64,000 nucleotides of DNA. Source: Rubrobacter indicoceani. GTDB taxonomy: Bacteria; Actinomycetota; Rubrobacteria; Rubrobacterales; Rubrobacteraceae. A model generated the notes under the pieces. It saw only the letters and a list, made by a program, of their open reading frames with translations. It was not told the origin of the DNA and did no database searches. The stretch lies in NCBI RefSeq assembly GCF_003568865.1, contig NZ_CP031115.1, positions 2,790,001 through 2,854,000 on the forward strand, written 5' to 3'. The position numbers were made by a program, and so were the translations under genes. Positions 1-64,000 of the stretch are shown in pieces. Position 1 is the first letter of the stretch. The number at the start of each line of letters is the position of its first letter.

Positions 1-1
1 G

Positions 2-1753
2 GGCATAGAGGCGGCGATAGTCTGGATGTACAAGGTCCTCGTTGACGACGTTCTTGTCGCCGGAAACCTGGACGCTCTTGTCTGGATCGCCTTTGCTTAC
101 CTCGGGCTGAACGTCGCACAGGGCATCGTGTCGTTTTTCGATTCGGTGCTTTCGGAATGGGTCGGCGGAAGCTTTATAGTCTCCTTGCGAACGGGGTTCT
201 TCACCCATCTTCAGGGGTTGTCGCTCGGCTTCTTCGACCGTCGCCAGCTCGGCGACACCATCTCGCGCGTTACCGACGACGTGGAAGAGATCGAAGAACT
301 GCTGCTCTCCGGGGTCGTTTCGGCTGTTTCCTACGGTTTTCAGCTTATCTTTTTTACGGGGGCGCTGTTTTATCTGGACTGGCGGCTCGCGCTTGTCTCG
401 CTGCTCGTCGCGCCGCTTTTCTGGGTTGCGGCGAGGTATTTCTCGAAGAAGATCAAAGCCGCCTCAAGGGAAGAACGCCGCCGCGCCGGGTCTATAACCG
501 CCGTTACTGAAGAGAGCCTTTCCAACGTTGCGCTGGTGCAGGCATACAATCGTCAGGACGAGGAGACGGCCCGCTTTCACCGGGAGAACCTCGGGAGCTT
601 CCGGGCGCAACTCGCCGCCACGCGCCTGAGCGCAACCTTCTCACCGCTTGTCAACCTGATAGAACTCGCCGGGGTTCTGGTGGTTATCTCCTACGGCGCG
701 TACGGGCTGACGCAGGGGCGGATAACCGTCGGGGGTTTGCTGGTCTTTATCGTCTACCTGAGCATGCTCTACCGACCGATTCGCGGCCTTTCGGGGCTGC
801 TCAACTCTTTCTATGCCGCCTCCGCCGGGGCCGAACGGATAATGGAGCTCCTCGACGAGAAGCCCGCCGTCCACGAACCGGAGGACGCCTGCGAGATGGG
901 CCGCGCGAGGGGGCGCATCGAGTTCGACCGGGTTTCGTTCCGCTACGACGGCGCGGAGCGCGACGCGCTCTCTGAAGTGTCCTTCTCCGTGGAGCCGGGC
1001 CGGACGCTCGCGCTCGTCGGGGCTTCCGGTTCGGGGAAATCCACGGCGGCGAAGCTCCTGCTGCGCTTTCAGGACCCAACCTCCGGCGCCGTGCGGATAG
1101 ACGGCGAAGACCTCCGGGGGGTGACTTTGAAATCGCTCCGGGAGAATGTTGCGGTGCTGCTGCAGGAGGCCCTGGTCTTTGATGGAACGGTTCGGGAGAA
1201 CATCGCCTACGGCAGGCCCGGTGCGACCGCGGAAGAGGTCGTAGAGGCGGCGAAGGCGGCGGATGCCGAGCGCTTTATCGAGCGCCTGCCCGACGGCTAC
1301 GATACCGTTATAGGCCAGAAAGGTCGGCTGCTCTCCGGGGGCCAGAGGCAGCGGGTCGCGATCGCACGGGCGATCATTCGCAACTCCCCCGTGCTGGTGC
1401 TCGACGAACCGACGACGGGGCTTGATGCGGACTCCTCGGAGAAGGTCATGGCCCCGATGCGGCGGCTCATGGGCAGGCGTACGACCGTCGTCATCTCGCA
1501 CAACCTGCTCTCCGTCCGGGAGGTCGATGAGATAGTCGTGCTGAACGAGGGAACCATCGCCGAACGCGGAACCCACGGCTCGCTGCTCGCCGCCGACGGC
1601 GTCTACGCGAAGCTCTACAGGTTGCAGGAGGTCCGGGCGATGGAGGCCGGGATGTCGGAGGAGCTTGAAAAGGAGACCGGAGAAATGTTGCAGAATATAG
1701 ACACAGTCGGCATGCCGGAGAGAACGGTCTTCGGCCCGGCGGGGCGTGCATGA
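2..1753 (+). CDS. ABC exporter, fused permease and ATPase (5' end outside window)
   Basis: Type I half-exporter in the MsbA/BmrA style, which moves a lipid, glycan or drug-like substrate out across the inner membrane. The reading frame is open to the window edge, and the first visible Met (base 26) falls inside the family's usual N-terminal membrane region, so the gene begins upstream. A membrane domain fills roughly 1-850. The ATPase domain has Walker A GASGSGKST (1019-1045), signature LSGGQRQR (about 1333), Walker B VLVLDEP (about 1393) and an H-loop (about 1490). The stop overlaps the next gene's start as ATGA, so the two are translationally coupled. Substrate unknown; it may pair with the second exporter at 5057-6931. 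Confidence 0.9.
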   Translation, partial: GIEAAIVWMYKVLVDDVLVAGNLDALVWIAFAYLGLNVAQGIVSFFDSVLSEWVGGSFIVSLRTGFFTHLQGLSLGFFDRRQLGDTISRVTDDVEEIEELLLSGVVSAVSYGFQLIFFTGALFYLDWRLALVSLLVAPLFWVAARYFSKKIKAASREERRRAGSITAVTEESLSNVALVQAYNRQDEETARFHRENLGSFRAQLAATRLSATFSPLVNLIELAGVLVVISYGAYGLTQGRITVGGLLVFIVYLSMLYRPIRGLSGLLNSFYAASAGAERIMELLDEKPAVHEPEDACEMGRARGRIEFDRVSFRYDGAERDALSEVSFSVEPGRTLALVGASGSGKSTAAKLLLRFQDPTSGAVRIDGEDLRGVTLKSLRENVAVLLQEALVFDGTVRENIAYGRPGATAEEVVEAAKAADAERFIERLPDGYDTVIGQKGRLLSGGQRQRVAIARAIIRNSPVLVLDEPTTGLDADSSEKVMAPMRRLMGRRTTVVISHNLLSVREVDEIVVLNEGTIAERGTHGSLLAADGVYAKLYRLQEVRAMEAGMSEELEKETGEMLQNIDTVGMPERTVFGPAGRA

Positions 1754-2727
1754 GCCGCGAGGGGGTCCTTCCGGACAGGCCGCTCTCCGACGAGACTTTC
1801 CCGGACGGCGAAGATGGCTTTGATGGACCGCCGCCTCTGGAGCCCGGCGCGGAGCCTGCCCCCGGCTACAGAGTTCTCGCGCACATCCACCGCAGCGCGA
1901 AGTTCGACGTATACGACGTGTGGAGCGCGGAGCGGGCGTGCCGGTGCATAGCGAAGACCCAGATCCCCTTTGACGACGAAGAAGACCCGGACGAGGAGCG
2001 GGAGATATTCAGGAGATCCGGCCTGGAACTCGTGCGCGAAGGCAGGCTCCTCCTCGGCTTGACGCACCCGCACATCGCCCGCGCATACGAGGTTATCGAG
2101 CGCAGAGAACGAACCGTCCTTGTAACCGAGACCATCACGGGGCAGACCCTCGCTCACCTTATAGACAACGCACCGAGACGACTGCCCGTCCCGGAACTTA
2201 CACACCTCGGGCTGCACCTCTTGTCAGCGCTCGTCTACCTGCACGGGAAAGGTCTTCTGCACCTCGACCTGAAACCGTCCAACATCGTGGCGGAGCGGGG
2301 GATGGCGAAGATCCTCGACCTCAGCATCGCCCGCGAGGGCGGCACGGTCAAACGCGGACACGGGACGCTCTACTACCTCTCACCCGAACAGGCCGCCGGA
2401 GGCGAGGTAACCCCGAAAACCGACGTCTGGGGTCTCGGCGCGACCCTCTACGACGCCGCCGCGAACGTCCTGCCGTTTAACGAAGCGGCGGAAAGCGAGA
2501 GCGAGACATCCTCCGAAGAGACATCCTCCGTCAAAGAAAAGGACCGTGAAACCCGCCGCTACGAACAGCTGGAGCGCCGGGCCGTCCCGGTCGGCAGGCA
2601 CCGCAGGCTCCCGAAGGCGTTCTCGAGCATCATAGACAGCTGTCTGAACCCCGAACCGCAGGACCGCCCATCCGTCGGGGCCGTTATGGAGCGCCTGGAA
2701 CGGTTCGCCGCCTCACAGGGCTACTGA
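1750..2727 (+). CDS. divergent Ser/Thr protein kinase
   Basis: Eukaryote-like protein kinase fold of 325 residues, with no membrane segment or extracellular sensor visible. Seen: a likely VAIK lysine in CIAKT (K69), catalytic loop HLDLKPSN (171-178) with Asp, Lys and Asn kept but the usual Arg replaced by Leu, DLS in place of DFG (190-192), and SPE in place of APE (211-213). The glycine-rich nucleotide loop is not recognisable near residues 40-60. A Ser/Glu-rich insert follows at about 246-270, encoded partly by a duplicated 12-base unit near 2505. It overlaps the upstream exporter by 4 bases and is convergent with a phosphotransferase gene. It may be active with relaxed motifs or a pseudokinase; targets unknown. 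Confidence 0.85.
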   Translation: MSREGVLPDRPLSDETFPDGEDGFDGPPPLEPGAEPAPGYRVLAHIHRSAKFDVYDVWSAERACRCIAKTQIPFDDEEDPDEEREIFRRSGLELVREGRLLLGLTHPHIARAYEVIERRERTVLVTETITGQTLAHLIDNAPRRLPVPELTHLGLHLLSALVYLHGKGLLHLDLKPSNIVAERGMAKILDLSIAREGGTVKRGHGTLYYLSPEQAAGGEVTPKTDVWGLGATLYDAAANVLPFNEAAESESETSSEETSSVKEKDRETRRYEQLERRAVPVGRHRRLPKAFSSIIDSCLNPEPQDRPSVGAVMERLERFAASQGY

Positions 2728-2788
2728 CCCGCAGCCCCGGGACGAGGCGGGCTACGGAAACCGGGGGAGATCCTCACCCCGCTGCTTT

Positions 2789-3748
2789 TCAGGCCGGGTG
2801 CCGACCGGAGAGCAGGCTCTCGCAGAGCGAGAGGATCTGCGGGGTAAACACCCGACGTTCGGGGATGCGGTTCGAGATCCAGACGTGCCGCATCAGCGTG
2901 AGCGTCCGGTAAGTCCGGATTCGTTCGGTGAGTTCTCCGCGGTCCGCGCGGTCTTCGAGAAAAGCCTTCAGAAACGACTCTTCGCAGGCCGCAAGCGCGT
3001 CGGGGGATCCAGCCTCCCTCAGCGACTGCTCGGCTGTATGAGCAAGAAAGTTACCCGCGTCGAGCGCCGGGTCGCCTTCGCAGTAGAGGTCGAGGTCGAG
3101 CAGGTAGAGCCTTCCGTCGCCCCCGAGGAGGGTTTGATCCTGATAGAAGTCCCGGTGTATCCCGGTGGTTCCGGGTGGTGCCGGAGTTCCTTGCGCCAAC
3201 TCTCCGGCGGCTTCGGTCAGGCGTCTTATCCTGCCCGAAAGCTCGGGCCGGGTCTTGCGGACGGCGGGCAGCCGTTCTTCTAGTATCCGGAGTTCGTCCT
3301 CGATGGTGTGCGGCTCTCGTCGGGGCTTCACGCCGGAGCTGTGGAGGGACCTTACAAGCCGGGCCGCCTGCGCTGCGACGCGTTTCCCCGAGTCGCCGCC
3401 GAGGAGCTTCGTGGCTTCCGCGCCGTCTATCTCTTCCTGGAGCCACATCGAGAACTCCGGCACGAGGCCGAGGGTTCGCGGTACGGGTATCCCCGCGTCG
3501 TGGAGCTCGCTCTGTACGGCGTGGCTCTGCTTATCGGTGCCCCTGGCCCGGATCTTCCCGAGCACGACTTCGCGCCTCTCCGAGCGGTTCAGACGGTAGC
3601 GGACAAGGGCGCGCCTTCCGGCCCGGTGCCGGATAAGCCGGGCCTCCCTCACCACGAGCGGCCCGAGAACGGCCCCGAGCGCCCGGGCGGCGGTCTCGGG
3701 GTTCAGGGCGTCGTCCAGAGACGGGATCTTCGGGTCCGTTGCCTTCAA
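2789..3748 (-). CDS. APH-family phosphotransferase (small)
   Basis: Aminoglycoside-phosphotransferase/choline-kinase fold, 319 residues. N-lobe beta strands are visible at about 37-67, the catalytic loop is HRDFYQDQ (Asp at 200) and the metal-binding segment is LDLDLYCEGD (about 217-226). Such enzymes phosphorylate small molecules, sugars or glycan intermediates; nothing here shows the substrate, and antibiotic resistance should not be assumed. It is the last gene of a six-gene minus-strand operon and its start overlaps the stop of the larger phosphotransferase by 4 bases. A role in a surface glycoconjugate pathway is inferred from the exporter and glycosyltransferases upstream. Confidence 0.85.
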   Translation of the reverse strand: MKATDPKIPSLDDALNPETAARALGAVLGPLVVREARLIRHRAGRRALVRYRLNRSERREVVLGKIRARGTDKQSHAVQSELHDAGIPVPRTLGLVPEFSMWLQEEIDGAEATKLLGGDSGKRVAAQAARLVRSLHSSGVKPRREPHTIEDELRILEERLPAVRKTRPELSGRIRRLTEAAGELAQGTPAPPGTTGIHRDFYQDQTLLGGDGRLYLLDLDLYCEGDPALDAGNFLAHTAEQSLREAGSPDALAACEESFLKAFLEDRADRGELTERIRTYRTLTLMRHVWISNRIPERRVFTPQILSLCESLLSGRHPA

Positions 3749-5073
3749 GCCTCCGGAGGGCTTTCGAGCAGTTCCCGTACCCGACGGACTATCCGGCGCG
3801 TCCTTTCGGGCCAGTCCGGGCTTCGCCTGCGGAAAGGTTCCGGCGCGAGCCTGAGCAGCCCGGCGGCCCGGTAGAGCGCGACCCGCTCCCGGACGGACTT
3901 TTCACCGCCCAGCTCAGAGTAGCCGTCCAGCAGGGCGGCCCCGAGATCCGGGAGGACCGGGGCATCGAGGTCGCCCGCGAGCACGTCCCGTTCAAGGTGG
4001 GCGAGGAAGTTTCCGAGGTCGGAGGCCGGATCTCCGAAGGTCGCCCGGTCGAGGTCGAGGATGGTTACGTACCCGTCGGCGGGGTTGACTATGACCTGCT
4101 CCTCGTAGAAATCGCCGTGCGTCGGTGCGTCCAGCAGCGGACAGGCCAGCAGCCGGGGGACGATCTCACCGACAAGCGAGTAGACCTCCCCCGATATGCC
4201 GGGGAGGGTGAAGGAGACGCCGCTTGCGAGCGTGGCAAGGGAGTTTGCCTCTTCCTGACGGGTCGTGTACTTGAGGCCCGTGACCCGTCTCTGGTTGTGC
4301 AGTTCGGAGAGCGCGGCCCCGGCAAGCTTCACCACTTCCGATGCGTCGGCTCTGCCCCGGAGCAGCTCGTCCAGCTCTATCCCCTCGGCCCACTCCCCGG
4401 CGATGGCTCCGTACTCTCTGGAGGTGCCGATCACCCGCGCGAGCCGCATCGGCCCCGTTGTCTTGAAGACCTCGCTGAAGGCGGCGGCGTTGGCCCCGGC
4501 CTGAAGGTAGTCGCCCGGCGTGTAGAATTTCACGACCGCGTTGCCCGAACCGGAGTACCGCGCTACGTAACGACGCTCGGGCTTATAACGAAGCGTCTTA
4601 AGCTTCCCCGCGACCTCAAGGTCGAGGTCGCGGTAGAGTTCTTCTTTTTCATCCGCTCTGGAGAGCAACTTCAGTTGCCTGAGCCGACCATCGTTCGGGA
4701 AAGCGCAGACGACTATATTCCGGTCTCCCAGAACAAAGCGTCCCGCGCCGAGCAAGCCCGCAACACCCGGTTTGCGGCGGGCTTTGTCGAGGTGCGGAGC
4801 GGCATCCGGTCCGTAAGCCTTGGCGTATACAGGGGCTTCGCCGCCGTCCGAAGTGTAGATTCGGTACTGCACGAGAACGTTCATCTGCGGCTTGTAGCGG
4901 GCGTAGAGCGGCTCGGCGAAGACGATTCCGGCTTCCGGCAGGGCACCCTGCAAGGCCGCGAGGAAAGCGGCCGGGTCAAGGAGGGTTCCGAGGCCGGGGA
5001 TGCCCGCATCACGCCTTACAAGGTCGGTGTCTTCGGGCGGCAAGACGTAGTTCCGGTCAGCGGCGGGGTGCAT
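3745..5073 (-). CDS. APH-family phosphotransferase with duplicated N-lobe
   Basis: 442 residues, long for this family. The C-terminal kinase lobe has catalytic HGDFYEEQ (Asp 321) and metal-binding ILDLDRATFGDP (about 338-349). Two similar N-lobe segments occur, one near 58-90 (RYKPQMNVLVQY) and one near 162-186 (RYKPERRYVARY), which suggests an internal duplication of the nucleotide-binding lobe. The start lies 17 bases inside the end of the upstream exporter gene, and the stop overlaps the next phosphotransferase. Substrate unknown. The pair may act in sequence or as a complex on one intermediate; that is inference from the overlap. Confidence 0.85.
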   Translation of the reverse strand: MHPAADRNYVLPPEDTDLVRRDAGIPGLGTLLDPAAFLAALQGALPEAGIVFAEPLYARYKPQMNVLVQYRIYTSDGGEAPVYAKAYGPDAAPHLDKARRKPGVAGLLGAGRFVLGDRNIVVCAFPNDGRLRQLKLLSRADEKEELYRDLDLEVAGKLKTLRYKPERRYVARYSGSGNAVVKFYTPGDYLQAGANAAAFSEVFKTTGPMRLARVIGTSREYGAIAGEWAEGIELDELLRGRADASEVVKLAGAALSELHNQRRVTGLKYTTRQEEANSLATLASGVSFTLPGISGEVYSLVGEIVPRLLACPLLDAPTHGDFYEEQVIVNPADGYVTILDLDRATFGDPASDLGNFLAHLERDVLAGDLDAPVLPDLGAALLDGYSELGGEKSVRERVALYRAAGLLRLAPEPFRRRSPDWPERTRRIVRRVRELLESPPEA

Positions 5074-6931
5074 TTTCCTCTTCCATCTCCTCTATCTCTT
5101 CTTCGAGCTCCCGGGAGAGGGACTGCAGGCGGTAGAGCGCGGCGTAGCGTCCGTCGGCGGCGAGCAGTTCGTCGTGGGAGCCGTGTTCGGCGATACGCCC
5201 GTCCTCGACGTAGAGGATCTCATCGGCCCGGGAGGCGAGGTCGAGGTCGTGGGTGATCATAAACGCCGTCTTGTCCTGCGAGAGCCGCTCGAGGGCGTCG
5301 GAGACGAGCCGTTCGTTGCGCTCGTCGAGGCCGGTGGTCGGCTCGTCGAAGAGAAGGATGGGAGCCTCCCGGATGGCCGCCCGCGCAACGGATATCCGCT
5401 GCCGCTGGCCGCCCGAGAGGCTGGAACCGCGCTCGGAGAGAACGGTGTCGTAGCCGTCGGGCATCGCCTCGATAAAGCCGTCGGCCCCGGCGAGCTTCGC
5501 GGCCCGAACGACCTCCTCGTCGGTCGGTTCGTGGTTGGCCCCGTAGACGATGTTGTCGCGCACCGAGGCGGCGAAAAGCGGGCTGTCCTGCATTACGACG
5601 CTGATCTGAGACCGCAAGGAACTGAGCGTGTAGTCGCGAACGTCGAGGCCGTCTATTTTCACCCGGCCCTCGTTCGGGTCGTAGAGCCTCAGGAGCAGGT
5701 TCGCGATGGTTGACTTTCCGTTCCCCGATGGTCCGACGAGCGCGACGCTCCGGCCCGGCTCGACGGCGAGGTCCATGCCGCTCATCACCATCTGGTCCGG
5801 CTCGTAGCCGAACGCCACCTTCTCGAACTCGACCCGGCCCGCGAAAGCCGGGGCGGGCCTTGCTTGCGGCAGGTCTTTCACGTCCGGCTCCTCGTTCAGG
5901 ATGTCCATGACGCGCTCGCCGGAGGCCGTCGCCCGCGCGAGCCGACCCGTGTATTTCGCAAAATCTCGCACGGGCTTGAACGCGCTCTTCAGGTACGTCA
6001 TAAAGACCACGAGCTCGCCCGGCGAGAGGCCCCCGGTGAGCGCGAGCCGCGCCCCGAAAAAAAGCGCGAGCGCGGTCGAGATGGCGATAAGAACGTCGGC
6101 GGAACGCTCCAGCCGGGCGGCGAGCCGCTTTGCCCGGACCCCCTCCTTCATGCTCTTGGCGTTCTCGCTGGAGAAGCTCTTCGAGAAGACCCTTTCCAGA
6201 GAAAGCGCCTGCACGACCTTTATCGCCCCGATGGACTCGGAGGCCGTTGCGGCCATCGCGCCCTCGCGCTTACGCTGGTCGCGCGAGACAGAGCTTATGC
6301 TCCTGCTCAGGCGCGTCGAGAAAAGCGCGAAGAGCGGCAGGGTTACGATGGAGATCAGCGCGAGCTGCCAGTTCAGAACAAACATGACCGTCATCATCCC
6401 GATCAGGACGAAAACGTTGGCGACGAGCGGCATGACCGCCGTAACCGCGACCTCCTGCAGCTTGCCGATGTCGCCGATGACTCTTACCGTGAGGTCGCCC
6501 GAACGGGCCTTCCCGTGATACGAGAGCGAAAGCTTCTGGAGGTGATCGTAAAGCCTTCCGCGCACCTCCGTCAGGACCCGGTTCCCGACGATGGCGAAGC
6601 CGATGGTGCTCAGGTACGAGCAGAACGCCCGCAGCGAGACGGTAACGACCAGAAAACCGGCTGCAACGTAGAGCAGACCCATAGGAGTAAGGTCGTAGCG
6701 ACCGATTATCGGGAGTATGTTTCGCTCCGCGCCGGGCAGGTCCACGAGAACGTGGTCTATGACGATGGCGATGGCCCAGGGCTCAAGGAGCCGGAAGCCG
6801 ATCTCGGCGAAGAGCGCGAGAAACGAGAGCGCGAGCGTCACCTTGTAGTTTTTTATGTACGGCCAGAGCTGCCGGAGCATCCCGATAAAGCGCGGCAAGG
6901 TCTCCGTAGCGGACTTGGGCCTCACGGTCAT
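5057..6931 (-). CDS. ABC exporter, fused permease and ATPase
   Basis: Complete 624-residue type I half-exporter. Six membrane helices lie in about 1-330. The ATPase domain has Walker A GPSGNGKST (about 397-405), signature LSGGQRQR (about 502), Walker B ILLFDEP (about 525) and an H-loop ITHDLD. The C-terminal tail is Glu-rich. It sits 9 bases after a glycosyltransferase and overlaps the next gene by 17 bases. With the exporter at the left edge it could form a heterodimer, or each could be a homodimer acting on related substrates. Context suggests export or flipping of a glycosylated or phosphorylated molecule; this is inferred. Confidence 0.9.
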   Translation of the reverse strand: MTVRPKSATETLPRFIGMLRQLWPYIKNYKVTLALSFLALFAEIGFRLLEPWAIAIVIDHVLVDLPGAERNILPIIGRYDLTPMGLLYVAAGFLVVTVSLRAFCSYLSTIGFAIVGNRVLTEVRGRLYDHLQKLSLSYHGKARSGDLTVRVIGDIGKLQEVAVTAVMPLVANVFVLIGMMTVMFVLNWQLALISIVTLPLFALFSTRLSRSISSVSRDQRKREGAMAATASESIGAIKVVQALSLERVFSKSFSSENAKSMKEGVRAKRLAARLERSADVLIAISTALALFFGARLALTGGLSPGELVVFMTYLKSAFKPVRDFAKYTGRLARATASGERVMDILNEEPDVKDLPQARPAPAFAGRVEFEKVAFGYEPDQMVMSGMDLAVEPGRSVALVGPSGNGKSTIANLLLRLYDPNEGRVKIDGLDVRDYTLSSLRSQISVVMQDSPLFAASVRDNIVYGANHEPTDEEVVRAAKLAGADGFIEAMPDGYDTVLSERGSSLSGGQRQRISVARAAIREAPILLFDEPTTGLDERNERLVSDALERLSQDKTAFMITHDLDLASRADEILYVEDGRIAEHGSHDELLAADGRYAALYRLQSLSRELEEEIEEMEEENAPRR

Positions 6932-6940
6932 AGCTGCTCT

Positions 6941-8164
6941 TTACCTTTTCGCCGGTTCGGTCAACCCGGTTTCGGTCAGACCGGTTTCGGTTAACCCGAG
7001 CAGGCCCATTATCTCCGCCGCCACGGCCTCCCAGGTGTGCCCGTCAAGAACGGACTCTCTTCCGGCGGCGCCGAGGGTCTCGCGGAGGGTGATATCCCCT
7101 TCGAGGAGCATGAGTGATCCGGCGAGGGCGGCGATGTCGCCGGGTCTGTAGAGTAGACCGTTTCTACCGCTCTCGACGATCTCACCGACCTGCCCGACCC
7201 GACTCGCCACGACGGGGAGCCCCGCCGCCAGGTACTCGTAGACCTTGAGCGGCGAGAAGTAGAAATCCTCTCCGCCGGACGGGTACGGCGCGACCCCGAC
7301 ATCCATCGAGGCGAGCAGCCCCGGAACTTCGTCCGGCCCGACCGCCCCGGTAAACCGGGCGTACTCCAGAAGACCGCGCTCTTCAAGGTCGCGCTCCAGG
7401 CCGCCGCGTTCCGGCCCGTCCCCGACTACGAGCAGCCGGCTGCCGGGACGCTCCCGGTGCAGGACGCCGAACGCTTCGACCAGGCCCGACAGACCGTGCC
7501 AGGGCTTGAGCGTCCCGAGAAACCCGACCGTGAACGTCCCGTCCTCTCTCGGGACCGTCGCCTCTACCCCGCCGCCGTAGCGCTGCGCTGCGACGCCGTT
7601 CGGAACGACGTGGATCTTTTCGTCCGGGGCGTGGCTTCTGAGGTAACGCGCGACACCCTCGGAGACGGCGAGCAGGGAAGTCGCCCCGGTGAACACTTCG
7701 CCTGCGACCGCCTCCGCCCCCTCGCGGTCCACCAGCCCCCGATGGGTGGCCTGCTCCCTGACGAGCGGGCTGTTCACTTCAAGGACCGCGGGTATCCCGG
7801 CCTTGTCTGCAAAGGCTATTCCGGCACGGCTCCAGAGCGAATACCGCTCGTAGAGCGCGTCGAACGGCCCGGCGGCTTCGAGCGTCGCAGCGAGGTCGCT
7901 GTTGGCCGCGAGCAGGGCCGCTTCGCGCCGGGCGAGGTCTCTCTTTGTCTTTTTCGGCGGGCGCGGCAGCCTGTGCACCGTTACCCCGGCGAGGTCGTCC
8001 GGCGCGTCGCCGTCGAGCCGCGCTGCAAAGATTTCGACCTCGGCCCCGAGGGACAGAAGCGCGCGCACGACCTCCTGAACGTGCACCGAAGAACCTTTCC
8101 GTCCGAAGACCGGGACGCCGGGGTCGGCCGACACGTAGGCTATGCGGGGTTTCCGCGGGTTCAC
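6941..8164 (-). CDS. glycosyltransferase family 4
   Basis: GT-B fold retaining glycosyltransferase of 407 residues. The N-terminal Rossmann half contains VFGRKGSSVHVQEV, typical of the acceptor-side glycine loop. The C-terminal half has VGFLGTLKPWHG and the nucleotide-sugar region FSPLKVYEYLAAGLPVV. The last residues are an imperfect LTETG repeat encoded by 15-base units (6954-6997), which looks like slippage at the C terminus. Its start overlaps the stop of the preceding glycosyltransferase as ATGA. Donor and acceptor sugars cannot be read from sequence. Confidence 0.87.
   Translation of the reverse strand: MNPRKPRIAYVSADPGVPVFGRKGSSVHVQEVVRALLSLGAEVEIFAARLDGDAPDDLAGVTVHRLPRPPKKTKRDLARREAALLAANSDLAATLEAAGPFDALYERYSLWSRAGIAFADKAGIPAVLEVNSPLVREQATHRGLVDREGAEAVAGEVFTGATSLLAVSEGVARYLRSHAPDEKIHVVPNGVAAQRYGGGVEATVPREDGTFTVGFLGTLKPWHGLSGLVEAFGVLHRERPGSRLLVVGDGPERGGLERDLEERGLLEYARFTGAVGPDEVPGLLASMDVGVAPYPSGGEDFYFSPLKVYEYLAAGLPVVASRVGQVGEIVESGRNGLLYRPGDIAALAGSLMLLEGDITLRETLGAAGRESVLDGHTWEAVAAEIMGLLGLTETGLTETGLTEPAKR
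6954..6997. repeat. three imperfect 15-bp tandem units
   Basis: Units of the form GGTTTCGGTCAGACC occur three times end to end with few changes, inside the 3' end of the glycosyltransferase gene. They keep the reading frame and encode LTETG-like repeats. Confidence 0.75.
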
Positions 8165-9375
8165 GTCTGCTCCTCTGCCGCTTCAGATGCGCTCTCGAAG
8201 ACGCGCCGCAGGATAGCGGCGTTTTTTTCGATGTCGAAGTCACGCTCGATGAGTTTTCGCGCGTTTCTCGCGTAGCGTTCGCGCAGCCCGACGTCGGAGA
8301 CGAAGCGTTCTATGGAGCGGGCGAGCGCGGCCGGGTCGTGCCGGGGGACTATCTCCCCGGTCTCGCCGTCTTTTACAACCTCGGGTATCCCGGTTACGTC
8401 GGTGGAGATGCACGGCGTTCCGAGGGACATGGCCTCCAGCAGCACGGTCGGCAGGCCGTCGCGGTTGCCATCCTCCCCGACGATGCACGGTGCGGCGAAG
8501 ACCGACGCCCCGCGCAGCAACGCCATTACCTCGCGCTGCGGCAGCGGGCCGGGCATCCGGACCACGTCTTCGAGGCCGAGCCGGGCGCGGTGCGCCAGAA
8601 GCTCCGACTCGAGTTCCCCGGAACCGACGATCGAGCACTGAAACCGCACGCCGCGCTCTTTCAGGATGGCAGCTGCGTCGAGCAGGTCGGAGAACCCCTT
8701 TTTCTCGACCATCCGCCCGACGGCGACGATGTGCGGGGTCCCGGCGGGCCCCGAAGACCTTTCGTAGAAGAACTTTTCGAGGTCGAGGCCGTTGTAGAGT
8801 CGGACTACGGAGCGAGCATCATCGCCGTATTCTTTCTTCAGGTAGTCGAGGTTGTAATCGCTTACTGTAACGACGGTCGCGGCCTCGCGCAGCTTGCGGG
8901 CAAGGTCCTTGTGGACGACGCTCTCATGGAAGATGTCCTTTGCGTGGGCGGTGAAGGTATACGACGTACCGGAGAACCGGGCGGCCATCCGGGCGACGGC
9001 GGCGGCCGAGGTTCCGAAATGGGCGTGGATGTGATCCAGCTCGCGCTCCCTGACTATCCGGGCTAGTTCCACCGCCTGATATACGTCGCGGCCCTCCTCA
9101 CCCTTCGCGTGTCCGAGGTCCGTGAAGATGTCCGGAAGACCGTCTGCAACCCTGTCTATCGTGCGCCAGAAGTCCGGGGCGCGGACGCCGGAGTACGGGA
9201 TGTAGGTGACCGGGGCTCGCACGCGGGAGATGGCATCCTGGAAATGCGTATCGGTCGGGGGCCGGAGAGCGAAGATCTCGACCTCGAGCCCGGCGGCTTC
9301 GTGGGCGAGGATCTCGTTCACGATAAACGTCTCCGAGTAGCGCGGGTAACGCTTGAGTACGTAGGCTGCTCTCAT
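8161..9375 (-). CDS. glycosyltransferase family 4 (colanic-acid-type)
   Basis: 404-residue GT-B glycosyltransferase resembling WcaL/AmsK-type exopolysaccharide enzymes. Seen: N-terminal AYVLKRYPRYSETFIVNEI, a central HIHAHFGTSAA, VGRMVEKKG at the start of the donor half, and the family signature DGLPTVLLEAMSLGTP near the C terminus. It follows the COG4671-type gene by 21 bases and overlaps the next glycosyltransferase by 4 bases. A likely role is one sugar-transfer step in a surface polysaccharide or glycolipid made by this operon. Confidence 0.88.
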   Translation of the reverse strand: MRAAYVLKRYPRYSETFIVNEILAHEAAGLEVEIFALRPPTDTHFQDAISRVRAPVTYIPYSGVRAPDFWRTIDRVADGLPDIFTDLGHAKGEEGRDVYQAVELARIVRERELDHIHAHFGTSAAAVARMAARFSGTSYTFTAHAKDIFHESVVHKDLARKLREAATVVTVSDYNLDYLKKEYGDDARSVVRLYNGLDLEKFFYERSSGPAGTPHIVAVGRMVEKKGFSDLLDAAAILKERGVRFQCSIVGSGELESELLAHRARLGLEDVVRMPGPLPQREVMALLRGASVFAAPCIVGEDGNRDGLPTVLLEAMSLGTPCISTDVTGIPEVVKDGETGEIVPRHDPAALARSIERFVSDVGLRERYARNARKLIERDFDIEKNAAILRRVFESASEAAEEQT

Positions 9376-9396
9376 CCGAAGAATATAACCGGAACT

Positions 9397-10599
9397 CTAG
9401 GCGTGGGCGACGAGGCGGGCCCGCTCTTCGAGACGGTCCTCTACAAGCGCTACGGCCCGGTCGGCCCCGGAGAGGTCGACGAGCGACCGAGCCTGCTTGC
9501 GAGCCTCAGGGAGCGACGACTCCATCATGTCCTCGACCTTCGCCCGCATCAGCTCGGGGGTGAGGTCGTCGGGGTGGATCATGTCCATAAGCCCGGCCTC
9601 CTGCAGCTTCTCGGCCCGGATGAGCTGCTCGACCCTCGGCTCGACCCTCGGAACTATAACGGCGGGTTTTCCAGCCTCCAGAAGCTCCGTCGTCGTGTTG
9701 TAGCCGCCCATCGTCACGACGGCCCGCGCCCCCTGAATGACGGCGTCCATGTCGGCCCGAAACTCCAGCACCCTTACCGGAAGCCCCTTTGCAAGCCCCT
9801 CGACGCGGTTGCGGTCCTTGTCGGACATCATCGGCCCGGTTACGACTACTGATCCGTACTCCGGCCTGTAGAGAGCGAGGCCCTTGAGGTAGCTCTCTAT
9901 GATGCGCAGCCCGTCCCCGCCGCCGCCCACCGTGACGAGCGCGTAGCCCGGCGTAAACGGCAGCTCCTCGACGGATTTCAGGTTGCGCCGCTTGCCGACG
10001 TACCCGACGTAGTGGGTCTTTGCAAGGGTTTCGTCGTCCAGCCCGTACTCCGGCAGCGGATCGTAGACCTCGCGCGGTCCGTAGACAAAGACGATGTCGT
10101 AGAGCTCCCGGACGGCCTCGGGGATTCTGCCTTCGCGCCAGCTTTTCCTGACAAGCCCGGGGTCGTCCATAACGTCGCGCAGTCCAAGGACGGTCAGCGT
10201 TTCGGGGCGGTGCTCCTTGACGAAACGAAGCGTCTCCTCGACCTCGCCCTTCATCCCGATCGGGGCCTTGTCCACTATAAACACGTCCGGGTCAAAGGCC
10301 TCCAGGGTGCCCTTGATGATGTTCGAGCGGATTTTCCTGACCCGGGAGAAGTCCACGCTGAGCCGCCCGGCCTCGTAGACCCCGGCCCCGGTCTTGACCG
10401 CAGACGGCAGCTTCACCACGTCAACGCCCTTCGGGAGCCGGTAGGCGTTCGAGAGGGTCGATCCGGTTACGATGATAACGTCGGATTTCGGGTTCCTGCG
10501 GACGAAGGTCTCCGCAAGCGCAAGCGTGCGCCTCAGATGCCCCAGCCCGTACGAATCATGGGAGTACATCATCACCCTTGTGCTTTTTCCGGATCTCAC
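9397..10599 (-). CDS. predicted glycosyltransferase (COG4671-like)
   Basis: 400 residues, MurG-like GT-B fold. The N-terminal motif MMYSHDSYGLGHLRRTLALA and the C-terminal MGGYNTTTELLEAGKPAVIV match predicted transferases of the COG4671 group, which are often found beside family 4 enzymes. The start is GTG at 10599 with a good ribosome site (GGAGG, 8 bases upstream), so this is the first gene of the six-gene operon running down to 2789. The acceptor is unknown. Confidence 0.85.
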   Translation of the reverse strand: MRSGKSTRVMMYSHDSYGLGHLRRTLALAETFVRRNPKSDVIIVTGSTLSNAYRLPKGVDVVKLPSAVKTGAGVYEAGRLSVDFSRVRKIRSNIIKGTLEAFDPDVFIVDKAPIGMKGEVEETLRFVKEHRPETLTVLGLRDVMDDPGLVRKSWREGRIPEAVRELYDIVFVYGPREVYDPLPEYGLDDETLAKTHYVGYVGKRRNLKSVEELPFTPGYALVTVGGGGDGLRIIESYLKGLALYRPEYGSVVVTGPMMSDKDRNRVEGLAKGLPVRVLEFRADMDAVIQGARAVVTMGGYNTTTELLEAGKPAVIVPRVEPRVEQLIRAEKLQEAGLMDMIHPDDLTPELMRAKVEDMMESSLPEARKQARSLVDLSGADRAVALVEDRLEERARLVAHA

Positions 10600-10775
10600 A
10601 GCTCGAACCTCCTTCCGCTATCTGGTCTTATCTGTCGGGCAGTATCCCTCGCCCGGGTTAAAGGACGATTAAACAGAGGTGAAACATTTCTAATCGGGCG
10701 GGTGTATTTTTTCTTTGCGCCGCAGGCACGCCCCCCTCCGGACGGGGTCTCGGGGGCCGGTTTCTGCCGACACTT

Positions 10776-10814
10776 TCTAACGGTCTTCTAACCCCTCTCT
10801 AACTGTTCTCCAAT
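10776..10814 (+). promoter_or_regulatory. phased direct repeats, probable OmpR/PhoP-type box
   Basis: TCTAAC occurs at 10776, 10787 and 10798, exactly 11 bases apart, with a weaker fourth copy (TCCAAT) at 10809. Direct repeats spaced by one helical turn are the usual binding pattern of OmpR/PhoB-family response regulators. They lie about 50 bases upstream of the next gene's start. The regulator is not in the window. Confidence 0.5.
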
Positions 10815-10863
10815 CTGCGGCTTTCAGACTGGTGTCATCAGAGAGTGAAAGAGCGGAGGCATC

Positions 10864-11310
10864 ATGAGCCAGGGACCAGGCAGTTTCAGGAAACTGAGGG
10901 TGATAGAGCGCCTGATCCTGGCGGTGATCCTGCTGACGGTCGCGGGTACGGGGGTCGTGGCCTGCACCCAGTTCAGCCCCGCCTCAGACAAAGAGCCGGC
11001 GGGCTCATCTGTTGCAGCCCCCCAGCCGAGAGAACCCGCTACGGACCCCGACGCGGTGGATGACATGAAGGCCGAGATGCGCCGAGAGGCCGACGAGGCC
11101 CGCAATACCGGGACGGCCGGACAACCAGAAGCAAACCAGCCGGGGGCAACCCGGCCGACCTCGAACGGCAACCCCGCTAACGACGTGGACAACTCGGGAG
11201 ATGCGGATGCCGCCGATGATCCAGATGACGACCTCGACGATCGCGCGGACGATACGGACGACGCCGATGACCTTGATAACGACGACGCGGATGACGCATA
11301 CGACGACTAG
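10864..11310 (+). CDS. Asp-rich putative lipoprotein, unknown function
   Basis: 148 residues, family not recognised. A basic N terminus is followed by a hydrophobic stretch (about 16-33) ending in VVAC, which fits a lipobox with Cys34; a plain membrane anchor is the alternative. The middle is Pro/Ala/Gly/Asn-rich. The last 40 or so residues are mostly Asp, with few other side chains, forming a strongly acidic tail that could bind calcium or other cations outside the membrane. Three phased TCTAAC repeats lie upstream, so expression is probably under a two-component regulator. A ribosome site GCGGAGG precedes the ATG. Confidence 0.7.
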   Translation: MSQGPGSFRKLRVIERLILAVILLTVAGTGVVACTQFSPASDKEPAGSSVAAPQPREPATDPDAVDDMKAEMRREADEARNTGTAGQPEANQPGATRPTSNGNPANDVDNSGDADAADDPDDDLDDRADDTDDADDLDNDDADDAYDD

Positions 11311-11346
11311 CTGACAGAAGGGGCTCCGATAGCTTAAACTTAGGTT

Positions 11347-11763
11347 ATGACGGAGCGCAGGGAAAAACTGGATCTCAGCCCGGTGGACGGCTTTGTGATG
11401 CCCGAGGTTCCGCCGTTTGTAAAGGTGGACAAACCCTGGGGGCGCTTCGAGCAATACACGCACAACCTGCCCAGCACGGTCAAGATCATCACGGTCGCGC
11501 CGGGCGGGCTGCTCTCCCGTCAGTACCATCATCAGCGCGACGAACTCTGGGTGATGCTCGACGACGGCGTGAAGGTCGAACTCGACGATGAGACCTTCTA
11601 TCCGAAAAAAGGTGAGAAGCTCTACATTCCGAGGGAAACGGTACACCGGCTCGCCACCGACGAAAAAGAAGAGGTGCGGGTGCTGGAGATCTCCTTCGGC
11701 GACTTCGACGAGGAGGATATAGTGCGCCTCGATGATGTCTACGGTCGCGCCGAACAACCCTAG
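11347..11763 (+). CDS. cupin protein, phosphomannose-isomerase-like
   Basis: 138-residue single cupin barrel resembling the C-terminal domain of type II mannose-6-phosphate isomerase/GDP-mannose pyrophosphorylase. Seen: KPWGRFEQY near residue 30, first cupin motif RQYHHQRDELWVML, and second motif GEKLYIPRETVHRL, which together supply the His/Glu/His metal ligands. It could isomerise a sugar phosphate or bind one. It lies 36 bases after the Asp-rich lipoprotein gene. A link to surface sugar synthesis in the neighbouring locus is possible but unproven. Confidence 0.8.
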   Translation: MTERREKLDLSPVDGFVMPEVPPFVKVDKPWGRFEQYTHNLPSTVKIITVAPGGLLSRQYHHQRDELWVMLDDGVKVELDDETFYPKKGEKLYIPRETVHRLATDEKEEVRVLEISFGDFDEEDIVRLDDVYGRAEQP

Positions 11764-11783
11764 TCTTTTATGCCCGGGCAACC

Positions 11784-12362
11784 GTGAGGAGCGGTTACAA
11801 CGCCTCGTCACCGGAGTCCTTCCGCGATGCGCTCCGCGAAGTCTGGCTTACGCCGGGAAGGTTTTTCTCGCGCCTCGACCCGGAGGGCGGGGCCATAAGG
11901 CCGACTATCTTCGCCTCGGTCGTTCTTTACCTGAACCTTGTTCTTGAGTCCGGGCTGCAGGCCATCGTGCTCCGGGAGTTCTCAACCTCGCTGCTGTACC
12001 TGCCGCTTGTCGGTGTGCCGGTCGCCCTTGTTCTTGCACCGCTGCTGCTCGCGATGCTGACGCTGCTCGTCCTTGTGGTGATGGACGGCGGTCCCTCGCG
12101 GGCGAAGTTCTCGCCCGTATACCGCGCTCTGGGTTACTCGGCGGGGATCGGGCTGGTAGCCTGGGTGCCGTTCGGCCCGCTGCTCGCCATCCCCTACGGG
12201 GCCTACGTAGCGACCGTTGCCGTCCGGGAGGTGCTCGGCGTCGAATGGCGCAGGGCCGCCATCGGGGTGCTGGTCCCGCTGCTTTCCCTGATCTTCATCG
12301 TGCTGCTGCTCGTCGGTCAGTCGGAGGGGTTTCAGGTTCTTATCAACCCCGCCGGAAGTTAG
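11784..12362 (+). CDS. YIP1-family membrane protein
   Basis: 192 residues with a short soluble N terminus (FRDALREVWLTPGRFFSRLDP, typical of bacterial Yip1-domain proteins) and about five hydrophobic segments from residue 35 to the end. The start is read as GTG at 11784, in a leader shared with the cupin gene 20 bases upstream. The molecular role of bacterial Yip1 proteins is poorly known. Confidence 0.7.
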   Translation: MRSGYNASSPESFRDALREVWLTPGRFFSRLDPEGGAIRPTIFASVVLYLNLVLESGLQAIVLREFSTSLLYLPLVGVPVALVLAPLLLAMLTLLVLVVMDGGPSRAKFSPVYRALGYSAGIGLVAWVPFGPLLAIPYGAYVATVAVREVLGVEWRRAAIGVLVPLLSLIFIVLLLVGQSEGFQVLINPAGS

Positions 12363-12371
12363 GCGACCGGC

Positions 12372-13550
12372 CTAAACCCCCAGCTTCTTCAGGGCGAGCG
12401 CGGTGTGCAGCGCGGCTCCTATCGGCATGATCCGCTCGTCGAAGTCGAATCGCGGCGTGTGAAGCCCCGACACCTCCCCGACGCCGAGCCACAGGTACGC
12501 CCCCGGCACGGATTCGAGCATAAACGCGAAGTCCTCCCCGCCCATCGAGGGGTGATCCGCCTCGGAAACCTTCTCGGACCCGATTACCTCCGATGCCACT
12601 TCGAGGGCGAAGGCCGCCGAACCGGGGTCGTTCATCGTAACGGGGTAGGAGAAGGTGTAGTCGAGCTTCGCCTCGGCGCGCATCCCCTTTGCGATGCCCT
12701 GGGCGAGTTCCTCCATGCGCTTCGGGAGAAACCGCCTGACCTCCGGGCTGACGGAGCGCACGGTGCCGCTGATCTTCGCGGTCTCGGGAATGATATTGAA
12801 CGCGCTCCCCGCACCGATCATCCCGACCGTGACGACCGCCGGTTCGTTCGGGTCCACCTCGCGCGAAACAAGGGTCTGCAGGGCGGTTACGATGTGGGCC
12901 GCGACGACCACCGGGTCTGCGGTGAGGTGCGGCATCGCGCCGTGTCCGCCCGTCCCTTTGACCTCGATCTCAAACTTGTCCGCCGAAGCCATGACTGCAC
13001 CGGGCCGCGTCGCAGACGTTCCGAACTCCATCCCCGGCCATAGATGCAGCGCGAATATGCTGTCCACACCATTTAGAGCGCCTTCGTTTACCATCACCTT
13101 CCCGCCGCCGCCGCCCTCCTCGGCCGGCTGAAAAAAGAACTTGACCGTGCCGCTGAGATCCTCACGCCTCTGCGACAGCATGTGCGCCGCCCCGACGAGC
13201 ATCGCTGTGTGCGCATCGTGGCCGCAGGCGTGCATCTTCCCGTCTACGGCGGAGGCGAATTCAAGACCCGTCTCCTCGTAGATCGGCAGCGCGTCCATAT
13301 CCGCCCGAAGCCCGACGGTCGGGCCGTCCTTCCCGCCTTTCAACGTGGCCACGATGCCGTTCTCTGCGACACCCGTCTCTATTTCAAGCGGCAGACCTTC
13401 AAGCACAGCGAGGATCTTCCCGGCGGTCTTCTCCGTATCGAAGCCAAGCTCGGGTTCGCGGTGGATTTCGCGCCGCAGGGAGATCATCTTCTCCCCGAAG
13501 GAACCGGATATTTCTTCTATCAGACCGTCCAGTTTTCGCGCTGTGTCCAT
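12372..13550 (-). CDS. M20-family amidohydrolase (N-acyl amino acid / hippurate type)
   Basis: 392-residue zinc hydrolase of the M20D group, which removes acyl groups from amino acids or similar amides in the cytoplasm. Seen: metal site MHACGHDAHTAM near residue 105, catalytic Glu in QPAEEGGGG (about 142), the dimerisation insert near 180-290, and C-terminal SMGGEDFAFML. Length is normal for the family. It converges with the YIP1 gene 9 bases away. Exact substrate unknown. Confidence 0.87.
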   Translation of the reverse strand: MDTARKLDGLIEEISGSFGEKMISLRREIHREPELGFDTEKTAGKILAVLEGLPLEIETGVAENGIVATLKGGKDGPTVGLRADMDALPIYEETGLEFASAVDGKMHACGHDAHTAMLVGAAHMLSQRREDLSGTVKFFFQPAEEGGGGGKVMVNEGALNGVDSIFALHLWPGMEFGTSATRPGAVMASADKFEIEVKGTGGHGAMPHLTADPVVVAAHIVTALQTLVSREVDPNEPAVVTVGMIGAGSAFNIIPETAKISGTVRSVSPEVRRFLPKRMEELAQGIAKGMRAEAKLDYTFSYPVTMNDPGSAAFALEVASEVIGSEKVSEADHPSMGGEDFAFMLESVPGAYLWLGVGEVSGLHTPRFDFDERIMPIGAALHTALALKKLGV

Positions 13551-13713
13551 GTCAGCCCCCTCGTTGATGAGATTTCTCCGCTAAAGGAGCAGTTTAATAC
13601 TCCTCGCTGCCGAAGACCGACGGCACATCCTGCAAGAAGAGCCAGAGAGAGCCGCAACACAAAAGCCGGGGGTCCGGTACCGCTCGCCTGCTGCAAACCG
13701 ACCCGCTCGAAGG

Positions 13714-14097
13714 TCAGGAGCGCTCCTCGTATTCCCGATCGAGCATCTCCCACAGGTCGTCCTGCGAGATCCCGAGAGACGACGCATCCCGGACGACCTC
13801 GCGCAGCCGCGTCCCGAACGCTTCACGCCGGCCCGCAGACGAGACCTCCGCCACGCCGCTCGCAACCACCGTCCCGACCCCGGGCCGACTCTCTATAAAC
13901 CCGTCGCGCTGCAACTCACCGTACGCCTTGACGATCGTATTAGGCGCGATCGAAAGCTCCCCCGCCAACGCCCGGACCGTCGGCAACCTGTCCCCCGCAC
14001 CGAGCGCACCGACCTCAACCGACCGCCGGACCTGAGCGGCCAGCTGCACATATATGGGAACCCCGCTCTTCCCGTCCACCTCGAAGGATACCGCCAT
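13714..14097 (-). CDS. GntR-family regulator, YtrA type
   Basis: 127 residues: an N-terminal winged helix (IYVQLAAQVRRSVEVGALGAGDRLPTVRALA, with the helix-turn-helix ending in PNTIVKAYGEL) and a short C-terminal helical dimerisation part, as in YtrA. YtrA regulators usually sit beside an ABC transporter they control, but none is adjacent here. A near-consensus promoter with an inverted repeat lies upstream, so autoregulation is likely. Confidence 0.85.
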   Translation of the reverse strand: MAVSFEVDGKSGVPIYVQLAAQVRRSVEVGALGAGDRLPTVRALAGELSIAPNTIVKAYGELQRDGFIESRPGVGTVVASGVAEVSSAGRREAFGTRLREVVRDASSLGISQDDLWEMLDREYEERS

Positions 14098-14150
14098 GCC
14101 AGACCCCTTCCCCGCACAGACATCAGACCAACACGTTTTGAGTCAATGTT

Positions 14151-14195
14151 TTGTTTATATAGAACAATATTACAGCAAAGAGCTTTTCGTGTCAA
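14151..14195 (-). promoter_or_regulatory. consensus sigma-A promoter with overlapping operator
   Basis: On the minus strand the -35 is TTGACA (14190-14195) and the -10 is TAATAT (14167-14172), with a 17-base spacer. Directly downstream, around the expected transcription start, is the inverted repeat TTGTTCTATATAAACAA (14151-14167). The promoter drives the YtrA-type GntR gene, and the repeat is probably its operator. Confidence 0.7.
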
Positions 14196-14201
14196 GGGAG
14201 T

Positions 14202-15032
14202 TTACGGCATCCAGACGTGGAAGTTCTCTTCGACGGTAAGGGAGGTAAAGACGACCTTTTTTATACCGAAGCGCCAGAGTTCGCGGGCTATCACGGCGGC
14301 TGCGGACATCTGCGGGCCGGGGGTAACCCCGGTCAGGAGAACGGCCGGGCGGGTTTCTTCGGGGAGGTTGGCGAGCGAGCCGTCTTTGAGGGAGCGGGCG
14401 ATCGCGCGGGCCGTGATGCTCTGTCCGGGTCCGACCCCGGTCTGGACGGAGAAGAGTTCGGGGCGGTGAACGAACTCTTCGGTTACGGGTTTGCCGAGGG
14501 CGCCGATGCCGGCGACCGCGACGACAAGGTCCGTTTCTTCCGGCAGGACGGGTTCGTGGTCGGCGGTTCCCTTCACCGACTTGCCGCGAGCGCCGTCGGC
14601 TTCGATCAGGACAACGTCGGCCACCTTGCAAAGGAGACTTACCTCGTCCGGCGGCACGCCGTCTATGCGCTCTTTGGAGGTCAACTCGCTCCCTACCACG
14701 ACCGGGCCGCCGGACTCCAGTTCCGTTTCGGCCTGTGATGCCCGCTGGCGCCCGTCGGTCGAAAGAACGACCGGGCCAACGGAGTCGGCCTGGGCGACCG
14801 TCATCTTCGTGGTCGGTAGAACTATTACCTTCAGACCGGAACCGGCCAGTTCTCCAGCCGTCACGCGAATGGTGCTGGATTTCCCGCCCGCCCCCACGAA
14901 AGCGACCGTCTCACCCCGGGAAATGCCCAGCGCATCGCATAATCTCAAAATCTCTCCCTCTACATCCCCGCGTACAAACCCCGCGTGCAAAGCCCCCGAC
15001 GCCCGTCGGAGAGCTTCATGCTCTGATCTCAT
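14202..15032 (-). CDS. yqeC: YqeC-type molybdenum hydroxylase accessory protein
   Basis: 276 residues. The N-terminal P-loop-like segment VAFVGAGGKSSTIRVTAGEL and the strand VIVLPTTKM are diagnostic for YqeC, a putative accessory protein of selenium-dependent molybdenum hydroxylases. Further motifs are IEADGARGKSVKG (about 142-155) and EPVLPEETDLVV. Role is known only by association; no hydroxylase or selenium genes occur in the window. It runs on the same strand as the GntR gene, whose promoter begins right after its stop. Confidence 0.8.
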   Translation of the reverse strand: MRSEHEALRRASGALHAGFVRGDVEGEILRLCDALGISRGETVAFVGAGGKSSTIRVTAGELAGSGLKVIVLPTTKMTVAQADSVGPVVLSTDGRQRASQAETELESGGPVVVGSELTSKERIDGVPPDEVSLLCKVADVVLIEADGARGKSVKGTADHEPVLPEETDLVVAVAGIGALGKPVTEEFVHRPELFSVQTGVGPGQSITARAIARSLKDGSLANLPEETRPAVLLTGVTPGPQMSAAAVIARELWRFGIKKVVFTSLTVEENFHVWMP

Positions 15033-15089
15033 ATCAGAACGTTTCGTTCATGGTACATCAGAGAAGCTACTTGCGCACTTTATATCATG

Positions 15090-15118
15090 TTGGATACTAG
15101 AAATTCCGGTAGGATATA
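15090..15118 (+). promoter_or_regulatory. possible promoter for the Holin-X/DUF3618 pair
   Basis: TTGGAT (15090-15095) and GATATA (15113-15118) are separated by 17 bases in an AT-richer stretch between divergent genes. The match to consensus is moderate. Confidence 0.35.
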
Positions 15119-15205
15119 GCGTAGAGTGTTGCAATGCAGCGGTCGGGGTAAGAGGGTTTCTCACCTCATACGTCAGGTGTAGAGGGTCAGAAAGGAGCCG
15201 ACGAA

Positions 15206-15640
15206 GTGACGGAGCAGAGGGTCAGGGTCGTCGGAGGTAGCCAGGAGCCGCCGACCGACCGGAGCATAAAGGAGATAGTCGAGGCTCTACGTCCGCAGCT
15301 TCAGGAGTTGACGCAGAAACAGGTTGAGCTTGCAAAGCTGGAGCTTGCTCCGGTGGGCAGGAAGGCAGGGATCGCGACGGGGCTTCTGGCTGTCGGGGCG
15401 GTATTTCTGCACTTGTTTCTGGTGTTCTTTTCGCTGATGGCCATATACCTTCTGAACCAGGTGGCGGGGCTTCCCCTGTGGGTAAGCGCGCTGATAGTCT
15501 CTGGTATACTGCTCGTCGTCGGAGCGATACTGGCCGGAGCGGGGGCGAGCATGTTGAGGGGCCTCGATCCGAAACCACATCGCACCATCAGGACTTTCCA
15601 GCAGAACGTCGAGTGGTTCAAGGGGCAGTTCAGAGGATGA
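15206..15640 (+). CDS. Holin-X/DUF1469-family membrane protein
   Basis: 144 residues: a soluble N-terminal helix (SIKEIVEALRPQLQELTQKQVELAKLEL), two membrane helices (about 52-75 and 90-113) and a basic tail. This matches the actinobacterial Holin-X family. The name is historical, and no phage genes are near. The start is GTG with AAAGGAG upstream. The stop overlaps the next start as ATGA, a common pairing with DUF3618 proteins. Confidence 0.82.
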   Translation: MTEQRVRVVGGSQEPPTDRSIKEIVEALRPQLQELTQKQVELAKLELAPVGRKAGIATGLLAVGAVFLHLFLVFFSLMAIYLLNQVAGLPLWVSALIVSGILLVVGAILAGAGASMLRGLDPKPHRTIRTFQQNVEWFKGQFRG

Positions 15641-15972
15641 GCGAGATACCGGAGCGCATAGAGCGTGAGATGTACGAGATCCGCAACCGGATGTCGCCGG
15701 ATGTGCGCGATCTCAAGAAGCACACCGAGCCGAAGGTTCTCGGCAAGCAGGCCGGGGACAAGGCCAAGGAACGCCTGAGGGATGCGGCTTCGCGGTTCGG
15801 GCGGAGCCTCCGGGATTCCGCGAAGCGGCAGCTCGATCTCGTCAAGGATGTCGGGCGCAGCAAAGACCCGTCCGCCTTGAAAAACGCCGTTAAGAGCGAT
15901 CCGAGGCCGATGGTCCTGCTCGTGGTGGTGCTGGCCTTTACGCTTATGACGCTGCGGAAGATCTCCTCCTAG
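15637..15972 (+). CDS. DUF3618 protein
   Basis: 111 residues. The N terminus IPERIEREMYEIRNRM matches the DUF3618 repeat that usually begins with a short amphipathic segment. It is followed by a basic linker and a C-terminal membrane helix (about 90-107). The ATG at 15637 overlaps the Holin-X stop, which fixes the start. Probably a membrane-associated partner of that protein; biochemical role unknown. Confidence 0.75.
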   Translation: MSEIPERIEREMYEIRNRMSPDVRDLKKHTEPKVLGKQAGDKAKERLRDAASRFGRSLRDSAKRQLDLVKDVGRSKDPSALKNAVKSDPRPMVLLVVVLAFTLMTLRKISS

Positions 15973-15994
15973 CAGCCTCGCCCAGACGTTCTCC

Positions 15995-17185
15995 ATCGCA
16001 CAGAGACCCACCCACGTCCACTTTCAGCCCGTAGGCGGCGCGGCGGGCGACATGATCCTCGCCGCCCTTGTCGCCGCCGGGGCAGACCCCGAGGGGGTCG
16101 TGGGGTTCCTCAGCGGTCTGGATCTTGAGTTTCGTCTCCGGTTCGAGCCGGTGGAGGTCAACGGCATCGGCGCGCTGCATGCAGAGGTGGAGCACCCGGA
16201 AGAACACGAACATCGTACCCTCCGTGAGATAGAAGCCGCCGTCTTCTCTGCGAATTTGCCCGGCAGAGGGGCGGAACTCTCCATAAAAGCTTTTCGTCGG
16301 CTCGCCGAATCCGAGGGGAAGATCCACGGAAAGTCACCGGAGGAAGTAACCTTCCACGAGGTCGGCGCCACCGACTCCATAGTGGATACGGTCGGGAGTT
16401 GCGTCGCGCTGGAGTTGCTCGGCGCAAAGAGCATAAGCTGCGGTCCGCTGCCGATGGGCGGCGGCGTTGTGCGGGCGGCGCACGGTCCACTTCCCGTTCC
16501 GGCCCCGGCGACGCTGGAGGTGCTCGGTGGTTCAAGGGTCGAGTGGCCGGACGTACCGCACGAGATGACGACGCCGACCGGCGCGGCCCTTATGTGGGCT
16601 TTCACGGACGGGGGTTTCACCGCATCCCCGCCGCCCATGACGCTCGGCTCCGTCGGATACGGGGCGGGGAAAGCACGCTTCGAGCGCCGCCCCAACGTGC
16701 TGAGGGCGGTGGTCGGGGGGCTGGAAGGTGCTTCGGGGGGGCTGTGTATCATCGAAGCAAACGTAGACGACACCACGGGTGAGACGCTCGGCTTCGCCCT
16801 CGAGTCGCTTCTGAAGTTCGGCGCGGTAGATGCCTGGCTGGAGCCGATCACGATGAAAAAAAGCCGGGGTGCCTACAAGATCTGCGCGCTTGCGGGGGAA
16901 GACCTCAGGGATGCTCTCTCTTGTCTTACGATGCGCCTGACCGGGACGCTGGGCGTGAGGCACTATCCCGTCGGCAGAACCGTCGCGGAGCGCCGAACAG
17001 AGACCGTCGTCCTGCCTTACGGCACCTGCCGGGTGAAAGTCGGGAGCCTCGACGGCGAAGATTACGTTGTCTCCCCGGAATTCAGGGACGCCGTCCGGCT
17101 CTCGAACGAGACCGGGCTTCCGCTCAGAAGGGTTTATGAAGAGGCGAGAACTGCGCTTGCGGAGTCGGAGGGCCGGGTCGGATAA
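15995..17185 (+). CDS. larC: LarC-type nickel-pincer cofactor protein, unusual start
   Basis: DUF111/LarC catalyses nickel insertion into the pincer cofactor of lactate racemase-type enzymes. Seen: EVTFHEVGATDSIVDTVG, SCGPLPMGGGV and a central ETLGFALESLLKFGA. The family's N-terminal glycine-rich motif is present as HFQPVGGAAGDM, but it lies upstream of the first ATG (16052), and no ATG, GTG, TTG or CTG occurs in frame back to the stop at 15947. The start given here is an ATC at 15995, a guess; a sequence error or frameshift near 16016 is an alternative. No larB or larE is in the window. Confidence 0.75.
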   Translation: MAQRPTHVHFQPVGGAAGDMILAALVAAGADPEGVVGFLSGLDLEFRLRFEPVEVNGIGALHAEVEHPEEHEHRTLREIEAAVFSANLPGRGAELSIKAFRRLAESEGKIHGKSPEEVTFHEVGATDSIVDTVGSCVALELLGAKSISCGPLPMGGGVVRAAHGPLPVPAPATLEVLGGSRVEWPDVPHEMTTPTGAALMWAFTDGGFTASPPPMTLGSVGYGAGKARFERRPNVLRAVVGGLEGASGGLCIIEANVDDTTGETLGFALESLLKFGAVDAWLEPITMKKSRGAYKICALAGEDLRDALSCLTMRLTGTLGVRHYPVGRTVAERRTETVVLPYGTCRVKVGSLDGEDYVVSPEFRDAVRLSNETGLPLRRVYEEARTALAESEGRVG

Positions 17186-17202
17186 GCGGTAGTTAGAGCA
17201 TA

Positions 17203-17242
17203 GAAAAAGCCGGGCTACTCGCAATGAGCGGCCCGGCCCGTT
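17203..17242 (-). terminator. terminator of the cold-shock gene
   Basis: GCCGGGC (17209-17215) pairs with GCCCGGC (17231-17237), with an inner CTC/GAG pairing. Read on the minus strand it is followed by a T run, so it ends the csp transcript. It may also stop larC transcription from the other side. Confidence 0.75.
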
Positions 17243-17267
17243 TAAGGCTTCTATGAGAAAATCGAAG

Positions 17268-17471
17268 CTAGGAGGGGTTGACGTTGACCGCCTGCATCCC
17301 CTTCTTGCCCTGCGACGCCTCGTAGGAGACTCGAGAGCCTTCCTCAAGCGTCTTGAAGCCGCCGCCTTCTATTCCCGTGTAGTGGACGAAAAGATCCTCG
17401 CCACCGTCGTCGGGAGAAATGAAGCCGTAGCCCTTCTCGTCAGAAAACCACTTAACCGTGCCTTGGGCCAT
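17268..17471 (-). CDS. cold-shock protein, CspA family
   Basis: 67-residue single cold-shock domain that binds single-stranded RNA or DNA and acts as an RNA chaperone. Seen: [15 protein letters not shown] (RNP1) and LFVHY (RNP2, with Tyr where Phe is usual). The ribosome site AAAGGTGG lies in a 13-base element that is repeated further up the leader. A strong terminator follows the stop. Confidence 0.95.
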
Positions 17472-17473
17472 TT

Positions 17474-17524
17474 AAAGCGCCCACCTTTCTCTTCTGGGGC
17501 CTTCAAGCGAAAAAGCGCCCACCT
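17474..17524 (-). repeat. 13-bp direct repeat in the csp leader
   Basis: AAAGCGCCCACCT occurs at 17474-17486 and again at 17512-17524. On the transcribed strand each copy reads AGGTGGGCGCTTT. The copy next to the start codon carries the ribosome site; the other makes a second, unused-looking one. Confidence 0.7.
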
Positions 17525-17703
17525 CAGATTTCGAGGAGACGCTCAACGGATCCGGCCCTCTTACAAACTGCAACCAGAACTCTATTACATCTCGTCCGAT
17601 ATTTCAGCCGGTTTCGGGTTTTTCGGCGGATTTTTCTGCTCTTTTCCGAACGGCCCGACGAAGTCCCGGCTTTTGTAGTGATCCGGGCCCCTCACGGCTT
17701 ACA

Positions 17704-18639
17704 ATGTCTTTTATGAGAAAAGACGAGATCCAGAACCCCCGGTACGAGAAGGTCAGCATCGGCCTCCCCTTCGAGGAAGGTGTATTCACCGTTGAATTTC
17801 CCGAGAGACGGGTGTTGAGGCTCTCAAGGAAAAGCCGCGCGGGAGACCCGACCGGGATGCTCGACGCCATACTGACGAACGACGCTCCGAAGGAAGAGGC
17901 CGGGGCCGTCTACTCCCTGCTCCTGAACGCCAAAGGCCGGGTCCTGACGGACGTGACCGTTGTAAAAGATGGGGAGGACCTGCTCGTCGTGGTAGAGGGA
18001 GAAGGGGTTGAAGCCGCGCGGGAGACGCTCGGCAGGTACGCTCCTTTCTCGCGGGTCGAGGTGCAGGAGACGGAGCTTGTGGTTCTCGGGCTCTTCGGGC
18101 CGGGAGCGTCGGACATCGTCCCCGACGGCGAAGAAACTGTTTACGCTTCGCCCCTGTTTGAACCCTCGTTTCTGCTGCTCACCGCAGGTGACGAGTTGCC
18201 GAGAACCCTGACCCGCCTGAAAGAGGCCGGAGCGGTCGCCGCCGAAGAGAAGGCCTACGAAACGGAGCGCGTCTATCGGGCGATACCGCGCTTCGGGCGC
18301 GACGTAACGCCGGAGAACTTCCCCGCCGAAGCACACCTGGAAAGACGCGCCATAGACTTCAAGAAGGGCTGTTACCCCGGTCAGGAGACCGTTGCGCGGA
18401 TGCATTACAGGGGCCAGCCGAACAAGCTCCTCTACCGCTTCATGGCAGAAGGAAACGTTGAGCCGGGGTCTGCAATCTTCCAAAACGAGAAAGAGGTCGG
18501 ATACGTAACGAGCGTCGCGCCGCTCGAGGTTGATGGTGAAACCTACGCCCTCGGCTACCTTAAACGTCGGGCCGACGCGACCGGAGAACTCGTCTCGGGA
18601 AACGCGGCCCTGAAAGCCTCCGCGCCGGTGGATTCGTGA
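17704..18639 (+). CDS. ygfZ: folate-binding protein YgfZ
   Basis: 311 residues, GcvT-like fold. YgfZ is a tetrahydrofolate-dependent helper in repair or assembly of some iron-sulfur enzymes. The diagnostic motif KKGCYPGQETVARMHYRG sits near residue 220, with its conserved Cys. The ATG at 17704 is used; an in-frame ATG at 17713 is possible. It stands alone, about 2 kb before the suf cluster, which is consistent with a shared iron-sulfur role. Confidence 0.88.
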   Translation: MSFMRKDEIQNPRYEKVSIGLPFEEGVFTVEFPERRVLRLSRKSRAGDPTGMLDAILTNDAPKEEAGAVYSLLLNAKGRVLTDVTVVKDGEDLLVVVEGEGVEAARETLGRYAPFSRVEVQETELVVLGLFGPGASDIVPDGEETVYASPLFEPSFLLLTAGDELPRTLTRLKEAGAVAAEEKAYETERVYRAIPRFGRDVTPENFPAEAHLERRAIDFKKGCYPGQETVARMHYRGQPNKLLYRFMAEGNVEPGSAIFQNEKEVGYVTSVAPLEVDGETYALGYLKRRADATGELVSGNAALKASAPVDS

Positions 18640-18711
18640 CACGGTAGACGTCCGCAGCGCGCTGGATCAGCCTGACCGCAAGCTAACCCGCTTCTTCGGG
18701 AACGGACGACC

Positions 18712-18732
18712 GAAAGCCTCGATGCGGCTTTC
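18712..18732. terminator. weak hairpin between convergent genes
   Basis: GAAAGCC (18712-18718) and GGCTTTC (18726-18732) form a 7-base stem with a 7-base loop, between the ends of ygfZ and the PPOX gene. There is no T run on either side, so terminator function is uncertain. Confidence 0.3.
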
Positions 18733-18776
18733 ATCAGGCGCAGGGTATGTAGGCGGAAGTTCTCCGGGCTGGGCGC

Positions 18777-19214
18777 TCAGGCTCCGATGTCGGGGTTGGT
18801 CTGATCCACAACGGTCTGGCGTTCGGGGACGATCCACATCTGGACGCGCTCGCTCTTTATCTGGTCTACCGGATAATCCTCGCCGGTATATTTCTGCGCC
18901 AGCCGGTCTATGTGCTCGCGCGCCGCCTGCCCCGTTACGGTCTCGTCCACCCGCCCGCGTACCTCCGCATAGCGATACGGATTTTCTTCATCGCGGATGG
19001 TGAGCGTTACCCTCGGGTCTCTCTGGATGTTCTTGTACTTTGTCCGATGAACCTCGGTATTCACCACGACCCGCTCGCCGTCGGAGTCAACCCAGATAAG
19101 GTGCGTCTGGAGAAGACCGCTCGGCAGGATCGTCGTAATAGAACCGAAGTTGGCCCCCTGCGCCAGCTTTACCGTGTCAGGGTGCAGTTCCGGACCGTTC
19201 TTTGTATCAGCCAT
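18777..19214 (-). CDS. PPOX-class F420/FMN-dependent oxidoreductase
   Basis: 145 residues from the ATG at 19214, preceded by AAAGGCG. Split beta-barrel fold of the pyridoxamine-oxidase-like superfamily: FGSITTILPSGLLQTHLIWVD, then NTEVHRTKYKNIQRDPRVTLTI, then YAEVRGRV. The actinobacterial members bind F420 or FMN and reduce small molecules. An upstream ATG at 19244 is in frame but lacks a ribosome site. Substrate unknown. Confidence 0.83.
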   Translation of the reverse strand: MADTKNGPELHPDTVKLAQGANFGSITTILPSGLLQTHLIWVDSDGERVVVNTEVHRTKYKNIQRDPRVTLTIRDEENPYRYAEVRGRVDETVTGQAAREHIDRLAQKYTGEDYPVDQIKSERVQMWIVPERQTVVDQTNPDIGA

Positions 19215-19354
19215 GAGTCGCCTTTCTACGAAGTGCTTTCCCAAGCCTTCTTTCCGATAACTTTGTAGTTACCCGCGGGGTCGCCCCCCGAACCAAATCC
19301 GGTCTTGCGCCGACCGAAACGTAGGAGCATCATAAGTCACGAAGGGAGCCAGCC

Positions 19355-20212
19355 ATGCAGACATCCGGGGACGGCCGGTCGGTCGGCGAACACTACAGCT
19401 ACGGTCAGGGCGGACTGCTGGAGCGCATCGCGGCGTCCCTCGTCGCAAACGGCCTCGATCCGCAGAACCTCACCCCGGAAGACCTGGCCCCGGTGGATCA
19501 ATTCCACTCGCGGGGCAGGCAGGCGACCCTCGACCTCGCAGACGTCTCCGGCATCACCGCCGAGATGCGCGTCCTCGATGTCGGCGGCGGCCTCGGCGGC
19601 CCGGCCCGGACCCTCGCCTCACAGGTCGGCTGCACCGTCGAAGTCCTTGACCTGACCGAGGAGTTCTGCCGTGTCGGACGCGAGCTCACCGCCCGAACCG
19701 GACTGGACGGACTGGTTTTCTTTACCCACGGCAACGCCCTCGACATCCCGTTCCCCGCCGCATCCTTCGACGCCGTCTGGACCCAGCACAGCACCATGAA
19801 CATCCCGGACAAACCACGCCTGTACTCCGAGATCCGCCGCGTCCTGAAACCCGGCGGCAAGCTCGTGATGCACGAGATCTTCACCGCCGGAGAACAGGAC
19901 ATCCACTTCCCGGTCCCCTGGGCAAAAACCCCCGCCATCAGCCACCTCGTAACGCAGGAAGAGGCGAGAGAGACGATCTCCGAAAGCGGCTTCCGCAACG
20001 TTGCCTGGACCGACGAAACCGACAGCTCAGCAGGGTGGTTTCGCGAACGAGCCGCCAGGATGCCGTCCGATCCGCCTCCCGGACCGCCGCCCCCCGGCCT
20101 TCCCGTAGTCCTCGGCCCGGCCTTCAAAGAGATGTTCGGCAACCAGGTCAGAAACCTCGCCGAAAACCGGATCTCCGTCGCCCGGGGCGTCTTTGAAGCC
20201 ACCTCCGCCTGA
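19355..20212 (+). CDS. class I SAM-dependent methyltransferase
   Basis: 285 residues. Seen: motif I VLDVGGGLGGPAR near residue 72, an acidic strand end EVLDLT, a motif near ALDIPFPAASFDAVWTQHS, and RRVLKPGGKLVMHEI. The N-terminal LTPEDLAPVDQFHSRG is typical of the small-molecule methyltransferase group (Methyltransf_11). Substrate not determinable. The ribosome site GAAGGGAG precedes the ATG. Confidence 0.83.
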   Translation: MQTSGDGRSVGEHYSYGQGGLLERIAASLVANGLDPQNLTPEDLAPVDQFHSRGRQATLDLADVSGITAEMRVLDVGGGLGGPARTLASQVGCTVEVLDLTEEFCRVGRELTARTGLDGLVFFTHGNALDIPFPAASFDAVWTQHSTMNIPDKPRLYSEIRRVLKPGGKLVMHEIFTAGEQDIHFPVPWAKTPAISHLVTQEEARETISESGFRNVAWTDETDSSAGWFRERAARMPSDPPPGPPPPGLPVVLGPAFKEMFGNQVRNLAENRISVARGVFEATSA

Positions 20213-20517
20213 ACCCCGGCGAGCGGCGTTTGCAGACCAGCCGGAAACCTCTGCGACTTCCTGACAATCACTCCCGTTAAAACCGCCGCAACCGCTCCGC
20301 ATCGTGTTACAAGCGCGGTTTCCGCGGCACCTCCTGACAACGGCTGTCAGAAAGCCCTTTCAGGGCGGGTGTGAGAAAGAATACGCATGGAAATCGGGTT
20401 TTTGGAGATACTAGTAGTAGTTCTTGATCCAGATCACGGTTGATTGTGAGGGTCAGGAGGCTGTGGTTAAATAGTGGCTAGAAGTAGCAAAGTCTCAAAC
20501 ACGAATTGCGGGGTCCG
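20213..20517. other. intergenic leader of the suf operon
   Basis: About 305 bases without a gene. It holds a small hairpin GCCCTTTCAGGGC near 20355, an AT-richer patch around 20390-20445 and a promoter at 20444-20472. No sufR-like regulator gene or clear operator palindrome was found. Confidence 0.5.
20444..20472 (+). promoter_or_regulatory. putative sufC promoter
   Basis: TTGTGA (20444-20449) and TTAAAT (20467-20472) are separated by 17 bases, about 46 bases upstream of the sufC ATG. Confidence 0.45.
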
Positions 20518-21270
20518 ATGCTAAAAATAGAGAACCTTCACGCCGGAATAGAGGGTGTAGAGGGTGAGATCATCAAGGGTCTCGATCTTGAAGTCGGGAA
20601 GGGTGAGATCCACGCGGTAATGGGGCCTAACGGCTCCGGGAAATCCACCCTGTCGAACGTCCTTATGGGTCATCCGCGTTACGAGGTGTTCGACGGTTCC
20701 ATCACCTTTCTTGGAGAGGACGCTCTTGAGCTGGAGGCCGACGAGCGGGCCAAGCTCGGCATGTTCCTCGCCTTCCAGTACCCGAGTGAGGTTCCGGGCG
20801 TGAGCGTCGCCAACTTCTTGAGAACTGCGGTAAACGCCGTTCGGGAAGAGCAGCTCCGACCGATGGAGATGTACAAGCTCCTTCTGTCGAAGATGGAGAT
20901 CATGCAGATGGACCCGAAGTTCGCCGAGCGGTATCTGAACGACGGGTTCTCCGGCGGCGAGAAAAAGCGCAACGAGATCCTTCAGATGCTCATGCTGGAG
21001 CCTAAGCTCGCCATCATGGACGAGACGGACTCCGGCCTCGACATAGATGCGCTTCAGGTTGTATCGGCGGGTGTAAACGAGTTGCGCGGGCCGGAGTTCA
21101 GCGCGGTCATCATCACGCACTACAACCGCATCCTGAAGTACATCGAGCCGGATCACGTCCACGTCATGCTCGACGGTCGCCTCGTAACCTCGGGCGGCAA
21201 GGAGCTTGCGCTTACGCTCGAGGAGCGCGGCTACGACTGGGTGCGCGAAGAATTTGGAAGCAAGGCATAG
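20518..21270 (+). CDS. sufC: Fe-S assembly ATPase SufC
   Basis: 250 residues, the ABC-type ATPase of the SufBCD scaffold that builds iron-sulfur clusters in the cytoplasm. Walker A GPNGSGKST, signature FSGGEKKRNEI (the SufC-specific form) and Walker B LAIMDETDSGLDIDAL are all present. The ATG at 20518 is preferred over an in-frame TTG four codons earlier. First gene of sufC-sufB-sufD-Rieske, 60 bases before sufB. Confidence 0.97.
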   Translation: MLKIENLHAGIEGVEGEIIKGLDLEVGKGEIHAVMGPNGSGKSTLSNVLMGHPRYEVFDGSITFLGEDALELEADERAKLGMFLAFQYPSEVPGVSVANFLRTAVNAVREEQLRPMEMYKLLLSKMEIMQMDPKFAERYLNDGFSGGEKKRNEILQMLMLEPKLAIMDETDSGLDIDALQVVSAGVNELRGPEFSAVIITHYNRILKYIEPDHVHVMLDGRLVTSGGKELALTLEERGYDWVREEFGSKA

Positions 21271-21330
21271 TCGGCAGCAGGGCATAAGGGTTATACATCC
21301 CAAGCAGGACTAGCTACAGGAGGTAGCTGA

Positions 21331-22743
21331 ATGCCAGCAGACAAGACAATTCAGGAACTGGGACTCGACGAGTACAAGTTTGGCTTCCGGGACCCGGAAG
21401 AGTACTTTTTCAAGACGCCGAGGAAGGGCATAGACCCGGAGATCGTCGCCATGATCTCCAAGCACAAAAACGAGCCGGAGTGGATGCTCGAGTACCGTCT
21501 TAAGGCGCTTGAAGCGTTCTACGCGAAGCCGACCCCGCAGTGGGGCGGCGACCTCTCCGAGCTCGACTTCGACGACATCTTCTACTACATAAGCCCGATG
21601 GAGAACCAGGGCCGCAGTTGGGACGACGTGCCAGACGACATAAAGAACACCTTTGAGCGGCTCGGAATTCCGCAGGCCGAGCGCGAGTCGCTCGCAGGGG
21701 TCGGGGCGCAGTACGAGTCCGAGGTCGTGTATCACTCGCTCAAGAAAGAGTGGGACGACGCGGGCGTTATCTTTATGGACATGGACTCCGGGCTTCGCGA
21801 GCACGAGGACATCGTCAGAGAGTACTTCGGGACGATCATCCCGGCCGACGACAACAAGTTCAGCGCGCTGAACAGCGCGGTCTGGTCGGGCGGCTCGTTT
21901 GTGTACGTCCCGAAAGGCGTTCACATAGACATCCCGCTTCAGGCTTACTTCCGCATCAACGCGGAGAACATGGGCCAGTTCGAGCGGACGCTCATTATCG
22001 CCGACGAGGGCTCCTCGGTTCACTACATCGAGGGCTGCACGGCCCCGACGTACACGAGCAACTCGCTTCACTCGGCGGTCGTCGAGCTTATAGCGAAGCC
22101 GAACGCGAGGATTCGTTACTCGACCATCCAGAACTGGTCGCACAACACCTACAACCTCGTTACCAAGCGGGCGGTCGCCGAGAAGAACGCCACCGTCGAG
22201 TGGGTTGACGGAAACCTCGGAAGCAAGCTCACGATGAAGTATCCGGCGGTCTACCTGACCGGCGAGGGCGCGAGGGGCGAGATCCTCTCGGTCGCCTACG
22301 CTGGCGACGGACAGCACCAGGACGCGGGCGGCAAGGTCGTCCACGCCGCGCCGAACACTTCGAGCCTGATCACCTCCAAGTCCATCTCCAAAGGAACCGG
22401 GCGTTCGACGTATCGCGGGCTGCTCAAGGTTCACGAGGGCGCGGTAAACGCCAAGAGCCGGGTGGAGTGCGACGCGCTCCTGCTCGACGAGCAGGCCCGG
22501 ACGGACACGTACCCGTACATCGAGATCGAAGAGAAGAAGGTCAACACCGAGCATGAGGCCACGGTCTCGAAGGTCGGTGAAGACCAGCTCTTCTACCTCA
22601 TGAGCCGGGGCATGTCGGAGGAAGAGGCGATGGCGATGGTCGTAAACGGCTTCATCGAGCCGATCGCCAAGGAGCTTCCGCTGGAGTACGCGCTGGAGCT
22701 CAACCGCCTGATCCAGCTAGAGATGGAAGGCTCCGTCGGCTAG
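21331..22743 (+). CDS. sufB: Fe-S assembly scaffold SufB
   Basis: 470 residues, the beta-helix scaffold subunit on which the nascent cluster forms. Seen: [25 protein letters not shown] and the C-terminal [22 protein letters not shown] that is shared with SufD. Length is normal. A strong ribosome site ACAGGAGGT precedes the ATG. A terminator follows before sufD. Confidence 0.97.
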
Positions 22744-22793
22744 AGAAGACCTCGCCTGATATCGTTCAGAGGGTCTTTTGCAGGTATTTTTCG

Positions 22794-22824
22794 GACGGGC
22801 TTCTCTCGGGAAGCCCGTCTTTTT
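22794..22824 (+). terminator. intrinsic terminator between sufB and sufD
   Basis: GACGGGCTTC (22794-22803) pairs perfectly with GAAGCCCGTC (22810-22819), with a 6-base loop, followed by five T. It sits inside the suf cluster, where all genes point the same way. Confidence 0.85.
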
Positions 22825-22857
22825 CGTCTGTAAGGTTTTAAATGGAAAGGTTTGTGG

Positions 22858-24234
22858 ATGAGCGCGACGAATAGTACGAACGGTGTGCCGGAGACCCTGA
22901 AGAACAAGGGCGTGAGCGAGGAGTCGGTGAAGGCTCTTGCGGCGTTCAAGGACGAACCTTCGTGGGTGTCGGAGAAGCGCATCTCGGCGTTCGAGAAGTT
23001 CGACTCGTTCCCGATGCCGACGCTCAAGCAGGAGGCGTGGAAATATACGGACGTATCGGACTTCTCCTTCGATGACTACATCCCGTACTCGCCGTCGCCG
23101 GACGTGCAGAGCGAGGCCGATCTGCCCGAAGCCGTGCAGACGCTCATAAAGGAGGGCGAGGAGAACTCCGCGCTTATCGTGCAGCACAACTCCGAGACAA
23201 GCTACCGCCGCGTCGATGACGACCTCGCCGCGAAGGGCGTGATCCTCACCGACCTGCACGCCGCCCTGCGCGACCACGAGGACCTCGTCAAAGACAAGCT
23301 CTTCGGCCTAGTACCGGAGGATTACGACAAGTTCGCGGCGTTATCGGCGGCGGCGTTTTCGGGCGGGACGTTCCTGTACGTTCCGGCGGGGGTCTCGGTC
23401 GAGGTGCCTATTCAGAGCTACCGCTGGCTGGATGTCGACGGTGCGATCATGCCGCGCACGCTCGTCATAGTCGAGGAGAACGCTCAGGTTACGTACCTCG
23501 ATGAGTACGCCTCAAGCGGCGGCGACGGTGAGGCGTTCTGTAACGCGGCGGTCGAGTTGTACGTCGGTGAGGGCGCGAACCTCAGGTACGTCTCCCTGCA
23601 GAACTGGGCGCGGAACGTGATGCACTTCAACACCATCCGTTCGACGGCGGGCAAGGACGCGACGATAAACTCACTTGTCGTCTCGTTCGGGGCGAACCTC
23701 TCCCGAACAAACGTCGAGGCCGGGCTGGACGAAGCCGGGAGCGACTCGGAGATGCTAGGGCTGTACTTCGCGGACGAGGACCAGCTCGTAGACCACCACA
23801 CCTTGCAGGATCACCGCGCCCCGAGCGCGCACTCAGACCTGCTCTACAAGGGCGCGCTCCGCGACGAATCCCTCGCCGTTTTCAGCGGCCTCATCAAGGT
23901 CGAGCCGGGCGCACAGAAAACCGACGCCTACCAGACGAACCGGAACATCATCCTCGGCACCGACGACGCGATGGCCGTGAGCCTGCCTAACCTTGAGATC
24001 ATGGCTGATGATGTCAAATGCTCTCACGGCTCCACGACCGGGCAGGTCGACGAGTCCGAACTCTTCTACCTCATGAGCCGGGGCATCCCGCGCCTCGAAG
24101 CCGAGAAGCTCGTCGTCTTCGGCTTCTTCGGCGACGTAACGAGCCGCATCCCGCTCGAAGGACTCCGCGAGAAGCTCAACCTCGCAATCGAGGAGAAGAT
24201 AGGCATCGGCTTCGACAAGAGCGTAACCCGCTAG
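22858..24234 (+). CDS. sufD: Fe-S assembly protein SufD
   Basis: 458 residues, paralogue of SufB and partner in the SufBC2D complex. Seen: SGGTFLYVPAGVSVEVPIQSYRWL, DYDKFAALSAAAF and the C-terminal MSRGIPRLEAEKLVVFGFFGDV. The ATG at 22858 is used, with GGAAAGG upstream, in preference to an in-frame TTG two codons earlier. It is separated from sufB by a perfect terminator, so its level may depend on read-through or its own promoter. Confidence 0.95.
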   Translation: MSATNSTNGVPETLKNKGVSEESVKALAAFKDEPSWVSEKRISAFEKFDSFPMPTLKQEAWKYTDVSDFSFDDYIPYSPSPDVQSEADLPEAVQTLIKEGEENSALIVQHNSETSYRRVDDDLAAKGVILTDLHAALRDHEDLVKDKLFGLVPEDYDKFAALSAAAFSGGTFLYVPAGVSVEVPIQSYRWLDVDGAIMPRTLVIVEENAQVTYLDEYASSGGDGEAFCNAAVELYVGEGANLRYVSLQNWARNVMHFNTIRSTAGKDATINSLVVSFGANLSRTNVEAGLDEAGSDSEMLGLYFADEDQLVDHHTLQDHRAPSAHSDLLYKGALRDESLAVFSGLIKVEPGAQKTDAYQTNRNIILGTDDAMAVSLPNLEIMADDVKCSHGSTTGQVDESELFYLMSRGIPRLEAEKLVVFGFFGDVTSRIPLEGLREKLNLAIEEKIGIGFDKSVTR

Positions 24235-24236
24235 CG

Positions 24237-24599
24237 ATGTCCGACCAACAGTTCCACAAGCTCGCCCCGGCGGATGACGTTCCGCCGGGAGGGATGAAGC
24301 AGTATACGGTAGAGGGTCGCCCGGTCGCCCTCGTCAACGCAGACGGGGAATTCCACGCCTTTGAGGACGTCTGCACGCACCAGTTCGTCCACCTGACGGA
24401 AGGTGAACTGTTACCGGACGGCAAGGTCAAGTGTCCGCTGCACGGTGCATCCTTCGACGTTGTAACCGGTGAAGCGAAAAGCCTCCCCGCCGTCAAGGGC
24501 GTCCCCGTCCACGAGTTGAAGATAGAGCGCGCAGAAATATACGTCGCCCTCAACCCCGAGCGCGTTAAGACCGGAAAGCGGCGGCGCAGGACGGGTTAG
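24237..24599 (+). CDS. Rieske-type [2Fe-2S] ferredoxin
   Basis: 120 residues. Rieske cluster ligands are visible as CTH (Cys46, His48) and CPLH (Cys66, His69), as in NirD-like or dioxygenase ferredoxins. It starts 2 bases after the sufD stop, so it is co-translated with sufD. Such small Rieske proteins at the end of actinobacterial suf operons are common, but their electron partner is unknown. A Lys/Arg-rich tail ends the protein. A strong terminator follows. Confidence 0.9.
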   Translation: MSDQQFHKLAPADDVPPGGMKQYTVEGRPVALVNADGEFHAFEDVCTHQFVHLTEGELLPDGKVKCPLHGASFDVVTGEAKSLPAVKGVPVHELKIERAEIYVALNPERVKTGKRRRRTG

Positions 24600-24620
24600 C
24601 AGAGGTTCAAAAGATTAAAG

Positions 24621-24660
24621 AGCGGCGGTGTCGGTGAGAAACTCGACACCGCCGCTTTAT
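24621..24660. terminator. bidirectional terminator after the suf operon
   Basis: AGCGGCGGTGTCG (24621-24633) pairs with CGACACCGCCGCT (24644-24656), a 13-base perfect stem with a 10-base loop, followed by TTAT and preceded by TTAAAG. It lies between the convergent Rieske and sugar-porter genes. Confidence 0.82.
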
Positions 24661-24680
24661 CTCTAGCTTATGCTTTATCT

Positions 24681-26084
24681 TCAGCGGACGCGTCGGCTTC
24701 CGGCCACCTCTACGCCTCTGAAGCCGGCTTCTATCTGCTCCAGGGTGCGGCCTTTCGTCTCCGGGACTTTGAGGTAGACGAAAACCCACGCGACGATGCC
24801 AAGGACGGCGAAGAGCCAGAACGCCCCTGCGCCACCGAACCCAGCCAGGATTATGGGGAAAGACAGGGCGACAAGGAAGTTCGAACCCCAGTTTGCCAGG
24901 GAAGCGACGCTCATCGCCGTACCACGAATCCTGAGGGGGTAGATCTCCGAGATCATCAACCAGAACACCGGGCCGAGGCTTATAGCAAACGAGGCAATAT
25001 AAAGCCCGAGACAGGCCGTTGCAAGCACGCCCGTCACACCGGAAGAACCACCCGTAGCGAAGACGAAGCCGAGCAGCGTGAGGCTGACTACCATCCCGAT
25101 CAAGCCGACTATCAGGAGGGGCTTCCTGCCCACGCGATCTATGAGGTAGACGGCGAGTATGGTGAACCCGACGTTTACGACCCCGACACCGAGGGCGGTC
25201 GCCGCTATCGCCCCACCCTCAGAGAAGCCTACACCCTGAAGGATGGTCGGAGCGTAGTAGATGACGGTGTTTATGCCCGTGATCTGCTGAAAGACCGCAA
25301 GCCCGATGCCGATGATGAGCATCGGTCGGACGTACGGTTCGAGAAGCTCCCGGTAGCTGACCCGCGCCCGGTTTCGCTCCTGGTTCTTTATCTCCTCCAT
25401 CTCCTTGAATTCAAGTTCTATCTCCTGCTCGCTTCGCGTACGACCGAGAACCTCACGCGCCCGATCAATGCGTCCGTTCTCGAAGAGCCAGCGCGGGCTT
25501 TCGGGGAGCCTGAACATCCCCACTCCGAGAATGATCGCCGGAACTATCGCGACCCCGAACATATACCGCCAGCCCTCCACAGGTGCGAAGATCACCCCGA
25601 CGATATACGAGAGAAGGATGCCGATGGTGATCATGAGCTGGTTCAACGATACAAGCGCGCCGCGCCTGTCCGCCGGAGCTATCTCCGCAATATAGAGCGG
25701 GACGATCATAGACGCAAGCCCCACCCCAAGCCCCAGTATCAACCGCCCGAAGACAAGGATGAATACGCTCGGTGAGAACGCCACAGCGAGCGCACCGATA
25801 CCGAAGATCACGGCTGCGATCAATACTGTCGGCCTGCGACCGAACCTGTCAGAAATCGGCCCGCCGGAGACAGCCCCTATAACCGCCCCCACCAGCAGGA
25901 AGCTGACGATTATTCCCTCCATAAACGGCGAGAGCGGCGCGAAATCCTGCCTTATGAAAAGCAACGCACCGGAGATGACCCCCGTGTCGTACCCGAACAG
26001 TAACCCACCCGTAGCCGTAATGGCCGCCGCGGTATTGACGAACCTGCGCCTCTTCCGCACACCACTGACCCCACCAGCCGCCAT
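24681..26084 (-). CDS. MFS sugar porter
   Basis: 467 residues, twelve membrane helices. Sugar-porter signatures are present: RFGRRPTVL after helix 2, PESPRWLFENGR before the central loop, RVGRKPLL after helix 8, and PETKGRTLEQIE at the C terminus. Likely a proton-coupled importer of a hexose, pentose or polyol, similar to XylE, GalP or IolT; the substrate is not readable. It interrupts the stretch between the suf operon and sufU. Confidence 0.92.
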   Translation of the reverse strand: MAAGGVSGVRKRRRFVNTAAAITATGGLLFGYDTGVISGALLFIRQDFAPLSPFMEGIIVSFLLVGAVIGAVSGGPISDRFGRRPTVLIAAVIFGIGALAVAFSPSVFILVFGRLILGLGVGLASMIVPLYIAEIAPADRRGALVSLNQLMITIGILLSYIVGVIFAPVEGWRYMFGVAIVPAIILGVGMFRLPESPRWLFENGRIDRAREVLGRTRSEQEIELEFKEMEEIKNQERNRARVSYRELLEPYVRPMLIIGIGLAVFQQITGINTVIYYAPTILQGVGFSEGGAIAATALGVGVVNVGFTILAVYLIDRVGRKPLLIVGLIGMVVSLTLLGFVFATGGSSGVTGVLATACLGLYIASFAISLGPVFWLMISEIYPLRIRGTAMSVASLANWGSNFLVALSFPIILAGFGGAGAFWLFAVLGIVAWVFVYLKVPETKGRTLEQIEAGFRGVEVAGSRRVR

Positions 26085-26247
26085 GCTTTCTCCTTCCCCG
26101 AGGCTCCCGAAAAGCCCCGAATGCTCCCTGTCAATTACCCCGACCCCACGATAGGCGCATCGCCAACGACTCGTCAGACTTCCGACAGCAATTTAACACT
26201 TTGTATACGATTCCCGCAAGGTATGGTCTATGTACGACTTACTACTA

Positions 26248-26271
26248 TAAAGTGCAGAGTAAAGTGCAGAG
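26248..26271 (+). repeat. tandem 12-bp direct repeat upstream of sufU
   Basis: TAAAGTGCAGAG occurs twice end to end, 36 bases before the sufU start, in an AT-richer leader. The length and position fit a regulator site or a slippage product. Confidence 0.6.
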
Positions 26272-26306
26272 CCGACACCGGGTTGTCTGCTAGACTTTCA
26301 TGCAAG

Positions 26307-26717
26307 ATGATGGAAGAACTTTACAGAGAGATACTCCTCGACCACTTCGAGCATCCGCGCGGCAGAGGCGAGATGTCCGACGCTGAGATCGTGGAACACC
26401 TCCTGAACCCTCTATGCGGTGACGAAGTCACCGTCTTCGCGAAAAACGGCGATTCTCCATCTGAAGTTGCGTTCACGGGGCGCGGCTGCACTATATCTCA
26501 GGCCTCGGCTTCGATGATGTCAGAGAGGTTGTCCGGGATGAGCCGAAGCGAACAGCTTGAGGAGATCAGCCGCTTCATCGGTATGATGCGCGGTGGTGAA
26601 GAAGACGAATCGCTCGGCGAACTCGTTGCCTTGAAGCACATCATTTCCGCCCCGAACCGTATCCGCTGCGCGACCCTTGCGTGGGAAGCCCTTCAGAAAG
26701 GCCTCGAAAAAGAGTAG
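26307..26717 (+). CDS. sufU: SufU iron-sulfur/zinc sulfur-transfer protein
   Basis: 136 residues, NifU-N fold. Conserved ligands Cys37 and Asp39 (NPLCGDE), Cys61 (GRGCTISQASASMM) and Cys121 (RIRCATLAW) are all present. In Gram-positives SufU takes sulfur from the cysteine desulfurase SufS and passes it to SufBCD. No sufS is in the window, and sufU stands apart from sufCBD with its own leader. The next gene starts 59 bases later. Confidence 0.93.
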   Translation: MMEELYREILLDHFEHPRGRGEMSDAEIVEHLLNPLCGDEVTVFAKNGDSPSEVAFTGRGCTISQASASMMSERLSGMSRSEQLEEISRFIGMMRGGEEDESLGELVALKHIISAPNRIRCATLAWEALQKGLEKE

Positions 26718-26776
26718 CGGCAACCCGCTAGACTTCTCTGGTCGGACGGAAAGTTCACAGATCAGCGGAGGTCTCG

Positions 26777-28075
26777 ATGAAACGCCTCTTCACCAACACC
26801 ACCATCCTCACCATGACGGACGATGCCGTTCTCAGGAACGCCTCGCTCGTCGTAGACGGCACGACTATTTCGTACGTTGGCACGAATCCGCCACAGGATC
26901 ACTACGACGAGACGGTGGATTGCTCCGGCAGACTCCTCATGCCCGGCCTTGTAAACACCCACGGCCACGCGGCGATGACGCTCTTGCGCGGCTACGGCAA
27001 CGACCTTCCCCTTCAGACGTGGCTTCAGGAGAAGATGTGGCCGATGGAGGCGAGGTTCGGCCCGGAGCAGGTTCGCTGGGGGACGTCCCTTGCGGTCGTG
27101 GAGATGCTCAAGGGCGGCACGACCTGCTTTGCGGATATGTACGACCGGATGGACGAGGTGGCGAAGGTCGTCGAGGAATCGGGGATACGGGCGAGCCTGT
27201 GCCGGGGCGTTATAGGCTTCGGCCCCGAAGAGGAGAAGTCGGCGAAGCTCGCGGAGGCGGTTCGGTTCGCCGGGGACTGGAACGGTGCGGCGAGCGGCCG
27301 CGTCACAACGATGCTCGGACCGCACGCCCCCTACACCTGCCCGCCGGATTTCATCGAAAAGTTCGTTGAAGCATCGGGAGAACTCGACCTCCCCATCAGC
27401 ATCCACATGTCGGAGACCACCTTCGAGGTCGAGCAGAATATAAAGGACTACGGCAAGCGTCCGGTCGAGCATCTGCTGAACCTCGGGGTTTTCGACCGTC
27501 CGGCCATCGTAGCTCACGCCGTGCATCTGACCGACGGGGAGATAGCGGTTCTGGCAGAGTGCGACGCGAAGGTATCTCACAACCCCGGCTCGAACCTGAA
27601 GCTCGGGAGCGGCATAGCCCGGATACCGGAGATGCTCTCGGCCGGGATGCGCCCCTCCCTCGGAACGGATGGCGCCGCGTCCAACAACAACCTCGATATG
27701 TTCGAGGAGGTGCGGCTGGCCGCGCTTATCCACAAGGGGAACTCCCTTGACCCGCTTGCGGTTCCGGCGACCGAGGCCCTCAAGATGGGGACGGTCTACG
27801 GTGCGGAAGGTCTGTTTCTCTCGGAATCCGTCGGAACCCTCGCGGTCGGTAAAAAGGCGGACTTTATCGCGCTTGATCTCTCGCGTCCGCACCTGCATCC
27901 GCAGGGCGACCTCAACGATCTTGTCTCACACGTGGCGTATTCGGCCATCTGCTCGGACGTTCGGGACGTTTACATAGACGGTGAGCAGGTAGTGCGCGAC
28001 GGGGTATGCACGAACCTGGACGAAGAGGAAGTGGTAGCGAAGGCAAACGCAGCGTGGGCGAAGATCTCGGGCTGA
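26777..28075 (+). CDS. mtaD: 5-methylthioadenosine/S-adenosylhomocysteine deaminase
   Basis: 432-residue amidohydrolase. Deaminates methylthioadenosine or S-adenosylhomocysteine, for salvage of SAM by-products. Metal and catalytic sites visible: HGHAAM near residue 62, HMSETTFEVEQN, AHAVHLTD, and SLGTDGAASNNNLDMFEEVR. The segment RGYGNDLPLQTWL is typical of this subgroup. It probably shares a transcript with sufU. Confidence 0.88.
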   Translation: MKRLFTNTTILTMTDDAVLRNASLVVDGTTISYVGTNPPQDHYDETVDCSGRLLMPGLVNTHGHAAMTLLRGYGNDLPLQTWLQEKMWPMEARFGPEQVRWGTSLAVVEMLKGGTTCFADMYDRMDEVAKVVEESGIRASLCRGVIGFGPEEEKSAKLAEAVRFAGDWNGAASGRVTTMLGPHAPYTCPPDFIEKFVEASGELDLPISIHMSETTFEVEQNIKDYGKRPVEHLLNLGVFDRPAIVAHAVHLTDGEIAVLAECDAKVSHNPGSNLKLGSGIARIPEMLSAGMRPSLGTDGAASNNNLDMFEEVRLAALIHKGNSLDPLAVPATEALKMGTVYGAEGLFLSESVGTLAVGKKADFIALDLSRPHLHPQGDLNDLVSHVAYSAICSDVRDVYIDGEQVVRDGVCTNLDEEEVVAKANAAWAKISG

Positions 28076-28085
28076 GCGTCCCGCG

Positions 28086-28454
28086 CTAGCCGAAAACCCA
28101 GATAAGGCTGCACGGCGCGCCGAGCAGAAACGAGAGCGTAAACGTAACGCCGAAGAAGACGTTGCCATCGGACTCGTAAGTGTAGAGGCAATGATAGTGG
28201 AGCATCAAGAGTATGGAAGTGAGCGAGATACCGCTCATCAGAACGGCGGTTACGCGCAGGGCGTTGTTTATGCCTATCTGCCGCAGAACTCCTTCGGAGT
28301 TGATCAGCAAAAGCCCGAACCAGTCAGCCGTGAGGAACACGAAAAGGCCGAATACCCCCTGGAGCACCAGCAGGAGCGGGCGCGGATAGAGGGGCCCGAC
28401 TCCAAAGATGCGGTGCATGAAACCGACCGTCTGAGGCCTCGTTCGTCTCTTCAT
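28086..28454 (-). CDS. small membrane protein, unknown
   Basis: 122 residues, not recognised. Three to four hydrophobic helices (about 27-50, 63-84, 100-120). The conserved-looking segment GPLYPRPLLLVLQGVFGLFV follows a basic N terminus. Convergent with the deaminase gene, 10 bases apart. Coding is supported by the membrane-like pattern and codon use. Confidence 0.6.
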   Translation of the reverse strand: MKRRTRPQTVGFMHRIFGVGPLYPRPLLLVLQGVFGLFVFLTADWFGLLLINSEGVLRQIGINNALRVTAVLMSGISLTSILLMLHYHCLYTYESDGNVFFGVTFTLSFLLGAPCSLIWVFG

Positions 28455-28541
28455 GTCCGCATGATTCTAGTACACGCGACGGTGCCGCTGGCGGAGGAAA
28501 GGCTGCACCTCTCACCCGCCGGGGCCTTCTATACATCTCTC

Positions 28542-29582
28542 TCAGCGCAGAAATCGAAAGGCGAGAAACCCGCCCCCGACCAGGACCGCCCCTCCGAAGA
28601 GACCCGCGAGCGCAACGCCGCCCGTACTCGGCAGGACGTTGCTGACGAACTCCCCAACGGAGGCTACAACCCCCCGGGGCTGACCGCCGCTCGACGGCTC
28701 CGGCTCTTCTACGGCTTCGGTGCCGGCCCCTTCTCCACTCGCGGTCGCCGTGGTCTCTTCCTCGTAGGCCGGGATGGTCGCTTCGGCCTCCCCGATAACT
28801 GCTCCGGTGGCCTCGTTCGACGCGTCTTCATCGCCGTACTGAGCCCCAGCCGCAGCCGTGCCCTCTCCGGGTGCCGTTGATTCTCCCCCCTGAGCCCCGG
28901 CCTCACCCTCGACAGTAGCCGGAGCGTCGCCGGACGCGGCTTCTCCCTGCGCTCCGGTCTCCAAGGAGGTGTCCGGGGTCTCTTCCGAGGGCTGAACCGT
29001 CGAGGCGACGCCCGGCGGCTGGCCGAGACCGGCGACGGCGGCCCCGGTCTCGGTCCGGTCGAGCCGTCCATCACCGTTTGCGTCCCAGACCGCAAAGCTT
29101 CCGGCAAGGTTGCCATCGTAGGCAAGAGCCTGACACACATCCACCTCGCCGTAACCCCGGTTGCCCCAGTCCACGAAAGGCCGCTCGGCCGGTATCCCGT
29201 ACCGGACCACAAGAGCCTCACACTTCCCGAGGGTCAGGGGGGACTGATCCGGATCGCTCACGGGCCCGATCACGGAATCCAGATAAGCTCGCTGCTCACC
29301 TGACTGCAAAGCCCCGTCGGCGTTTATGTCGTTCGCGGCGAAGTACCCCGGGAGATCCCCGTCGTAAGCCATGTTCAGGCATATGTCGTAGCCGGAGTAA
29401 CCCCGGTTCTGACCGACGGGACGCTCCGCCGGAACCCCGTTCTCCTGCACGAAAGCCTCGCACTCGGCCAGCGTCGGTTCGATAGTGGACGGCCCCTCCT
29501 GAGCAACCGCAGCGGCCGGAAACAGAACCGCCGCAACGATCGCCAAAGCTACGATACGCCCGATGTCGGTGAAACCGCTCAT
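28542..29582 (-). CDS. sortase-anchored EF-hand surface protein
   Basis: 346 residues from the ATG at 29582, with GAGAGG upstream. Order: signal peptide (about 7-28, ending AVAQE); two similar segments of about 65-75 residues, each with a CEAxVxxxGxPAERP motif, a paired Cys, and an EF-hand loop (DINADGALQSGE, 85-96; DANGDGRLDRTE, 167-178); a low-complexity Glu/Ala/Thr/Gly spacer; and a wall-sorting signal LPSTGG followed by a hydrophobic stretch and RFLR. It is expected to be covalently attached to the cell wall and to bind calcium. No sortase gene is in the window. Function unknown. Confidence 0.85.
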   Translation of the reverse strand: MSGFTDIGRIVALAIVAAVLFPAAAVAQEGPSTIEPTLAECEAFVQENGVPAERPVGQNRGYSGYDICLNMAYDGDLPGYFAANDINADGALQSGEQRAYLDSVIGPVSDPDQSPLTLGKCEALVVRYGIPAERPFVDWGNRGYGEVDVCQALAYDGNLAGSFAVWDANGDGRLDRTETGAAVAGLGQPPGVASTVQPSEETPDTSLETGAQGEAASGDAPATVEGEAGAQGGESTAPGEGTAAAGAQYGDEDASNEATGAVIGEAEATIPAYEEETTATASGEGAGTEAVEEPEPSSGGQPRGVVASVGEFVSNVLPSTGGVALAGLFGGAVLVGGGFLAFRFLR

Positions 29583-29825
29583 CACTCCATCCTCTCTCAT
29601 CCATACTCCGTGACCGATCAAAGCCAGCCAAATTCTTCTGTTTGCGTATTTATATTAAGTTTTATTTACAACATACAGGTTACAGACAGAAAAATCTCGG
29701 ATAACGAGAACAAGCTGAAGCGGAAAGTTCCGGGGTGTGTGATCCGGGACACGAGTTATAAGCGCTTGAGGTCACGTCCCGGCGTGCATTGTCGCGTATT
29801 GCAGGACAAACGCTCCAGCAGGCGA

Positions 29826-29841
29826 TGTGATTTAGATCAAA
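29826..29841 (+). promoter_or_regulatory. FNR/CRP-like palindrome
   Basis: TGTGATTTAGATCAAA matches the FNR pattern TTGAT-N4-ATCAA in nine of ten positions, and also resembles a CRP site (TGTGA-N6-TCACA). A TACAAT -10-like box follows at 29848-29853, just before the ATG at 29860. Confidence 0.45.
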
Positions 29842-29859
29842 CTAAGGTACAATGATGCA

Positions 29860-30117
29860 ATGACCATCTACCGTTACAATCGGCAGTTCTTCGAGGAGGG
29901 CGAGTACGCTCGCAGAAAAGACGCGATCCCCGGCAACGGGGTTGACCCGGTGGTCAAGATCGTCGAGGACCTCGGCACGATCGAGATCCCGTGCGGCAAG
30001 GTGGATTGTCGTACGAATTGCATCGAGTACACCGTGCGGGCCGCGAAGCTGCGCGAGCAGCAAGAAGATTATTCGCTGGCGGAGTGCAAGCTCTCTCCGC
30101 TTGTCAGCATCATCTAG
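29860..30117 (+). CDS. small Cys-containing protein, unknown
   Basis: 85 residues, no family recognised. Four Cys at 45, 50, 54 and 76 (PCGKVDCRTNC and AEC) could hold a metal, a cluster or disulfides. The rest is mixed charged, with no signal peptide. Three ATG codons cluster before the start, and only 29860 is in frame. The -10 box lies so close that the message may be nearly leaderless. An FNR/CRP-like site upstream hints at redox or oxygen control. Confidence 0.65.
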   Translation: MTIYRYNRQFFEEGEYARRKDAIPGNGVDPVVKIVEDLGTIEIPCGKVDCRTNCIEYTVRAAKLREQQEDYSLAECKLSPLVSII

Positions 30118-30158
30118 TCGAGCCATTCCGGCTTTCGGGTCGTTTTCTCCGTGTTTCT

Positions 30159-30740
30159 CTAGCCGTCCCAGTTGTATTCTTTGCGCAGCGGCGTCGGCGG
30201 AGCGTACATCCTCTGGAGCATATCCCCGCCTATCGGGGCGAGGAACAGCCCGGCGAGTACGGCCGGAAGCACGTCGCGCATTATCGTCCAGGCGACGAGA
30301 AGCGGGGTACCCGGTGCGAAGTTGGATGAGCCGATAAGGCCGATGGGGTCCAGTACGCCGCCCGTCGGGAGCAGCCCGATGGAGTAGGAGATCAGGATAA
30401 GCACGCCGGATACGACGCCCATCAGCGCCCCGAGGCCTACGCTGAGCACGAAGCGCATCCCGTAGGAATTGCCGCCGGAGGAGCCGTCTTCGGCGGGGTT
30501 GGTGGAAGCCTCGCGCGAGCGGCGACGATAAGCCAGAAAGACCGCGAAGATCGGGGCGGAGATCAAACCCGCCACGACCCCCGAGCCCATGTACACGAGC
30601 GAGAGCAGGGTAAGGTTGCCCTCGCTGCTTTCGGCGTTCTGGAAGAGCAGCAGGACAAACGGCTCGGGAAAGAGGCCTTTGATCAGCATGAAGCCGAGGC
30701 CGTAGATCAGACCGACCAGCATTACCCTGCCGAAGTTCAT
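30159..30740 (-). CDS. membrane protein, unknown
   Basis: 193 residues with about five hydrophobic helices (4-24, 42-72, 97-122, 145-160, 163-180) and a charged, Ser/Gly-rich loop near 75-95. No family recognised. It lies 108 bases downstream of the succinate-semialdehyde dehydrogenase gene on the same strand and converges with the small Cys protein. Confidence 0.65.
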   Translation of the reverse strand: MNFGRVMLVGLIYGLGFMLIKGLFPEPFVLLLFQNAESSEGNLTLLSLVYMGSGVVAGLISAPIFAVFLAYRRRSREASTNPAEDGSSGGNSYGMRFVLSVGLGALMGVVSGVLILISYSIGLLPTGGVLDPIGLIGSSNFAPGTPLLVAWTIMRDVLPAVLAGLFLAPIGGDMLQRMYAPPTPLRKEYNWDG

Positions 30741-30848
30741 CTCTCTCCCGATGGATTTGCTTTTAGAGCGCTTTGTATCTTCCCTGCAAAGTTACCGCAG
30801 TCGGCGTGCCGGGGCAGCAAGAATTTTCACCCGGCCAGCCCGGTCGTC

Positions 30849-32228
30849 TCAGGCCTCCTGCAGCCAGACCAGCTTCTGGTTTGTGAACTCCTGAATACCG
30901 AACCGTGAGAGCTCGCGTCCGTAGCCGGAGTTCTTTGCCCCGCCGAACGGAACCTCCGGGGTGGACTCGGTCATCTTGTTGATGTAGACCATGCCGGCTT
31001 CGATCTCCCTGACAAACCGCTCACGCTCACCGTCGTCGGTCGTCCACGCGCTCGATGAGAGGCCGAACGGCGAGTCGTTCGCCACCTCTATAGCCTCGTC
31101 TATCGAGGAAACGCGGTAGACGGCGGCCACCGGGCCGAAGATTTCCTCCCTGCGAGCCGGAGCATCGGCGGGGATCTCCGAGATCACGGTCGGACGGTAG
31201 TAGTAGCCGGGACCGTCTATCCGCTCGCCGCCCGTCAGGAGCTTTGCACCCGAGTCCACAAGGTTCTTCACCTGTCCGGCCACGTCCTCCAGGCCCTGCG
31301 CAGAAGAGAGCGGCCCGACCTCGGTGGACTTCTCCATCGGGTCGCCGACCACGAGTGCCTCCATCTTCTCCACGAAGCGCGGGATAAACTCGTCTGCGAT
31401 ATCGTCGTGGACGATTATCCGCTTTGCGTTCACGCACGACTGACCGTTGTTGAGCGTCCTCGACGCAACGGCGGTCTCCACCGCCCTGTCCAGGTCCGCG
31501 GACGGCATAACGATAAACGGGTCGCTGCCACCGAGTTCCAGCACGCTCGGCTTGACGTTCGCCCCGGCCTGAGATCCGACCATGCGCCCGGCCGGTTCGC
31601 TCCCGGTCAGGGTCGCCGCACGAATGCGGTCGTCTTCTATAAGGGCCTTGATCTTGTCCGACCCGATCAGGAGCGTCTGGAAAGCACCCTCCGGAAACCC
31701 GGCCCGATGAAAGACGTCCTCGATGGCAAGCGCGACCTGCGGGACGTTCGAGGCGTGCTTGAGCAGCGCGACGTTTCCGGCCATCAGCCCCGGCGCGGCG
31801 TGCCGGAAAACCTGCCAGTACGGAAAGTTCCACGGCATTATCTCAAGCGTCGGACCGAGCGGCTCGTACCGCACGTAGGCCGTTGCACCCTCCTGCTGCA
31901 GCTCCTCGAGCCTCTCGTCGGCAAGGAATTTCCCGGCGTTCTCGGCGTAGAAGCGGCAGCCCTTCGCGCACTTCTGAACCTCCGCGACCGCCGAGACGTA
32001 GGTCTTCCCCATCTCAAGCGTCGCGGTCCTGCCGAGTTCGTCGGCTTCGGCTTCAAGGATCTCCGCTACCCGGAGCATCTTCTCCCGGCGCTCCTCAAAG
32101 GTCGTCTTGCGCCATTCCCTGAAGGTATCGGCGGCGCGCTGTACTTTTCTCTCGATCTCCGCATCGGTCAGCGCGTCGAAGGTCTTTACTTCCTCGCCCG
32201 TCGCCGGGTTTGTCGTAGCTATCGCCAT
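30849..32228 (-). CDS. NAD(P)-dependent succinate-semialdehyde dehydrogenase
   Basis: 459-residue aldehyde dehydrogenase of the short SSADH subgroup. N-terminal [14 protein letters not shown], general-base segment [11 protein letters not shown], catalytic Cys in [12 protein letters not shown], and C-terminal [14 protein letters not shown]. It oxidises succinate semialdehyde, from GABA or 4-hydroxybutyrate, to succinate. No GABA transaminase is adjacent. Divergent from queG. Confidence 0.85.
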
Positions 32229-32393
32229 ATTGCGGCTCTCCTTCCGGTAACCCCGTGAAATTCGCCGGACGGAAAGCTCCGTCGAACCTTCTCCGGCGTG
32301 CTCTGAAAACGATTTAGAACATATCGCGAAATCATTTTACCCGCCCGTAAAAGCCGTTAATCCGCTTTCTATCCCGGTGGATATAATCTCCCC

Positions 32394-33551
32394 GTGAACC
32401 AGCCCTCCCCGAGACAGGCTCGCCGGGCGATCCTCCGGCTCGCGGACGCTGCGGGCTTTGACCTTGCGGGCGTTACAGGCGCGGAGCCGCTGAGCCGTGG
32501 AGCAAAACGCCTGAAGAAGTGGCAGGACGCGGGGATGTCCGCCGACATGGGCTATATGCAGCGTCCCGTCGAGCTGCTCTCCAACCCGAAAAAGCTTCAG
32601 AAAACTGCCCGCAGCGTCGTTTCTCTGGGCGTCTCGTACTACCCGGGCGACTACCCGGAGGTTGCAGAGGATTCCGGCCTCGGAAAGGTGGCGCGGTATG
32701 CGTGGGGTCGGGATTACCACACCGTTATCAAGGAGCGTCTGATGGAGCTTCGGCGAGACCTTGAATCGGAGCTTGAGACAAAGGTCAGGGCGCGGGCGTT
32801 TACGGACGCTGTGCCGCTTCTGGAGCGCTCGGCTGCGGAGCGGTCGGGGCTGGGGTTCTTTGGGCGCAACTCGTGCATCATCAGCCGGGAGGTCGGGTCG
32901 TTTTTCTTTATCGCCGACCTCATCATAGACCTCGATGTCGAGCCGGACAGGCCGGGGTCGGGGACTTGCGGAAAGTGCTCGCGGTGCATGGATGCCTGCC
33001 CGACCGGCGCGATAAAAGCCCCCGGCGTCGTGGATGCGCGACTCTGTATCTCGTACCTGACGATAGAGAACCGGGGTGAGATACCCGTCGACCTTCGGGC
33101 GAGGATCGGCGACCGAGCCTTCGGCTGCGATATCTGTCAGGAGGTCTGCCCGTACAATAAAACAAAGGCCCGCATGAGCCGCTGGCCGGAGTTCTCGGCC
33201 GAGGCCGGAGCCGGCCCTTACCTTGACCTTCAGGAGATCCTCGCTCTCAGAACGAAGAAGGAGTTCGACCGGCGGTTCTCCGGGTCCGCAATAACCCGTC
33301 CCGGTCGCGCCGGGCTGGTTCGCAACTGCTGCGTTGTAGCCGGAAACCTGCGGCTGGAGCACTTGCTTCCCTCGCTTGTCGAGTGCCTCGTCGAGGACGA
33401 ATCATCCGTCGTGCGCGGGCATGCGGCGTGGGCGGTCGGGGAGGTCGGGGGCGCGGCGGCGCTCCTTGCGCTGAAGACGGCTTCGGGGTCGGAGACGGAC
33501 CCGTCGGTGCTGGAGGAGGTCCGGGCCGCCATCTTCCGTATTTCCGGGTAA
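32394..33551 (+). CDS. queG: epoxyqueuosine reductase QueG
   Basis: 385 residues. Cobalamin-dependent iron-sulfur enzyme for the last step of queuosine synthesis in tRNA wobble position 34. Two 4Fe-4S motifs are clear: CGKCSRCMDACP and CDICQEVCPYNK. The C terminus carries a HEAT-like segment (VVRGHAAWAVGEVGG). Start is GTG at 32394. Other queuosine genes are not in the window. Confidence 0.93.
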   Translation: MNQPSPRQARRAILRLADAAGFDLAGVTGAEPLSRGAKRLKKWQDAGMSADMGYMQRPVELLSNPKKLQKTARSVVSLGVSYYPGDYPEVAEDSGLGKVARYAWGRDYHTVIKERLMELRRDLESELETKVRARAFTDAVPLLERSAAERSGLGFFGRNSCIISREVGSFFFIADLIIDLDVEPDRPGSGTCGKCSRCMDACPTGAIKAPGVVDARLCISYLTIENRGEIPVDLRARIGDRAFGCDICQEVCPYNKTKARMSRWPEFSAEAGAGPYLDLQEILALRTKKEFDRRFSGSAITRPGRAGLVRNCCVVAGNLRLEHLLPSLVECLVEDESSVVRGHAAWAVGEVGGAAALLALKTASGSETDPSVLEEVRAAIFRISG

Positions 33552-33612
33552 AAACCTGCGCACGACAACACGCTCCGGCGGCGGTTCGGTGCTGTAGAAT
33601 ACGGGGACTATT

Positions 33613-34488
33613 ATGGCGAGTCAGGTCAACTATTACGATGTTCTCGGGGTCCGGCGCAATGCTTCGCGGGATGAAATCCGCACGGCTTACCGCAACCTTG
33701 CAAAGGAACGTCATCCGGACAACCCGGGCGGCAGCGCGGAGGCCTTCTCGCTTCTTCAGGAAGCGCACGACACGCTCTCCGACCCGAACCGAAGAAAACA
33801 GCACGATCAGGATCTCGACCTCGCCTTTGCAGCGACGCAGCTCTCGGACCTCGACTTCAGCTCTCTGGACGATGAACTCGCCGCCAGACGCAGGCAGCGC
33901 GGTCGTCGGAGCTCGGACGACTTCGATGAAGGCGGCTCGTCCGGCGAGGGCGGCCCCGGGCTGGGCGAGAGGCTGAGGGAACGCTTCGGGCGTTCGCGCG
34001 AGCGCGCCGAACAGGCTTCTTCCTCCCGGTCTTCAAGAAGCGAGCGGGGTGGCGGACGCGGCGGCGGTCGTCGCGGTCGCTACGAAGAACCGACGGCGAA
34101 GTGGTACGAGCCGCAGGACTTCGACCCGGAACCCGTAACCCTGCAGAGCGGGGCCCGGGCGTTTATCGTGGCGTTTCTTGTCTTTATCGTGGTCGGGCAG
34201 CTCGGGATCTGGGCAAACGTACCCCAGACCGCCGGCGCGCTCTCGGGGATCTCGGCCCTTGCGCCGTTCATGACGCCCGTCTATGTGCTGGCCGGGCTGG
34301 TGGTTACTTACTTTGCGTACAAATCCGCCGGATACTGGGCCGTCGCGCTTACCTTTCTGGCCGCGCTGGTCGTCGGTGGTTCCGGTGGGCCGGAGGGGCT
34401 GTTGCAGTTCATCTCCGTCGGGGTCCTTGCCTTTCTGGCCGTGATCTACTTCGGAAACCGCCGCGACGCCCGCTCAAGACAACGCTGA
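33613..34488 (+). CDS. J-domain membrane protein
   Basis: 291 residues. J domain at 1-70 with YYDVLGVRRNAS and the HPD motif (34-36), so it should stimulate DnaK. The middle is Arg/Ser/Gly-rich and disordered (about 95-165). Three to four membrane helices fill the last 110 residues. Unlike DnaJ it has no zinc domain. Probably recruits Hsp70 to the membrane. Starts 61 bases after queG. Confidence 0.85.
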   Translation: MASQVNYYDVLGVRRNASRDEIRTAYRNLAKERHPDNPGGSAEAFSLLQEAHDTLSDPNRRKQHDQDLDLAFAATQLSDLDFSSLDDELAARRRQRGRRSSDDFDEGGSSGEGGPGLGERLRERFGRSRERAEQASSSRSSRSERGGGRGGGRRGRYEEPTAKWYEPQDFDPEPVTLQSGARAFIVAFLVFIVVGQLGIWANVPQTAGALSGISALAPFMTPVYVLAGLVVTYFAYKSAGYWAVALTFLAALVVGGSGGPEGLLQFISVGVLAFLAVIYFGNRRDARSRQR

Positions 34489-34532
34489 GCCGCACCCCGG
34501 CCCCCCAGACTCCTGCCGAAGAGAGGTTTGCC

Positions 34533-36161
34533 TTGCCCGCCAACGGACCCACCCCGGACCATGAGATCCAGACCTTCATCAACGAGTACGCCGAGCTCGC
34601 CGCACCCCGGGAGGAGGCGCTCGGAAAGGCGTACTGGAACCTGGCAACCACGGGAACGGAGGAATCTCAGGCCGCGCTGGTCGAGGCCGGACTCGCCTAC
34701 AACGAGGTGTTCTCGGACCCGGACGATTTCGAGACGCTGAGGCGCTGGCACGGAGAGCGGGAAGGCCACGGGGATGCCCTCACGCGGCAGGTAACGGTGC
34801 TCTACAAAACCTTCGCCGCCAGCCAGGGTGACCGCGAGACGCTGGAGAGAACACAGGCCCTTGAAGCTCAGGCGTCGTCGGTCTACAGCAACCACCGCGC
34901 CGAGGTGGACGGAGAGAAAATCGGCTCCAACAGGGTCCGCGACATCCTCCGCAGTTCCACCGACGAAGCCCTGCGGCGCAAAGCCTGGGCGTCGTCGAAG
35001 ACCGTTGGCCGCGAGGTCTCGGAGACCGTCCGGGAGCTTGCCCGGCTCAGAAACAAAATAGCGCAGGAGCAGGGCTACCGCGACCACCACCACCGCTCGC
35101 TCGACCTTCAGGAGATAGACCCGGGCGAGCTCGAAGGCATAATGTCCGCGCTGAAGGAGGCTACCGACAAACCGTTCGGTGAGCTCAAAGCCCGCGTTGA
35201 CGAGCATCTCCTGAAGAAGTTCGGCGTGGCCGAAGTCATGCCCTGGCACCTCTCGGATCCGTTTTTTCAGGACGCGAAGCTTGAGATCGGGGAGGCATTC
35301 GGCTACGGCGGCGGCCTCGACGGAGCGTTTGCGGGTAAGGATATAGAGGCCTTGACAAAGAAAACCTACGACAACCTCGGCCTCGAGGTGCGCGGGGTGA
35401 TGAAGGTCAGCGACCTGTACGAGCGGGAGGGCAAGGACCAGCACGCCTTCTGCCTCCACGTTGGGCGCAAACCGCCATACGACGTGCGGGTCCTGGCGAA
35501 CGTCCGGGACGACCACTACTGGGCCGACACCATGCTCCACGAGTTCGGGCACGCCGTCTACGATAAGCACCACGACCCGTTCCTGCCGTACTTTCTGCGT
35601 TCGGTCGCCCACACCAACACCACCGAGGCGATCGCCCTGATGATGGGTTCCCTTGCCGACGACCCGACCTGGCTTACGGAGATAGCCGGGATTCCGGAGG
35701 GAAAAACCGACGGCGCATGGCGCATGAACCGCCTCGACAAGCTCACCTTTGTACGCTGGGCCCTTGTGATGTACCGCTTCGAGCAGGAACTCTACCGCGA
35801 CCCCGACCGCGACGACCTGAACGACGTGTGGTGGAACCTTGTCGAGGAACTGCAGCTAGTAAAGAAGCCCGAAGGCCGCGATGAGCCGGACTGGGCGGCC
35901 AAGATCCACGTCGCGACCGCCCCGGTCTACTACCACAACTACGTTCTCGGGGAACTCATCGCCACGCAGCTTCGGGCCTACATCGAAAGCAGCGTAACCC
36001 ACGCACCGTTCTTCCGCGAAGGTCCCGGCGAGATGGCCGGGCGCTACCTTGTGGAAGCCGTTTTCGGACCCGGCGCGCGCGACAGCTGGCGCGAAGCCGT
36101 AGAACGCGCCACCGGAGAGCCGCTCAAGCCGGAGCGCTTCGTGGCGTCGCTCCTGCCGTAG
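34533..36161 (+). CDS. zinc metallopeptidase, M3/M2-like
   Basis: 542 residues, mostly helical, with the gluzincin site HEFGH near residue 335 and a downstream Glu in NTTEAIALMMGSL about 25 residues on. This is the arrangement of M3 oligopeptidases and M2 dipeptidyl carboxypeptidases; the subfamily is not certain. Likely a cytoplasmic oligopeptidase, as no signal peptide is seen. Start is TTG at 34533 with GAGAGG 6 bases upstream; the frame is open further up, but that part overlaps the J-domain gene. Confidence 0.82.
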   Translation: MPANGPTPDHEIQTFINEYAELAAPREEALGKAYWNLATTGTEESQAALVEAGLAYNEVFSDPDDFETLRRWHGEREGHGDALTRQVTVLYKTFAASQGDRETLERTQALEAQASSVYSNHRAEVDGEKIGSNRVRDILRSSTDEALRRKAWASSKTVGREVSETVRELARLRNKIAQEQGYRDHHHRSLDLQEIDPGELEGIMSALKEATDKPFGELKARVDEHLLKKFGVAEVMPWHLSDPFFQDAKLEIGEAFGYGGGLDGAFAGKDIEALTKKTYDNLGLEVRGVMKVSDLYEREGKDQHAFCLHVGRKPPYDVRVLANVRDDHYWADTMLHEFGHAVYDKHHDPFLPYFLRSVAHTNTTEAIALMMGSLADDPTWLTEIAGIPEGKTDGAWRMNRLDKLTFVRWALVMYRFEQELYRDPDRDDLNDVWWNLVEELQLVKKPEGRDEPDWAAKIHVATAPVYYHNYVLGELIATQLRAYIESSVTHAPFFREGPGEMAGRYLVEAVFGPGARDSWREAVERATGEPLKPERFVASLLP

Positions 36162-36199
36162 TAGTTACGGACGACCCTGACCTCTGATTAAATAGTCCG

Positions 36200-37915
36200 G
36201 TGAAGAGAGCCGGAGAGAACAACGACCGCATCGGCCTCGCAGGGCACGCCGGGGCGATGCTGCTGTACCTCGCGGTAACGCTCGTCTTCACCTACCCGCT
36301 CGTCTTTAACCTGGGTAGAACAAACGGCGCGGGCGATCCGGCGGTGATGGTATGGAGCATGGCCTGGATCCAGAACGCCGTCCTCACCCCCGCTTCTTTC
36401 TTTGACGCCAACATCTTCTATCCCACCGACAACGCCCTCGCCTACACGGACCTGCTCCTTCCGAGCGCGCTCGCAACTCTCCCCGTCTACCTCGCGACCG
36501 GAAACCCGCTTGTAAGCTACGGGGTCGTGCTCATCGCAACCTACGTGCTCTCGGGCTACTTCGTGTTTTTACTCGCAGCCCGGCTCATGCGCGGCCTCGC
36601 TTTTGTTTACCCGGCCGCGCTTTTCTCCGGTTTCGTCTACGCCTTCTGCCCGTACCGCACCGGACACATCACCCAGCTCAACACCATGACGACCTACTTT
36701 CTGCCCCTGATCCTCCTTTTCCTCCACCGATATCTGGAGGACGGACGACGCCCGCGCGACATGATCGCACTCGGGGTTCTCTTTGCCCTGAACGCCCTCT
36801 CCGGACTCTACTACGGCATCTTCGCCGCCCTGATGATGGCGGTCTTTTTCGTTGCGTGGTCTTTGATAAACCGCCGGGCTCCGAAGCTCCGCGACTTTCT
36901 CTACGGCATCCCGGTCTTCGCCGTCTGCGGGGCGGTGCTGGTGGCGATCCTGCTGCCGTACCTCCAGCTCTCCGGCGCGGCAGATCACGCCCGCTCCATA
37001 GACACCGCCGCCGGGGGCTCGGTTATACCGCAGGCTCTTCTTACATCGCCCCCCGAGAGCGCGTTTCTCGGGTGGACGCCCGAAGCCATGAACACAACCA
37101 ACGAGGACGGACGCCCGATGTACGAGCTGACCCTCTACCCGGGCCTCGTGGTCGCGCTGCTCGCGGGCTACGGGCTGCTCGGGGGGAGGGTTGCGGGGCA
37201 CTCCAAGCTGTACGCTGCGGTCGGCCTCGCTGTTTTTGTGTTCTCGCTCGGGCCGCTGCTCCGGCTCGGAGGCGCAGACATCCCACTCCCCTACTACCCG
37301 CTCTACGAGTTCGTGCCGGGCTTCGGGAACCTGCGCGTCCCGGCCCGTATGTGGGCCATCGTCATGGTTTGCCTGGCGGTGCTTGCGGCTTTCGGGCTGC
37401 GCCGTCTTATGGAGCGGCTTGGCGGGGGACGGGCCTTTGCCTTAGCGGGCGTCGTCCTCGCCCTGACCGCCCTTGAATTCCTGCCGACGCTCCCGGTAGA
37501 CCGCTTCGTAGACCGGGGACCGTTCGAGCTGGAACCGGCCTACACCTACCTTGCCGAGAACGAAGGTCCGGACACCGTGGTGGCCGAGATCCCGTTTGCA
37601 AGCTCGGTGGACGCCTTCCGCGAAACCCCGAGGATGGTGCGCTCGACCTACGGCTGGTGGAACCTTGTAAACGGCTACGCAAGCTACTTCCCTGACGGCT
37701 ACGAGAAGACCCGCGACGCCCTGAACACCCTCCCATCCGACGCCGGACTGTCCGAAGTAGAGCGCCTCGGTATAGATTACGTTGTCGTACACCCGTCGCT
37801 CTTCGAGGATGAAGGCGTCCCCGGCGACGCGGTCGTCTCTGAAATGGAGGACTCCGGAGCCTTTGAGCGTGTCGCCGGGGACGGGGAAACCGTACTCTAC
37901 CGACACGTTCCGTGA
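36200..37915 (+). CDS. large polytopic membrane protein, GT-C-like
   Basis: 571 residues with about ten membrane helices up to residue 420, then a soluble domain of about 140 residues. The N-terminal half resembles integral-membrane (GT-C/YfhO-like) glycosyltransferases, with GDPAVMVWSMAWIQNA and FYPTDNALAYTDLLLP in the first outer loop. The soluble end contains EVERLGIDYVVVHPSLFED. A role in transferring a lipid-linked sugar is plausible but not shown. Start is GTG at 36200. Confidence 0.7.
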   Translation: MKRAGENNDRIGLAGHAGAMLLYLAVTLVFTYPLVFNLGRTNGAGDPAVMVWSMAWIQNAVLTPASFFDANIFYPTDNALAYTDLLLPSALATLPVYLATGNPLVSYGVVLIATYVLSGYFVFLLAARLMRGLAFVYPAALFSGFVYAFCPYRTGHITQLNTMTTYFLPLILLFLHRYLEDGRRPRDMIALGVLFALNALSGLYYGIFAALMMAVFFVAWSLINRRAPKLRDFLYGIPVFAVCGAVLVAILLPYLQLSGAADHARSIDTAAGGSVIPQALLTSPPESAFLGWTPEAMNTTNEDGRPMYELTLYPGLVVALLAGYGLLGGRVAGHSKLYAAVGLAVFVFSLGPLLRLGGADIPLPYYPLYEFVPGFGNLRVPARMWAIVMVCLAVLAAFGLRRLMERLGGGRAFALAGVVLALTALEFLPTLPVDRFVDRGPFELEPAYTYLAENEGPDTVVAEIPFASSVDAFRETPRMVRSTYGWWNLVNGYASYFPDGYEKTRDALNTLPSDAGLSEVERLGIDYVVVHPSLFEDEGVPGDAVVSEMEDSGAFERVAGDGETVLYRHVP

Positions 37916-37930
37916 GGGCTCCTCAAAAGT

Positions 37931-37943
37931 GTGTAATTTACAC
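37931..37943. promoter_or_regulatory. palindrome upstream of rex
   Basis: GTGTAATTTACAC is a perfect 13-base palindrome around a central T, in the AT-rich gap before rex, with flanking AAGT/ACTT extending it partly. It does not match the Rex operator. Its binder is unknown. Confidence 0.4.
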
Positions 37944-37979
37944 TTCTAACTGAGTTATGTGCGAATAAGATCACCTTTA

Positions 37980-38007
37980 TTGCAAGGTCGGTCTATTTTG
38001 TTACAAT
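37980..38007 (+). promoter_or_regulatory. putative rex promoter
   Basis: TTGCAA (37980-37985) and TACAAT (38002-38007) with a 16-base spacer, followed by a leader of about 70 bases. Confidence 0.5.
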
Positions 38008-38084
38008 GAATTATGCAGCATATTGAATAAGGGTAACGTGCATATGGAGCGAGCCAACGCATTCAGCAAAGGAGCAACCAGGAC

Positions 38085-38741
38085 GTGCGAGCCACGCTAC
38101 AGCCGGGTTTGACGAACCGGTTAACGAAGTACCTGAGGGTCACACAGCAGCTTATCGAAGAGGGACGGGACGCGGTATCCAGCAAGGAACTAGGAGACTT
38201 TACCGGGATCAACCCGGTGCAGGTTCGCCGGGACTTGAACGCCATCGGTTTCTCCGGGACGCGGGGGGTCGGTTATCAGGCGCACGACCTCGTCGAGTCG
38301 GTGCGGGCGATTCTCGGGCTTCGGCAGACCTACAACATCGCGCTAGTGGGTGCGGGGAACCTCGGGAGCGCCATAGCTTCCAGTGCAATACTCCCGAAGC
38401 GGGGCTTCGTAGTACACGATGTCTTTGACAACGACGGGGACAAGATTGGCCGTACCGTCGGCAACGTCGTCGTCAAGCACATAGACGAGCTGGAGAAAAG
38501 CGTTGCGGCGGCGGATGAGATCATCGGCATCATCGCGACCCCGTCGCACGCCGCTCAGGACGTCGCCGCGCTGATGGTGGACGCGGACATACGGGTGATC
38601 CTCAACTACACGGATGTTCTTCTGCACGTCCCGAGCAACGTGGACGTCCACCGCATAGACCCGACCGCCCAGCTTATGCACACGCTCTACTACCTGACTC
38701 AGGCGGAGTCGAGCGAGGCTGCGGTGCCGCCGGTTTCTTAG
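38085..38741 (+). CDS. rex: redox-sensing repressor Rex
   Basis: 218 residues. Rex senses the NADH/NAD+ ratio and represses respiratory and fermentation genes. N-terminal winged helix (TKYLRVTQQLIEEG...VSSKELGDFTGINPVQVRRDLNAIG), then a Rossmann NAD-binding domain with VGAGNLGSAI (88-97), and C-terminal LMHTLYYLTQ. Start is GTG at 38085, with AAAGGAG upstream. A palindrome lies further up but is not a good Rex site. Confidence 0.95.
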   Translation: MRATLQPGLTNRLTKYLRVTQQLIEEGRDAVSSKELGDFTGINPVQVRRDLNAIGFSGTRGVGYQAHDLVESVRAILGLRQTYNIALVGAGNLGSAIASSAILPKRGFVVHDVFDNDGDKIGRTVGNVVVKHIDELEKSVAAADEIIGIIATPSHAAQDVAALMVDADIRVILNYTDVLLHVPSNVDVHRIDPTAQLMHTLYYLTQAESSEAAVPPVS

Positions 38742-38764
38742 AGCCCGACGGAACGAGCAGGAGA

Positions 38765-38799
38765 GACCCCCGGCTTATCTGATGGCCGGGGGTCTTCTT
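38765..38799 (+). terminator. terminator after rex
   Basis: GACCCCCGGC (38765-38774) pairs with GCCGGGGGTC (38785-38794), loop of 10, followed by TTCTTC. It separates rex from the convergent MerR gene. Confidence 0.75.
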
Positions 38800-38815
38800 C
38801 GTGCGGTGTACTTCT

Positions 38816-39574
38816 TTATCCGGCCCGGTTGGCGTTGGCTGTTATGGCGTCCTTTACAAACCCGGAGAGGCCGGGGGCGAGCCTATCGTAGCTGGCTCGG
38901 AAACGCTCGTCGACGACGTACATCTCCCCGAGGCCGACGTGAACCTCATATCCGCAATCGTAGTACCAGCGGCTTATATGCCGCCGGTGGGCTTCGGCGG
39001 CGTCCATCGCCTCCTCGTCACAGGGGGCGGCACCCGCCTCGAAGAGCACGGCCAGCCTCGATTCGATCCCGTCCTGCTCGGCCCTGATCTCCAACCAGTT
39101 TTCTTTTGTGTAGCTTGAAACACGCCGCTGAGACTCCCGATAGAACTCGGTGTCCCCGTAGCGTTGCTCCGCCTCCCCGGCGTAATCCTCCGGTGACCAG
39201 TCACCGAAGACCTCCAGCCGCTCCTCGGGCGTCAGCTTTATGTCCATCTTCCCTGCCTCCATCTCTCTGTCTATCGCGGATATCATCCTCTGCAGCCGCT
39301 TGATCCTCGCCCCCAGCAACTCGCGCTGTTGTCTGAGGTGCTCGGTCGCGTCCGTATCCGGCTCGTTTACTATCCGGGCGATACGGTCGAGGGAGAACCC
39401 GAGCTCCCGGTAGAAAAGGATCCTCTGCAGCCGCTCTACGTCTGGCCCGGCGTAGATCCGGTATCCAGCCTCGCTGCGCCCGGTCGGCGAGAGAAGGCCG
39501 ATTTCATCGTAGTGGTGCAACGTCTTTACCGTAATGCCGGCCAGCGTTGCGACTTTTCCTACCGTGTAGCCCAT
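38816..39574 (-). CDS. MerR-family regulator with TipAS-like domain
   Basis: 252 residues. MerR winged helix at the N terminus (TVGKVATLAGITVKTLHHYDEIGLL), coiled-coil dimer helix at about 80-110, and a C-terminal TipAS-type ligand domain (ISRWYYDCGYEVHVGLGEMYV, then FVKDAITAN). TipA-type proteins bind thiopeptides or other drugs and activate transcription. Its own promoter shows the MerR-type 19-base spacer, so autoregulation is likely. Confidence 0.88.
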   Translation of the reverse strand: MGYTVGKVATLAGITVKTLHHYDEIGLLSPTGRSEAGYRIYAGPDVERLQRILFYRELGFSLDRIARIVNEPDTDATEHLRQQRELLGARIKRLQRMISAIDREMEAGKMDIKLTPEERLEVFGDWSPEDYAGEAEQRYGDTEFYRESQRRVSSYTKENWLEIRAEQDGIESRLAVLFEAGAAPCDEEAMDAAEAHRRHISRWYYDCGYEVHVGLGEMYVVDERFRASYDRLAPGLSGFVKDAITANANRAG

Positions 39575-39606
39575 CGTCCACCTTCTTTGCAGATCGCCAC
39601 GAGATA

Positions 39607-39637
39607 GAGCCTAGGGTCTCCTCCAACGGGAGGGTCA
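39607..39637 (-). promoter_or_regulatory. MerR-type promoter with 19-base spacer
   Basis: On the minus strand, -35 TTGACC (39632-39637) and -10 TAGGCT (39607-39612) are 19 bases apart. The palindrome CCTCC-AACG-GGAGG (39619-39632) sits in the spacer and touches the -35. This is the classic MerR activation architecture and points at the MerR gene 33 bases downstream. Confidence 0.7.
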
Positions 39638-39721
39638 AGGCGTCGCAGGGAAGTTTTTACGATCCGCAAGAGAACGGTTTAAAGACGCCAGATGGTCTCC
39701 GTGAGATCCAGAGAAACAAAG

Positions 39722-39791
39722 AAGAACCCGGAGCGCACCTTAGGGGTGATAGGTGGGGAAAGGGAAAGGAGGAGTAGCGCCCCGGGTTCTT
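39722..39791 (-). terminator. long hairpin, probable gcv operon terminator
   Basis: AAGAACCCGG (39722-39731) pairs with CCGGGTTCTT (39782-39791), with a further GCGC/GCGC pairing inside after one mismatch. The loop is about 40 bases and very purine-rich on the plus strand. Read on the minus strand, the hairpin is followed by a T-rich stretch, so it likely ends the gcv transcript. Confidence 0.55.
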
Positions 39792-39908
39792 TAATTAGGC
39801 CGGTTTTGGTTTCGCACCAACCGACAAAAGGGATATTACCCCGCTCGCTACAGCTTGTAAACCATCGCAAGAGATTATTCGGGGTAATTTGATAACGTTT
39901 TCACAACG

Positions 39909-39925
39909 AGGTGCGTTTTACACCT
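39909..39925 (-). other. small hairpin/palindrome after gcvH
   Basis: AGGTGCGTTTTACACCT forms a 5-base stem. It shares GTG-N2-TTTTACAC/GTG-N2-ATTTACAC similarity with the palindrome upstream of rex. It may be a transcript-end structure or a protein site. Confidence 0.35.
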
Positions 39926-39949
39926 AGATGCGGTGGGTTCTCGAGTGGT

Positions 39950-40330
39950 TTACCCGTCTGTGTCGGTGGCTTCTTTGTATTCGGAGGCGGAGAGAAGGTC
40001 ATCGCCGGGGTCTGAAGTTTTCAGTTTGACGATCCAGCCTGCGGAGTAGGGGTCTTCGTTGATCTTCTCGGGCGCGTCTTCCAGCTCTTTGTTGAACTCC
40101 ACGACTTCGCCGGAGACCGGCGCGTAGAGGTCCGAGACGGCTTTCACGGACTCCACCGTCCCGAACGACTCACCGGCTTCGAAGGTCGCTCCGACCTCGG
40201 GCATCTCGACGTAGACGACATCGCCGAGTTCTTCGGCAGCGTGTTCGGTTATACCGACGGTCGCGGTCTCGTCCTCGATGCGCGTCCACTCGTGGGTCTT
40301 TGCGTACTTCAGGTCTTCAGGCAAGCTCAT
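39950..40330 (-). CDS. gcvH: glycine cleavage system H protein
   Basis: 126 residues. Lipoyl carrier that shuttles the aminomethyl group between P, T and the L protein. Lipoyl Lys63 lies in [13 protein letters not shown]-terminal [20 protein letters not shown] is typical. Its start overlaps the gcvT stop by 4 bases. Last gene of the operon. No lipoate ligase or L protein is in the window. Confidence 0.97.
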
Positions 40331-41433
40331 GTGGTCCCCTGACTTTCGCGCTTGTAGAACGGCAGCCCGACTATTTTAACGGGAACGGGGCGCTCACGAA
40401 CTATGACCTGCAGGTCGTCGCCGGCATGCGAATCAACAAGCGCGAGGGCGATTGCCTTACCGAGCGTCGGAGACTGAGTGCCGCTCGTCACCTCTCCCAC
40501 TATCTCCGCTCCGTCCGTGACCGTGTAGCCGTGCCTCGCGATGCCGCGTCCCTCGACTTCGAGCGCGACGAGCTTGCGCTGCGCTCCGTCGAGATCCTGC
40601 CCGAGAAGCGCTGCCTGCCCGATGAAACCCGGTTCTTTGATCAGGTGCACCGCGAACCCTATCCCGGCTTCGAGCGGCGAAACGTCGTCCGAGAGGTCGT
40701 TTCCGTAGAGGCACATCCCCGCTTCCAGACGAAGCGTGTCCCTCGCCCCGAGCCCGGCGGGTACGGCTCCCGCGTCCGTAAGGGTCTTCCACAACCCCGG
40801 CGCGTCGTCGGGCTTCAGATAGACCTCGAAGCCGTCTTCGCCGGTGTACCCGGTGCGCGAGAGTATCGCGGGCTTCCCGTCCACCTCTCCCTCTACAAAG
40901 CGGTAGTACTTTATGGACGCGAGGTCCGCCCCGGTGAAACGCTGGAGCATCCCGACGGCCTCCGGCCCCTGAAGCGCGAGCAAGGCCCACCCCTCGGACT
41001 CGTCGGCTATCTCGACGTCGAGGTCGGCGGTGTTCAGGCGGAAGTGTGCCAGGTCCTTTTCTCGGTTGGCCGCGTTAACGACGACCAGGTAGTCGGACTC
41101 GCGCTTGTAGACAAGGACGTCATCCACCGTCCCGCCCGACTCGTGGCAGACCGCCGCGTACCCGGCCTGACCGACTTCCAGGCGAGACACGTCGCGGGTC
41201 ACGAGCCGCTGCACCGCGACTTCGGCGTCCGCACCCCGAAAGAAGACCTCGCCCATGTGAGAAACGTCGAAGAGCCCGGCGTGGTTGCGGACCGCTCCGT
41301 GCTCGGCCTTTATGCCGCCGTTCTCGCCGGTGTACTGAACGGGCATCTCGTAGCCCGCGAAGTCAACGAGCTTCGCACCGGCTTCTACGTGCTCCCTGTG
41401 GAGCGGGGTCCGCTTGAGGCCGTTCTCCGCCAC
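40327..41433 (-). CDS. gcvT: glycine cleavage system T protein (aminomethyltransferase)
   Basis: 368 residues. Transfers the methylene group from the H protein to tetrahydrofolate and releases ammonia. Seen: GMFD-type segment [19 protein letters not shown]-like [11 protein letters not shown], and C-terminal [21 protein letters not shown]. Starts 3 bases after gcvPB. Confidence 0.96.
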
Positions 41434-41436
41434 CGC

Positions 41437-42873
41437 CTACCACCGGGCCTTGAGGTTGCGGGCGGCACGGGTTTCGTCAAGACGCCGGGTCGGTGCCTTT
41501 ACGGGCGCGGCCTGCAGGTCTTCCTCACTCGCTTCAGCGAGTTGCAACATTGCTTCGATAAAATCATCCAGCGTTTCCTTTGATTCGGTCTCGGTCGGCT
41601 CGATAAGCATGGCCTCCTTGACGACAAGCGGGAAGTAGATCGTCGGCGGGTGGTAGCCGAAGTCTATAAGCCCCTTGGCGATATCGAGGGCGCGTTTGCC
41701 CTCCGGCGGCTGTATGACGACCTCGTGCTTGCAGAGTTCGTTGTATGGGACGCGGTACGCATCGCCTAGCTTAGCCCGGATGTAGTTGGCGTTCAGGACG
41801 GCCATGTCCGTAACGTCGCGCAGGTCGAGGCCGTGCATCCTGATGTAGTTCCACGCACGCAGTACCGGGCCGAAGTTGCCGTGGAAACCGGCTACCCGAC
41901 CGATGGACTTCTCCGGCCTTGCAAACCGGAAGCCCTCCCCGTTGCGCTCCACGACCGGGTCGGGCCGGAAGCCCGACAGTTTCTCGATGCTGGCGATGGC
42001 TCCGCAGCCGGGGCCGCCGCCGCCGTGCGGGGTGGAGAAGGTCTTGTGGAGGTTGTAGTGCATGATGTCCACGCCCGCGTCGGCGGGTCGCAGGCGACCG
42101 AGGTTTGCGTTCATGTTCGCGCCGTCCATGTAGAGAAAGGCCCCGGCCTCGTGGAGGATGGCGGCTATCTCGGCGATATTGCGTTCGTAGACGCCGCAGG
42201 TGTTGGGGTTCGTGATCATAAGCGCGGCCGTCGTGCCGTCAACCGCCTCCCGAAGCTCGTCAACGTCGACCCCGCCGTGCTCGTCCACCCCGACTTCCCT
42301 TGACTTGAACCCGGCCATCGTCGCAGTTGCGGGGTTTGTGCCGTGCGCCGTCTCCGGCACGATAACGGTCGTGCGTTCGTCGTCGCCTGCGTCCTCGAAG
42401 TACCGCTTCACCATGAGGATGCTCGTAAGCTCCCCCTGCGCCCCGGCGAGCGGCTGCAGCGATACAGCGGGTAAACCGGAAACCTCCGCGAGGAAACCCT
42501 GCAGCTCGTGCATGACCTGTAGCGCTCCCTGCACCTGAGATTCGGGCTGGAGCGGGTGCAGCCCGGCGAAACCGGGGGTTGCGGCGGCGACCTCGTTGGC
42601 GCGGGGGTTGTGCTTCATCGTGCAGGAGCCGAGCGGGTAGAACGTCGTGTCTATCGCCTGGTTTTTGCGCGAGAGGTTGGTGTAGTGCCTTATAACGGTC
42701 GGCTCGTCCACCTCGGGGAGGCCGGGTTTCTTGCCTCGCAGGTGCTTCTCCGGTATGACGCTCGACAGGTCTACGTCGGCCACGTCGTTTTTCGGGAGGG
42801 CAAACCCCCGGCGACCTTCTCTTCCCCGGTCCCGGATCAAAGCCCCGAGCGTCGTTGTACTCTCGCTAAGCAT
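41437..42873 (-). CDS. gcvPB: glycine dehydrogenase (decarboxylating) subunit 2
   Basis: 478 residues from the ATG at 42873, which has GGGAGG upstream and overlaps the gcvPA stop by 8 bases; a longer frame upstream is inside gcvPA. This subunit carries the PLP lysine in HYNLHKTFSTPHGGGGPG. Together with subunit 1 it decarboxylates glycine and loads the H protein. The split P protein is usual in Gram-positive and archaeal lineages. Confidence 0.96.
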   Translation of the reverse strand: MLSESTTTLGALIRDRGREGRRGFALPKNDVADVDLSSVIPEKHLRGKKPGLPEVDEPTVIRHYTNLSRKNQAIDTTFYPLGSCTMKHNPRANEVAAATPGFAGLHPLQPESQVQGALQVMHELQGFLAEVSGLPAVSLQPLAGAQGELTSILMVKRYFEDAGDDERTTVIVPETAHGTNPATATMAGFKSREVGVDEHGGVDVDELREAVDGTTAALMITNPNTCGVYERNIAEIAAILHEAGAFLYMDGANMNANLGRLRPADAGVDIMHYNLHKTFSTPHGGGGPGCGAIASIEKLSGFRPDPVVERNGEGFRFARPEKSIGRVAGFHGNFGPVLRAWNYIRMHGLDLRDVTDMAVLNANYIRAKLGDAYRVPYNELCKHEVVIQPPEGKRALDIAKGLIDFGYHPPTIYFPLVVKEAMLIEPTETESKETLDDFIEAMLQLAEASEEDLQAAPVKAPTRRLDETRAARNLKARW

Positions 42874-44170
42874 TCGAGACCTCCCTTGAGTTTGCGACGA
42901 CCTCCACGAAGGCATCCATCTCATCCTTTGTGCGCTTCTCCGTTACCGCCACGAGCATCCCACCGTCCCCGAGATCGTAGCCACCGACAACCCCGGCCTT
43001 CAGCAGAGCCTCGTTCACCCCGGATACCTCCCCCACCTCAACCACGAACTCCCAGAGGTATGGAGCGTCGGGATAGCGGAGCTCGAGCCCGGCATCGGCC
43101 AGTTTCTTTGCGAGGTAGTGAGCTTTCGAGGCGGAGAGCTGAGCCACCTCCCGGAGTCCTTCCGGCCCCATCAGGGCCGTGTAAACCGTCGCGGCGAGCG
43201 CGGTCAGGGCCTGGTTGGTGCAGATGTTGGAGTTGGCCCTTGCCCGGCGGATGTCCTGCTCGCGCCCGCGCAGGGTCAGAACGTAGGCGAGTTTGCCGTC
43301 GGCGTCTACGGTCTCTCCGGCGATGCGTCCCGGAAGCTGGCGCACGAACTTCTCGCGGGTCGCCATGTACCCGGCGTAGGGCCCGCCGAACGAGAGGTTC
43401 ATCCCCAGAGGCTGAGCCTCCCCGACCGCTATGTCCGCGCCGAGTTCCCCCGGAGCTTCGAGTACGGCAAGGGAGACGGGATCGCAGACCGCCACGCACA
43501 GCGCCCCCGCGCCGTGCGCTGCCTCGGCCGCCGCCTCTATATCCTCGACCGTCCCGAAGTAACCCGGACTCTGGACGAACACGCCGGAAACGTCTTCCGG
43601 GACGGCGGAGAAATCCGTCGTCCCGCCGTCGCCCGGAAGTTCCGAGATCTCGACCCCGTAAGCCTCCATGACCTGCCGGTAGCGCGGGTTTAGGTTGTCC
43701 GAAACGGCGACTTTCGGGTCGCGTTTCGTAAGCCTGGCGGTCATGAGGGCGGCCTCCACCACGGCGTTCGCGCCGTCGTAGACGGAGGCGTTCGCCACTT
43801 CGAGGCCGGTGAGCTCGCTTATCATGGACTGGAACTCAAAGATCACCTGAAGCCCGCCCTGTGATATCTCCGGCTGGTAAGGCGTATAGGCCGTCAGGTA
43901 CTCGCCCCGGGACAACATGGCCCCGACCGCAGCCGGGACAATCCTGTCATAAGCCCCGGCTCCAAGGAACATCGGCAGCCCCGAGGTGTTTTTCCGGGCG
44001 AGCGTCTCCACGTCGCGCAGAGCCTCGTACTCGGAGAGAGCGGGCGGAAGATCCAGGTCTTCCTTCAGCTTTGTCGGCACGTCGGAGAAAAGATCGTCGA
44101 CGGAGTCGAGGCCGATGGCGTCGAGCATCTCGCGGATGTCTGCCTCGGTGTGCGGTGTGAACCTTGCCAC
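42866..44170 (-). CDS. gcvPA: glycine dehydrogenase (decarboxylating) subunit 1
   Basis: 434 residues, first gene of the gcv operon. Seen: N-terminal YTPHTEADIREML-like start, GAGAYDRIVPAAVGAMLSRG, and SFGGPYAGYMATREKFVRQL. It lacks the PLP lysine, as expected for subunit 1. Start is GTG at 44170. A tandem glycine riboswitch fills the leader, so the operon should turn on when glycine is high. Confidence 0.96.
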   Translation of the reverse strand: MARFTPHTEADIREMLDAIGLDSVDDLFSDVPTKLKEDLDLPPALSEYEALRDVETLARKNTSGLPMFLGAGAYDRIVPAAVGAMLSRGEYLTAYTPYQPEISQGGLQVIFEFQSMISELTGLEVANASVYDGANAVVEAALMTARLTKRDPKVAVSDNLNPRYRQVMEAYGVEISELPGDGGTTDFSAVPEDVSGVFVQSPGYFGTVEDIEAAAEAAHGAGALCVAVCDPVSLAVLEAPGELGADIAVGEAQPLGMNLSFGGPYAGYMATREKFVRQLPGRIAGETVDADGKLAYVLTLRGREQDIRRARANSNICTNQALTALAATVYTALMGPEGLREVAQLSASKAHYLAKKLADAGLELRYPDAPYLWEFVVEVGEVSGVNEALLKAGVVGGYDLGDGGMLVAVTEKRTKDEMDAFVEVVANSREVSNA

Positions 44171-44173
44171 GCG

Positions 44174-44190
44174 GGTATACCCCCTGTATC
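44174..44190 (-). promoter_or_regulatory. ribosome site of gcvPA within a small palindrome
   Basis: On the minus strand AGGGGG is followed by the self-complementary GGGTATACCC just before the GTG start. This could hide the ribosome site when the riboswitch is unbound, giving translational control. Confidence 0.4.
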
Positions 44191-44209
44191 GGGTGGACGT
44201 TTCTCTGTA

Positions 44210-44395
44210 CGTCGTCCTGTCCCTGACCTGAGAGTGTTACCCCATCGGCGCCAGCGGTGTTGTCCCGCCGGACTCTCCAGGATGCCCTCAGAACGCGGTC
44301 CTTTCGCCTGAGAGATTCGGTGAGGTTTGTGCCTCGACCTTTCACCTTCGGCGGTCGCTGCGAGAACCGAAGCTCCCCGTGACTCTCTCCCGCGC
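44210..44395 (-). promoter_or_regulatory. tandem glycine riboswitch
   Basis: Two glycine aptamers in series. The first begins GGGAGAGTC (about 44391) and contains GCCGAAGGTGAAAGG and TCTCTCAGGCGAAAGGACC. The second begins GGAGAGTCCGGCGG and contains CGCCGATGGGGTAACACTCTCAGG followed by CAGGGACAGGACG. Both cores match the known class closely. It precedes gcvPA by 40 bases. Confidence 0.93.
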
Positions 44396-44457
44396 CCATC
44401 GTCGAGCAAGAAAAGGTTAGCACAAGGAGAAGCGGGTTTTGTAGTGGCGGCCACGGG

Positions 44458-45405
44458 CTAGCTGAAAGTCCCGGCGTCCACTCGCACGGTGTCCTTTGCG
44501 GCGAAGTACTCGCTTATGTACTTCTCACCCTCATCGCAGAAAAGGGTGACGACGTTCTCCAGGTCCGGGTAGCCCTCCCGGACGCGCTTCGCCGCCAAGA
44601 GGTTTGCTCCGCTCGACGGTCCGACGAAGAGACCGTACCCTCGTGCAAGACGGCGCATCTCCTCGACGGCCTCTTCGGAGTTTATAGACAGGGTGTCGTT
44701 GACGAGATCGCTGTGTCTGACGAAGATGCCGGGTACAAAGCCGTCGGAGATGCCTTCGATCAGGTGCTTGCCGACCTCGCCGCAGAGGATGGTGCAGGAC
44801 TCGTCCGGCTCCATCGCGAAGAGTCGGACGTTCGGGTTGATCTCCCGGAAGGCCTGACCGACCCCGATCAAGGTCCCCCCGGTTCCGACGCCCATCACGA
44901 GCGCGTCCGGAACCACGCCTTCCGGGAGCTGGGAGAGGATCTCCGGCCCCAGCCAGGTCCGGTTCTCCTCGACGTTCCATTCGTTCTCGAACTGCGAGGG
45001 ACAGAAGAAGCCGGGCCGTTGTCCAAGCTCTCTTGCTTTTTCGAGCGCGATGTTCACGTGGAAGTCCCCGACGTGCAGCACTTCGGCACCGAAGGCGCGG
45101 CTGATGGCGACGCGCTCGCCGCTGAGCCCCTCCGGCATCACGACGAGCATCCGGTAGCCCTTCACGGCGGCGACCATGGAGAGAGCGTTGCCGGTGTTGC
45201 CGCTCGTTGCCTCCACTATGGTGTCGCCGGGCCTCAGCAGACCCTCACGCTCGGCGCGCTCGACCATATATCTGGCGATACGGGCCTTCACCGAGCCCGA
45301 AGGGTTCAGGTACTCCAGCTTGCAGTAGATATCCTCGACCTCCAAAAGCGGTGTGTCGCCTATAGCGTCAAGGATGCTTCCGGCTGCCGGGTTCTTGTTC
45401 TTCAC
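44458..45405 (-). CDS. cysM: cysteine synthase family PLP enzyme
   Basis: 315 residues. PLP-dependent beta-replacement enzyme making cysteine from O-acetylserine (or O-phosphoserine) and a sulfur donor. PLP lysine in NPSGSVKARIA, phosphate loop GVGTGGTLIG, and substrate loop TSGNTGNALSM are present. N terminus is short, as in CysM-type proteins. Upstream of the gcv riboswitch on the same strand. CysK-like, CysM-like and CBS-like specificity cannot be separated by eye. Confidence 0.85.
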   Translation of the reverse strand: MKNKNPAAGSILDAIGDTPLLEVEDIYCKLEYLNPSGSVKARIARYMVERAEREGLLRPGDTIVEATSGNTGNALSMVAAVKGYRMLVVMPEGLSGERVAISRAFGAEVLHVGDFHVNIALEKARELGQRPGFFCPSQFENEWNVEENRTWLGPEILSQLPEGVVPDALVMGVGTGGTLIGVGQAFREINPNVRLFAMEPDESCTILCGEVGKHLIEGISDGFVPGIFVRHSDLVNDTLSINSEEAVEEMRRLARGYGLFVGPSSGANLLAAKRVREGYPDLENVVTLFCDEGEKYISEYFAAKDTVRVDAGTFS

Positions 45406-45585
45406 AACTCCTCCCCTGGTTCCGTTTGTACATCTTTACCGCTGAGCGCCGCGCCCTGCGATGGAAATCGTTGCCCAGCAAAGGTGAGATCTCCACCGTG
45501 AAGAGCAACGTCAGGGAGCCGCATGTGGTCCCCCAGATCGCCTAAGGACTCCGGCCGAGTGAAGTCCGGGTCACCTTCTGTTTCC

Positions 45586-46353
45586 TTACTCCGGCGTTAC
45601 ATATGCTCCCGCAAGACCGCCGTCTACAAGGAACGTCGAGGCGTTCACGTAGGACGATTCGTCGGAGGCGAGGAATAATGCGGCGTTTGAGATCTCCCGC
45701 GCCTCCGCGAACCGGCCCATCGGCAGATGTACGAGCCGCCGCTTTGCCTTCTCGGGGTCGGCGGCAAACAGCTCTTGCAGGAGCGGCGTGTTCACCGGGC
45801 CCGGGCAGAGCGCGTTGACCCGCACGCCCTGCCGAGCGAACTGCACCCCGAGCTCCCGGCTCATCGCGAGCACCCCGCCCTTTGAAGCCGTGTAGGAGAT
45901 CTGGGACGTAGCCGCCCCCATCACCGCCACGAAGGAGGCCGTGTTTATGACCGAACCGCCGCCCCGCTTCAGCAGATATGGGATGCCGTACTTGCAGCAC
46001 AGATACACCGATTTCAGGTTGACGTTCTGTACCCGCTCCCAGGCATCCTCCTCCGTTTCAAGGATCGAGTCGTCGTCCGGGGGGCTGATCCCGGCGTTGT
46101 TGAAGAGCACGTCTATACCGCCGAAGCGTTCGGCGGTCTTGGAGTACATCCGCTTTACGTCGGCTGCCTTTGTAACGTCAGCGTGTACGTAGAGTCCCTC
46201 CGCAAGCGCGGCGACTTCCCTGCCCGGCTCGTCGCTCAGGTCCACGACCGTTACCCTCGCCCCCTCTTCTGCGAACCGGACCGCCGCCTCGCGCCCTATG
46301 CCGCTCGAACCACCCGTAACGACCGCGACCTTGCCCTCGAGCCTACCGGCCAA
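45586..46353 (-). CDS. SDR-family oxidoreductase, possible amino-alcohol dehydrogenase
   Basis: 255 residues, classical short-chain dehydrogenase. NAD-binding TGGSSGIGREAAVRF, NNAGIS, and catalytic Ser-Tyr-Lys with YTASKGG are present. Database names for such proteins are often 3-oxoacyl-ACP reductase, but it is the last gene of the permease/ligase/hydrolase operon and overlaps the aldehyde dehydrogenase start by 11 bases. Here it may oxidise the hydroxyl of a gamma-glutamylated amino alcohol; that is inferred from context. Confidence 0.85.
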   Translation of the reverse strand: MAGRLEGKVAVVTGGSSGIGREAAVRFAEEGARVTVVDLSDEPGREVAALAEGLYVHADVTKAADVKRMYSKTAERFGGIDVLFNNAGISPPDDDSILETEEDAWERVQNVNLKSVYLCCKYGIPYLLKRGGGSVINTASFVAVMGAATSQISYTASKGGVLAMSRELGVQFARQGVRVNALCPGPVNTPLLQELFAADPEKAKRRLVHLPMGRFAEAREISNAALFLASDESSYVNASTFLVDGGLAGAYVTPE

Positions 46354-47725
46354 CCTGATCCTCCTCCGTGCTGAAGTAGACGTTCTTGACCTCGGTGTAG
46401 TGCTCCAGAGCGCGGGGCCCTAGCTCCCGCCCGATCCCCGACTGCTTGAAGCCTCCGAACGGCGTCGCGACTCGCACCGATGTGTTGGAATTAACAGACA
46501 ATACCCCCGTCTCGACAGCGCGGGCGACCCGGAGCGCCTTCGCCCCGTTCGTGGTCCAGACGGAGCCGGAGAGGCCGTAGACCGTTTCGTTGGCGAGCCG
46601 TACGGCGTCGTCCTCGTCTTTGAAGGGGATCACGGCCACGACCGGTCCGAAGACCTCCTCCCGGGCGACGCGGTCGCTGTTCGACACCGGGGCCAGCACC
46701 GTCGGCGGAAACCAGAACCCGGGACCCTCGGGGGCCGCTCCCCGGAACGCAACCGGAGCGTCCTCCGGGACAAAGGAGGCGACCTTCTCGCGGTGAGAAG
46801 CGGAGATCAAAGGTCCCATCTCGGTCTTTTCCGAGGCCGGGTCCCCGACCCTAACCGCTTTCACGGCCCGCTCGAAGTGGGACATGAACTCGTCCATCGC
46901 GCTCCGCTCGACAAGGATACGGCTTCTGGCGCAGCAGTCCTGCCCGGCGTTCCCGAGAAAGGCCGGGGGCGCGGCGGCGGCCGCCCTTTCGAGGTCGGCG
47001 TCGGCGAAGACTATGTTCGCGGACTTGCCGCCGAGCTCCAGCGTCACGCGCTTTATGGTCTTCGAGGCGGCGGCCATGATGCCTCGTCCCACCTCCGTCG
47101 AGCCGGTGAAGGCCACCTTCGCCACGTCCTCGTGTTCGACTAGCCGTTGCCCGACCGTTCTGCCCGGCCCCACGACGACGTTTACCACGCCCTCCGGCAG
47201 CCCGGCTTCAAGGGCGATGCGATCGAACTCGATGGCCGAGAGCGGGGTCAGTTCGGCGGGTTTCAGGACGAGCGTGTTCCCGGCGGCGAGGGCGGGGGCC
47301 ATCTTCCAGCTTGCGATGGTCAGGGGGAAGTTCCACGGAACGATAAGCGCGACCACCCCGAGCGGCTCCCGAAAGGTCATGTCTATGCCGCCCGAGACGG
47401 GGATGGTCTCCCCGAGGTTCCGCTCCGGCATCCCGGCGTAGTAGTGGAAGGTCTCCGCGACCATCCCCATCTCGCCCCGGGCGTCGCTGATGGGTTTGCC
47501 GGTATTCCGGGATTCGAGTTGCGCGAGGCTCTCCCGCTCTCGGTCGAGCGCGTCCGCGAGGCGGCGGAGCATCCGGCTCCTCTCCGCCGGTTCGACGGCC
47601 CGCCACTTCGGGAACGCGGCCTTTGCCCGGGCGACGGCGGCGTCCGCGTCGGCCACGGTCGCCGGCTCAAGGCCCCGTAGCATCCTTCCGGTAGCGGGGT
47701 TTACGACTTCCAGCATCTCAGACAA
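46343..47725 (-). CDS. aldehyde dehydrogenase, gamma-glutamyl-aminoaldehyde type
   Basis: 460-residue ALDH. General-base segment LELGGKSANIVF, catalytic Cys in GNAGQDCCARSRI, and C-terminal PFGGFKQSGIGRELG are present. Similar to betaine-aldehyde and PuuC-type enzymes. In the proposed pathway it turns a gamma-glutamyl aminoaldehyde into the acid. Starts 36 bases after the hydrolase gene and overlaps the SDR gene. Confidence 0.87.
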   Translation of the reverse strand: MSEMLEVVNPATGRMLRGLEPATVADADAAVARAKAAFPKWRAVEPAERSRMLRRLADALDRERESLAQLESRNTGKPISDARGEMGMVAETFHYYAGMPERNLGETIPVSGGIDMTFREPLGVVALIVPWNFPLTIASWKMAPALAAGNTLVLKPAELTPLSAIEFDRIALEAGLPEGVVNVVVGPGRTVGQRLVEHEDVAKVAFTGSTEVGRGIMAAASKTIKRVTLELGGKSANIVFADADLERAAAAAPPAFLGNAGQDCCARSRILVERSAMDEFMSHFERAVKAVRVGDPASEKTEMGPLISASHREKVASFVPEDAPVAFRGAAPEGPGFWFPPTVLAPVSNSDRVAREEVFGPVVAVIPFKDEDDAVRLANETVYGLSGSVWTTNGAKALRVARAVETGVLSVNSNTSVRVATPFGGFKQSGIGRELGPRALEHYTEVKNVYFSTEEDQVGR

Positions 47726-47761
47726 GCGCGACTCCTTCTAAAGGTCCAAGGTTGGTACGGC

Positions 47762-48502
47762 CTACGATTTTCGTTTCCTTGCGGCCCGCACGAGGGCGGC
47801 TATAAGCCTGCTCTTCTCGTCCTCCTCCGGGTGCCACAGAACCCCGAGCATGAACTCGCGCCCGGGATCCTCCACGGCCTCCACCGTGCCGTCCAGCGTC
47901 GCGGTCGCGGTTGCGGTCAGCCCCTCGCCGACCACGCTCACCCCCTGGTGGTGGCACGATTTAACCGCTTCGGTACCGGACTCCGAGGCGGTTGCGGCGG
48001 CGAGGGAGCCTTCCGTCACGCGTACGTCGTGGTCGGTGAACGTACCGCGCTCGCGGTGGGCTTCGTGGCCGACGACATCCGGGAGGTGCTGGTGGAGGGT
48101 TCCGCCGTAGGCGAGGTTTATAACCTGCATCCCCCGGCAGACGCCGAGCGTCGGGAGGCCGAGCTCGGCGGCGCGGCGAGCCAGCGCAAGCTCGTAGGCG
48201 TCGCGCTCCGGGTTGACGTTCTTTGTCTCGGGGTGGCGCGTCTGGCCGTAGAGGGCCGGGTCGATATCGCCGGCTCCGCCCGAGATCACAAGCGCGTCGA
48301 GCATCCCCAGAAGCTCCGCGGGGTCTTCCGTGTCCCCGGCGTTCGCAACGAGCAGCACGGGCCTTCCTCCGGCCCGCAAAACGGAATCGGTGTAGTTCAG
48401 CGAGGCGATGGCGGCCCGCACGTCGCGCCACGGACCGTAGCTTATGCTCTCTACCGCCGCCGTAATCCCAACGGTCGGTCGCCCGTTCGGAAGGCGTCTC
48501 AC
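47762..48502 (-). CDS. gamma-glutamyl hydrolase, PuuD-like class I GATase
   Basis: 246 residues from GTG at 48502, five bases after the ligase stop; the longer frame upstream lies in the ligase gene. Class I glutamine-amidotransferase fold: nucleophile Cys122 in GVCRGMQVINLAYGG, and the His/Glu pair in LGVLWHPEED. PuuD releases the gamma-glutamyl group from gamma-glutamyl-GABA. In this operon the substrate may be another gamma-glutamyl amino acid. Confidence 0.88.
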   Translation of the reverse strand: MRRLPNGRPTVGITAAVESISYGPWRDVRAAIASLNYTDSVLRAGGRPVLLVANAGDTEDPAELLGMLDALVISGGAGDIDPALYGQTRHPETKNVNPERDAYELALARRAAELGLPTLGVCRGMQVINLAYGGTLHQHLPDVVGHEAHRERGTFTDHDVRVTEGSLAAATASESGTEAVKSCHHQGVSVVGEGLTATATATLDGTVEAVEDPGREFMLGVLWHPEEDEKSRLIAALVRAARKRKS

Positions 48503-48507
48503 CTGAC

Positions 48508-49881
48508 TCACAGACGCTCGAAGTTCCTGTAGCGCTCCCAGTCGGTGACGGCGGCCTCGAAGGCTTCGAGTTCGACGCGGGCGGCGTTGAGATAGTGCTC
48601 GACGACCTCGTCCCCGAAGGCCTCTCTGGCGACCGCGCTGGCCCCGAAGAGCTCCCTCGCGGCGGTCAGGGTCTTCGGGACCTCGGGTCTGTCGGAGTCG
48701 TAGGCGTTGCCCGAGCATTCCGGTTCGAGGGCCAGCTCGCTGTCCATACCATGCAGGCCCGAGGCGATCATGGCCGCGATCGAGAGGTACGGGTTTATGT
48801 CCCCGCCCGGCAGCCGGTTCTCGACGCGCAGCGAACCCCCGTGCCCGACGACGCGCAGCGAACAGGTCCGGTTGTCGTGACCCCAGGCGACCGCCGTCGG
48901 GGCAAACGAGCCCTTCGCGTACCGTTTGTACGAGTTGATGTTCGGGGCGAACATAAGCGTCATCTCCCGCAGGCACGCGACCTGCCCGGCGAGGAAGCGC
49001 TCGAAGGTCTCGGAGAAGCCGTGTCCCTCGCCGTCGGCAAAGACGGCCTCTCCCGCGTCGTCTCTGAGGCTCAGGTGGATGTGGCAGGAGTTGCCCTCAC
49101 GCTCGTCGTACTTCGGCATAAAAGTCAGGGAGCAGCCCATCTCCGAGGCTATCTCCTTTGCGCCGTTCTTGTAGACTGTGTGGCCGTCGGCGGTGGCGAG
49201 GGCCTCGTCGAACCTGAAGTTGATCTCATGCTGCCCGAAGTTGCACTCGCCCTTTGCGTCCTCGACCGCGAGCCCGGCCCCGGCCATCGAGTTGCGGATG
49301 CGACGGAGCAGCGGCTCGACTCGCGCCGTTCCGAGCATCGAGTAGTCCACGTTGTAGTGGTTTGCCGGGGTCAGATCGCGGTAGCCGTGACGCCACGCGT
49401 CCTCGTAGGAGTCCCGGAAGACGATGAACTCCAGCTCCGTCCCGACGAACGCCTTGAGGCCGCGCTCCGCGAGGCGGTCGAGCTGCCGGCGAAGAATCTG
49501 ACGCGGCGAGGCTACGACGGGCGAGCCGTCGGGCCAGACGATGTCGCACATGACAAGGGCCGTGCCGTCCTGCCATGGCACGCGCCGGAGCGTCTCGAGG
49601 TCCGGCTTGAAGACAAAGTCCCCGTAGCCGCGCTCCCAGCTGCTCATGGCGAAGCCCTCCACCGTGTTCATGTCCACGTCAACGGCGAGCAGGTAGTTGC
49701 AGCCCTCCGCGTCGTGCTCGACGACCTCTTCAAGAAAGTGGGTCGCGGTCAGTCGTTTGCCCTGAAGCCGGCCCTGCATGTCCGCGATGCAGAGCAGCAC
49801 CGTGTCTATCTTTCCGGCCTCGACCTCGGTGCGCAGCCGGTCGAGGTTCAGCTTGCCCGACTTTGTCTTCTCCAAGGTCAT
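48508..49881 (-). CDS. glutamine-synthetase-like gamma-glutamyl-amine ligase
   Basis: 457 residues, the PuuA/GlnA3/GlnA4 group, not the nitrogen-assimilation enzyme: the N terminus and length differ, and it sits with catabolic partners. ATP and metal motifs are present: GTELEFIVF, GECNFGQHEINF, NSCHIHLSLRD, and NRLPGGDINPYLSIAAM. These ligases join glutamate to an amine. The Streptomyces GlnA4 is known to act on ethanolamine, and PuuA on putrescine. Overlaps the permease stop as ATGA. Confidence 0.88.
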   Translation of the reverse strand: MTLEKTKSGKLNLDRLRTEVEAGKIDTVLLCIADMQGRLQGKRLTATHFLEEVVEHDAEGCNYLLAVDVDMNTVEGFAMSSWERGYGDFVFKPDLETLRRVPWQDGTALVMCDIVWPDGSPVVASPRQILRRQLDRLAERGLKAFVGTELEFIVFRDSYEDAWRHGYRDLTPANHYNVDYSMLGTARVEPLLRRIRNSMAGAGLAVEDAKGECNFGQHEINFRFDEALATADGHTVYKNGAKEIASEMGCSLTFMPKYDEREGNSCHIHLSLRDDAGEAVFADGEGHGFSETFERFLAGQVACLREMTLMFAPNINSYKRYAKGSFAPTAVAWGHDNRTCSLRVVGHGGSLRVENRLPGGDINPYLSIAAMIASGLHGMDSELALEPECSGNAYDSDRPEVPKTLTAARELFGASAVAREAFGDEVVEHYLNAARVELEAFEAAVTDWERYRNFERL

Positions 49882-51362
49882 ACTTTCCTCCCGGTTTTAG
49901 CGGTCGAAGCTTCGGCGTTGCTCCCGGCAAGCTCGGACTCGGCGGCCTGTATCGCGGCGAACTCCTCCTCCGGTGCGCGCCCGACGAGGTGGCGTCGACT
50001 GTAGAGCAGGAAGTAGAGCAGGAACAGCACGTAGACCCCGACCATGAACAGGGCGGCCCTCGGGTCCACGATAAAGGTCGCCACGACCGCAAGGACGGCC
50101 AGCACGAGGGCGACGCCGGAGGTAAATGTTCCGCCGGGCGTGCGGTACGGGCGTTCAAGGTCCGGCTCGCGCCTTCTGAGGATGATGTGCGAGATCATCA
50201 TCAGGGCGTAGCTGACCGTCGCCCCGAAGACGGCGATGTTTATGAGCAGCGCGCCGTCGTTGGTCAGGGAGAGCAGGAACCCGATGATGCCCGGCACTAT
50301 GAGGGCGACGAACGGCGTCCGGCGGCTCCCGGTCAGCGAGAGGACGCGAGGCAGGTATCCGGCCCGCGAGAGGGCGAAGGTCTGGCGCGAGTAGGCGAAG
50401 ATTATCGAGAAAAACGAGGCGATAAGGCCCGCAAGCCCCACGATGTTTATAAAGCCGGAGAGGAAGTTGGACCCGCCGTAGGCCGCAGCGACCGCCTCGA
50501 CGAGCGGATTACCGGACTCCTGAATCGCCGAGGAACCGGACGCGCCGGGGCCGAAGACAAGGATAAGCGCGGCGAAGACGAGCAAGACCGACATGCCCCC
50601 GATCAGACCTCGCGGCATGTCGCGCTCGGGGTTTCGCGTCTCCTCGGCGGCGAGCGGGACGCCCTCTATGGCGAGGAAGAACCAGATGGCATACGGCAGC
50701 GCGGCCCAGATGCCGAAGTACCCGAACGGAAGAAACGAACTCGCCCCCGCCGCCCCCGTCGGCGCGATGTCGAAGAGGTTCGAGACGCTGAAGAGCGGGA
50801 CCATCCCGATGATGAACGCGACGAGCGCGACCGCCGCAACGGCCGTTATAGCGAACGTCAGCTTCAACGCCTCACCCACGCCGTAGATGTGGATGCCGAT
50901 AAAGACGGCGTAGGCGAGCAGAAAAACAATCGGCCCCCCGAATCCGATGAGCGACTCCACGTACGCCCCGATGAAGGTGGCGATAGCCGCCGGGGCGATG
51001 GCGTACTCGATAAGGATGGCGGTCCCGGTCGCGAAGCCGCCAAGAGGCCCCATCGCGCGTCGGGCGAAGCCGTATCCGCCGCCGGCGGTCGGGATCATGG
51101 ACGACATCTCCGCCAACGAAAACACCATCGCCGTGTACATGAGGGCCATGAGGATGGTCGCGATGAAAAGCCCGCCCCAGCCCCCCTCGGCCAGCCCGAA
51201 GTTCCAACCGGCGAAGTCCCCGGAGATAACGTAGGCGACCCCGAGCCCGGCGAGCAAAACCCAGCCCGCCGCCCCGCGCTTCAGCTGCCGCTTCTCCAGA
51301 TAGTCGTCCCCGACGTTCTCGTCGTAGCCCACGCCCCGCGCAGACCTGTTCCCACCATCCAA
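49878..51362 (-). CDS. APC permease, ethanolamine-permease-like
   Basis: 494 residues from a TTG at 51362, which has AAGGAGG upstream; an earlier, longer frame is not supported. About twelve membrane helices. The loop EETRNPERDMPRG is a hallmark of the APC superfamily, and the N-terminal half (YVISGDFAGWNFGLAEGGWGG) resembles ethanolamine permeases. First gene of the five-gene operon and divergent from the GntR/UTRA regulator. Confidence 0.85.
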   Translation of the reverse strand: MDGGNRSARGVGYDENVGDDYLEKRQLKRGAAGWVLLAGLGVAYVISGDFAGWNFGLAEGGWGGLFIATILMALMYTAMVFSLAEMSSMIPTAGGGYGFARRAMGPLGGFATGTAILIEYAIAPAAIATFIGAYVESLIGFGGPIVFLLAYAVFIGIHIYGVGEALKLTFAITAVAAVALVAFIIGMVPLFSVSNLFDIAPTGAAGASSFLPFGYFGIWAALPYAIWFFLAIEGVPLAAEETRNPERDMPRGLIGGMSVLLVFAALILVFGPGASGSSAIQESGNPLVEAVAAAYGGSNFLSGFINIVGLAGLIASFFSIIFAYSRQTFALSRAGYLPRVLSLTGSRRTPFVALIVPGIIGFLLSLTNDGALLINIAVFGATVSYALMMISHIILRRREPDLERPYRTPGGTFTSGVALVLAVLAVVATFIVDPRAALFMVGVYVLFLLYFLLYSRRHLVGRAPEEEFAAIQAAESELAGSNAEASTAKTGRKV

Positions 51363-51530
51363 GACCCGATACCTCCTTATCCGAAGCCCGCCTCGTGTGC
51401 TTTCGCCGCCCGAACCGCTAGATACTTCCGGCACGATAGCGCGTACAAATTTGTCCGTCAAGTTGGCGGGGCGTGTAACATTGGCCTGTGCGGAGACGGG
51501 AGGTAAGACATCCGGGAGACAAGCGGGCGG

Positions 51531-52286
51531 TTGGAGCGTTACGGCGGCGGGGCTCGGGACCTGCTCTACGTAAAGGTGGAGCGGAGCCTTGAAGATCTGC
51601 TTGTGCGGGGGCGATACAAGGTCGGGGACCGGCTGCCGCCGGAGATGCGGCTGGTGGAGGAGCTGGAAGTCTCGCGGGCGACGGTGAGGGCCGGGCTCGC
51701 GCGGCTCGAAGGTCGGGGGCTGGTGGAGCGGCGGCAGGGGAGCGGGACATTCCTTGCGCGGGTGCCGGAGGGCGTGAGGCTCACCAACGGGCTGGAGCGG
51801 CTGGAGACGTACTCCGTGCAGGCCCGGAGGCTCGGTCTTGCGCTGGGGAGTCGGGACGTTATGGTGGAGGCGGGCGAGATGACGGCGAAGGAGGCCCGGA
51901 CGCTTGAGGCGGTCGGGGGGCGGGTGGTTCGGGTATCGCGGGTTCTGCTGGTGGACGGCGAGGCGGCGGCCTGGATGTACGATCTCGTCCCGGAGGCCGT
52001 GATACCGGCCGGGGAGATCGAGCGGCGATTCCGGGCGGATGAGATGGTACTCGACCTCCTGATCCGGTCCGGCGTCGGCGTCGAGTACAGCGAGCTCCAT
52101 ATAGACACCGAGATGCTAGAGCCCGATGTGGAGATCGGGGCCGCGCTCGAAGTAGGCTCCCCCGTAGCGGCCCTCTCCCTCACGGAGACTATGTACCTAG
52201 GCGGCGGGCGTCCGGTTCAGCATTCGCGCAACATCTTCCTCCCCGGGAGCCTCGACCTGCGCGTCGTACGGGAGATACTAGACTAG
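51531..52286 (+). CDS. GntR-family regulator, HutC/UTRA type
   Basis: 251 residues. N-terminal GntR winged helix (LLVRGRYKVGDRLPPEMRLVEELEVSRATVRAGLARLEGRGLVERRQGSGTF is the region; key part EELEVSRATVRAGL) and a C-terminal UTRA ligand domain (EYSELHIDTEMLE...GSPVAALSLTETMYLGGGRPVQHSRNIFLP region). Start is TTG at 51531. It faces the permease operon across 168 bases and is the obvious candidate regulator. UTRA domains bind small metabolites. Confidence 0.88.
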   Translation: MERYGGGARDLLYVKVERSLEDLLVRGRYKVGDRLPPEMRLVEELEVSRATVRAGLARLEGRGLVERRQGSGTFLARVPEGVRLTNGLERLETYSVQARRLGLALGSRDVMVEAGEMTAKEARTLEAVGGRVVRVSRVLLVDGEAAAWMYDLVPEAVIPAGEIERRFRADEMVLDLLIRSGVGVEYSELHIDTEMLEPDVEIGAALEVGSPVAALSLTETMYLGGGRPVQHSRNIFLPGSLDLRVVREILD

Positions 52287-52307
52287 CCCGGAACAAGAAA
52301 AGGGGGT

Positions 52308-52652
52308 ATGAAGGTGGATGAGATCGGCTTCGAGGACTTCATGAAGGTGGATATCCGGGTCGGGGAGGTTGTCGAGGCCGAGCCGTTCCCGGAGGCGAGA
52401 GTACCGGCGATCAAGCTGAAAATAGACTTCGGCCCGGAGGTCGGAGAGAGACAGACCTCGGCGCAGCTTACGGCTCATTACTCCGCCGATTCGCTTGTCG
52501 GGAGGCGCGTCGTGGCGGTCGTCAACTTCCCGCCGAAGCGCATCGCGGGTTTCAGGAGCGAGGTGCTGGTGCTTGGGGTGCCGGACGGAGAGGACGAGGT
52601 GGTTCTGCTCGCGCCGGACTCAGAGGTTCCGGTGGGTGGGCGGGTGTTCTAG
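52308..52652 (+). CDS. csaA: tRNA-binding protein CsaA
   Basis: 114 residues, a stand-alone OB-fold tRNA-binding domain. Seen: FMKVDIRVGEVVEAEPFPEA, KLKIDFG, VVAVVNFPPKRIAGFRSEVLVLG, and VGGRVF. CsaA was described as a chaperone-like tRNA-binding protein. It follows the GntR gene by 21 bases with AAAGGGGG before the ATG. Confidence 0.92.
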   Translation: MKVDEIGFEDFMKVDIRVGEVVEAEPFPEARVPAIKLKIDFGPEVGERQTSAQLTAHYSADSLVGRRVVAVVNFPPKRIAGFRSEVLVLGVPDGEDEVVLLAPDSEVPVGGRVF

Positions 52653-52780
52653 AAATATTAAAGTAAGGCTCGACGGCGTCCGATAAACTCCTCTTGTAGA
52701 GAGAGAATGCCTGGCGGCGGTCGGTCTACGGGAGGCCGGTGCCCGGCGGTGGTTCTGGCAGCGGGAATAGAGAGTGAGAC

Positions 52781-53878
52781 ATGAGCGGTTGCAGCCATTG
52801 CGAGGCGAACCCGGAAGTCATGACAGACGGGGGCATTCTTCATCTCGCCACGTCTATCGGACACACGAGCACAAAGATCCGGGGTCTGCTTGAAGAGTTG
52901 AACCTGAAGTTCTGGAAGCTCGACGGGGGTGACGTACTATGCGCGGACCTCGAGTACCGGGACCTCCCCGGTTTCAGCCGAAAAATCCGGGAAAACCTCG
53001 GCCCCGGTGAGCTGCATGATACGCGCACGCTCTATATGAAGCGCGGCAGCGAGGTAGGAGCTTCGGACCTCGCGCGGGTGAAGACGCTCGGCGCGTTCAC
53101 CGCCTCCGTCGAGGCCGTCTGGCTGAAGGAGATGATGGAGGCCGACCGCCTGACGACCCATTTTCAGCCGATCATAAACACCGGGAACGGTCGGGTCTTC
53201 GCCTACGAGTGCCTTCTGCGCGGGATCGGGGAGGACGGAAACCTTGTCGCGCCGGGGCGTATCTTCGAGGCCGCCCGCGAAGCCGGGATGCTCTTCGACC
53301 TTGACCGGGCGGCGAGGATCAAAGCCATCGAGGAGGCCGCCCGCCACGATATGGACTCCTATGTCTTTATCAACTTCAACCCGACTTCTATCTACGATCC
53401 GGTCTACTGCCTGAAGAGCACGATGCAGGCGATAGAGCGCTCCGGCATAGACCGCTCGCGCATAGTCTTCGAGGTTACGGAGTCGGACGAAGTACGCGAT
53501 ACGGATCACCTCTACAACACCCTCGCTTTTTACCGGAACGCCGGTTTCAAGGTCGCTCTGGACGACCTCGGGGCGGGCTACAGTTCCCTGAACCTTCTCG
53601 CCCGCTTGAGGCCGGACTTCGTCAAGCTCGACATGTACCTCGCTCACGACGTAGAGAGCGACCCGTACAAGGCGATGGTCGCCAGCAGGCTCATGGACCT
53701 TGCCCGCGACCTCGAGGTGCGCATCGTCGCCGAAGGCATCGAGACCGAAGAGCAGTGGCGCTGGTTCCACAATGCCGGGGCAGACTTCATGCAGGGGTAC
53801 TTCTTTGCCCGGCCCGCCTCTCCGCCGCCCGTCCTTGATCTGAAGCCGTACGACCTCCGCGAAACCCGTAGCGCGTAG
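52781..53878 (+). CDS. EAL-domain protein, probable c-di-GMP phosphodiesterase
   Basis: 365 residues. An N-terminal segment of about 115 residues, unlike PAS or GGDEF, begins with CSHCEAN, a possible metal-binding pair. The EAL domain follows: FQPI (128-131), ECLLR (EAL position, 143-147), NFNPT, EVTES, DDLGAG, KLD and AEGIET, so the catalytic Glu, Asp and Lys residues are kept. Expected to hydrolyse cyclic di-GMP. No GGDEF partner is in the window. The gene stands just before the AIM24 gene. Confidence 0.88.
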   Translation: MSGCSHCEANPEVMTDGGILHLATSIGHTSTKIRGLLEELNLKFWKLDGGDVLCADLEYRDLPGFSRKIRENLGPGELHDTRTLYMKRGSEVGASDLARVKTLGAFTASVEAVWLKEMMEADRLTTHFQPIINTGNGRVFAYECLLRGIGEDGNLVAPGRIFEAAREAGMLFDLDRAARIKAIEEAARHDMDSYVFINFNPTSIYDPVYCLKSTMQAIERSGIDRSRIVFEVTESDEVRDTDHLYNTLAFYRNAGFKVALDDLGAGYSSLNLLARLRPDFVKLDMYLAHDVESDPYKAMVASRLMDLARDLEVRIVAEGIETEEQWRWFHNAGADFMQGYFFARPASPPPVLDLKPYDLRETRSA

Positions 53879-53939
53879 AGGCGTATACGAGTAGCATTCA
53901 AGCGTTCGCAAGGTGCAGCGGCCCAGCAGAGGAGGACAC

Positions 53940-54644
53940 ATGAGCGAGACGGATCTCAGACAGTTTACGGAGGTCAGCCCGGAGGGTCGGTTCACCCTTC
54001 AGAACTCGTCAATGCTGAAGGTGCGGCTCGACGGCGACGAAGTCCAGGCTCTTCTCGGCTCGATGGTCGCTTATCAGGGCGACGTCCGCTTTGAGCGGAA
54101 ATCCGGCGGCCTCGGACGGTTCTTCAAAAAAGCCGTAACCGGCGAGGGCGTGCAGCTTATGCGCTGCACCGGTTCGGGTGACCTGTTTCTGGCGCAGGAC
54201 AAGCGGAAGATCATGGTCATAGACCTGAAAAACGAACGCATGACGGTAAACGGCGACAATATTCTTGCCTTCGAGCCGGGTATCGAGTGGGACATCCGGC
54301 GCGTCGAGGGGGCCGGGCGCCTCGCTGGCGGCCTCTTCAACGTCGTGCTGGAGGGGACCGGAAAGGTCGCGGTGACTTCCGCCGGAGAACCCGTCATGCT
54401 CGACACGAAGACCCCGACCTACGCCGACCCGGAATCCGCGATAGCGTGGAGCGGCGGGGTAAAGACCGGGGTCAGGAGCGACGTATCATTCAAGACCTTT
54501 CTCGGGCGCGGAAGCGGAGAGTCGTTTCAGATCTCTTTTGAAGGCTCCGGCTGGGTTCTGATCCAACCCTCGGAAGGCGCGGTCGTGCCACCCCATTCGC
54601 ACGGCGAATCGGGCGGCGGAGGCGGCTTCGACTTCGGCAACTGA
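53940..54644 (+). CDS. AIM24-family protein
   Basis: 234 residues from the ATG at 53940, with GGAGG upstream. Beta-helix-like family (TIGR00266/AIM24) seen from LKVRLDGDEVQALLGSMVAYQGDVRFERK, then LAGGLFNVVLEGTGKVAVTSAG and a C-terminal Gly/His-rich tail. Function in bacteria is poorly known. A terminator follows. Confidence 0.85.
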   Translation: MSETDLRQFTEVSPEGRFTLQNSSMLKVRLDGDEVQALLGSMVAYQGDVRFERKSGGLGRFFKKAVTGEGVQLMRCTGSGDLFLAQDKRKIMVIDLKNERMTVNGDNILAFEPGIEWDIRRVEGAGRLAGGLFNVVLEGTGKVAVTSAGEPVMLDTKTPTYADPESAIAWSGGVKTGVRSDVSFKTFLGRGSGESFQISFEGSGWVLIQPSEGAVVPPHSHGESGGGGGFDFGN

Positions 54645-54665
54645 GGCCGAAGCCGACGTATTGCC

Positions 54666-54692
54666 GGGGCCGGGTTGACCCGGCTCCTTTTC
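54666..54692 (+). terminator. terminator after the AIM24 gene
   Basis: GGGGCCGGG pairs with CCCGGCTCC (54666-54687, one GU pair, TTGA loop), followed by TTTTCT. It lies between convergent AIM24 and leuS. Confidence 0.75.
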
Positions 54693-54697
54693 TCTAC

Positions 54698-57139
54698 CTA
54701 CCCCACAACCAGGTTCACGAGTCGCCCCGGTACGTAAATAGCTTTTCTGAGCGTCTTGCCGTTTGTGTGGACGGCGACTTTCTCGCTGGCGAGGGCGAGT
54801 TCCTTTGCCGCGTCTTCCTCGATGTCTGAGGGGGCTTCGATGCGGTCGCGGAGCTTGCCGTTTACCTGCACGATGAGCGTTATCTTCTCCGCCAGAGTCT
54901 CGGCCTCGTCCCACCCGGGCCAGCCCTGAAGGTGTACGGATTCGTCCGTTCCGACCTCGGCCCACAACTCCTCTGCGTGGTGCGGGGCGATGGGCGCGAG
55001 CAGGAGCGCGAACGTCTGGACGGCTCCGTTCCACTCGCCTTTCCCGACCCCGCCTTTTATAGCCAGCAGGTAGTTCACGTACTCCATCATCGCGGCGATG
55101 GCGGTGTTGAACCGGAACGCTTCAAGGTCTTCGGTAACCTTCTTTACGAGGCGGTTGGTTCGTCTGCCGAGTTCCGATGGGTCTGCTTCGGCGCTCGAGC
55201 CTTCGGCGTCGGTTGCGAGCGAGGCCGCCCGGCGAAGCCAGCGCGATACTCCTCCGATGCCGCCGCCGTCCCAGGGGCCGCCTTCGTTCCAAGGCCCGAT
55301 GAACATAAGGTAGCACCGGAGCGCGTCCGAGCCGTAGCGGTCAACGTAGTCCTGCGGGTTGACGACGTTCCCCCGGCTCTTGCTCATCCGGTTGCCGTCC
55401 GGCCCTAAGATGATCCCTTGGTTGAAGAGCTTGTCCATCGGTTCGTCGAAGTCCACGAGGCCGATGTCGCGCATGACCTTTGTAAAGAACCGCGTGTAGA
55501 GCAGGTGCATGACCGCGTGCTCGACGCCGCCCGTGTACAGGTCAACCGGGAGCCACTTCCTGCCGCGCTCGGGGTCGAACGGCGCGGCGTCGTAGCGCGG
55601 GCTGAGGTAGCGGTACTGATACCACGACGAGTCCATGAACGTGTCCATCGTGTCCGTTTCGCGCTCCGCCTCGCCGCCGCACTCCGGGCAGGAGACGCGC
55701 CAGAAGTCCTCGCGCAGCTTCAGGGGGGATTCCCCGGTCGGGGTGAACTCGGCGTCTTCGGGGAGGAGGACGGGAAGGTCGGATTCCGGGACGGGAACGG
55801 TACCGCACTCTTTGCAGTGGATCATGGGTATCGGCGTTCCCCAGTAACGCTGACGGGAGATAAGCCAGTCCCGAAGACGATAGGTCACGGTCGCGCCGCC
55901 GGAATTCCGGGACTCGAGGTGTGCGACCATCTTCTCTTTCGCTTCTTCCACGCCAAGCCCGTCAAGGAAGTCGCTGTTTATCGCCGGGCCGTCTCCGGTG
56001 TACGCTTTCCCGTCGAAGTCTTCGGGCGGTTTGACGGTGCGGACTATCGGGAGGTCGTACTTCTCCGCGAAAAGCCAGTCGCGCTCGTCCTGACCGGGTA
56101 CGGCCATGATGGCCCCCGTCCCGTAACCCATCAGAACGTAGTCCGCGATGTAGATGGGGATTTCCTTGCCGTTGGCCGGGTTTGTCGCGTAAGCCCCGGT
56201 GAAGACCCCCGTTTTCTCGCGGGTGTTGTCGGTCCGGTCTATCTCTGTCATGCGCCCGGCTCGTTCTCTGTACGCCTCGACTGCGGATCTCTGCTCGGCG
56301 GTGGTTATTTCGTTGACCGCCGGGTGTTCCGGCGACATGACAAAGAACGTCGCCCCGAAGAGCGTGTCGGGGCGGGTCGTAAAGACTTCGAGGTCGCCGT
56401 AACCGAGAACCGGGAAACTTATCTGTGCGCCCTCGGAGCGTCCGATCCAGTTCCGCTGAAGCGTCTCGACCCTTTCGGGCCAGTCGAGCTTCGAGAAGTC
56501 AAGGAGCTCATCGGCGTAGTCGGTGATCCTGAAAAGCCACTGCCAGAGGTTCTTTTTCACGACGGGCGTTCCGCACCGCTCACAGACCCTGTCCGGCCCC
56601 ACGACCTGCTCTCTTGCAAGCGTGGTGTTGTCTTTCGGACACCAGTCGACGGGGGCCTGCTTGCGATACGCCAGCCCGCGCTTGAAGAACTCGATAAAGA
56701 ACCACTGGTTCCACCGGTAGTACTCCGGGTCGCAGGTTACGACCTCGGCGTCGAGGTCGAACATCGCCCCCATCTGCCGGAGCTGGCCGCGCATGTTCTC
56801 GATGTTGGAGTACGTCCAGTCGCGGGGGTGGATGTTCCTTTTTATCGCAGCGTTCTCAGCCGGAAGCCCGAAGGCGTCGAAGCCGATGGGAAAGAAGACG
56901 CGGTGCCCGTTCATCCGCATGAAACGGGCATGCGTGTCGGAGGGGGTCATCGCGTACCAGTGCCCGACGTGCAGGTCACCGGAGGGATACGGGAGCATCG
57001 TCAGGGCGTAATGCTTCGGTTTACCCGCGTCCTCCTCGGTTCTATAGAGGTCCGAAGCCTCCCACTTCTCGCGCCAGCGGCGCTCAATGTCGGTGGGGCT
57101 GTAGGTTTTCGTATCGGTTCTGGCGTGGGTGTCGGTCAT
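54698..57139 (-). CDS. leuS: leucyl-tRNA synthetase
   Basis: 813 residues. Class Ia synthetase with the HIGH-type motif HVGHWYAM near residue 58, the editing domain insert (about 220-420, with a conserved Thr-rich segment FTTRPDTLFGATFFVMSPEH region), and the KMSKS motif as RMSKSRGNVV near residue 580. C-terminal anticodon-binding domain ends in RKAIYVPGRLVNLVVG. Length is at the shorter end of bacterial LeuRS. No T-box was seen in its leader. Confidence 0.97.
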   Translation of the reverse strand: MTDTHARTDTKTYSPTDIERRWREKWEASDLYRTEEDAGKPKHYALTMLPYPSGDLHVGHWYAMTPSDTHARFMRMNGHRVFFPIGFDAFGLPAENAAIKRNIHPRDWTYSNIENMRGQLRQMGAMFDLDAEVVTCDPEYYRWNQWFFIEFFKRGLAYRKQAPVDWCPKDNTTLAREQVVGPDRVCERCGTPVVKKNLWQWLFRITDYADELLDFSKLDWPERVETLQRNWIGRSEGAQISFPVLGYGDLEVFTTRPDTLFGATFFVMSPEHPAVNEITTAEQRSAVEAYRERAGRMTEIDRTDNTREKTGVFTGAYATNPANGKEIPIYIADYVLMGYGTGAIMAVPGQDERDWLFAEKYDLPIVRTVKPPEDFDGKAYTGDGPAINSDFLDGLGVEEAKEKMVAHLESRNSGGATVTYRLRDWLISRQRYWGTPIPMIHCKECGTVPVPESDLPVLLPEDAEFTPTGESPLKLREDFWRVSCPECGGEAERETDTMDTFMDSSWYQYRYLSPRYDAAPFDPERGRKWLPVDLYTGGVEHAVMHLLYTRFFTKVMRDIGLVDFDEPMDKLFNQGIILGPDGNRMSKSRGNVVNPQDYVDRYGSDALRCYLMFIGPWNEGGPWDGGGIGGVSRWLRRAASLATDAEGSSAEADPSELGRRTNRLVKKVTEDLEAFRFNTAIAAMMEYVNYLLAIKGGVGKGEWNGAVQTFALLLAPIAPHHAEELWAEVGTDESVHLQGWPGWDEAETLAEKITLIVQVNGKLRDRIEAPSDIEEDAAKELALASEKVAVHTNGKTLRKAIYVPGRLVNLVVG

Positions 57140-57311
57140 GGAAATTCTCCGTCTGGTGTAAGAAGCGTTCGGTGAATTCTGCCGGGGTTCCGGCGGGAGA
57201 GCAGGGCTTTATAGTCGTGGCAGTCGGGGCTGCCACGCGGTGATCGTCTGCGTCCGGTTCATGTACTGATCATACCATCGAGGCTCGGTTCGGACCTCCG
57301 GGCGCCCCGGC

Positions 57312-57351
57312 ACGAGCGGAGCTTCCGGGCAGACCCGGAGGCTCCGCTCGT
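57312..57351. repeat. long inverted repeat
   Basis: An 18-base left arm beginning ACGAGCGGAGC (57312-57329) pairs with 57334-57351 with one GU pair and a four-base loop. No clear T run follows on either strand, though T-rich sequence lies about 10 bases further on the plus strand. It sits downstream of the DUF4352 gene and upstream of leuS. Confidence 0.75.
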
Positions 57352-57386
57352 CACGCCTACTGATTACTTTCTTTTTGCGGGTTCGC

Positions 57387-57950
57387 TCAGAATTCGAGCC
57401 GCACGGAACCGGTCCGGTCCGAGAACATCTGCGCGTCCCCGAGCTCGAGGGTGAAGTCCCCGGCGTCCGGTGAGACGGTGAAGATAGCGGTCCCCTCCCG
57501 GCTCACTCCGGGGTTGACCTGCTCCAGAAAGATGTTGCGTCCCTCCTCGATAAACTCAAAAGCGTCCGGATCGGCCTCGAAGCGTCGGTCCTGCCCGTCC
57601 ACCAGCGCCATCGAAACGGTGTCGAGCGTAACGGCCTCGGAGCCGTTGTTGGTGAAGGTGAAGTCAACGACGACGAAGCTCCCCTCGCGGTTCTCCCCGA
57701 GCTCTCCGAACTGCGACTGCAGGCTCGTCGTCTCCTCCGCACCGTTCACGACCCACGATACCTCGCCCACGTCGAGGTTCTGCCCGACAGGAACGGCCTG
57801 CGGCGCGGCCTCGTCTCCCCCACCGTCGGCCGCCTGTCCTCCAGAGTCCGAACCACCGTCGAGAACGGCCACAAAGGCGGTGCAGCCCGCGATAAGGAAC
57901 CCGAGCAGTAGAACCCCGCTGCACCCGATGAATATCCACTTCCTGTACAT
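57387..57950 (-). CDS. DUF4352-domain lipoprotein
   Basis: 187 residues. Signal peptide with lipobox LIAGC (Cys23), a short disordered linker with Gly/Asp/Ser, then a beta-sandwich DUF4352 domain (VSWVVNGAEETTSL, VVVDFTFTNNGSEAVTLDTVSMALVDGQDRRFEAD region). These are extracellular lipoproteins of unknown role, often with transport or stress genes. Start ATG at 57950. Confidence 0.83.
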   Translation of the reverse strand: MYRKWIFIGCSGVLLLGFLIAGCTAFVAVLDGGSDSGGQAADGGGDEAAPQAVPVGQNLDVGEVSWVVNGAEETTSLQSQFGELGENREGSFVVVDFTFTNNGSEAVTLDTVSMALVDGQDRRFEADPDAFEFIEEGRNIFLEQVNPGVSREGTAIFTVSPDAGDFTLELGDAQMFSDRTGSVRLEF

Positions 57951-58034
57951 GATCCCTACCTCCCTGACCTTGCTCCGATTACGGATCAGAGCTTCGCAGA
58001 AGAGCTGGACGGAACTCTGCGGGCGGGGCTTGTT

Positions 58035-58724
58035 TCAGAGGACTAGAACAGCGAGAAGCCCGGCGACGAGCGTGCAGAGGATGTTCGTGAGTTCGTTTCC
58101 GAGGCGGGGCAGCTTCGCCCCGATGACGCTGTCCGCCAGCGTCCCGGCAAAAGCCGCGAATGCCACGACGAGCGCGGCTCCGAGCCCGTCTACAAGCCCG
58201 AGCCCGAGCCCGGCTGCGGCCATGAAAAACGCGGCGACCACCCCGGCGAGCGTCCCGACGACCGTTACCGCGCCGTCCGTACCGGGTGCGACCCTCTGAA
58301 GGCTCGTTATAAGGTGCGGGGTTCCGCCGTACAGCTGCCCGACCTCGGACTCGACCGTATCCGCAAAGGCCGCCCCGAGCGATGCGACGAAGGCGGCGAG
58401 AAGGGCCTCCGCTCCGGTTGCGGCGTAGACCCCGGCGAGCACCCCGGCGACGGAGAGGTTTGCAAGGGCGTTTTTCGCGCCGCGCCGACCGCCTAGTTCC
58501 TGCGCCGTGCCGGATCTTTTTTTCTTTTCGTAGCCGAGCCGGGTGAGGGCGGACCCTCCAACCACGAACAGGGCGAGCAGGACGAAACCCTGCCATCCGG
58601 CCCAGTAGAAGATAGCTGTGCCGAGTGCGAAGCCGCCGAGCGCACCGCCACTTCCGACCATCCTGAAACGATGGGCCAGCACGGCGAAGGCGGCGGTTAC
58701 GATAGCGGCGGTGGCGAGGCTCAA
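58035..58724 (-). CDS. DUF92-family membrane protein
   Basis: 229 residues with six to seven membrane helices. Matches the DUF92/TIGR00297 family: FALGTAIFYWAGWQGFVLLALFVVGGSALTRLGYEKK region, and AAFADTVESEVGQLYGG, a conserved helix pair that in plants and bacteria is linked to prenol-phosphate kinase-like activity in distant homologues. The activity here is unknown. Confidence 0.78.
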   Translation of the reverse strand: MSLATAAIVTAAFAVLAHRFRMVGSGGALGGFALGTAIFYWAGWQGFVLLALFVVGGSALTRLGYEKKKRSGTAQELGGRRGAKNALANLSVAGVLAGVYAATGAEALLAAFVASLGAAFADTVESEVGQLYGGTPHLITSLQRVAPGTDGAVTVVGTLAGVVAAFFMAAAGLGLGLVDGLGAALVVAFAAFAGTLADSVIGAKLPRLGNELTNILCTLVAGLLAVLVL

Positions 58725-58738
58725 AGGGAGGCTTCCGG

Positions 58739-59212
58739 TTACCCGCCGAGCCTCTCAAGCAGGCGTCGGGCGTAGGCTTCGCATTCGTCCGGGAAACCTC
58801 TCAGAAGGGCGGGTTCTATGTTTCCTGCCCTGACGCCCCGTTGCTGGAGGTGTTCGACGCCCTGATAGAGCAGCGACCCGGCGAGCGGGCTCGCGGCCTC
58901 GGGGGTTGCTACGACCACACCGCACAACCCGAAATCTCCGGCGGTGTCCCTGAGCGGGGTCAGGGTGTCCACCGCGTCGGGGAGATCCTGCCCGACTACA
59001 AAGACCGAAGCGTCCCAGTTTCTCGGCCTCGGTGGTGCCTTGGAGGACATGATGGCGACGATATCGCGCCGGTCCAGCCCGTCCCAGTAGGTCGAGATCT
59101 TTCCCCCGCCGCCGCTTACCGCAGCCCTCGAAAGCCCGGACCACACGGCCTCGGCGACGCCCCTTGCGTACTCGCTCTTGTAATCCACGAAGATTCCGAC
59201 TCTTGCATCCAT
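58739..59212 (-). CDS. unknown cytoplasmic alpha/beta protein
   Basis: 157 residues, no family recognised. Pattern of alternating strands and helices with FVDYKSEYARGVAEAVWSG at the N terminus, SVFVVGQDLPDAVDTL in the middle and GVVVATPEAASPLAGSLLYQGVEHL later. No signal peptide. It is 14 bases upstream of the DUF92 gene on the same strand. A Rossmann-like or flavodoxin-like fold is possible but not supported by a motif. Confidence 0.6.
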   Translation of the reverse strand: MDARVGIFVDYKSEYARGVAEAVWSGLSRAAVSGGGGKISTYWDGLDRRDIVAIMSSKAPPRPRNWDASVFVVGQDLPDAVDTLTPLRDTAGDFGLCGVVVATPEAASPLAGSLLYQGVEHLQQRGVRAGNIEPALLRGFPDECEAYARRLLERLGG

Positions 59213-59246
59213 CGTCTCGATGTTACCAGAGCCTCGCAGGTTTCAG

Positions 59247-59597
59247 TCAGGCATCGCGTCCGGCCCGTTTCTCGAGCCTTTTGGAGAAGACGTCTATCTC
59301 CTTGATGGTCTGGAAGTCACCGTTTTTCTCGGCTACTTCCCTGCCGCGCCGGAAGACTTCTCTTGCCTCGTCGTAGCGCTCCAGCTCCAGAAGCGAGCGC
59401 CCGAGCCCCCGAAACGCCACCGAGTAGTCCGGCTTGTTCTCCACGGCTTTCTGCAGGTGCTCTCTTGCCTCTTCGTAGTTCTCTTCCTTGAAGAGTTCGA
59501 GGCCGAGCGAGCAGAGTATCATGGGATTGTTCGGGTCTCTGGGGAGCAGCTTCCTGAACATTTCGCTGCGTGAACCCGCCGGGTTGCGGTCGCTCAT
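59247..59597 (-). CDS. TPR-repeat protein
   Basis: 116 residues with about two to three tetratricopeptide repeats: PMILCSLGLELFKEENYEEAREHLQKA and AFRGLGRSLLELERYDEAREVFRRG. TPRs mediate protein-protein contacts. Its start overlaps the stop of the transglycosylase gene as ATGA, so the two are co-translated. Confidence 0.85.
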   Translation of the reverse strand: MSDRNPAGSRSEMFRKLLPRDPNNPMILCSLGLELFKEENYEEAREHLQKAVENKPDYSVAFRGLGRSLLELERYDEAREVFRRGREVAEKNGDFQTIKEIDVFSKRLEKRAGRDA

Positions 59598-60871
59598 AGG
59601 AGTTGTCCCTCCGCGTCTAGTTGTTCGTAACCCTCCGCTACGGTCAGAACTTCGCTGACGTACCAGTCGGCGTGATTGTAGGAGTAAATTGCCGCGTACC
59701 AGTCATCAGGCGCCCCACCGGCCACGAGGTATCCCGCCGCCGCCGGGATGGCGTCTTCCGGGTCCATTATGTTTGCCTGCCCGTCTCCGTTGCCGTCCAC
59801 CCCGGAGGTCGCCCACGTCGAGGGAAGAAACTGCATCGGCCCCATCGCTCCGGCGCTCGACGGCCCGAGGTTCCGGCCGTGGTCGGATTCGATCTTGCCG
59901 ATCGCCGCGAGTATGTACCAGTCCGCCCCGAACCCGTAACGCTCCGCCGACTCCCGGTAGAGCTGCATGTAGCGGTCCTGCGGGATGGCGACCTCTTCGG
60001 AGGCGAATATTTCCCTGCCCTCTGCGATTCCTATCTCCTCTTCGCGCCGGGAGGTCGTTCCGCCGGTCGCTGCGGCCCGGGCGTCTATCCTGGCCCGCTC
60101 GGCGCGGCGGAGTTTTTCCTGCCGCGCCTCTCTGTACTCTTCGGCGCGACGCTCGACGTACCGCTGCTTTTCGAGCCGCGCTTCTTCCATCTCCCGCTCT
60201 TCCAGAAAGATCTCGGCCTCAAGATCCGAGCGAAGCCGCTCCGCTTCCCGCGCCATCCCGGCCATCCGGGCCCGCTCCCGATGCTGCCCGGCAAGGGCCT
60301 CTCCCTGTTCGCGCTGCAGCTCCCTTACCTGAGCGAGCGTCTCGGCGAGGATGCGCTCATCTTCTCGAAACCCCTCTAGCTCCTCCCTGTCGGTGAAGAT
60401 TGCCCGCCGGACTGCCGGGTCCATCACCCCCGAAGCGTCCCCGGCGAGCAGATCCTCCAGCACAAGGTCTATCCCGCTCAGACCACCCTCCCGGTAAGCC
60501 CGAACTATCCCTGCGCGGTGCTCCGATTCGGAATTCTTTCGCTCGGCCTCCCGGAGCCGCAGTTCTTTTTCAAGTTCCTCGGCCTTCAACTCCAGCTCTG
60601 CGACCCGCTCCTCGGTAGATCCCAGAGAGGCCTGAACCTCCTCCAGCCGGACGGCCGCCTCAGAGACTCTGTCTATCGAAGCTAAAAGGTCCCGCTCGTA
60701 ATTTCCGACGCGCTCTCTGGAAGCATCTATCTCCGCCCGGAACACCGCCTCTTCACCATCACGCTCGACCGCCCCCGAAGCCTCCGCCGCAAAAAAGAGA
60801 CCGACGCATGCCAGCACCACACCGAACAGCCCGAAACGGGAGCGTCCGCCGTCTCGCCCCCCGCCCTTCAC
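59594..60871 (-). CDS. coiled-coil lytic transglycosylase
   Basis: 425 residues. N-terminal membrane anchor or signal (about 13-33), a long Glu/Arg-rich coiled coil (about 45-280), then an MltB-like lytic transglycosylase domain with catalytic Glu in IGKIESDHGRNLGPSSAGAM, followed by PMQFLPSTWATSGVDGNGDG. It should cleave peptidoglycan outside the membrane. The coiled coil resembles EnvC/PcsB-type regulators, so it may be tied to division or wall growth. Confidence 0.87.
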   Translation of the reverse strand: MKGGGRDGGRSRFGLFGVVLACVGLFFAAEASGAVERDGEEAVFRAEIDASRERVGNYERDLLASIDRVSEAAVRLEEVQASLGSTEERVAELELKAEELEKELRLREAERKNSESEHRAGIVRAYREGGLSGIDLVLEDLLAGDASGVMDPAVRRAIFTDREELEGFREDERILAETLAQVRELQREQGEALAGQHRERARMAGMAREAERLRSDLEAEIFLEEREMEEARLEKQRYVERRAEEYREARQEKLRRAERARIDARAAATGGTTSRREEEIGIAEGREIFASEEVAIPQDRYMQLYRESAERYGFGADWYILAAIGKIESDHGRNLGPSSAGAMGPMQFLPSTWATSGVDGNGDGQANIMDPEDAIPAAAGYLVAGGAPDDWYAAIYSYNHADWYVSEVLTVAEGYEQLDAEGQLL

Positions 60872-60974
60872 AAAACATCCCCGGACTCGTTCTCGATCAC
60901 GATACTCGACAGCCTACAGCAACCACGAACCTGCCGAAACGGTCTTTACCAGCCAGGAAAACGTACAATCCGAA

Positions 60975-61883
60975 CTACCGTGTCTTGTCTTCTATGAGTT
61001 TTGCTATTATTGTTTCTAATTCCTCGTCGTGTTTGAAGCGTATCTCTATTTTTCCGCCCCGGCGGGACTTCTTTATCCTGGTCTGGAGTTTGATCGCCTG
61101 GGTTATTTTGTTTGAGATCCGGTCCAGTGCTTCGCTGTTCCGGTCTGCTTCCCGCTGCTTTTTATTCGGACTGTCGGGTGGCGGGGTGTCAGCCCCCGGC
61201 TCGGATGAAGCAGCGGCCCAGGCGGCGGCGTTGATCTCCCGTACCATCTCCTCGACCCTTCGCACGGAGAGTTTCTCCTGCTGTATCTCCTTGGCGAGGC
61301 GAAGTATTTCGACCTCGTCTTTGAGTCCGAGGACGGCTCTTGCGTGTCCTTCGGATATACTCCCCTCCTGCAGCATTACTCGCACGCTCTCCGGCAGCTG
61401 TACGAGCCGGAGCGTATTCGTTACGGAGGTTCGGCTCTTGCCGAGTCGCGCCGCGAGTTGCTCTCTTGTAAGGCCGAAGCTGTCCATGAGCGCCTGATAG
61501 GCCGCCGCCGTCTCAAGCGGGTTGAGCTGCTCCCGCTGCAGGTTCTCGACAAGGGCGAGCTCCATCGTCTCGTCCTCGTCCGCCTGACGGATCAGAACCG
61601 GCACCCGCTCGATACCGGCTTCCTTTGCGGCCCTGAGTCGTCGCTCGCCCGCGATCAACTCAAACCCCGTCTCGGTCGGACGCACGACAAGCGGCTGAAG
61701 TATCCCGACGCTTTTTATCGAAGTGGCGAGTTCTTTGATCCCCGCTTCGGAAAAGTTGCGCCGGGGCTGCATGGCGTTTGGTCGGACGGCGGATACGGGC
61801 AACTCCTCGAACCTCAACCCCCCGACGCTCTCGCCGGTGGCGATCAGCGCAGAGAGCCCCCGCCCGAGCCCTCGCCTACCCAC
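60975..61883 (-). CDS. parB: chromosome partitioning protein ParB
   Basis: 302 residues. N-terminal CTPase/ParB fold with VGILQPLVVRPT, GERRLRAAKEAGI and ENLQREQLNPLE, then a helix-turn-helix (QLAARLGKSRTSVTNTLRLVQLP). The C-terminal dimer domain is basic. It spreads from parS to organise the origin region. The start overlaps parA by 8 bases. Confidence 0.96.
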   Translation of the reverse strand: MGRRGLGRGLSALIATGESVGGLRFEELPVSAVRPNAMQPRRNFSEAGIKELATSIKSVGILQPLVVRPTETGFELIAGERRLRAAKEAGIERVPVLIRQADEDETMELALVENLQREQLNPLETAAAYQALMDSFGLTREQLAARLGKSRTSVTNTLRLVQLPESVRVMLQEGSISEGHARAVLGLKDEVEILRLAKEIQQEKLSVRRVEEMVREINAAAWAAASSEPGADTPPPDSPNKKQREADRNSEALDRISNKITQAIKLQTRIKKSRRGGKIEIRFKHDEELETIIAKLIEDKTR

Positions 61884-62646
61884 GTCCGATCACCTCCTCG
61901 GCTACGGATGCGTAGGCTTCAGCCCCGCTGCTCTTCGGCGCATATAGCGCCACCGGCATACCGAAGCTCGGTGCTTCGCTCAAGCGCACGTTGCGCGGGA
62001 TGATGGTCCGGAAAACTCTTTCCCCGAAAAACGTACGCACCTCCTCAGCCACCTGTTTGGCAAGGTTGATGCGCGAGTCATACATGGTCAGCAAAACCCC
62101 ACCCACCTCGAGTTCCGGGTTCAGTTCTTTCTTCACCAGACGAATGCTCTGCATCAGCTGCGATAACCCCTCAAGCGCGTAGTACTCACATTGAACCGGG
62201 ATAAGCACCTCATCCGCAGCGGTAAGGGCGTTCAGCGTCAGGAGGTCCAGCGACGGAGGACAATCCAGCAATACCCGGTCGTACCTGTCCTGCGGAAGCT
62301 TCTCTATGGCTCGTTTCAGTTTCATCTCTCTCGCCATCGCAGAGACCATCTCCACCTCCGCTCCCACCAGGTTTATGCTCGATGGTGCCACCCAGAGCCC
62401 CTCTATCCCCGTTTTACGGGAGATATCTTCGATGGATTTTCCTTCCAGCAGTACGTCGTACATACAACCGCCATACCCTACTTCCACCCCGAAACCGCTC
62501 GTGGCGTTTGCTTGGGGATCCATATCTACAACGAGTATTCTCTCGCCTTTTGTAGCCAGGTAGGCGGCGAGGTTTATCGCGGTGGTACTCTTCCCCACCC
62601 CGCCCTTCTGATTGACTATTGCGACCACGGATTTCATCGCAGGCAT
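61876..62646 (-). CDS. parA: chromosome partitioning ATPase ParA (Soj)
   Basis: 256 residues. Deviant Walker A KGGVGKSTTAIN, Walker B region VLLDCPPSLDLL, and a second motif NVRLSEAPSFG. A start at the Met three codons in (MKSVVAIVNQKGG) is also possible. Acts with ParB and parS in origin segregation. Confidence 0.96.
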   Translation of the reverse strand: MPAMKSVVAIVNQKGGVGKSTTAINLAAYLATKGERILVVDMDPQANATSGFGVEVGYGGCMYDVLLEGKSIEDISRKTGIEGLWVAPSSINLVGAEVEMVSAMAREMKLKRAIEKLPQDRYDRVLLDCPPSLDLLTLNALTAADEVLIPVQCEYYALEGLSQLMQSIRLVKKELNPELEVGGVLLTMYDSRINLAKQVAEEVRTFFGERVFRTIIPRNVRLSEAPSFGMPVALYAPKSSGAEAYASVAEEVIGRG

Positions 62647-62670
62647 GTTAGCACGGTTGTACGCGCAACC

Positions 62671-63411
62671 TTACGCGTCTCCAAGCGGGTTTTTCTTTGG
62701 AACCCCGGTTTCCCTCGGATATTTGTGTGGTGTTTTGCGCAGTTTCTTCAGAACGATAATGCTCCTTTCTTTCGACACCTGTCCCCGAAGCCTTTGTACG
62801 ATAGAGACTTCCAGAACCGCACCACCGAGACGCTCGGTCGCAACCCGACCACGCGTCAACTCCTCCGGCTCAACCCGACCTTTCATAGCCAAGGCGACAC
62901 CCCCGACCTCCAGCAACGGCAGACAGTACTCCGCTACCACGTCCAAACTGGCCAACGCACGCGAGGTTGCTATTCCATAACTCTCTCTGTGCTTCTCGCT
63001 TCTACCGATCTCCTCCAGCCGCATCTGGACCGGCTCGACGTTCGCCAGCCCGATTTCCCTGACCGCCTCCTGTTGAAAAGCTGTTTTCTTCCCCACGGAG
63101 TCCACCAGCGTAAAGGCGGTGCCGGGATACAGGATAGCGAGCGGTATTCCCGGCAGACCCGCCCCAGAACCTACGTCCACCGCCTTCTTCGCGCTGAGAA
63201 AGTCGGCCGCAAAAGCGCAGCTCAGAGAGTCAACGATGTGTTCGCTGATGATCTGATGCAGATCCCGAACCCCTATCACGTTCGCCGCATCGTACTCGCT
63301 TAGAAACTCCCCAAAGCCCTGCAACCTCTCCAGCACACCTGTCTCGACCAAGCGTGAGGACAAGCCCCATTCGGTCAGAAGCTCGTGCACGTTCCGTTTC
63401 ACGTGAAACAT
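62671..63411 (-). CDS. rsmG: 16S rRNA (guanine-527-N7)-methyltransferase RsmG
   Basis: 246 residues. SAM motif VDVGSGAGLPGIPLAILYP, then FTLVDSVGKKTAFQ. Methylates G527 in 16S rRNA. The first codons MFHVKR are encoded by a parS site, as often seen near origins. Same strand as parA, 24 bases upstream. Confidence 0.95.
   Translation of the reverse strand: MFHVKRNVHELLTEWGLSSRLVETGVLERLQGFGEFLSEYDAANVIGVRDLHQIISEHIVDSLSCAFAADFLSAKKAVDVGSGAGLPGIPLAILYPGTAFTLVDSVGKKTAFQQEAVREIGLANVEPVQMRLEEIGRSEKHRESYGIATSRALASLDVVAEYCLPLLEVGGVALAMKGRVEPEELTRGRVATERLGGAVLEVSIVQRLRGQVSKERSIIVLKKLRKTPHKYPRETGVPKKNPLGDA
63395..63410. other. parS site (in the rsmG start)
   Basis: CGTTTCACGTGAAACA matches the parS consensus TGTTTCACGTGAAACA in 15 of 16 positions and overlaps the rsmG start codon. 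Confidence 0.9.
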
Positions 63412-63464
63412 TCTCCATCCGGGCTTTCATCTCGGCACAACAACTCTTCTGACCTGACGCTCTT

Positions 63465-63508
63465 ATTTCTGGACATAAGTTTGTACATACAAACTTATGT
63501 CCAGAAAT
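63465..63508. repeat. perfect 44-bp palindrome
   Basis: Left arm 63465-63485 (begins ATTTCTGGACATAAG, ends TTTGTA) and right arm 63488-63508 are exact reverse complements of 21 bases with a 2-base centre CA. It lies between jag and rsmG, between the two parS sites. AT-rich, with no T run after it, so it is not a standard terminator. Confidence 0.93.
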
Positions 63509-63541
63509 CGACGCTGCTGTCCTCTTTACATAGCTTTGTTC

Positions 63542-63557
63542 TGTTTCACGTGAAACG
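63542..63557. other. parS site (between jag and the palindrome)
   Basis: TGTTTCACGTGAAACG matches the parS consensus in 15 of 16 positions, right after the end of jag. Confidence 0.9.
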
Positions 63558-63562
63558 AGGCC

Positions 63563-64000
63563 CTAGGGTTGGTCGGTGGATGGTGAGATCACGACTCTTC
63601 GCTGATCGCCGGAGCCTTCGCTATATGTTGAGACCTTTTCGTCCGATTCAAGGTAGAGGTGGACTATCCGGCGTTCGGTCGAAGCCATCGGGGGCAGGTG
63701 GGTTTCTCTGTTCTCTCGAACCGCCTTTCGAGCGGTTCTATGGGCCATGCCCTGAAGGGCCTCTACGCGACGTTGCCGGTAGCCTTCGGAGTCGAGGGTG
63801 ATTCGTTTTCTCAGCGGTGTCTGCTGATAGGCGGCGCAGTTAAGAAGGTGCTGAAGGGAATCGAGGGTCTCGCCCTTCTGACCGATAAGCAACGCCGCGT
63901 GGTCGGAAGCGACATCAACTGCGATGGCGTCTGATGTCTCGTACACGTCGACCCGACCTTCAAAGCCCATAGCGGAGACAAATGACGTTGCAAGGCTGCG
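63563..64000 (-). CDS. jag: RNA-binding protein Jag/KhpB (5' end outside window)
   Basis: At least 145 residues; the frame is open to the window end, and the visible upstream residues (SLATSFVSAMGFEG) belong to the family's usual N-terminal part, so the start lies beyond base 64000. KH domain with the GxxG-type loop LIGQKGETLDSLQHL, then an R3H domain with HRTARKAVRENRETHLPPMASTERRIVH region. Binds RNA and affects envelope growth. Its place beside rsmG and parAB is the classic origin-side order (rpmH-rnpA-yidC-jag-rsmG-parA-parB). Confidence 0.92.
   Translation of the reverse strand, partial: RSLATSFVSAMGFEGRVDVYETSDAIAVDVASDHAALLIGQKGETLDSLQHLLNCAAYQQTPLRKRITLDSEGYRQRRVEALQGMAHRTARKAVRENRETHLPPMASTERRIVHLYLESDEKVSTYSEGSGDQRRVVISPSTDQP

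What the first reader, a model, noticed from the sequence alone, without database searches (positions are those of the whole stretch)
28542..29582. Cell-wall-anchored protein with duplicated EF-hand module
Two modules with a CEAxVxxxGxPAERP motif, paired Cys and an EF-hand are followed by a low-complexity spacer and LPSTG anchor. I do not recognise the module as a named domain. It could be a calcium-dependent adhesion or matrix protein.
Basis: partly seen in the sequence, partly recalled or inferred. Interest (0 to 1): 0.5.

Follow-up and report, generated by a model that had tools for sequence, protein, structure and literature searches.

The report
Wall-anchored protein with two calcium-binding modules
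A small surface protein of a Rubrobacter-type bacterium appears to carry two calcium-binding modules on a flexible stalk fixed to the cell wall; the calcium-binding motif is of a familiar type, but the whole module was found in only three genomes and its job is untested.

Summary
Window 28542-29582 (-) encodes 346 aa: signal peptide, two ~72-residue modules (four Cys, two canonical EF-hand loops), acidic low-complexity spacer, C-terminal LPSTG sorting signal. The repeat is real (local score 152; maximum 56 in 2000 shuffles). Selection keeps the modules (dN/dS 0.18 in the closest pair) but not the spacer (1.0).

No Pfam or NCBIfam model reaches its cut-off, but the module probably is not a new fold. 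AlphaFold2 of one module (pLDDT 87) gives four helices; the 50 listed VIA-align rows are EF-hand proteins aligned across the module, though Z (at most 5.4) is weak. I read it as an EF-hand pair: a pseudo-hand with a conserved, apparently metal-free loop (GxPxxRP...NRGY), probably disulfide-stapled, then a canonical hand. It is not Excalibur.

Full-length orthologues turned up only in two Rubrobacter MAGs, beside the same 85-aa gene; a same-genus genome has an empty site. The genome has 12 sortase genes, so wall linkage is likely. Best reading: calcium-stabilised surface display of a binding loop (inferred). New variant of a known kind; modest interest.

The parts
28542..29582 (-). Gene for the wall-anchored protein, 346 aa (P0001)
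29499..29582 (-). Signal peptide, residues 1-28 (cleavage site by eye, after AVAQ or just before)
   Evidence: hydrophobic 17-residue windows starting at residues 3-14; orthologues
29265..29480 (-). Module 1, residues 35-106
29397..29438 (-). Pseudo-hand loop of module 1, GVPAERPVGQNRGY (residues 49-62), between Cys41 and Cys68
   Evidence: invariant columns; helices on both sides
29295..29330 (-). Canonical EF-hand loop of module 1, DINADGALQSGE (residues 85-96)
29025..29243 (-). Module 2, residues 114-186
29151..29198 (-). Pseudo-hand loop of module 2, GIPAERPFVDWGNRGY (residues 129-144), between Cys121 and Cys150
   Evidence: invariant columns; helices on both sides
29049..29084 (-). Canonical EF-hand loop of module 2, DANGDGRLDRTE (residues 167-178)
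   Evidence: sub-threshold EF-hand matches
28668..29015 (-). Low-complexity acidic spacer (residues 190-305), rich in A, G, E, T, S, P, V; little constraint between orthologues
28545..28634 (-). Sorting signal: LPSTG (317-321), hydrophobic segment, tail ending in Arg

Best explanation
A secreted protein that a sortase links to the peptidoglycan. Its outer part carries two tandem calcium-binding modules, held away from the wall by a disordered, acidic stalk of about 120 residues. Each module is most likely one EF-hand pair: the first hand has lost its calcium ligands, keeps a conserved Pro/Arg/Asn/Tyr loop, and is stapled by a disulfide between its two helices; the second hand is canonical and binds one Ca2+. 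External Ca2+ (two ions per protein expected) would fold or rigidify the modules and present the pseudo-hand loop to an extracellular partner (a neighbouring cell, a matrix polymer or another wall protein). Shown by computation: the module repeat, EF loops, Cys pattern, purifying selection, sorting signal, sortase genes in the genome. Predicted only: the fold. Inferred: the disulfide, Ca2+ binding, the Ca2+-driven change and the partner-binding role of the loop.
For: Repeat and loops far above chance. Six module copies in three genomes keep 23 invariant columns; from the first to the second Cys these are C, G, P, R, P, N, R, G, Y and C. In the closest pair of relatives (L004-L005) dN/dS over the modules is 0.099/0.554 = 0.18 and over the spacer 0.366/0.366 = 1.0. 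AF2 model of a single module: pLDDT 87.1, pTM 0.75, helices 4-14, 30-39, 43-50, 60-71. VIA-align of it: the 50 rows listed are EF-hand proteins (most by title, a few such as 7eeb_I and 2bl0_C by recall), aligned from residue 1 to 68-72, best Z 5.4 with 2.6 A over 50 residues; the two-module model agrees (best Z 5.8, 3.0 A over 54 residues). Profile-to-PDB matches are chiefly to EF-hand proteins and chiefly at the second half of the module (2m7n, E 3.2e-6 for the whole sequence). The genome has 12 sortase genes, all over the family cut-off; 10 of the 12 were read and all 10 have [ST]LQ[TS]C. The anchor resembles LPDTGG anchors elsewhere in the genome.
Against: Structural matches are weak: Foldseek gives no hit at E <= 0.001 for either model (best 0.041, 0.95), and of the 50 rows shown, 12 are by title unrelated proteins (histones, AAA protease and others) and four an engineered calcium-binding Z domain. 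VIA only re-aligns Foldseek's candidates and its Z stays under 8, which the tool itself calls common for helical models. The 2m7n profile match is a sum of weak repeats (best single stretch i-Evalue 9.2). Pfam EF-hand models stay below their cut-offs. P0001 does not match the Pfam sorting-signal model PF00746 at E <= 1. pLDDT falls to about 63 for residues 21-30 of the single module, the second half of the pseudo-hand loop, and the two-module model has pTM 0.49. The tool gave no coordinates and none lie in /data, so the Cys-Cys distance was not measured. Nothing in the neighbourhood names a partner.
Confidence: 0.55

Rival explanations
1. The protein is a calcium buffer or wall-charge protein: EF-hands plus an acidic stalk hold Ca2+ at the surface, with no specific partner.
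For: Modules and spacer are both acidic (net charge -16 over residues 29-190 and -24 over residues 190-320, counting K, R, D, E only). Other wall proteins of the family carry Ca2+-type loops.
Against: A strongly conserved stretch is the apparently non-calcium loop with two Arg and a Tyr, which a mere buffer does not need. Only two canonical sites per protein.
Confidence: 0.2
2. Docking module: the EF-hand pair binds one defined protein (as dockerin binds cohesin) and fixes another secreted protein to the wall.
For: Tandem duplication of a small Ca2+-stabilised module with conserved residues resembles dockerins in general plan (recalled). The genome has other proteins with sorting signals.
Against: No cohesin-like or other partner was identified; I did not search for one genome-wide. 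No dockerin model is among the Pfam matches.
Confidence: 0.2
3. The module is a divergent Excalibur domain (PF05901), a known extracellular Ca2+-binding domain with a disulfide, which is common in this family of bacteria.
For: Same general plan (two Cys, EF-type loop, wall anchoring). Excalibur matches in 20 of 39 family genomes, 18 over the cut-off; LPxTG lies in the same frame in 6 of the 20 loci examined. The 14 aligned columns at the Ca2+ loop have E 0.0056 for this one comparison.
Against: hhalign probability 6.6, alignment confined to the Ca2+ loop. In Excalibur the second Cys lies inside the Ca2+ motif (DxDxDGxxCE, PMC5137146, passages); here both Cys precede the loop. PF05901 matches neither the protein nor its modules, and nothing in the own genome at E <= 0.01.
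Confidence: 0.04
4. The helix-loop-helix half is a small domain of another origin joined to a single EF-hand; the EF-hand-pair fold is an artefact of matching helical models.
For: Weak Z and non-significant Foldseek E-values; sequence profiles match EF-hands chiefly over the second half.
Against: EF-hands usually come in pairs (recalled). The listed VIA rows align across the whole module, though they are drawn from Foldseek's own list.
Confidence: 0.3

Closest known systems
EF-hand superfamily (calmodulin-type pairs; S. coelicolor calcium-binding protein 3aka/3akb)
   Same: Canonical 12-residue Ca2+ loops of the form D-x-[ND]-x-D-G-x-L-x-x-x-E; predicted helix pattern of a hand pair
   Different: Secreted and wall-anchored; one hand of each pair lacks ligands and has a conserved GxPxxRP...NRGY loop; two Cys per module; below Pfam cut-offs
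Excalibur domain (PF05901; CbpL of pneumococcus, PMC5137146, passages)
   Same: Small extracellular Ca2+-loop domain with two conserved Cys in surface proteins; examples with LPxTG in frame in this family
   Different: Second Cys lies in the Ca2+ motif there and upstream of the loop here; about 40 against 72 residues; no profile match beyond the loop
Bap of Staphylococcus (PMC7785521, passages)
   Same: LPXTG-anchored, EF-hand motifs, Ca2+ response of a surface protein
   Different: Bap of S. aureus has 2,276 aa with a large region B and long repeats, and there Ca2+ inhibits aggregation; similarity was not tested; the Ca2+ role here is unknown
SPARC/BM-40 and testican EC domain (PMC7763218, passages)
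   Same: Extracellular EF-hand pair with a deviant hand; in testican-2 only one hand is read as Ca2+-binding; conserved disulfides within the domains
   Different: Animal matrix proteins; in SPARC both hands bind Ca2+; analogy only, no comparison run

Membership tests
EF-hand superfamily | 12-residue loop with ligands at positions 1, 3, 5, 9, 12 and Gly at 6 | tested here: met
   Two loops; 0 of 20000 shuffles give two; positions 1, 5, 12 and the Gly are invariant in six copies
EF-hand superfamily | Score over a curated EF-hand model | tested here: not met
   Best 14.6 bits against a cut-off of 25; 16 against 25.9. One search gives only E-values for the six modules (best 0.0015). I claim EF-hand motifs, not membership of a named Pfam family
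EF-hand superfamily | Paired helix-loop-helix fold | tested here: inconclusive
   Four helices predicted, EF-hand proteins fill the VIA list, but Z <= 5.4 and best Foldseek E 0.95
EF-hand superfamily | Ca2+ binding | not testable with these tools
   needs ITC or NMR
Sortase substrates (LPXTG) | Signal peptide; LPXTG, hydrophobic segment, basic tail at the C-terminus | tested here: met
   Sequence and hydropathy; kept in the window protein and both relatives
Sortase substrates (LPXTG) | Score over Pfam Gram_pos_anchor (PF00746) | tested here: not met
   No match for P0001 at E <= 1; of six other proteins scanned, three match it below its cut-off of 20 bits and three not at all at E <= 0.1
Sortase substrates (LPXTG) | Sortase genes in the genome | tested here: met
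   12 over the PF04203 cut-off
Sortase substrates (LPXTG) | Covalent link to peptidoglycan | not testable with these tools
   needs cell fractionation
Excalibur (PF05901) | Match to the Pfam model and Cys inside DxDxDGxxCE | tested here: not met
   No match; none in the own genome at E <= 0.01; profile comparison probability 6.6
Bap family | Homologous region B or C-repeats | not tested
   No Bap sequence was compared; length and plan differ
Dockerin | Match to the Pfam dockerin model | tested here: not met
   Not among the matches at E <= 10 for six modules or E <= 1 for the protein; HMMER's filters drop most matches above about 0.1

The most novel reading that the evidence does not exclude
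The module is a lineage-specific Ca2+-gated recognition domain in which one EF-hand has been turned from a metal site into a ligand-binding loop (GxPxxRP...NRGY) while the other keeps Ca2+ as a structural switch, displayed in tandem on a sortase-linked stalk.
Probability: 0.3. Interest if true: 0.55.

Novelty: new variant of a known kind. Interest (0 to 1): 0.33.

Why it matters
If right, it is a compact, testable example of an EF-hand repurposed on a bacterial surface: a small Cys-paired module with strong conservation in the hand that does not look able to bind calcium. It also belongs to a wider pattern seen here: Rubrobacteraceae genomes carry further LPxTG proteins with calcium-type loops of other kinds. 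Two searches of the held library (Rubrobacter with sortase, 7 papers; Rubrobacter with calcium-binding and cell surface, 3 papers) listed no title or abstract about such proteins in this genus; only the listings were read.

Tried and rejected
Excalibur membership: rejected. Other named domains: no Pfam or NCBIfam match over a cut-off for P0001. Sub-threshold matches of other kinds: NCBIfam XopAW (E 0.033, 14 bits against 120), matched from residue 162 to 198 around the second EF loop, and a polymerase model at E 0.86; FG-GAP_3 for 2 and FG-GAP for 1 of the six modules (best E 0.031 and 0.12). Phage or plasmid origin: no relatives found in viral contigs, plasmids or phages. Wider spread: one search found no relative in genome contigs with P0001 alone; with the module alignment only the two known MAGs were found there (exact-pattern pre-filter, so distant relatives could be missed, and records of the window's own genome may be left out); 0 of 394 and 0 of 66 genomes of two other classes (the tool notes that an empty answer without a positive control shows little). 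The fourth genome (G305, E 9.7e-4, one of 396) I treat as chance and left out of the counts: 44 positions without EF loop or Cys, in a 79-aa frame antisense to a 253-aa frame that I read, without a search, as adenylosuccinate synthetase. Thirteen further genomes matched only from residue 204 on (spacer and anchor), not the modules. A promoter scan of 28400-29950 found none, and 3 terminator-like sites where 1.4 are expected. Species name: papers on Rubrobacter (listing; passages) did not settle it. Literature searches on EF-hand plus LPXTG and on SPARC-type hands gave analogies only; two searches found no paper. In the rows shown by the fold searches I noticed no dockerin, Excalibur or SPARC chain; this excludes none of them.

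Full report
What is there. The minus-strand frame 29582-28542 encodes 346 aa: a signal peptide (residues 1-28), module 1 (35-106), a seven-residue link that is nearly the same in the two relatives, module 2 (114-186), a spacer made mainly of A, G, E, T, S, P and V (190-305), and LPSTG, a hydrophobic stretch and a tail ending in Arg (317-346). The two modules are true repeats (score 152 against at most 56 in 2000 shuffles). Two canonical EF loops are not expected by chance (0 of 20000 shuffles).

Relatives. A search of 60 whole genomes, the own one included, gave 16 with a match: full-length in the own genome and in G021 (54%) and G013 (49%), and in the 13 others only in the spacer and anchor. 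The module profile matched 4 of 396 genomes of the phylum: these three, with two copies each, and one weak match that I take for chance. The same two relatives were found in the 84,980-species collection, where they are named Rubrobacter sp. MGR_bin143 and MGR_bin253 (contig lengths equal those of G021:C99 and G013:C72). Two other classes gave 0 of 394 and 0 of 66. The window genome belongs to the same family as these MAGs; its species was not determined.

Locus. The divergent 85-aa gene (29860-30117 +) is found in 36 of 39 genomes of the family. Of the 30 loci held for it (one per genome, up to 1.5 kb of flank), 3 have the module protein beside it: the window's and the two relatives'. Four of the 30 have under 700 bases on that side, so they could not show it, and for six matching genomes no locus was held. 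In G001, of the same genus, the flanking genes are in the same order, but between the matching DNA the window has about 1.53 kb (28352 to 29886) and G001 about 0.29 kb (L102 5140 to 5435). The gene is thus an accessory of a conserved locus, with gain or loss undecided. In L030 other genes follow the wall protein, and the relative of the membrane-protein gene 28086-28454 lies about 4 kb further on.

Selection. Between the two closest relatives dN/dS is 0.18 over the modules and 1.0 over the spacer. The module alignment has no gaps; in the spacer 39 of 123 alignment columns have a gap in at least one of these two. dS to the window protein is high (1.0 or more in every region, and not computable in one), so only the close pair is quoted.

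Structure. The two-module model has pLDDT 73.9 and pTM 0.49 from a three-row alignment, the single module 87.1 and 0.75 from six rows. Each module has four helices. Foldseek gives no match at E <= 0.001; in the 50 rows shown for the single module, 12 are by title unrelated proteins and four an engineered calcium-binding Z domain, the rest EF-hand proteins. VIA-align, which only re-aligns Foldseek's own candidates, lists EF-hand proteins in its 50 rows (most by title, a few by recall), aligned from residue 1 to 68-72, Z 4.3-5.4, rmsd 2.5-3.7 A over 48-54 residues; 8 of 435 chains reach Z 5 and none Z 8. By the tool's own note such Z values may mean only a common arrangement. Together with the spacing of helices, loops and Cys this suggests an EF-hand pair: pseudo-hand plus canonical hand. 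The pseudo-hand loop, counted from Gly to Tyr, is 14 residues in module 1 and 16 in module 2, lacks the acidic pattern of a Ca2+ site and is strongly conserved. A disulfide between the two Cys that flank it is inferred from position and secretion, not measured.

Wall linkage. The genome carries 12 sortase genes over the Pfam cut-off; the 10 that were read have [ST]LQ[TS]C. An anchor profile found ten places at E <= 10, three of them rows used to build it; of the other seven, six lie in frames ending in LPxTG-type signals, three of these with E of 0.1 or more. They include proteins with DPBB, nuclease (SNase) and DUF4394 domains, and one protein (L076) with a lone EF-type loop, DLDGDGWISFYE (no Pfam match at E <= 0.1).

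Function. Excalibur, a known extracellular Ca2+ domain that folds on Ca2+ binding and has a disulfide (PMC5137146, passages read), is the nearest functional parallel and is common in this family (20 of 39 genomes), but the profiles share only the Ca2+ loop. Bap shows that EF-hands in an LPXTG protein can make surface behaviour respond to Ca2+; there Ca2+ inhibits aggregation (PMC7785521, passages read). SPARC and testican show an extracellular EF-hand pair with a deviant hand (PMC7763218, passages read). By analogy I propose Ca2+-stabilised display of a recognition loop. Docking and simple Ca2+ buffering remain open.

Verdict. The motif is a known kind (EF-hand), the anchor is a known kind (sortase signal), and the combination with a conserved pseudo-hand is a narrow variant for which these searches found no name. 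Interest is modest.

Noticed in passing
L002/L003 (G000:C1:2432060-2433308) and L013 (G001): A tandem pair of short LPDTGG proteins (one at the G001 locus) with a shared NDSFNDNSTNTQ-type head and two Cys, next to what I read as a CAP-type secreted protein and a TPR-like protein; no Pfam family over the cut-off for the one scanned.
   Followed up: partly
L076 1480-2646 (G000:C1:720592): LPDTGG protein with an acidic low-complexity head and one EF-type loop followed by a CYICVCG stretch; no Pfam match at E <= 0.1.
   Followed up: partly
L081, L082, L085, L086, L088, L092: Excalibur-type motifs in frames that also hold LPxTG in six of 20 loci from Rubrobacteraceae genomes; no Excalibur match at E <= 0.01 in the window's own genome.
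   Followed up: partly
window 29860-30117 (+): 85-aa protein with a PCGKVDCRxNC motif, found in 36 of 39 family genomes, divergent from the wall protein; no Pfam match at E <= 1.
   Followed up: partly
window 28352-29886 against L102 5140-5435: Empty site in a same-genus genome: the wall-protein gene is missing while its neighbours are kept.
   Followed up: yes
G000 (12 places): Twelve sortase genes in a 3.08-Mb genome, which seems many; the 10 read share [ST]LQ[TS]C.
   Followed up: partly
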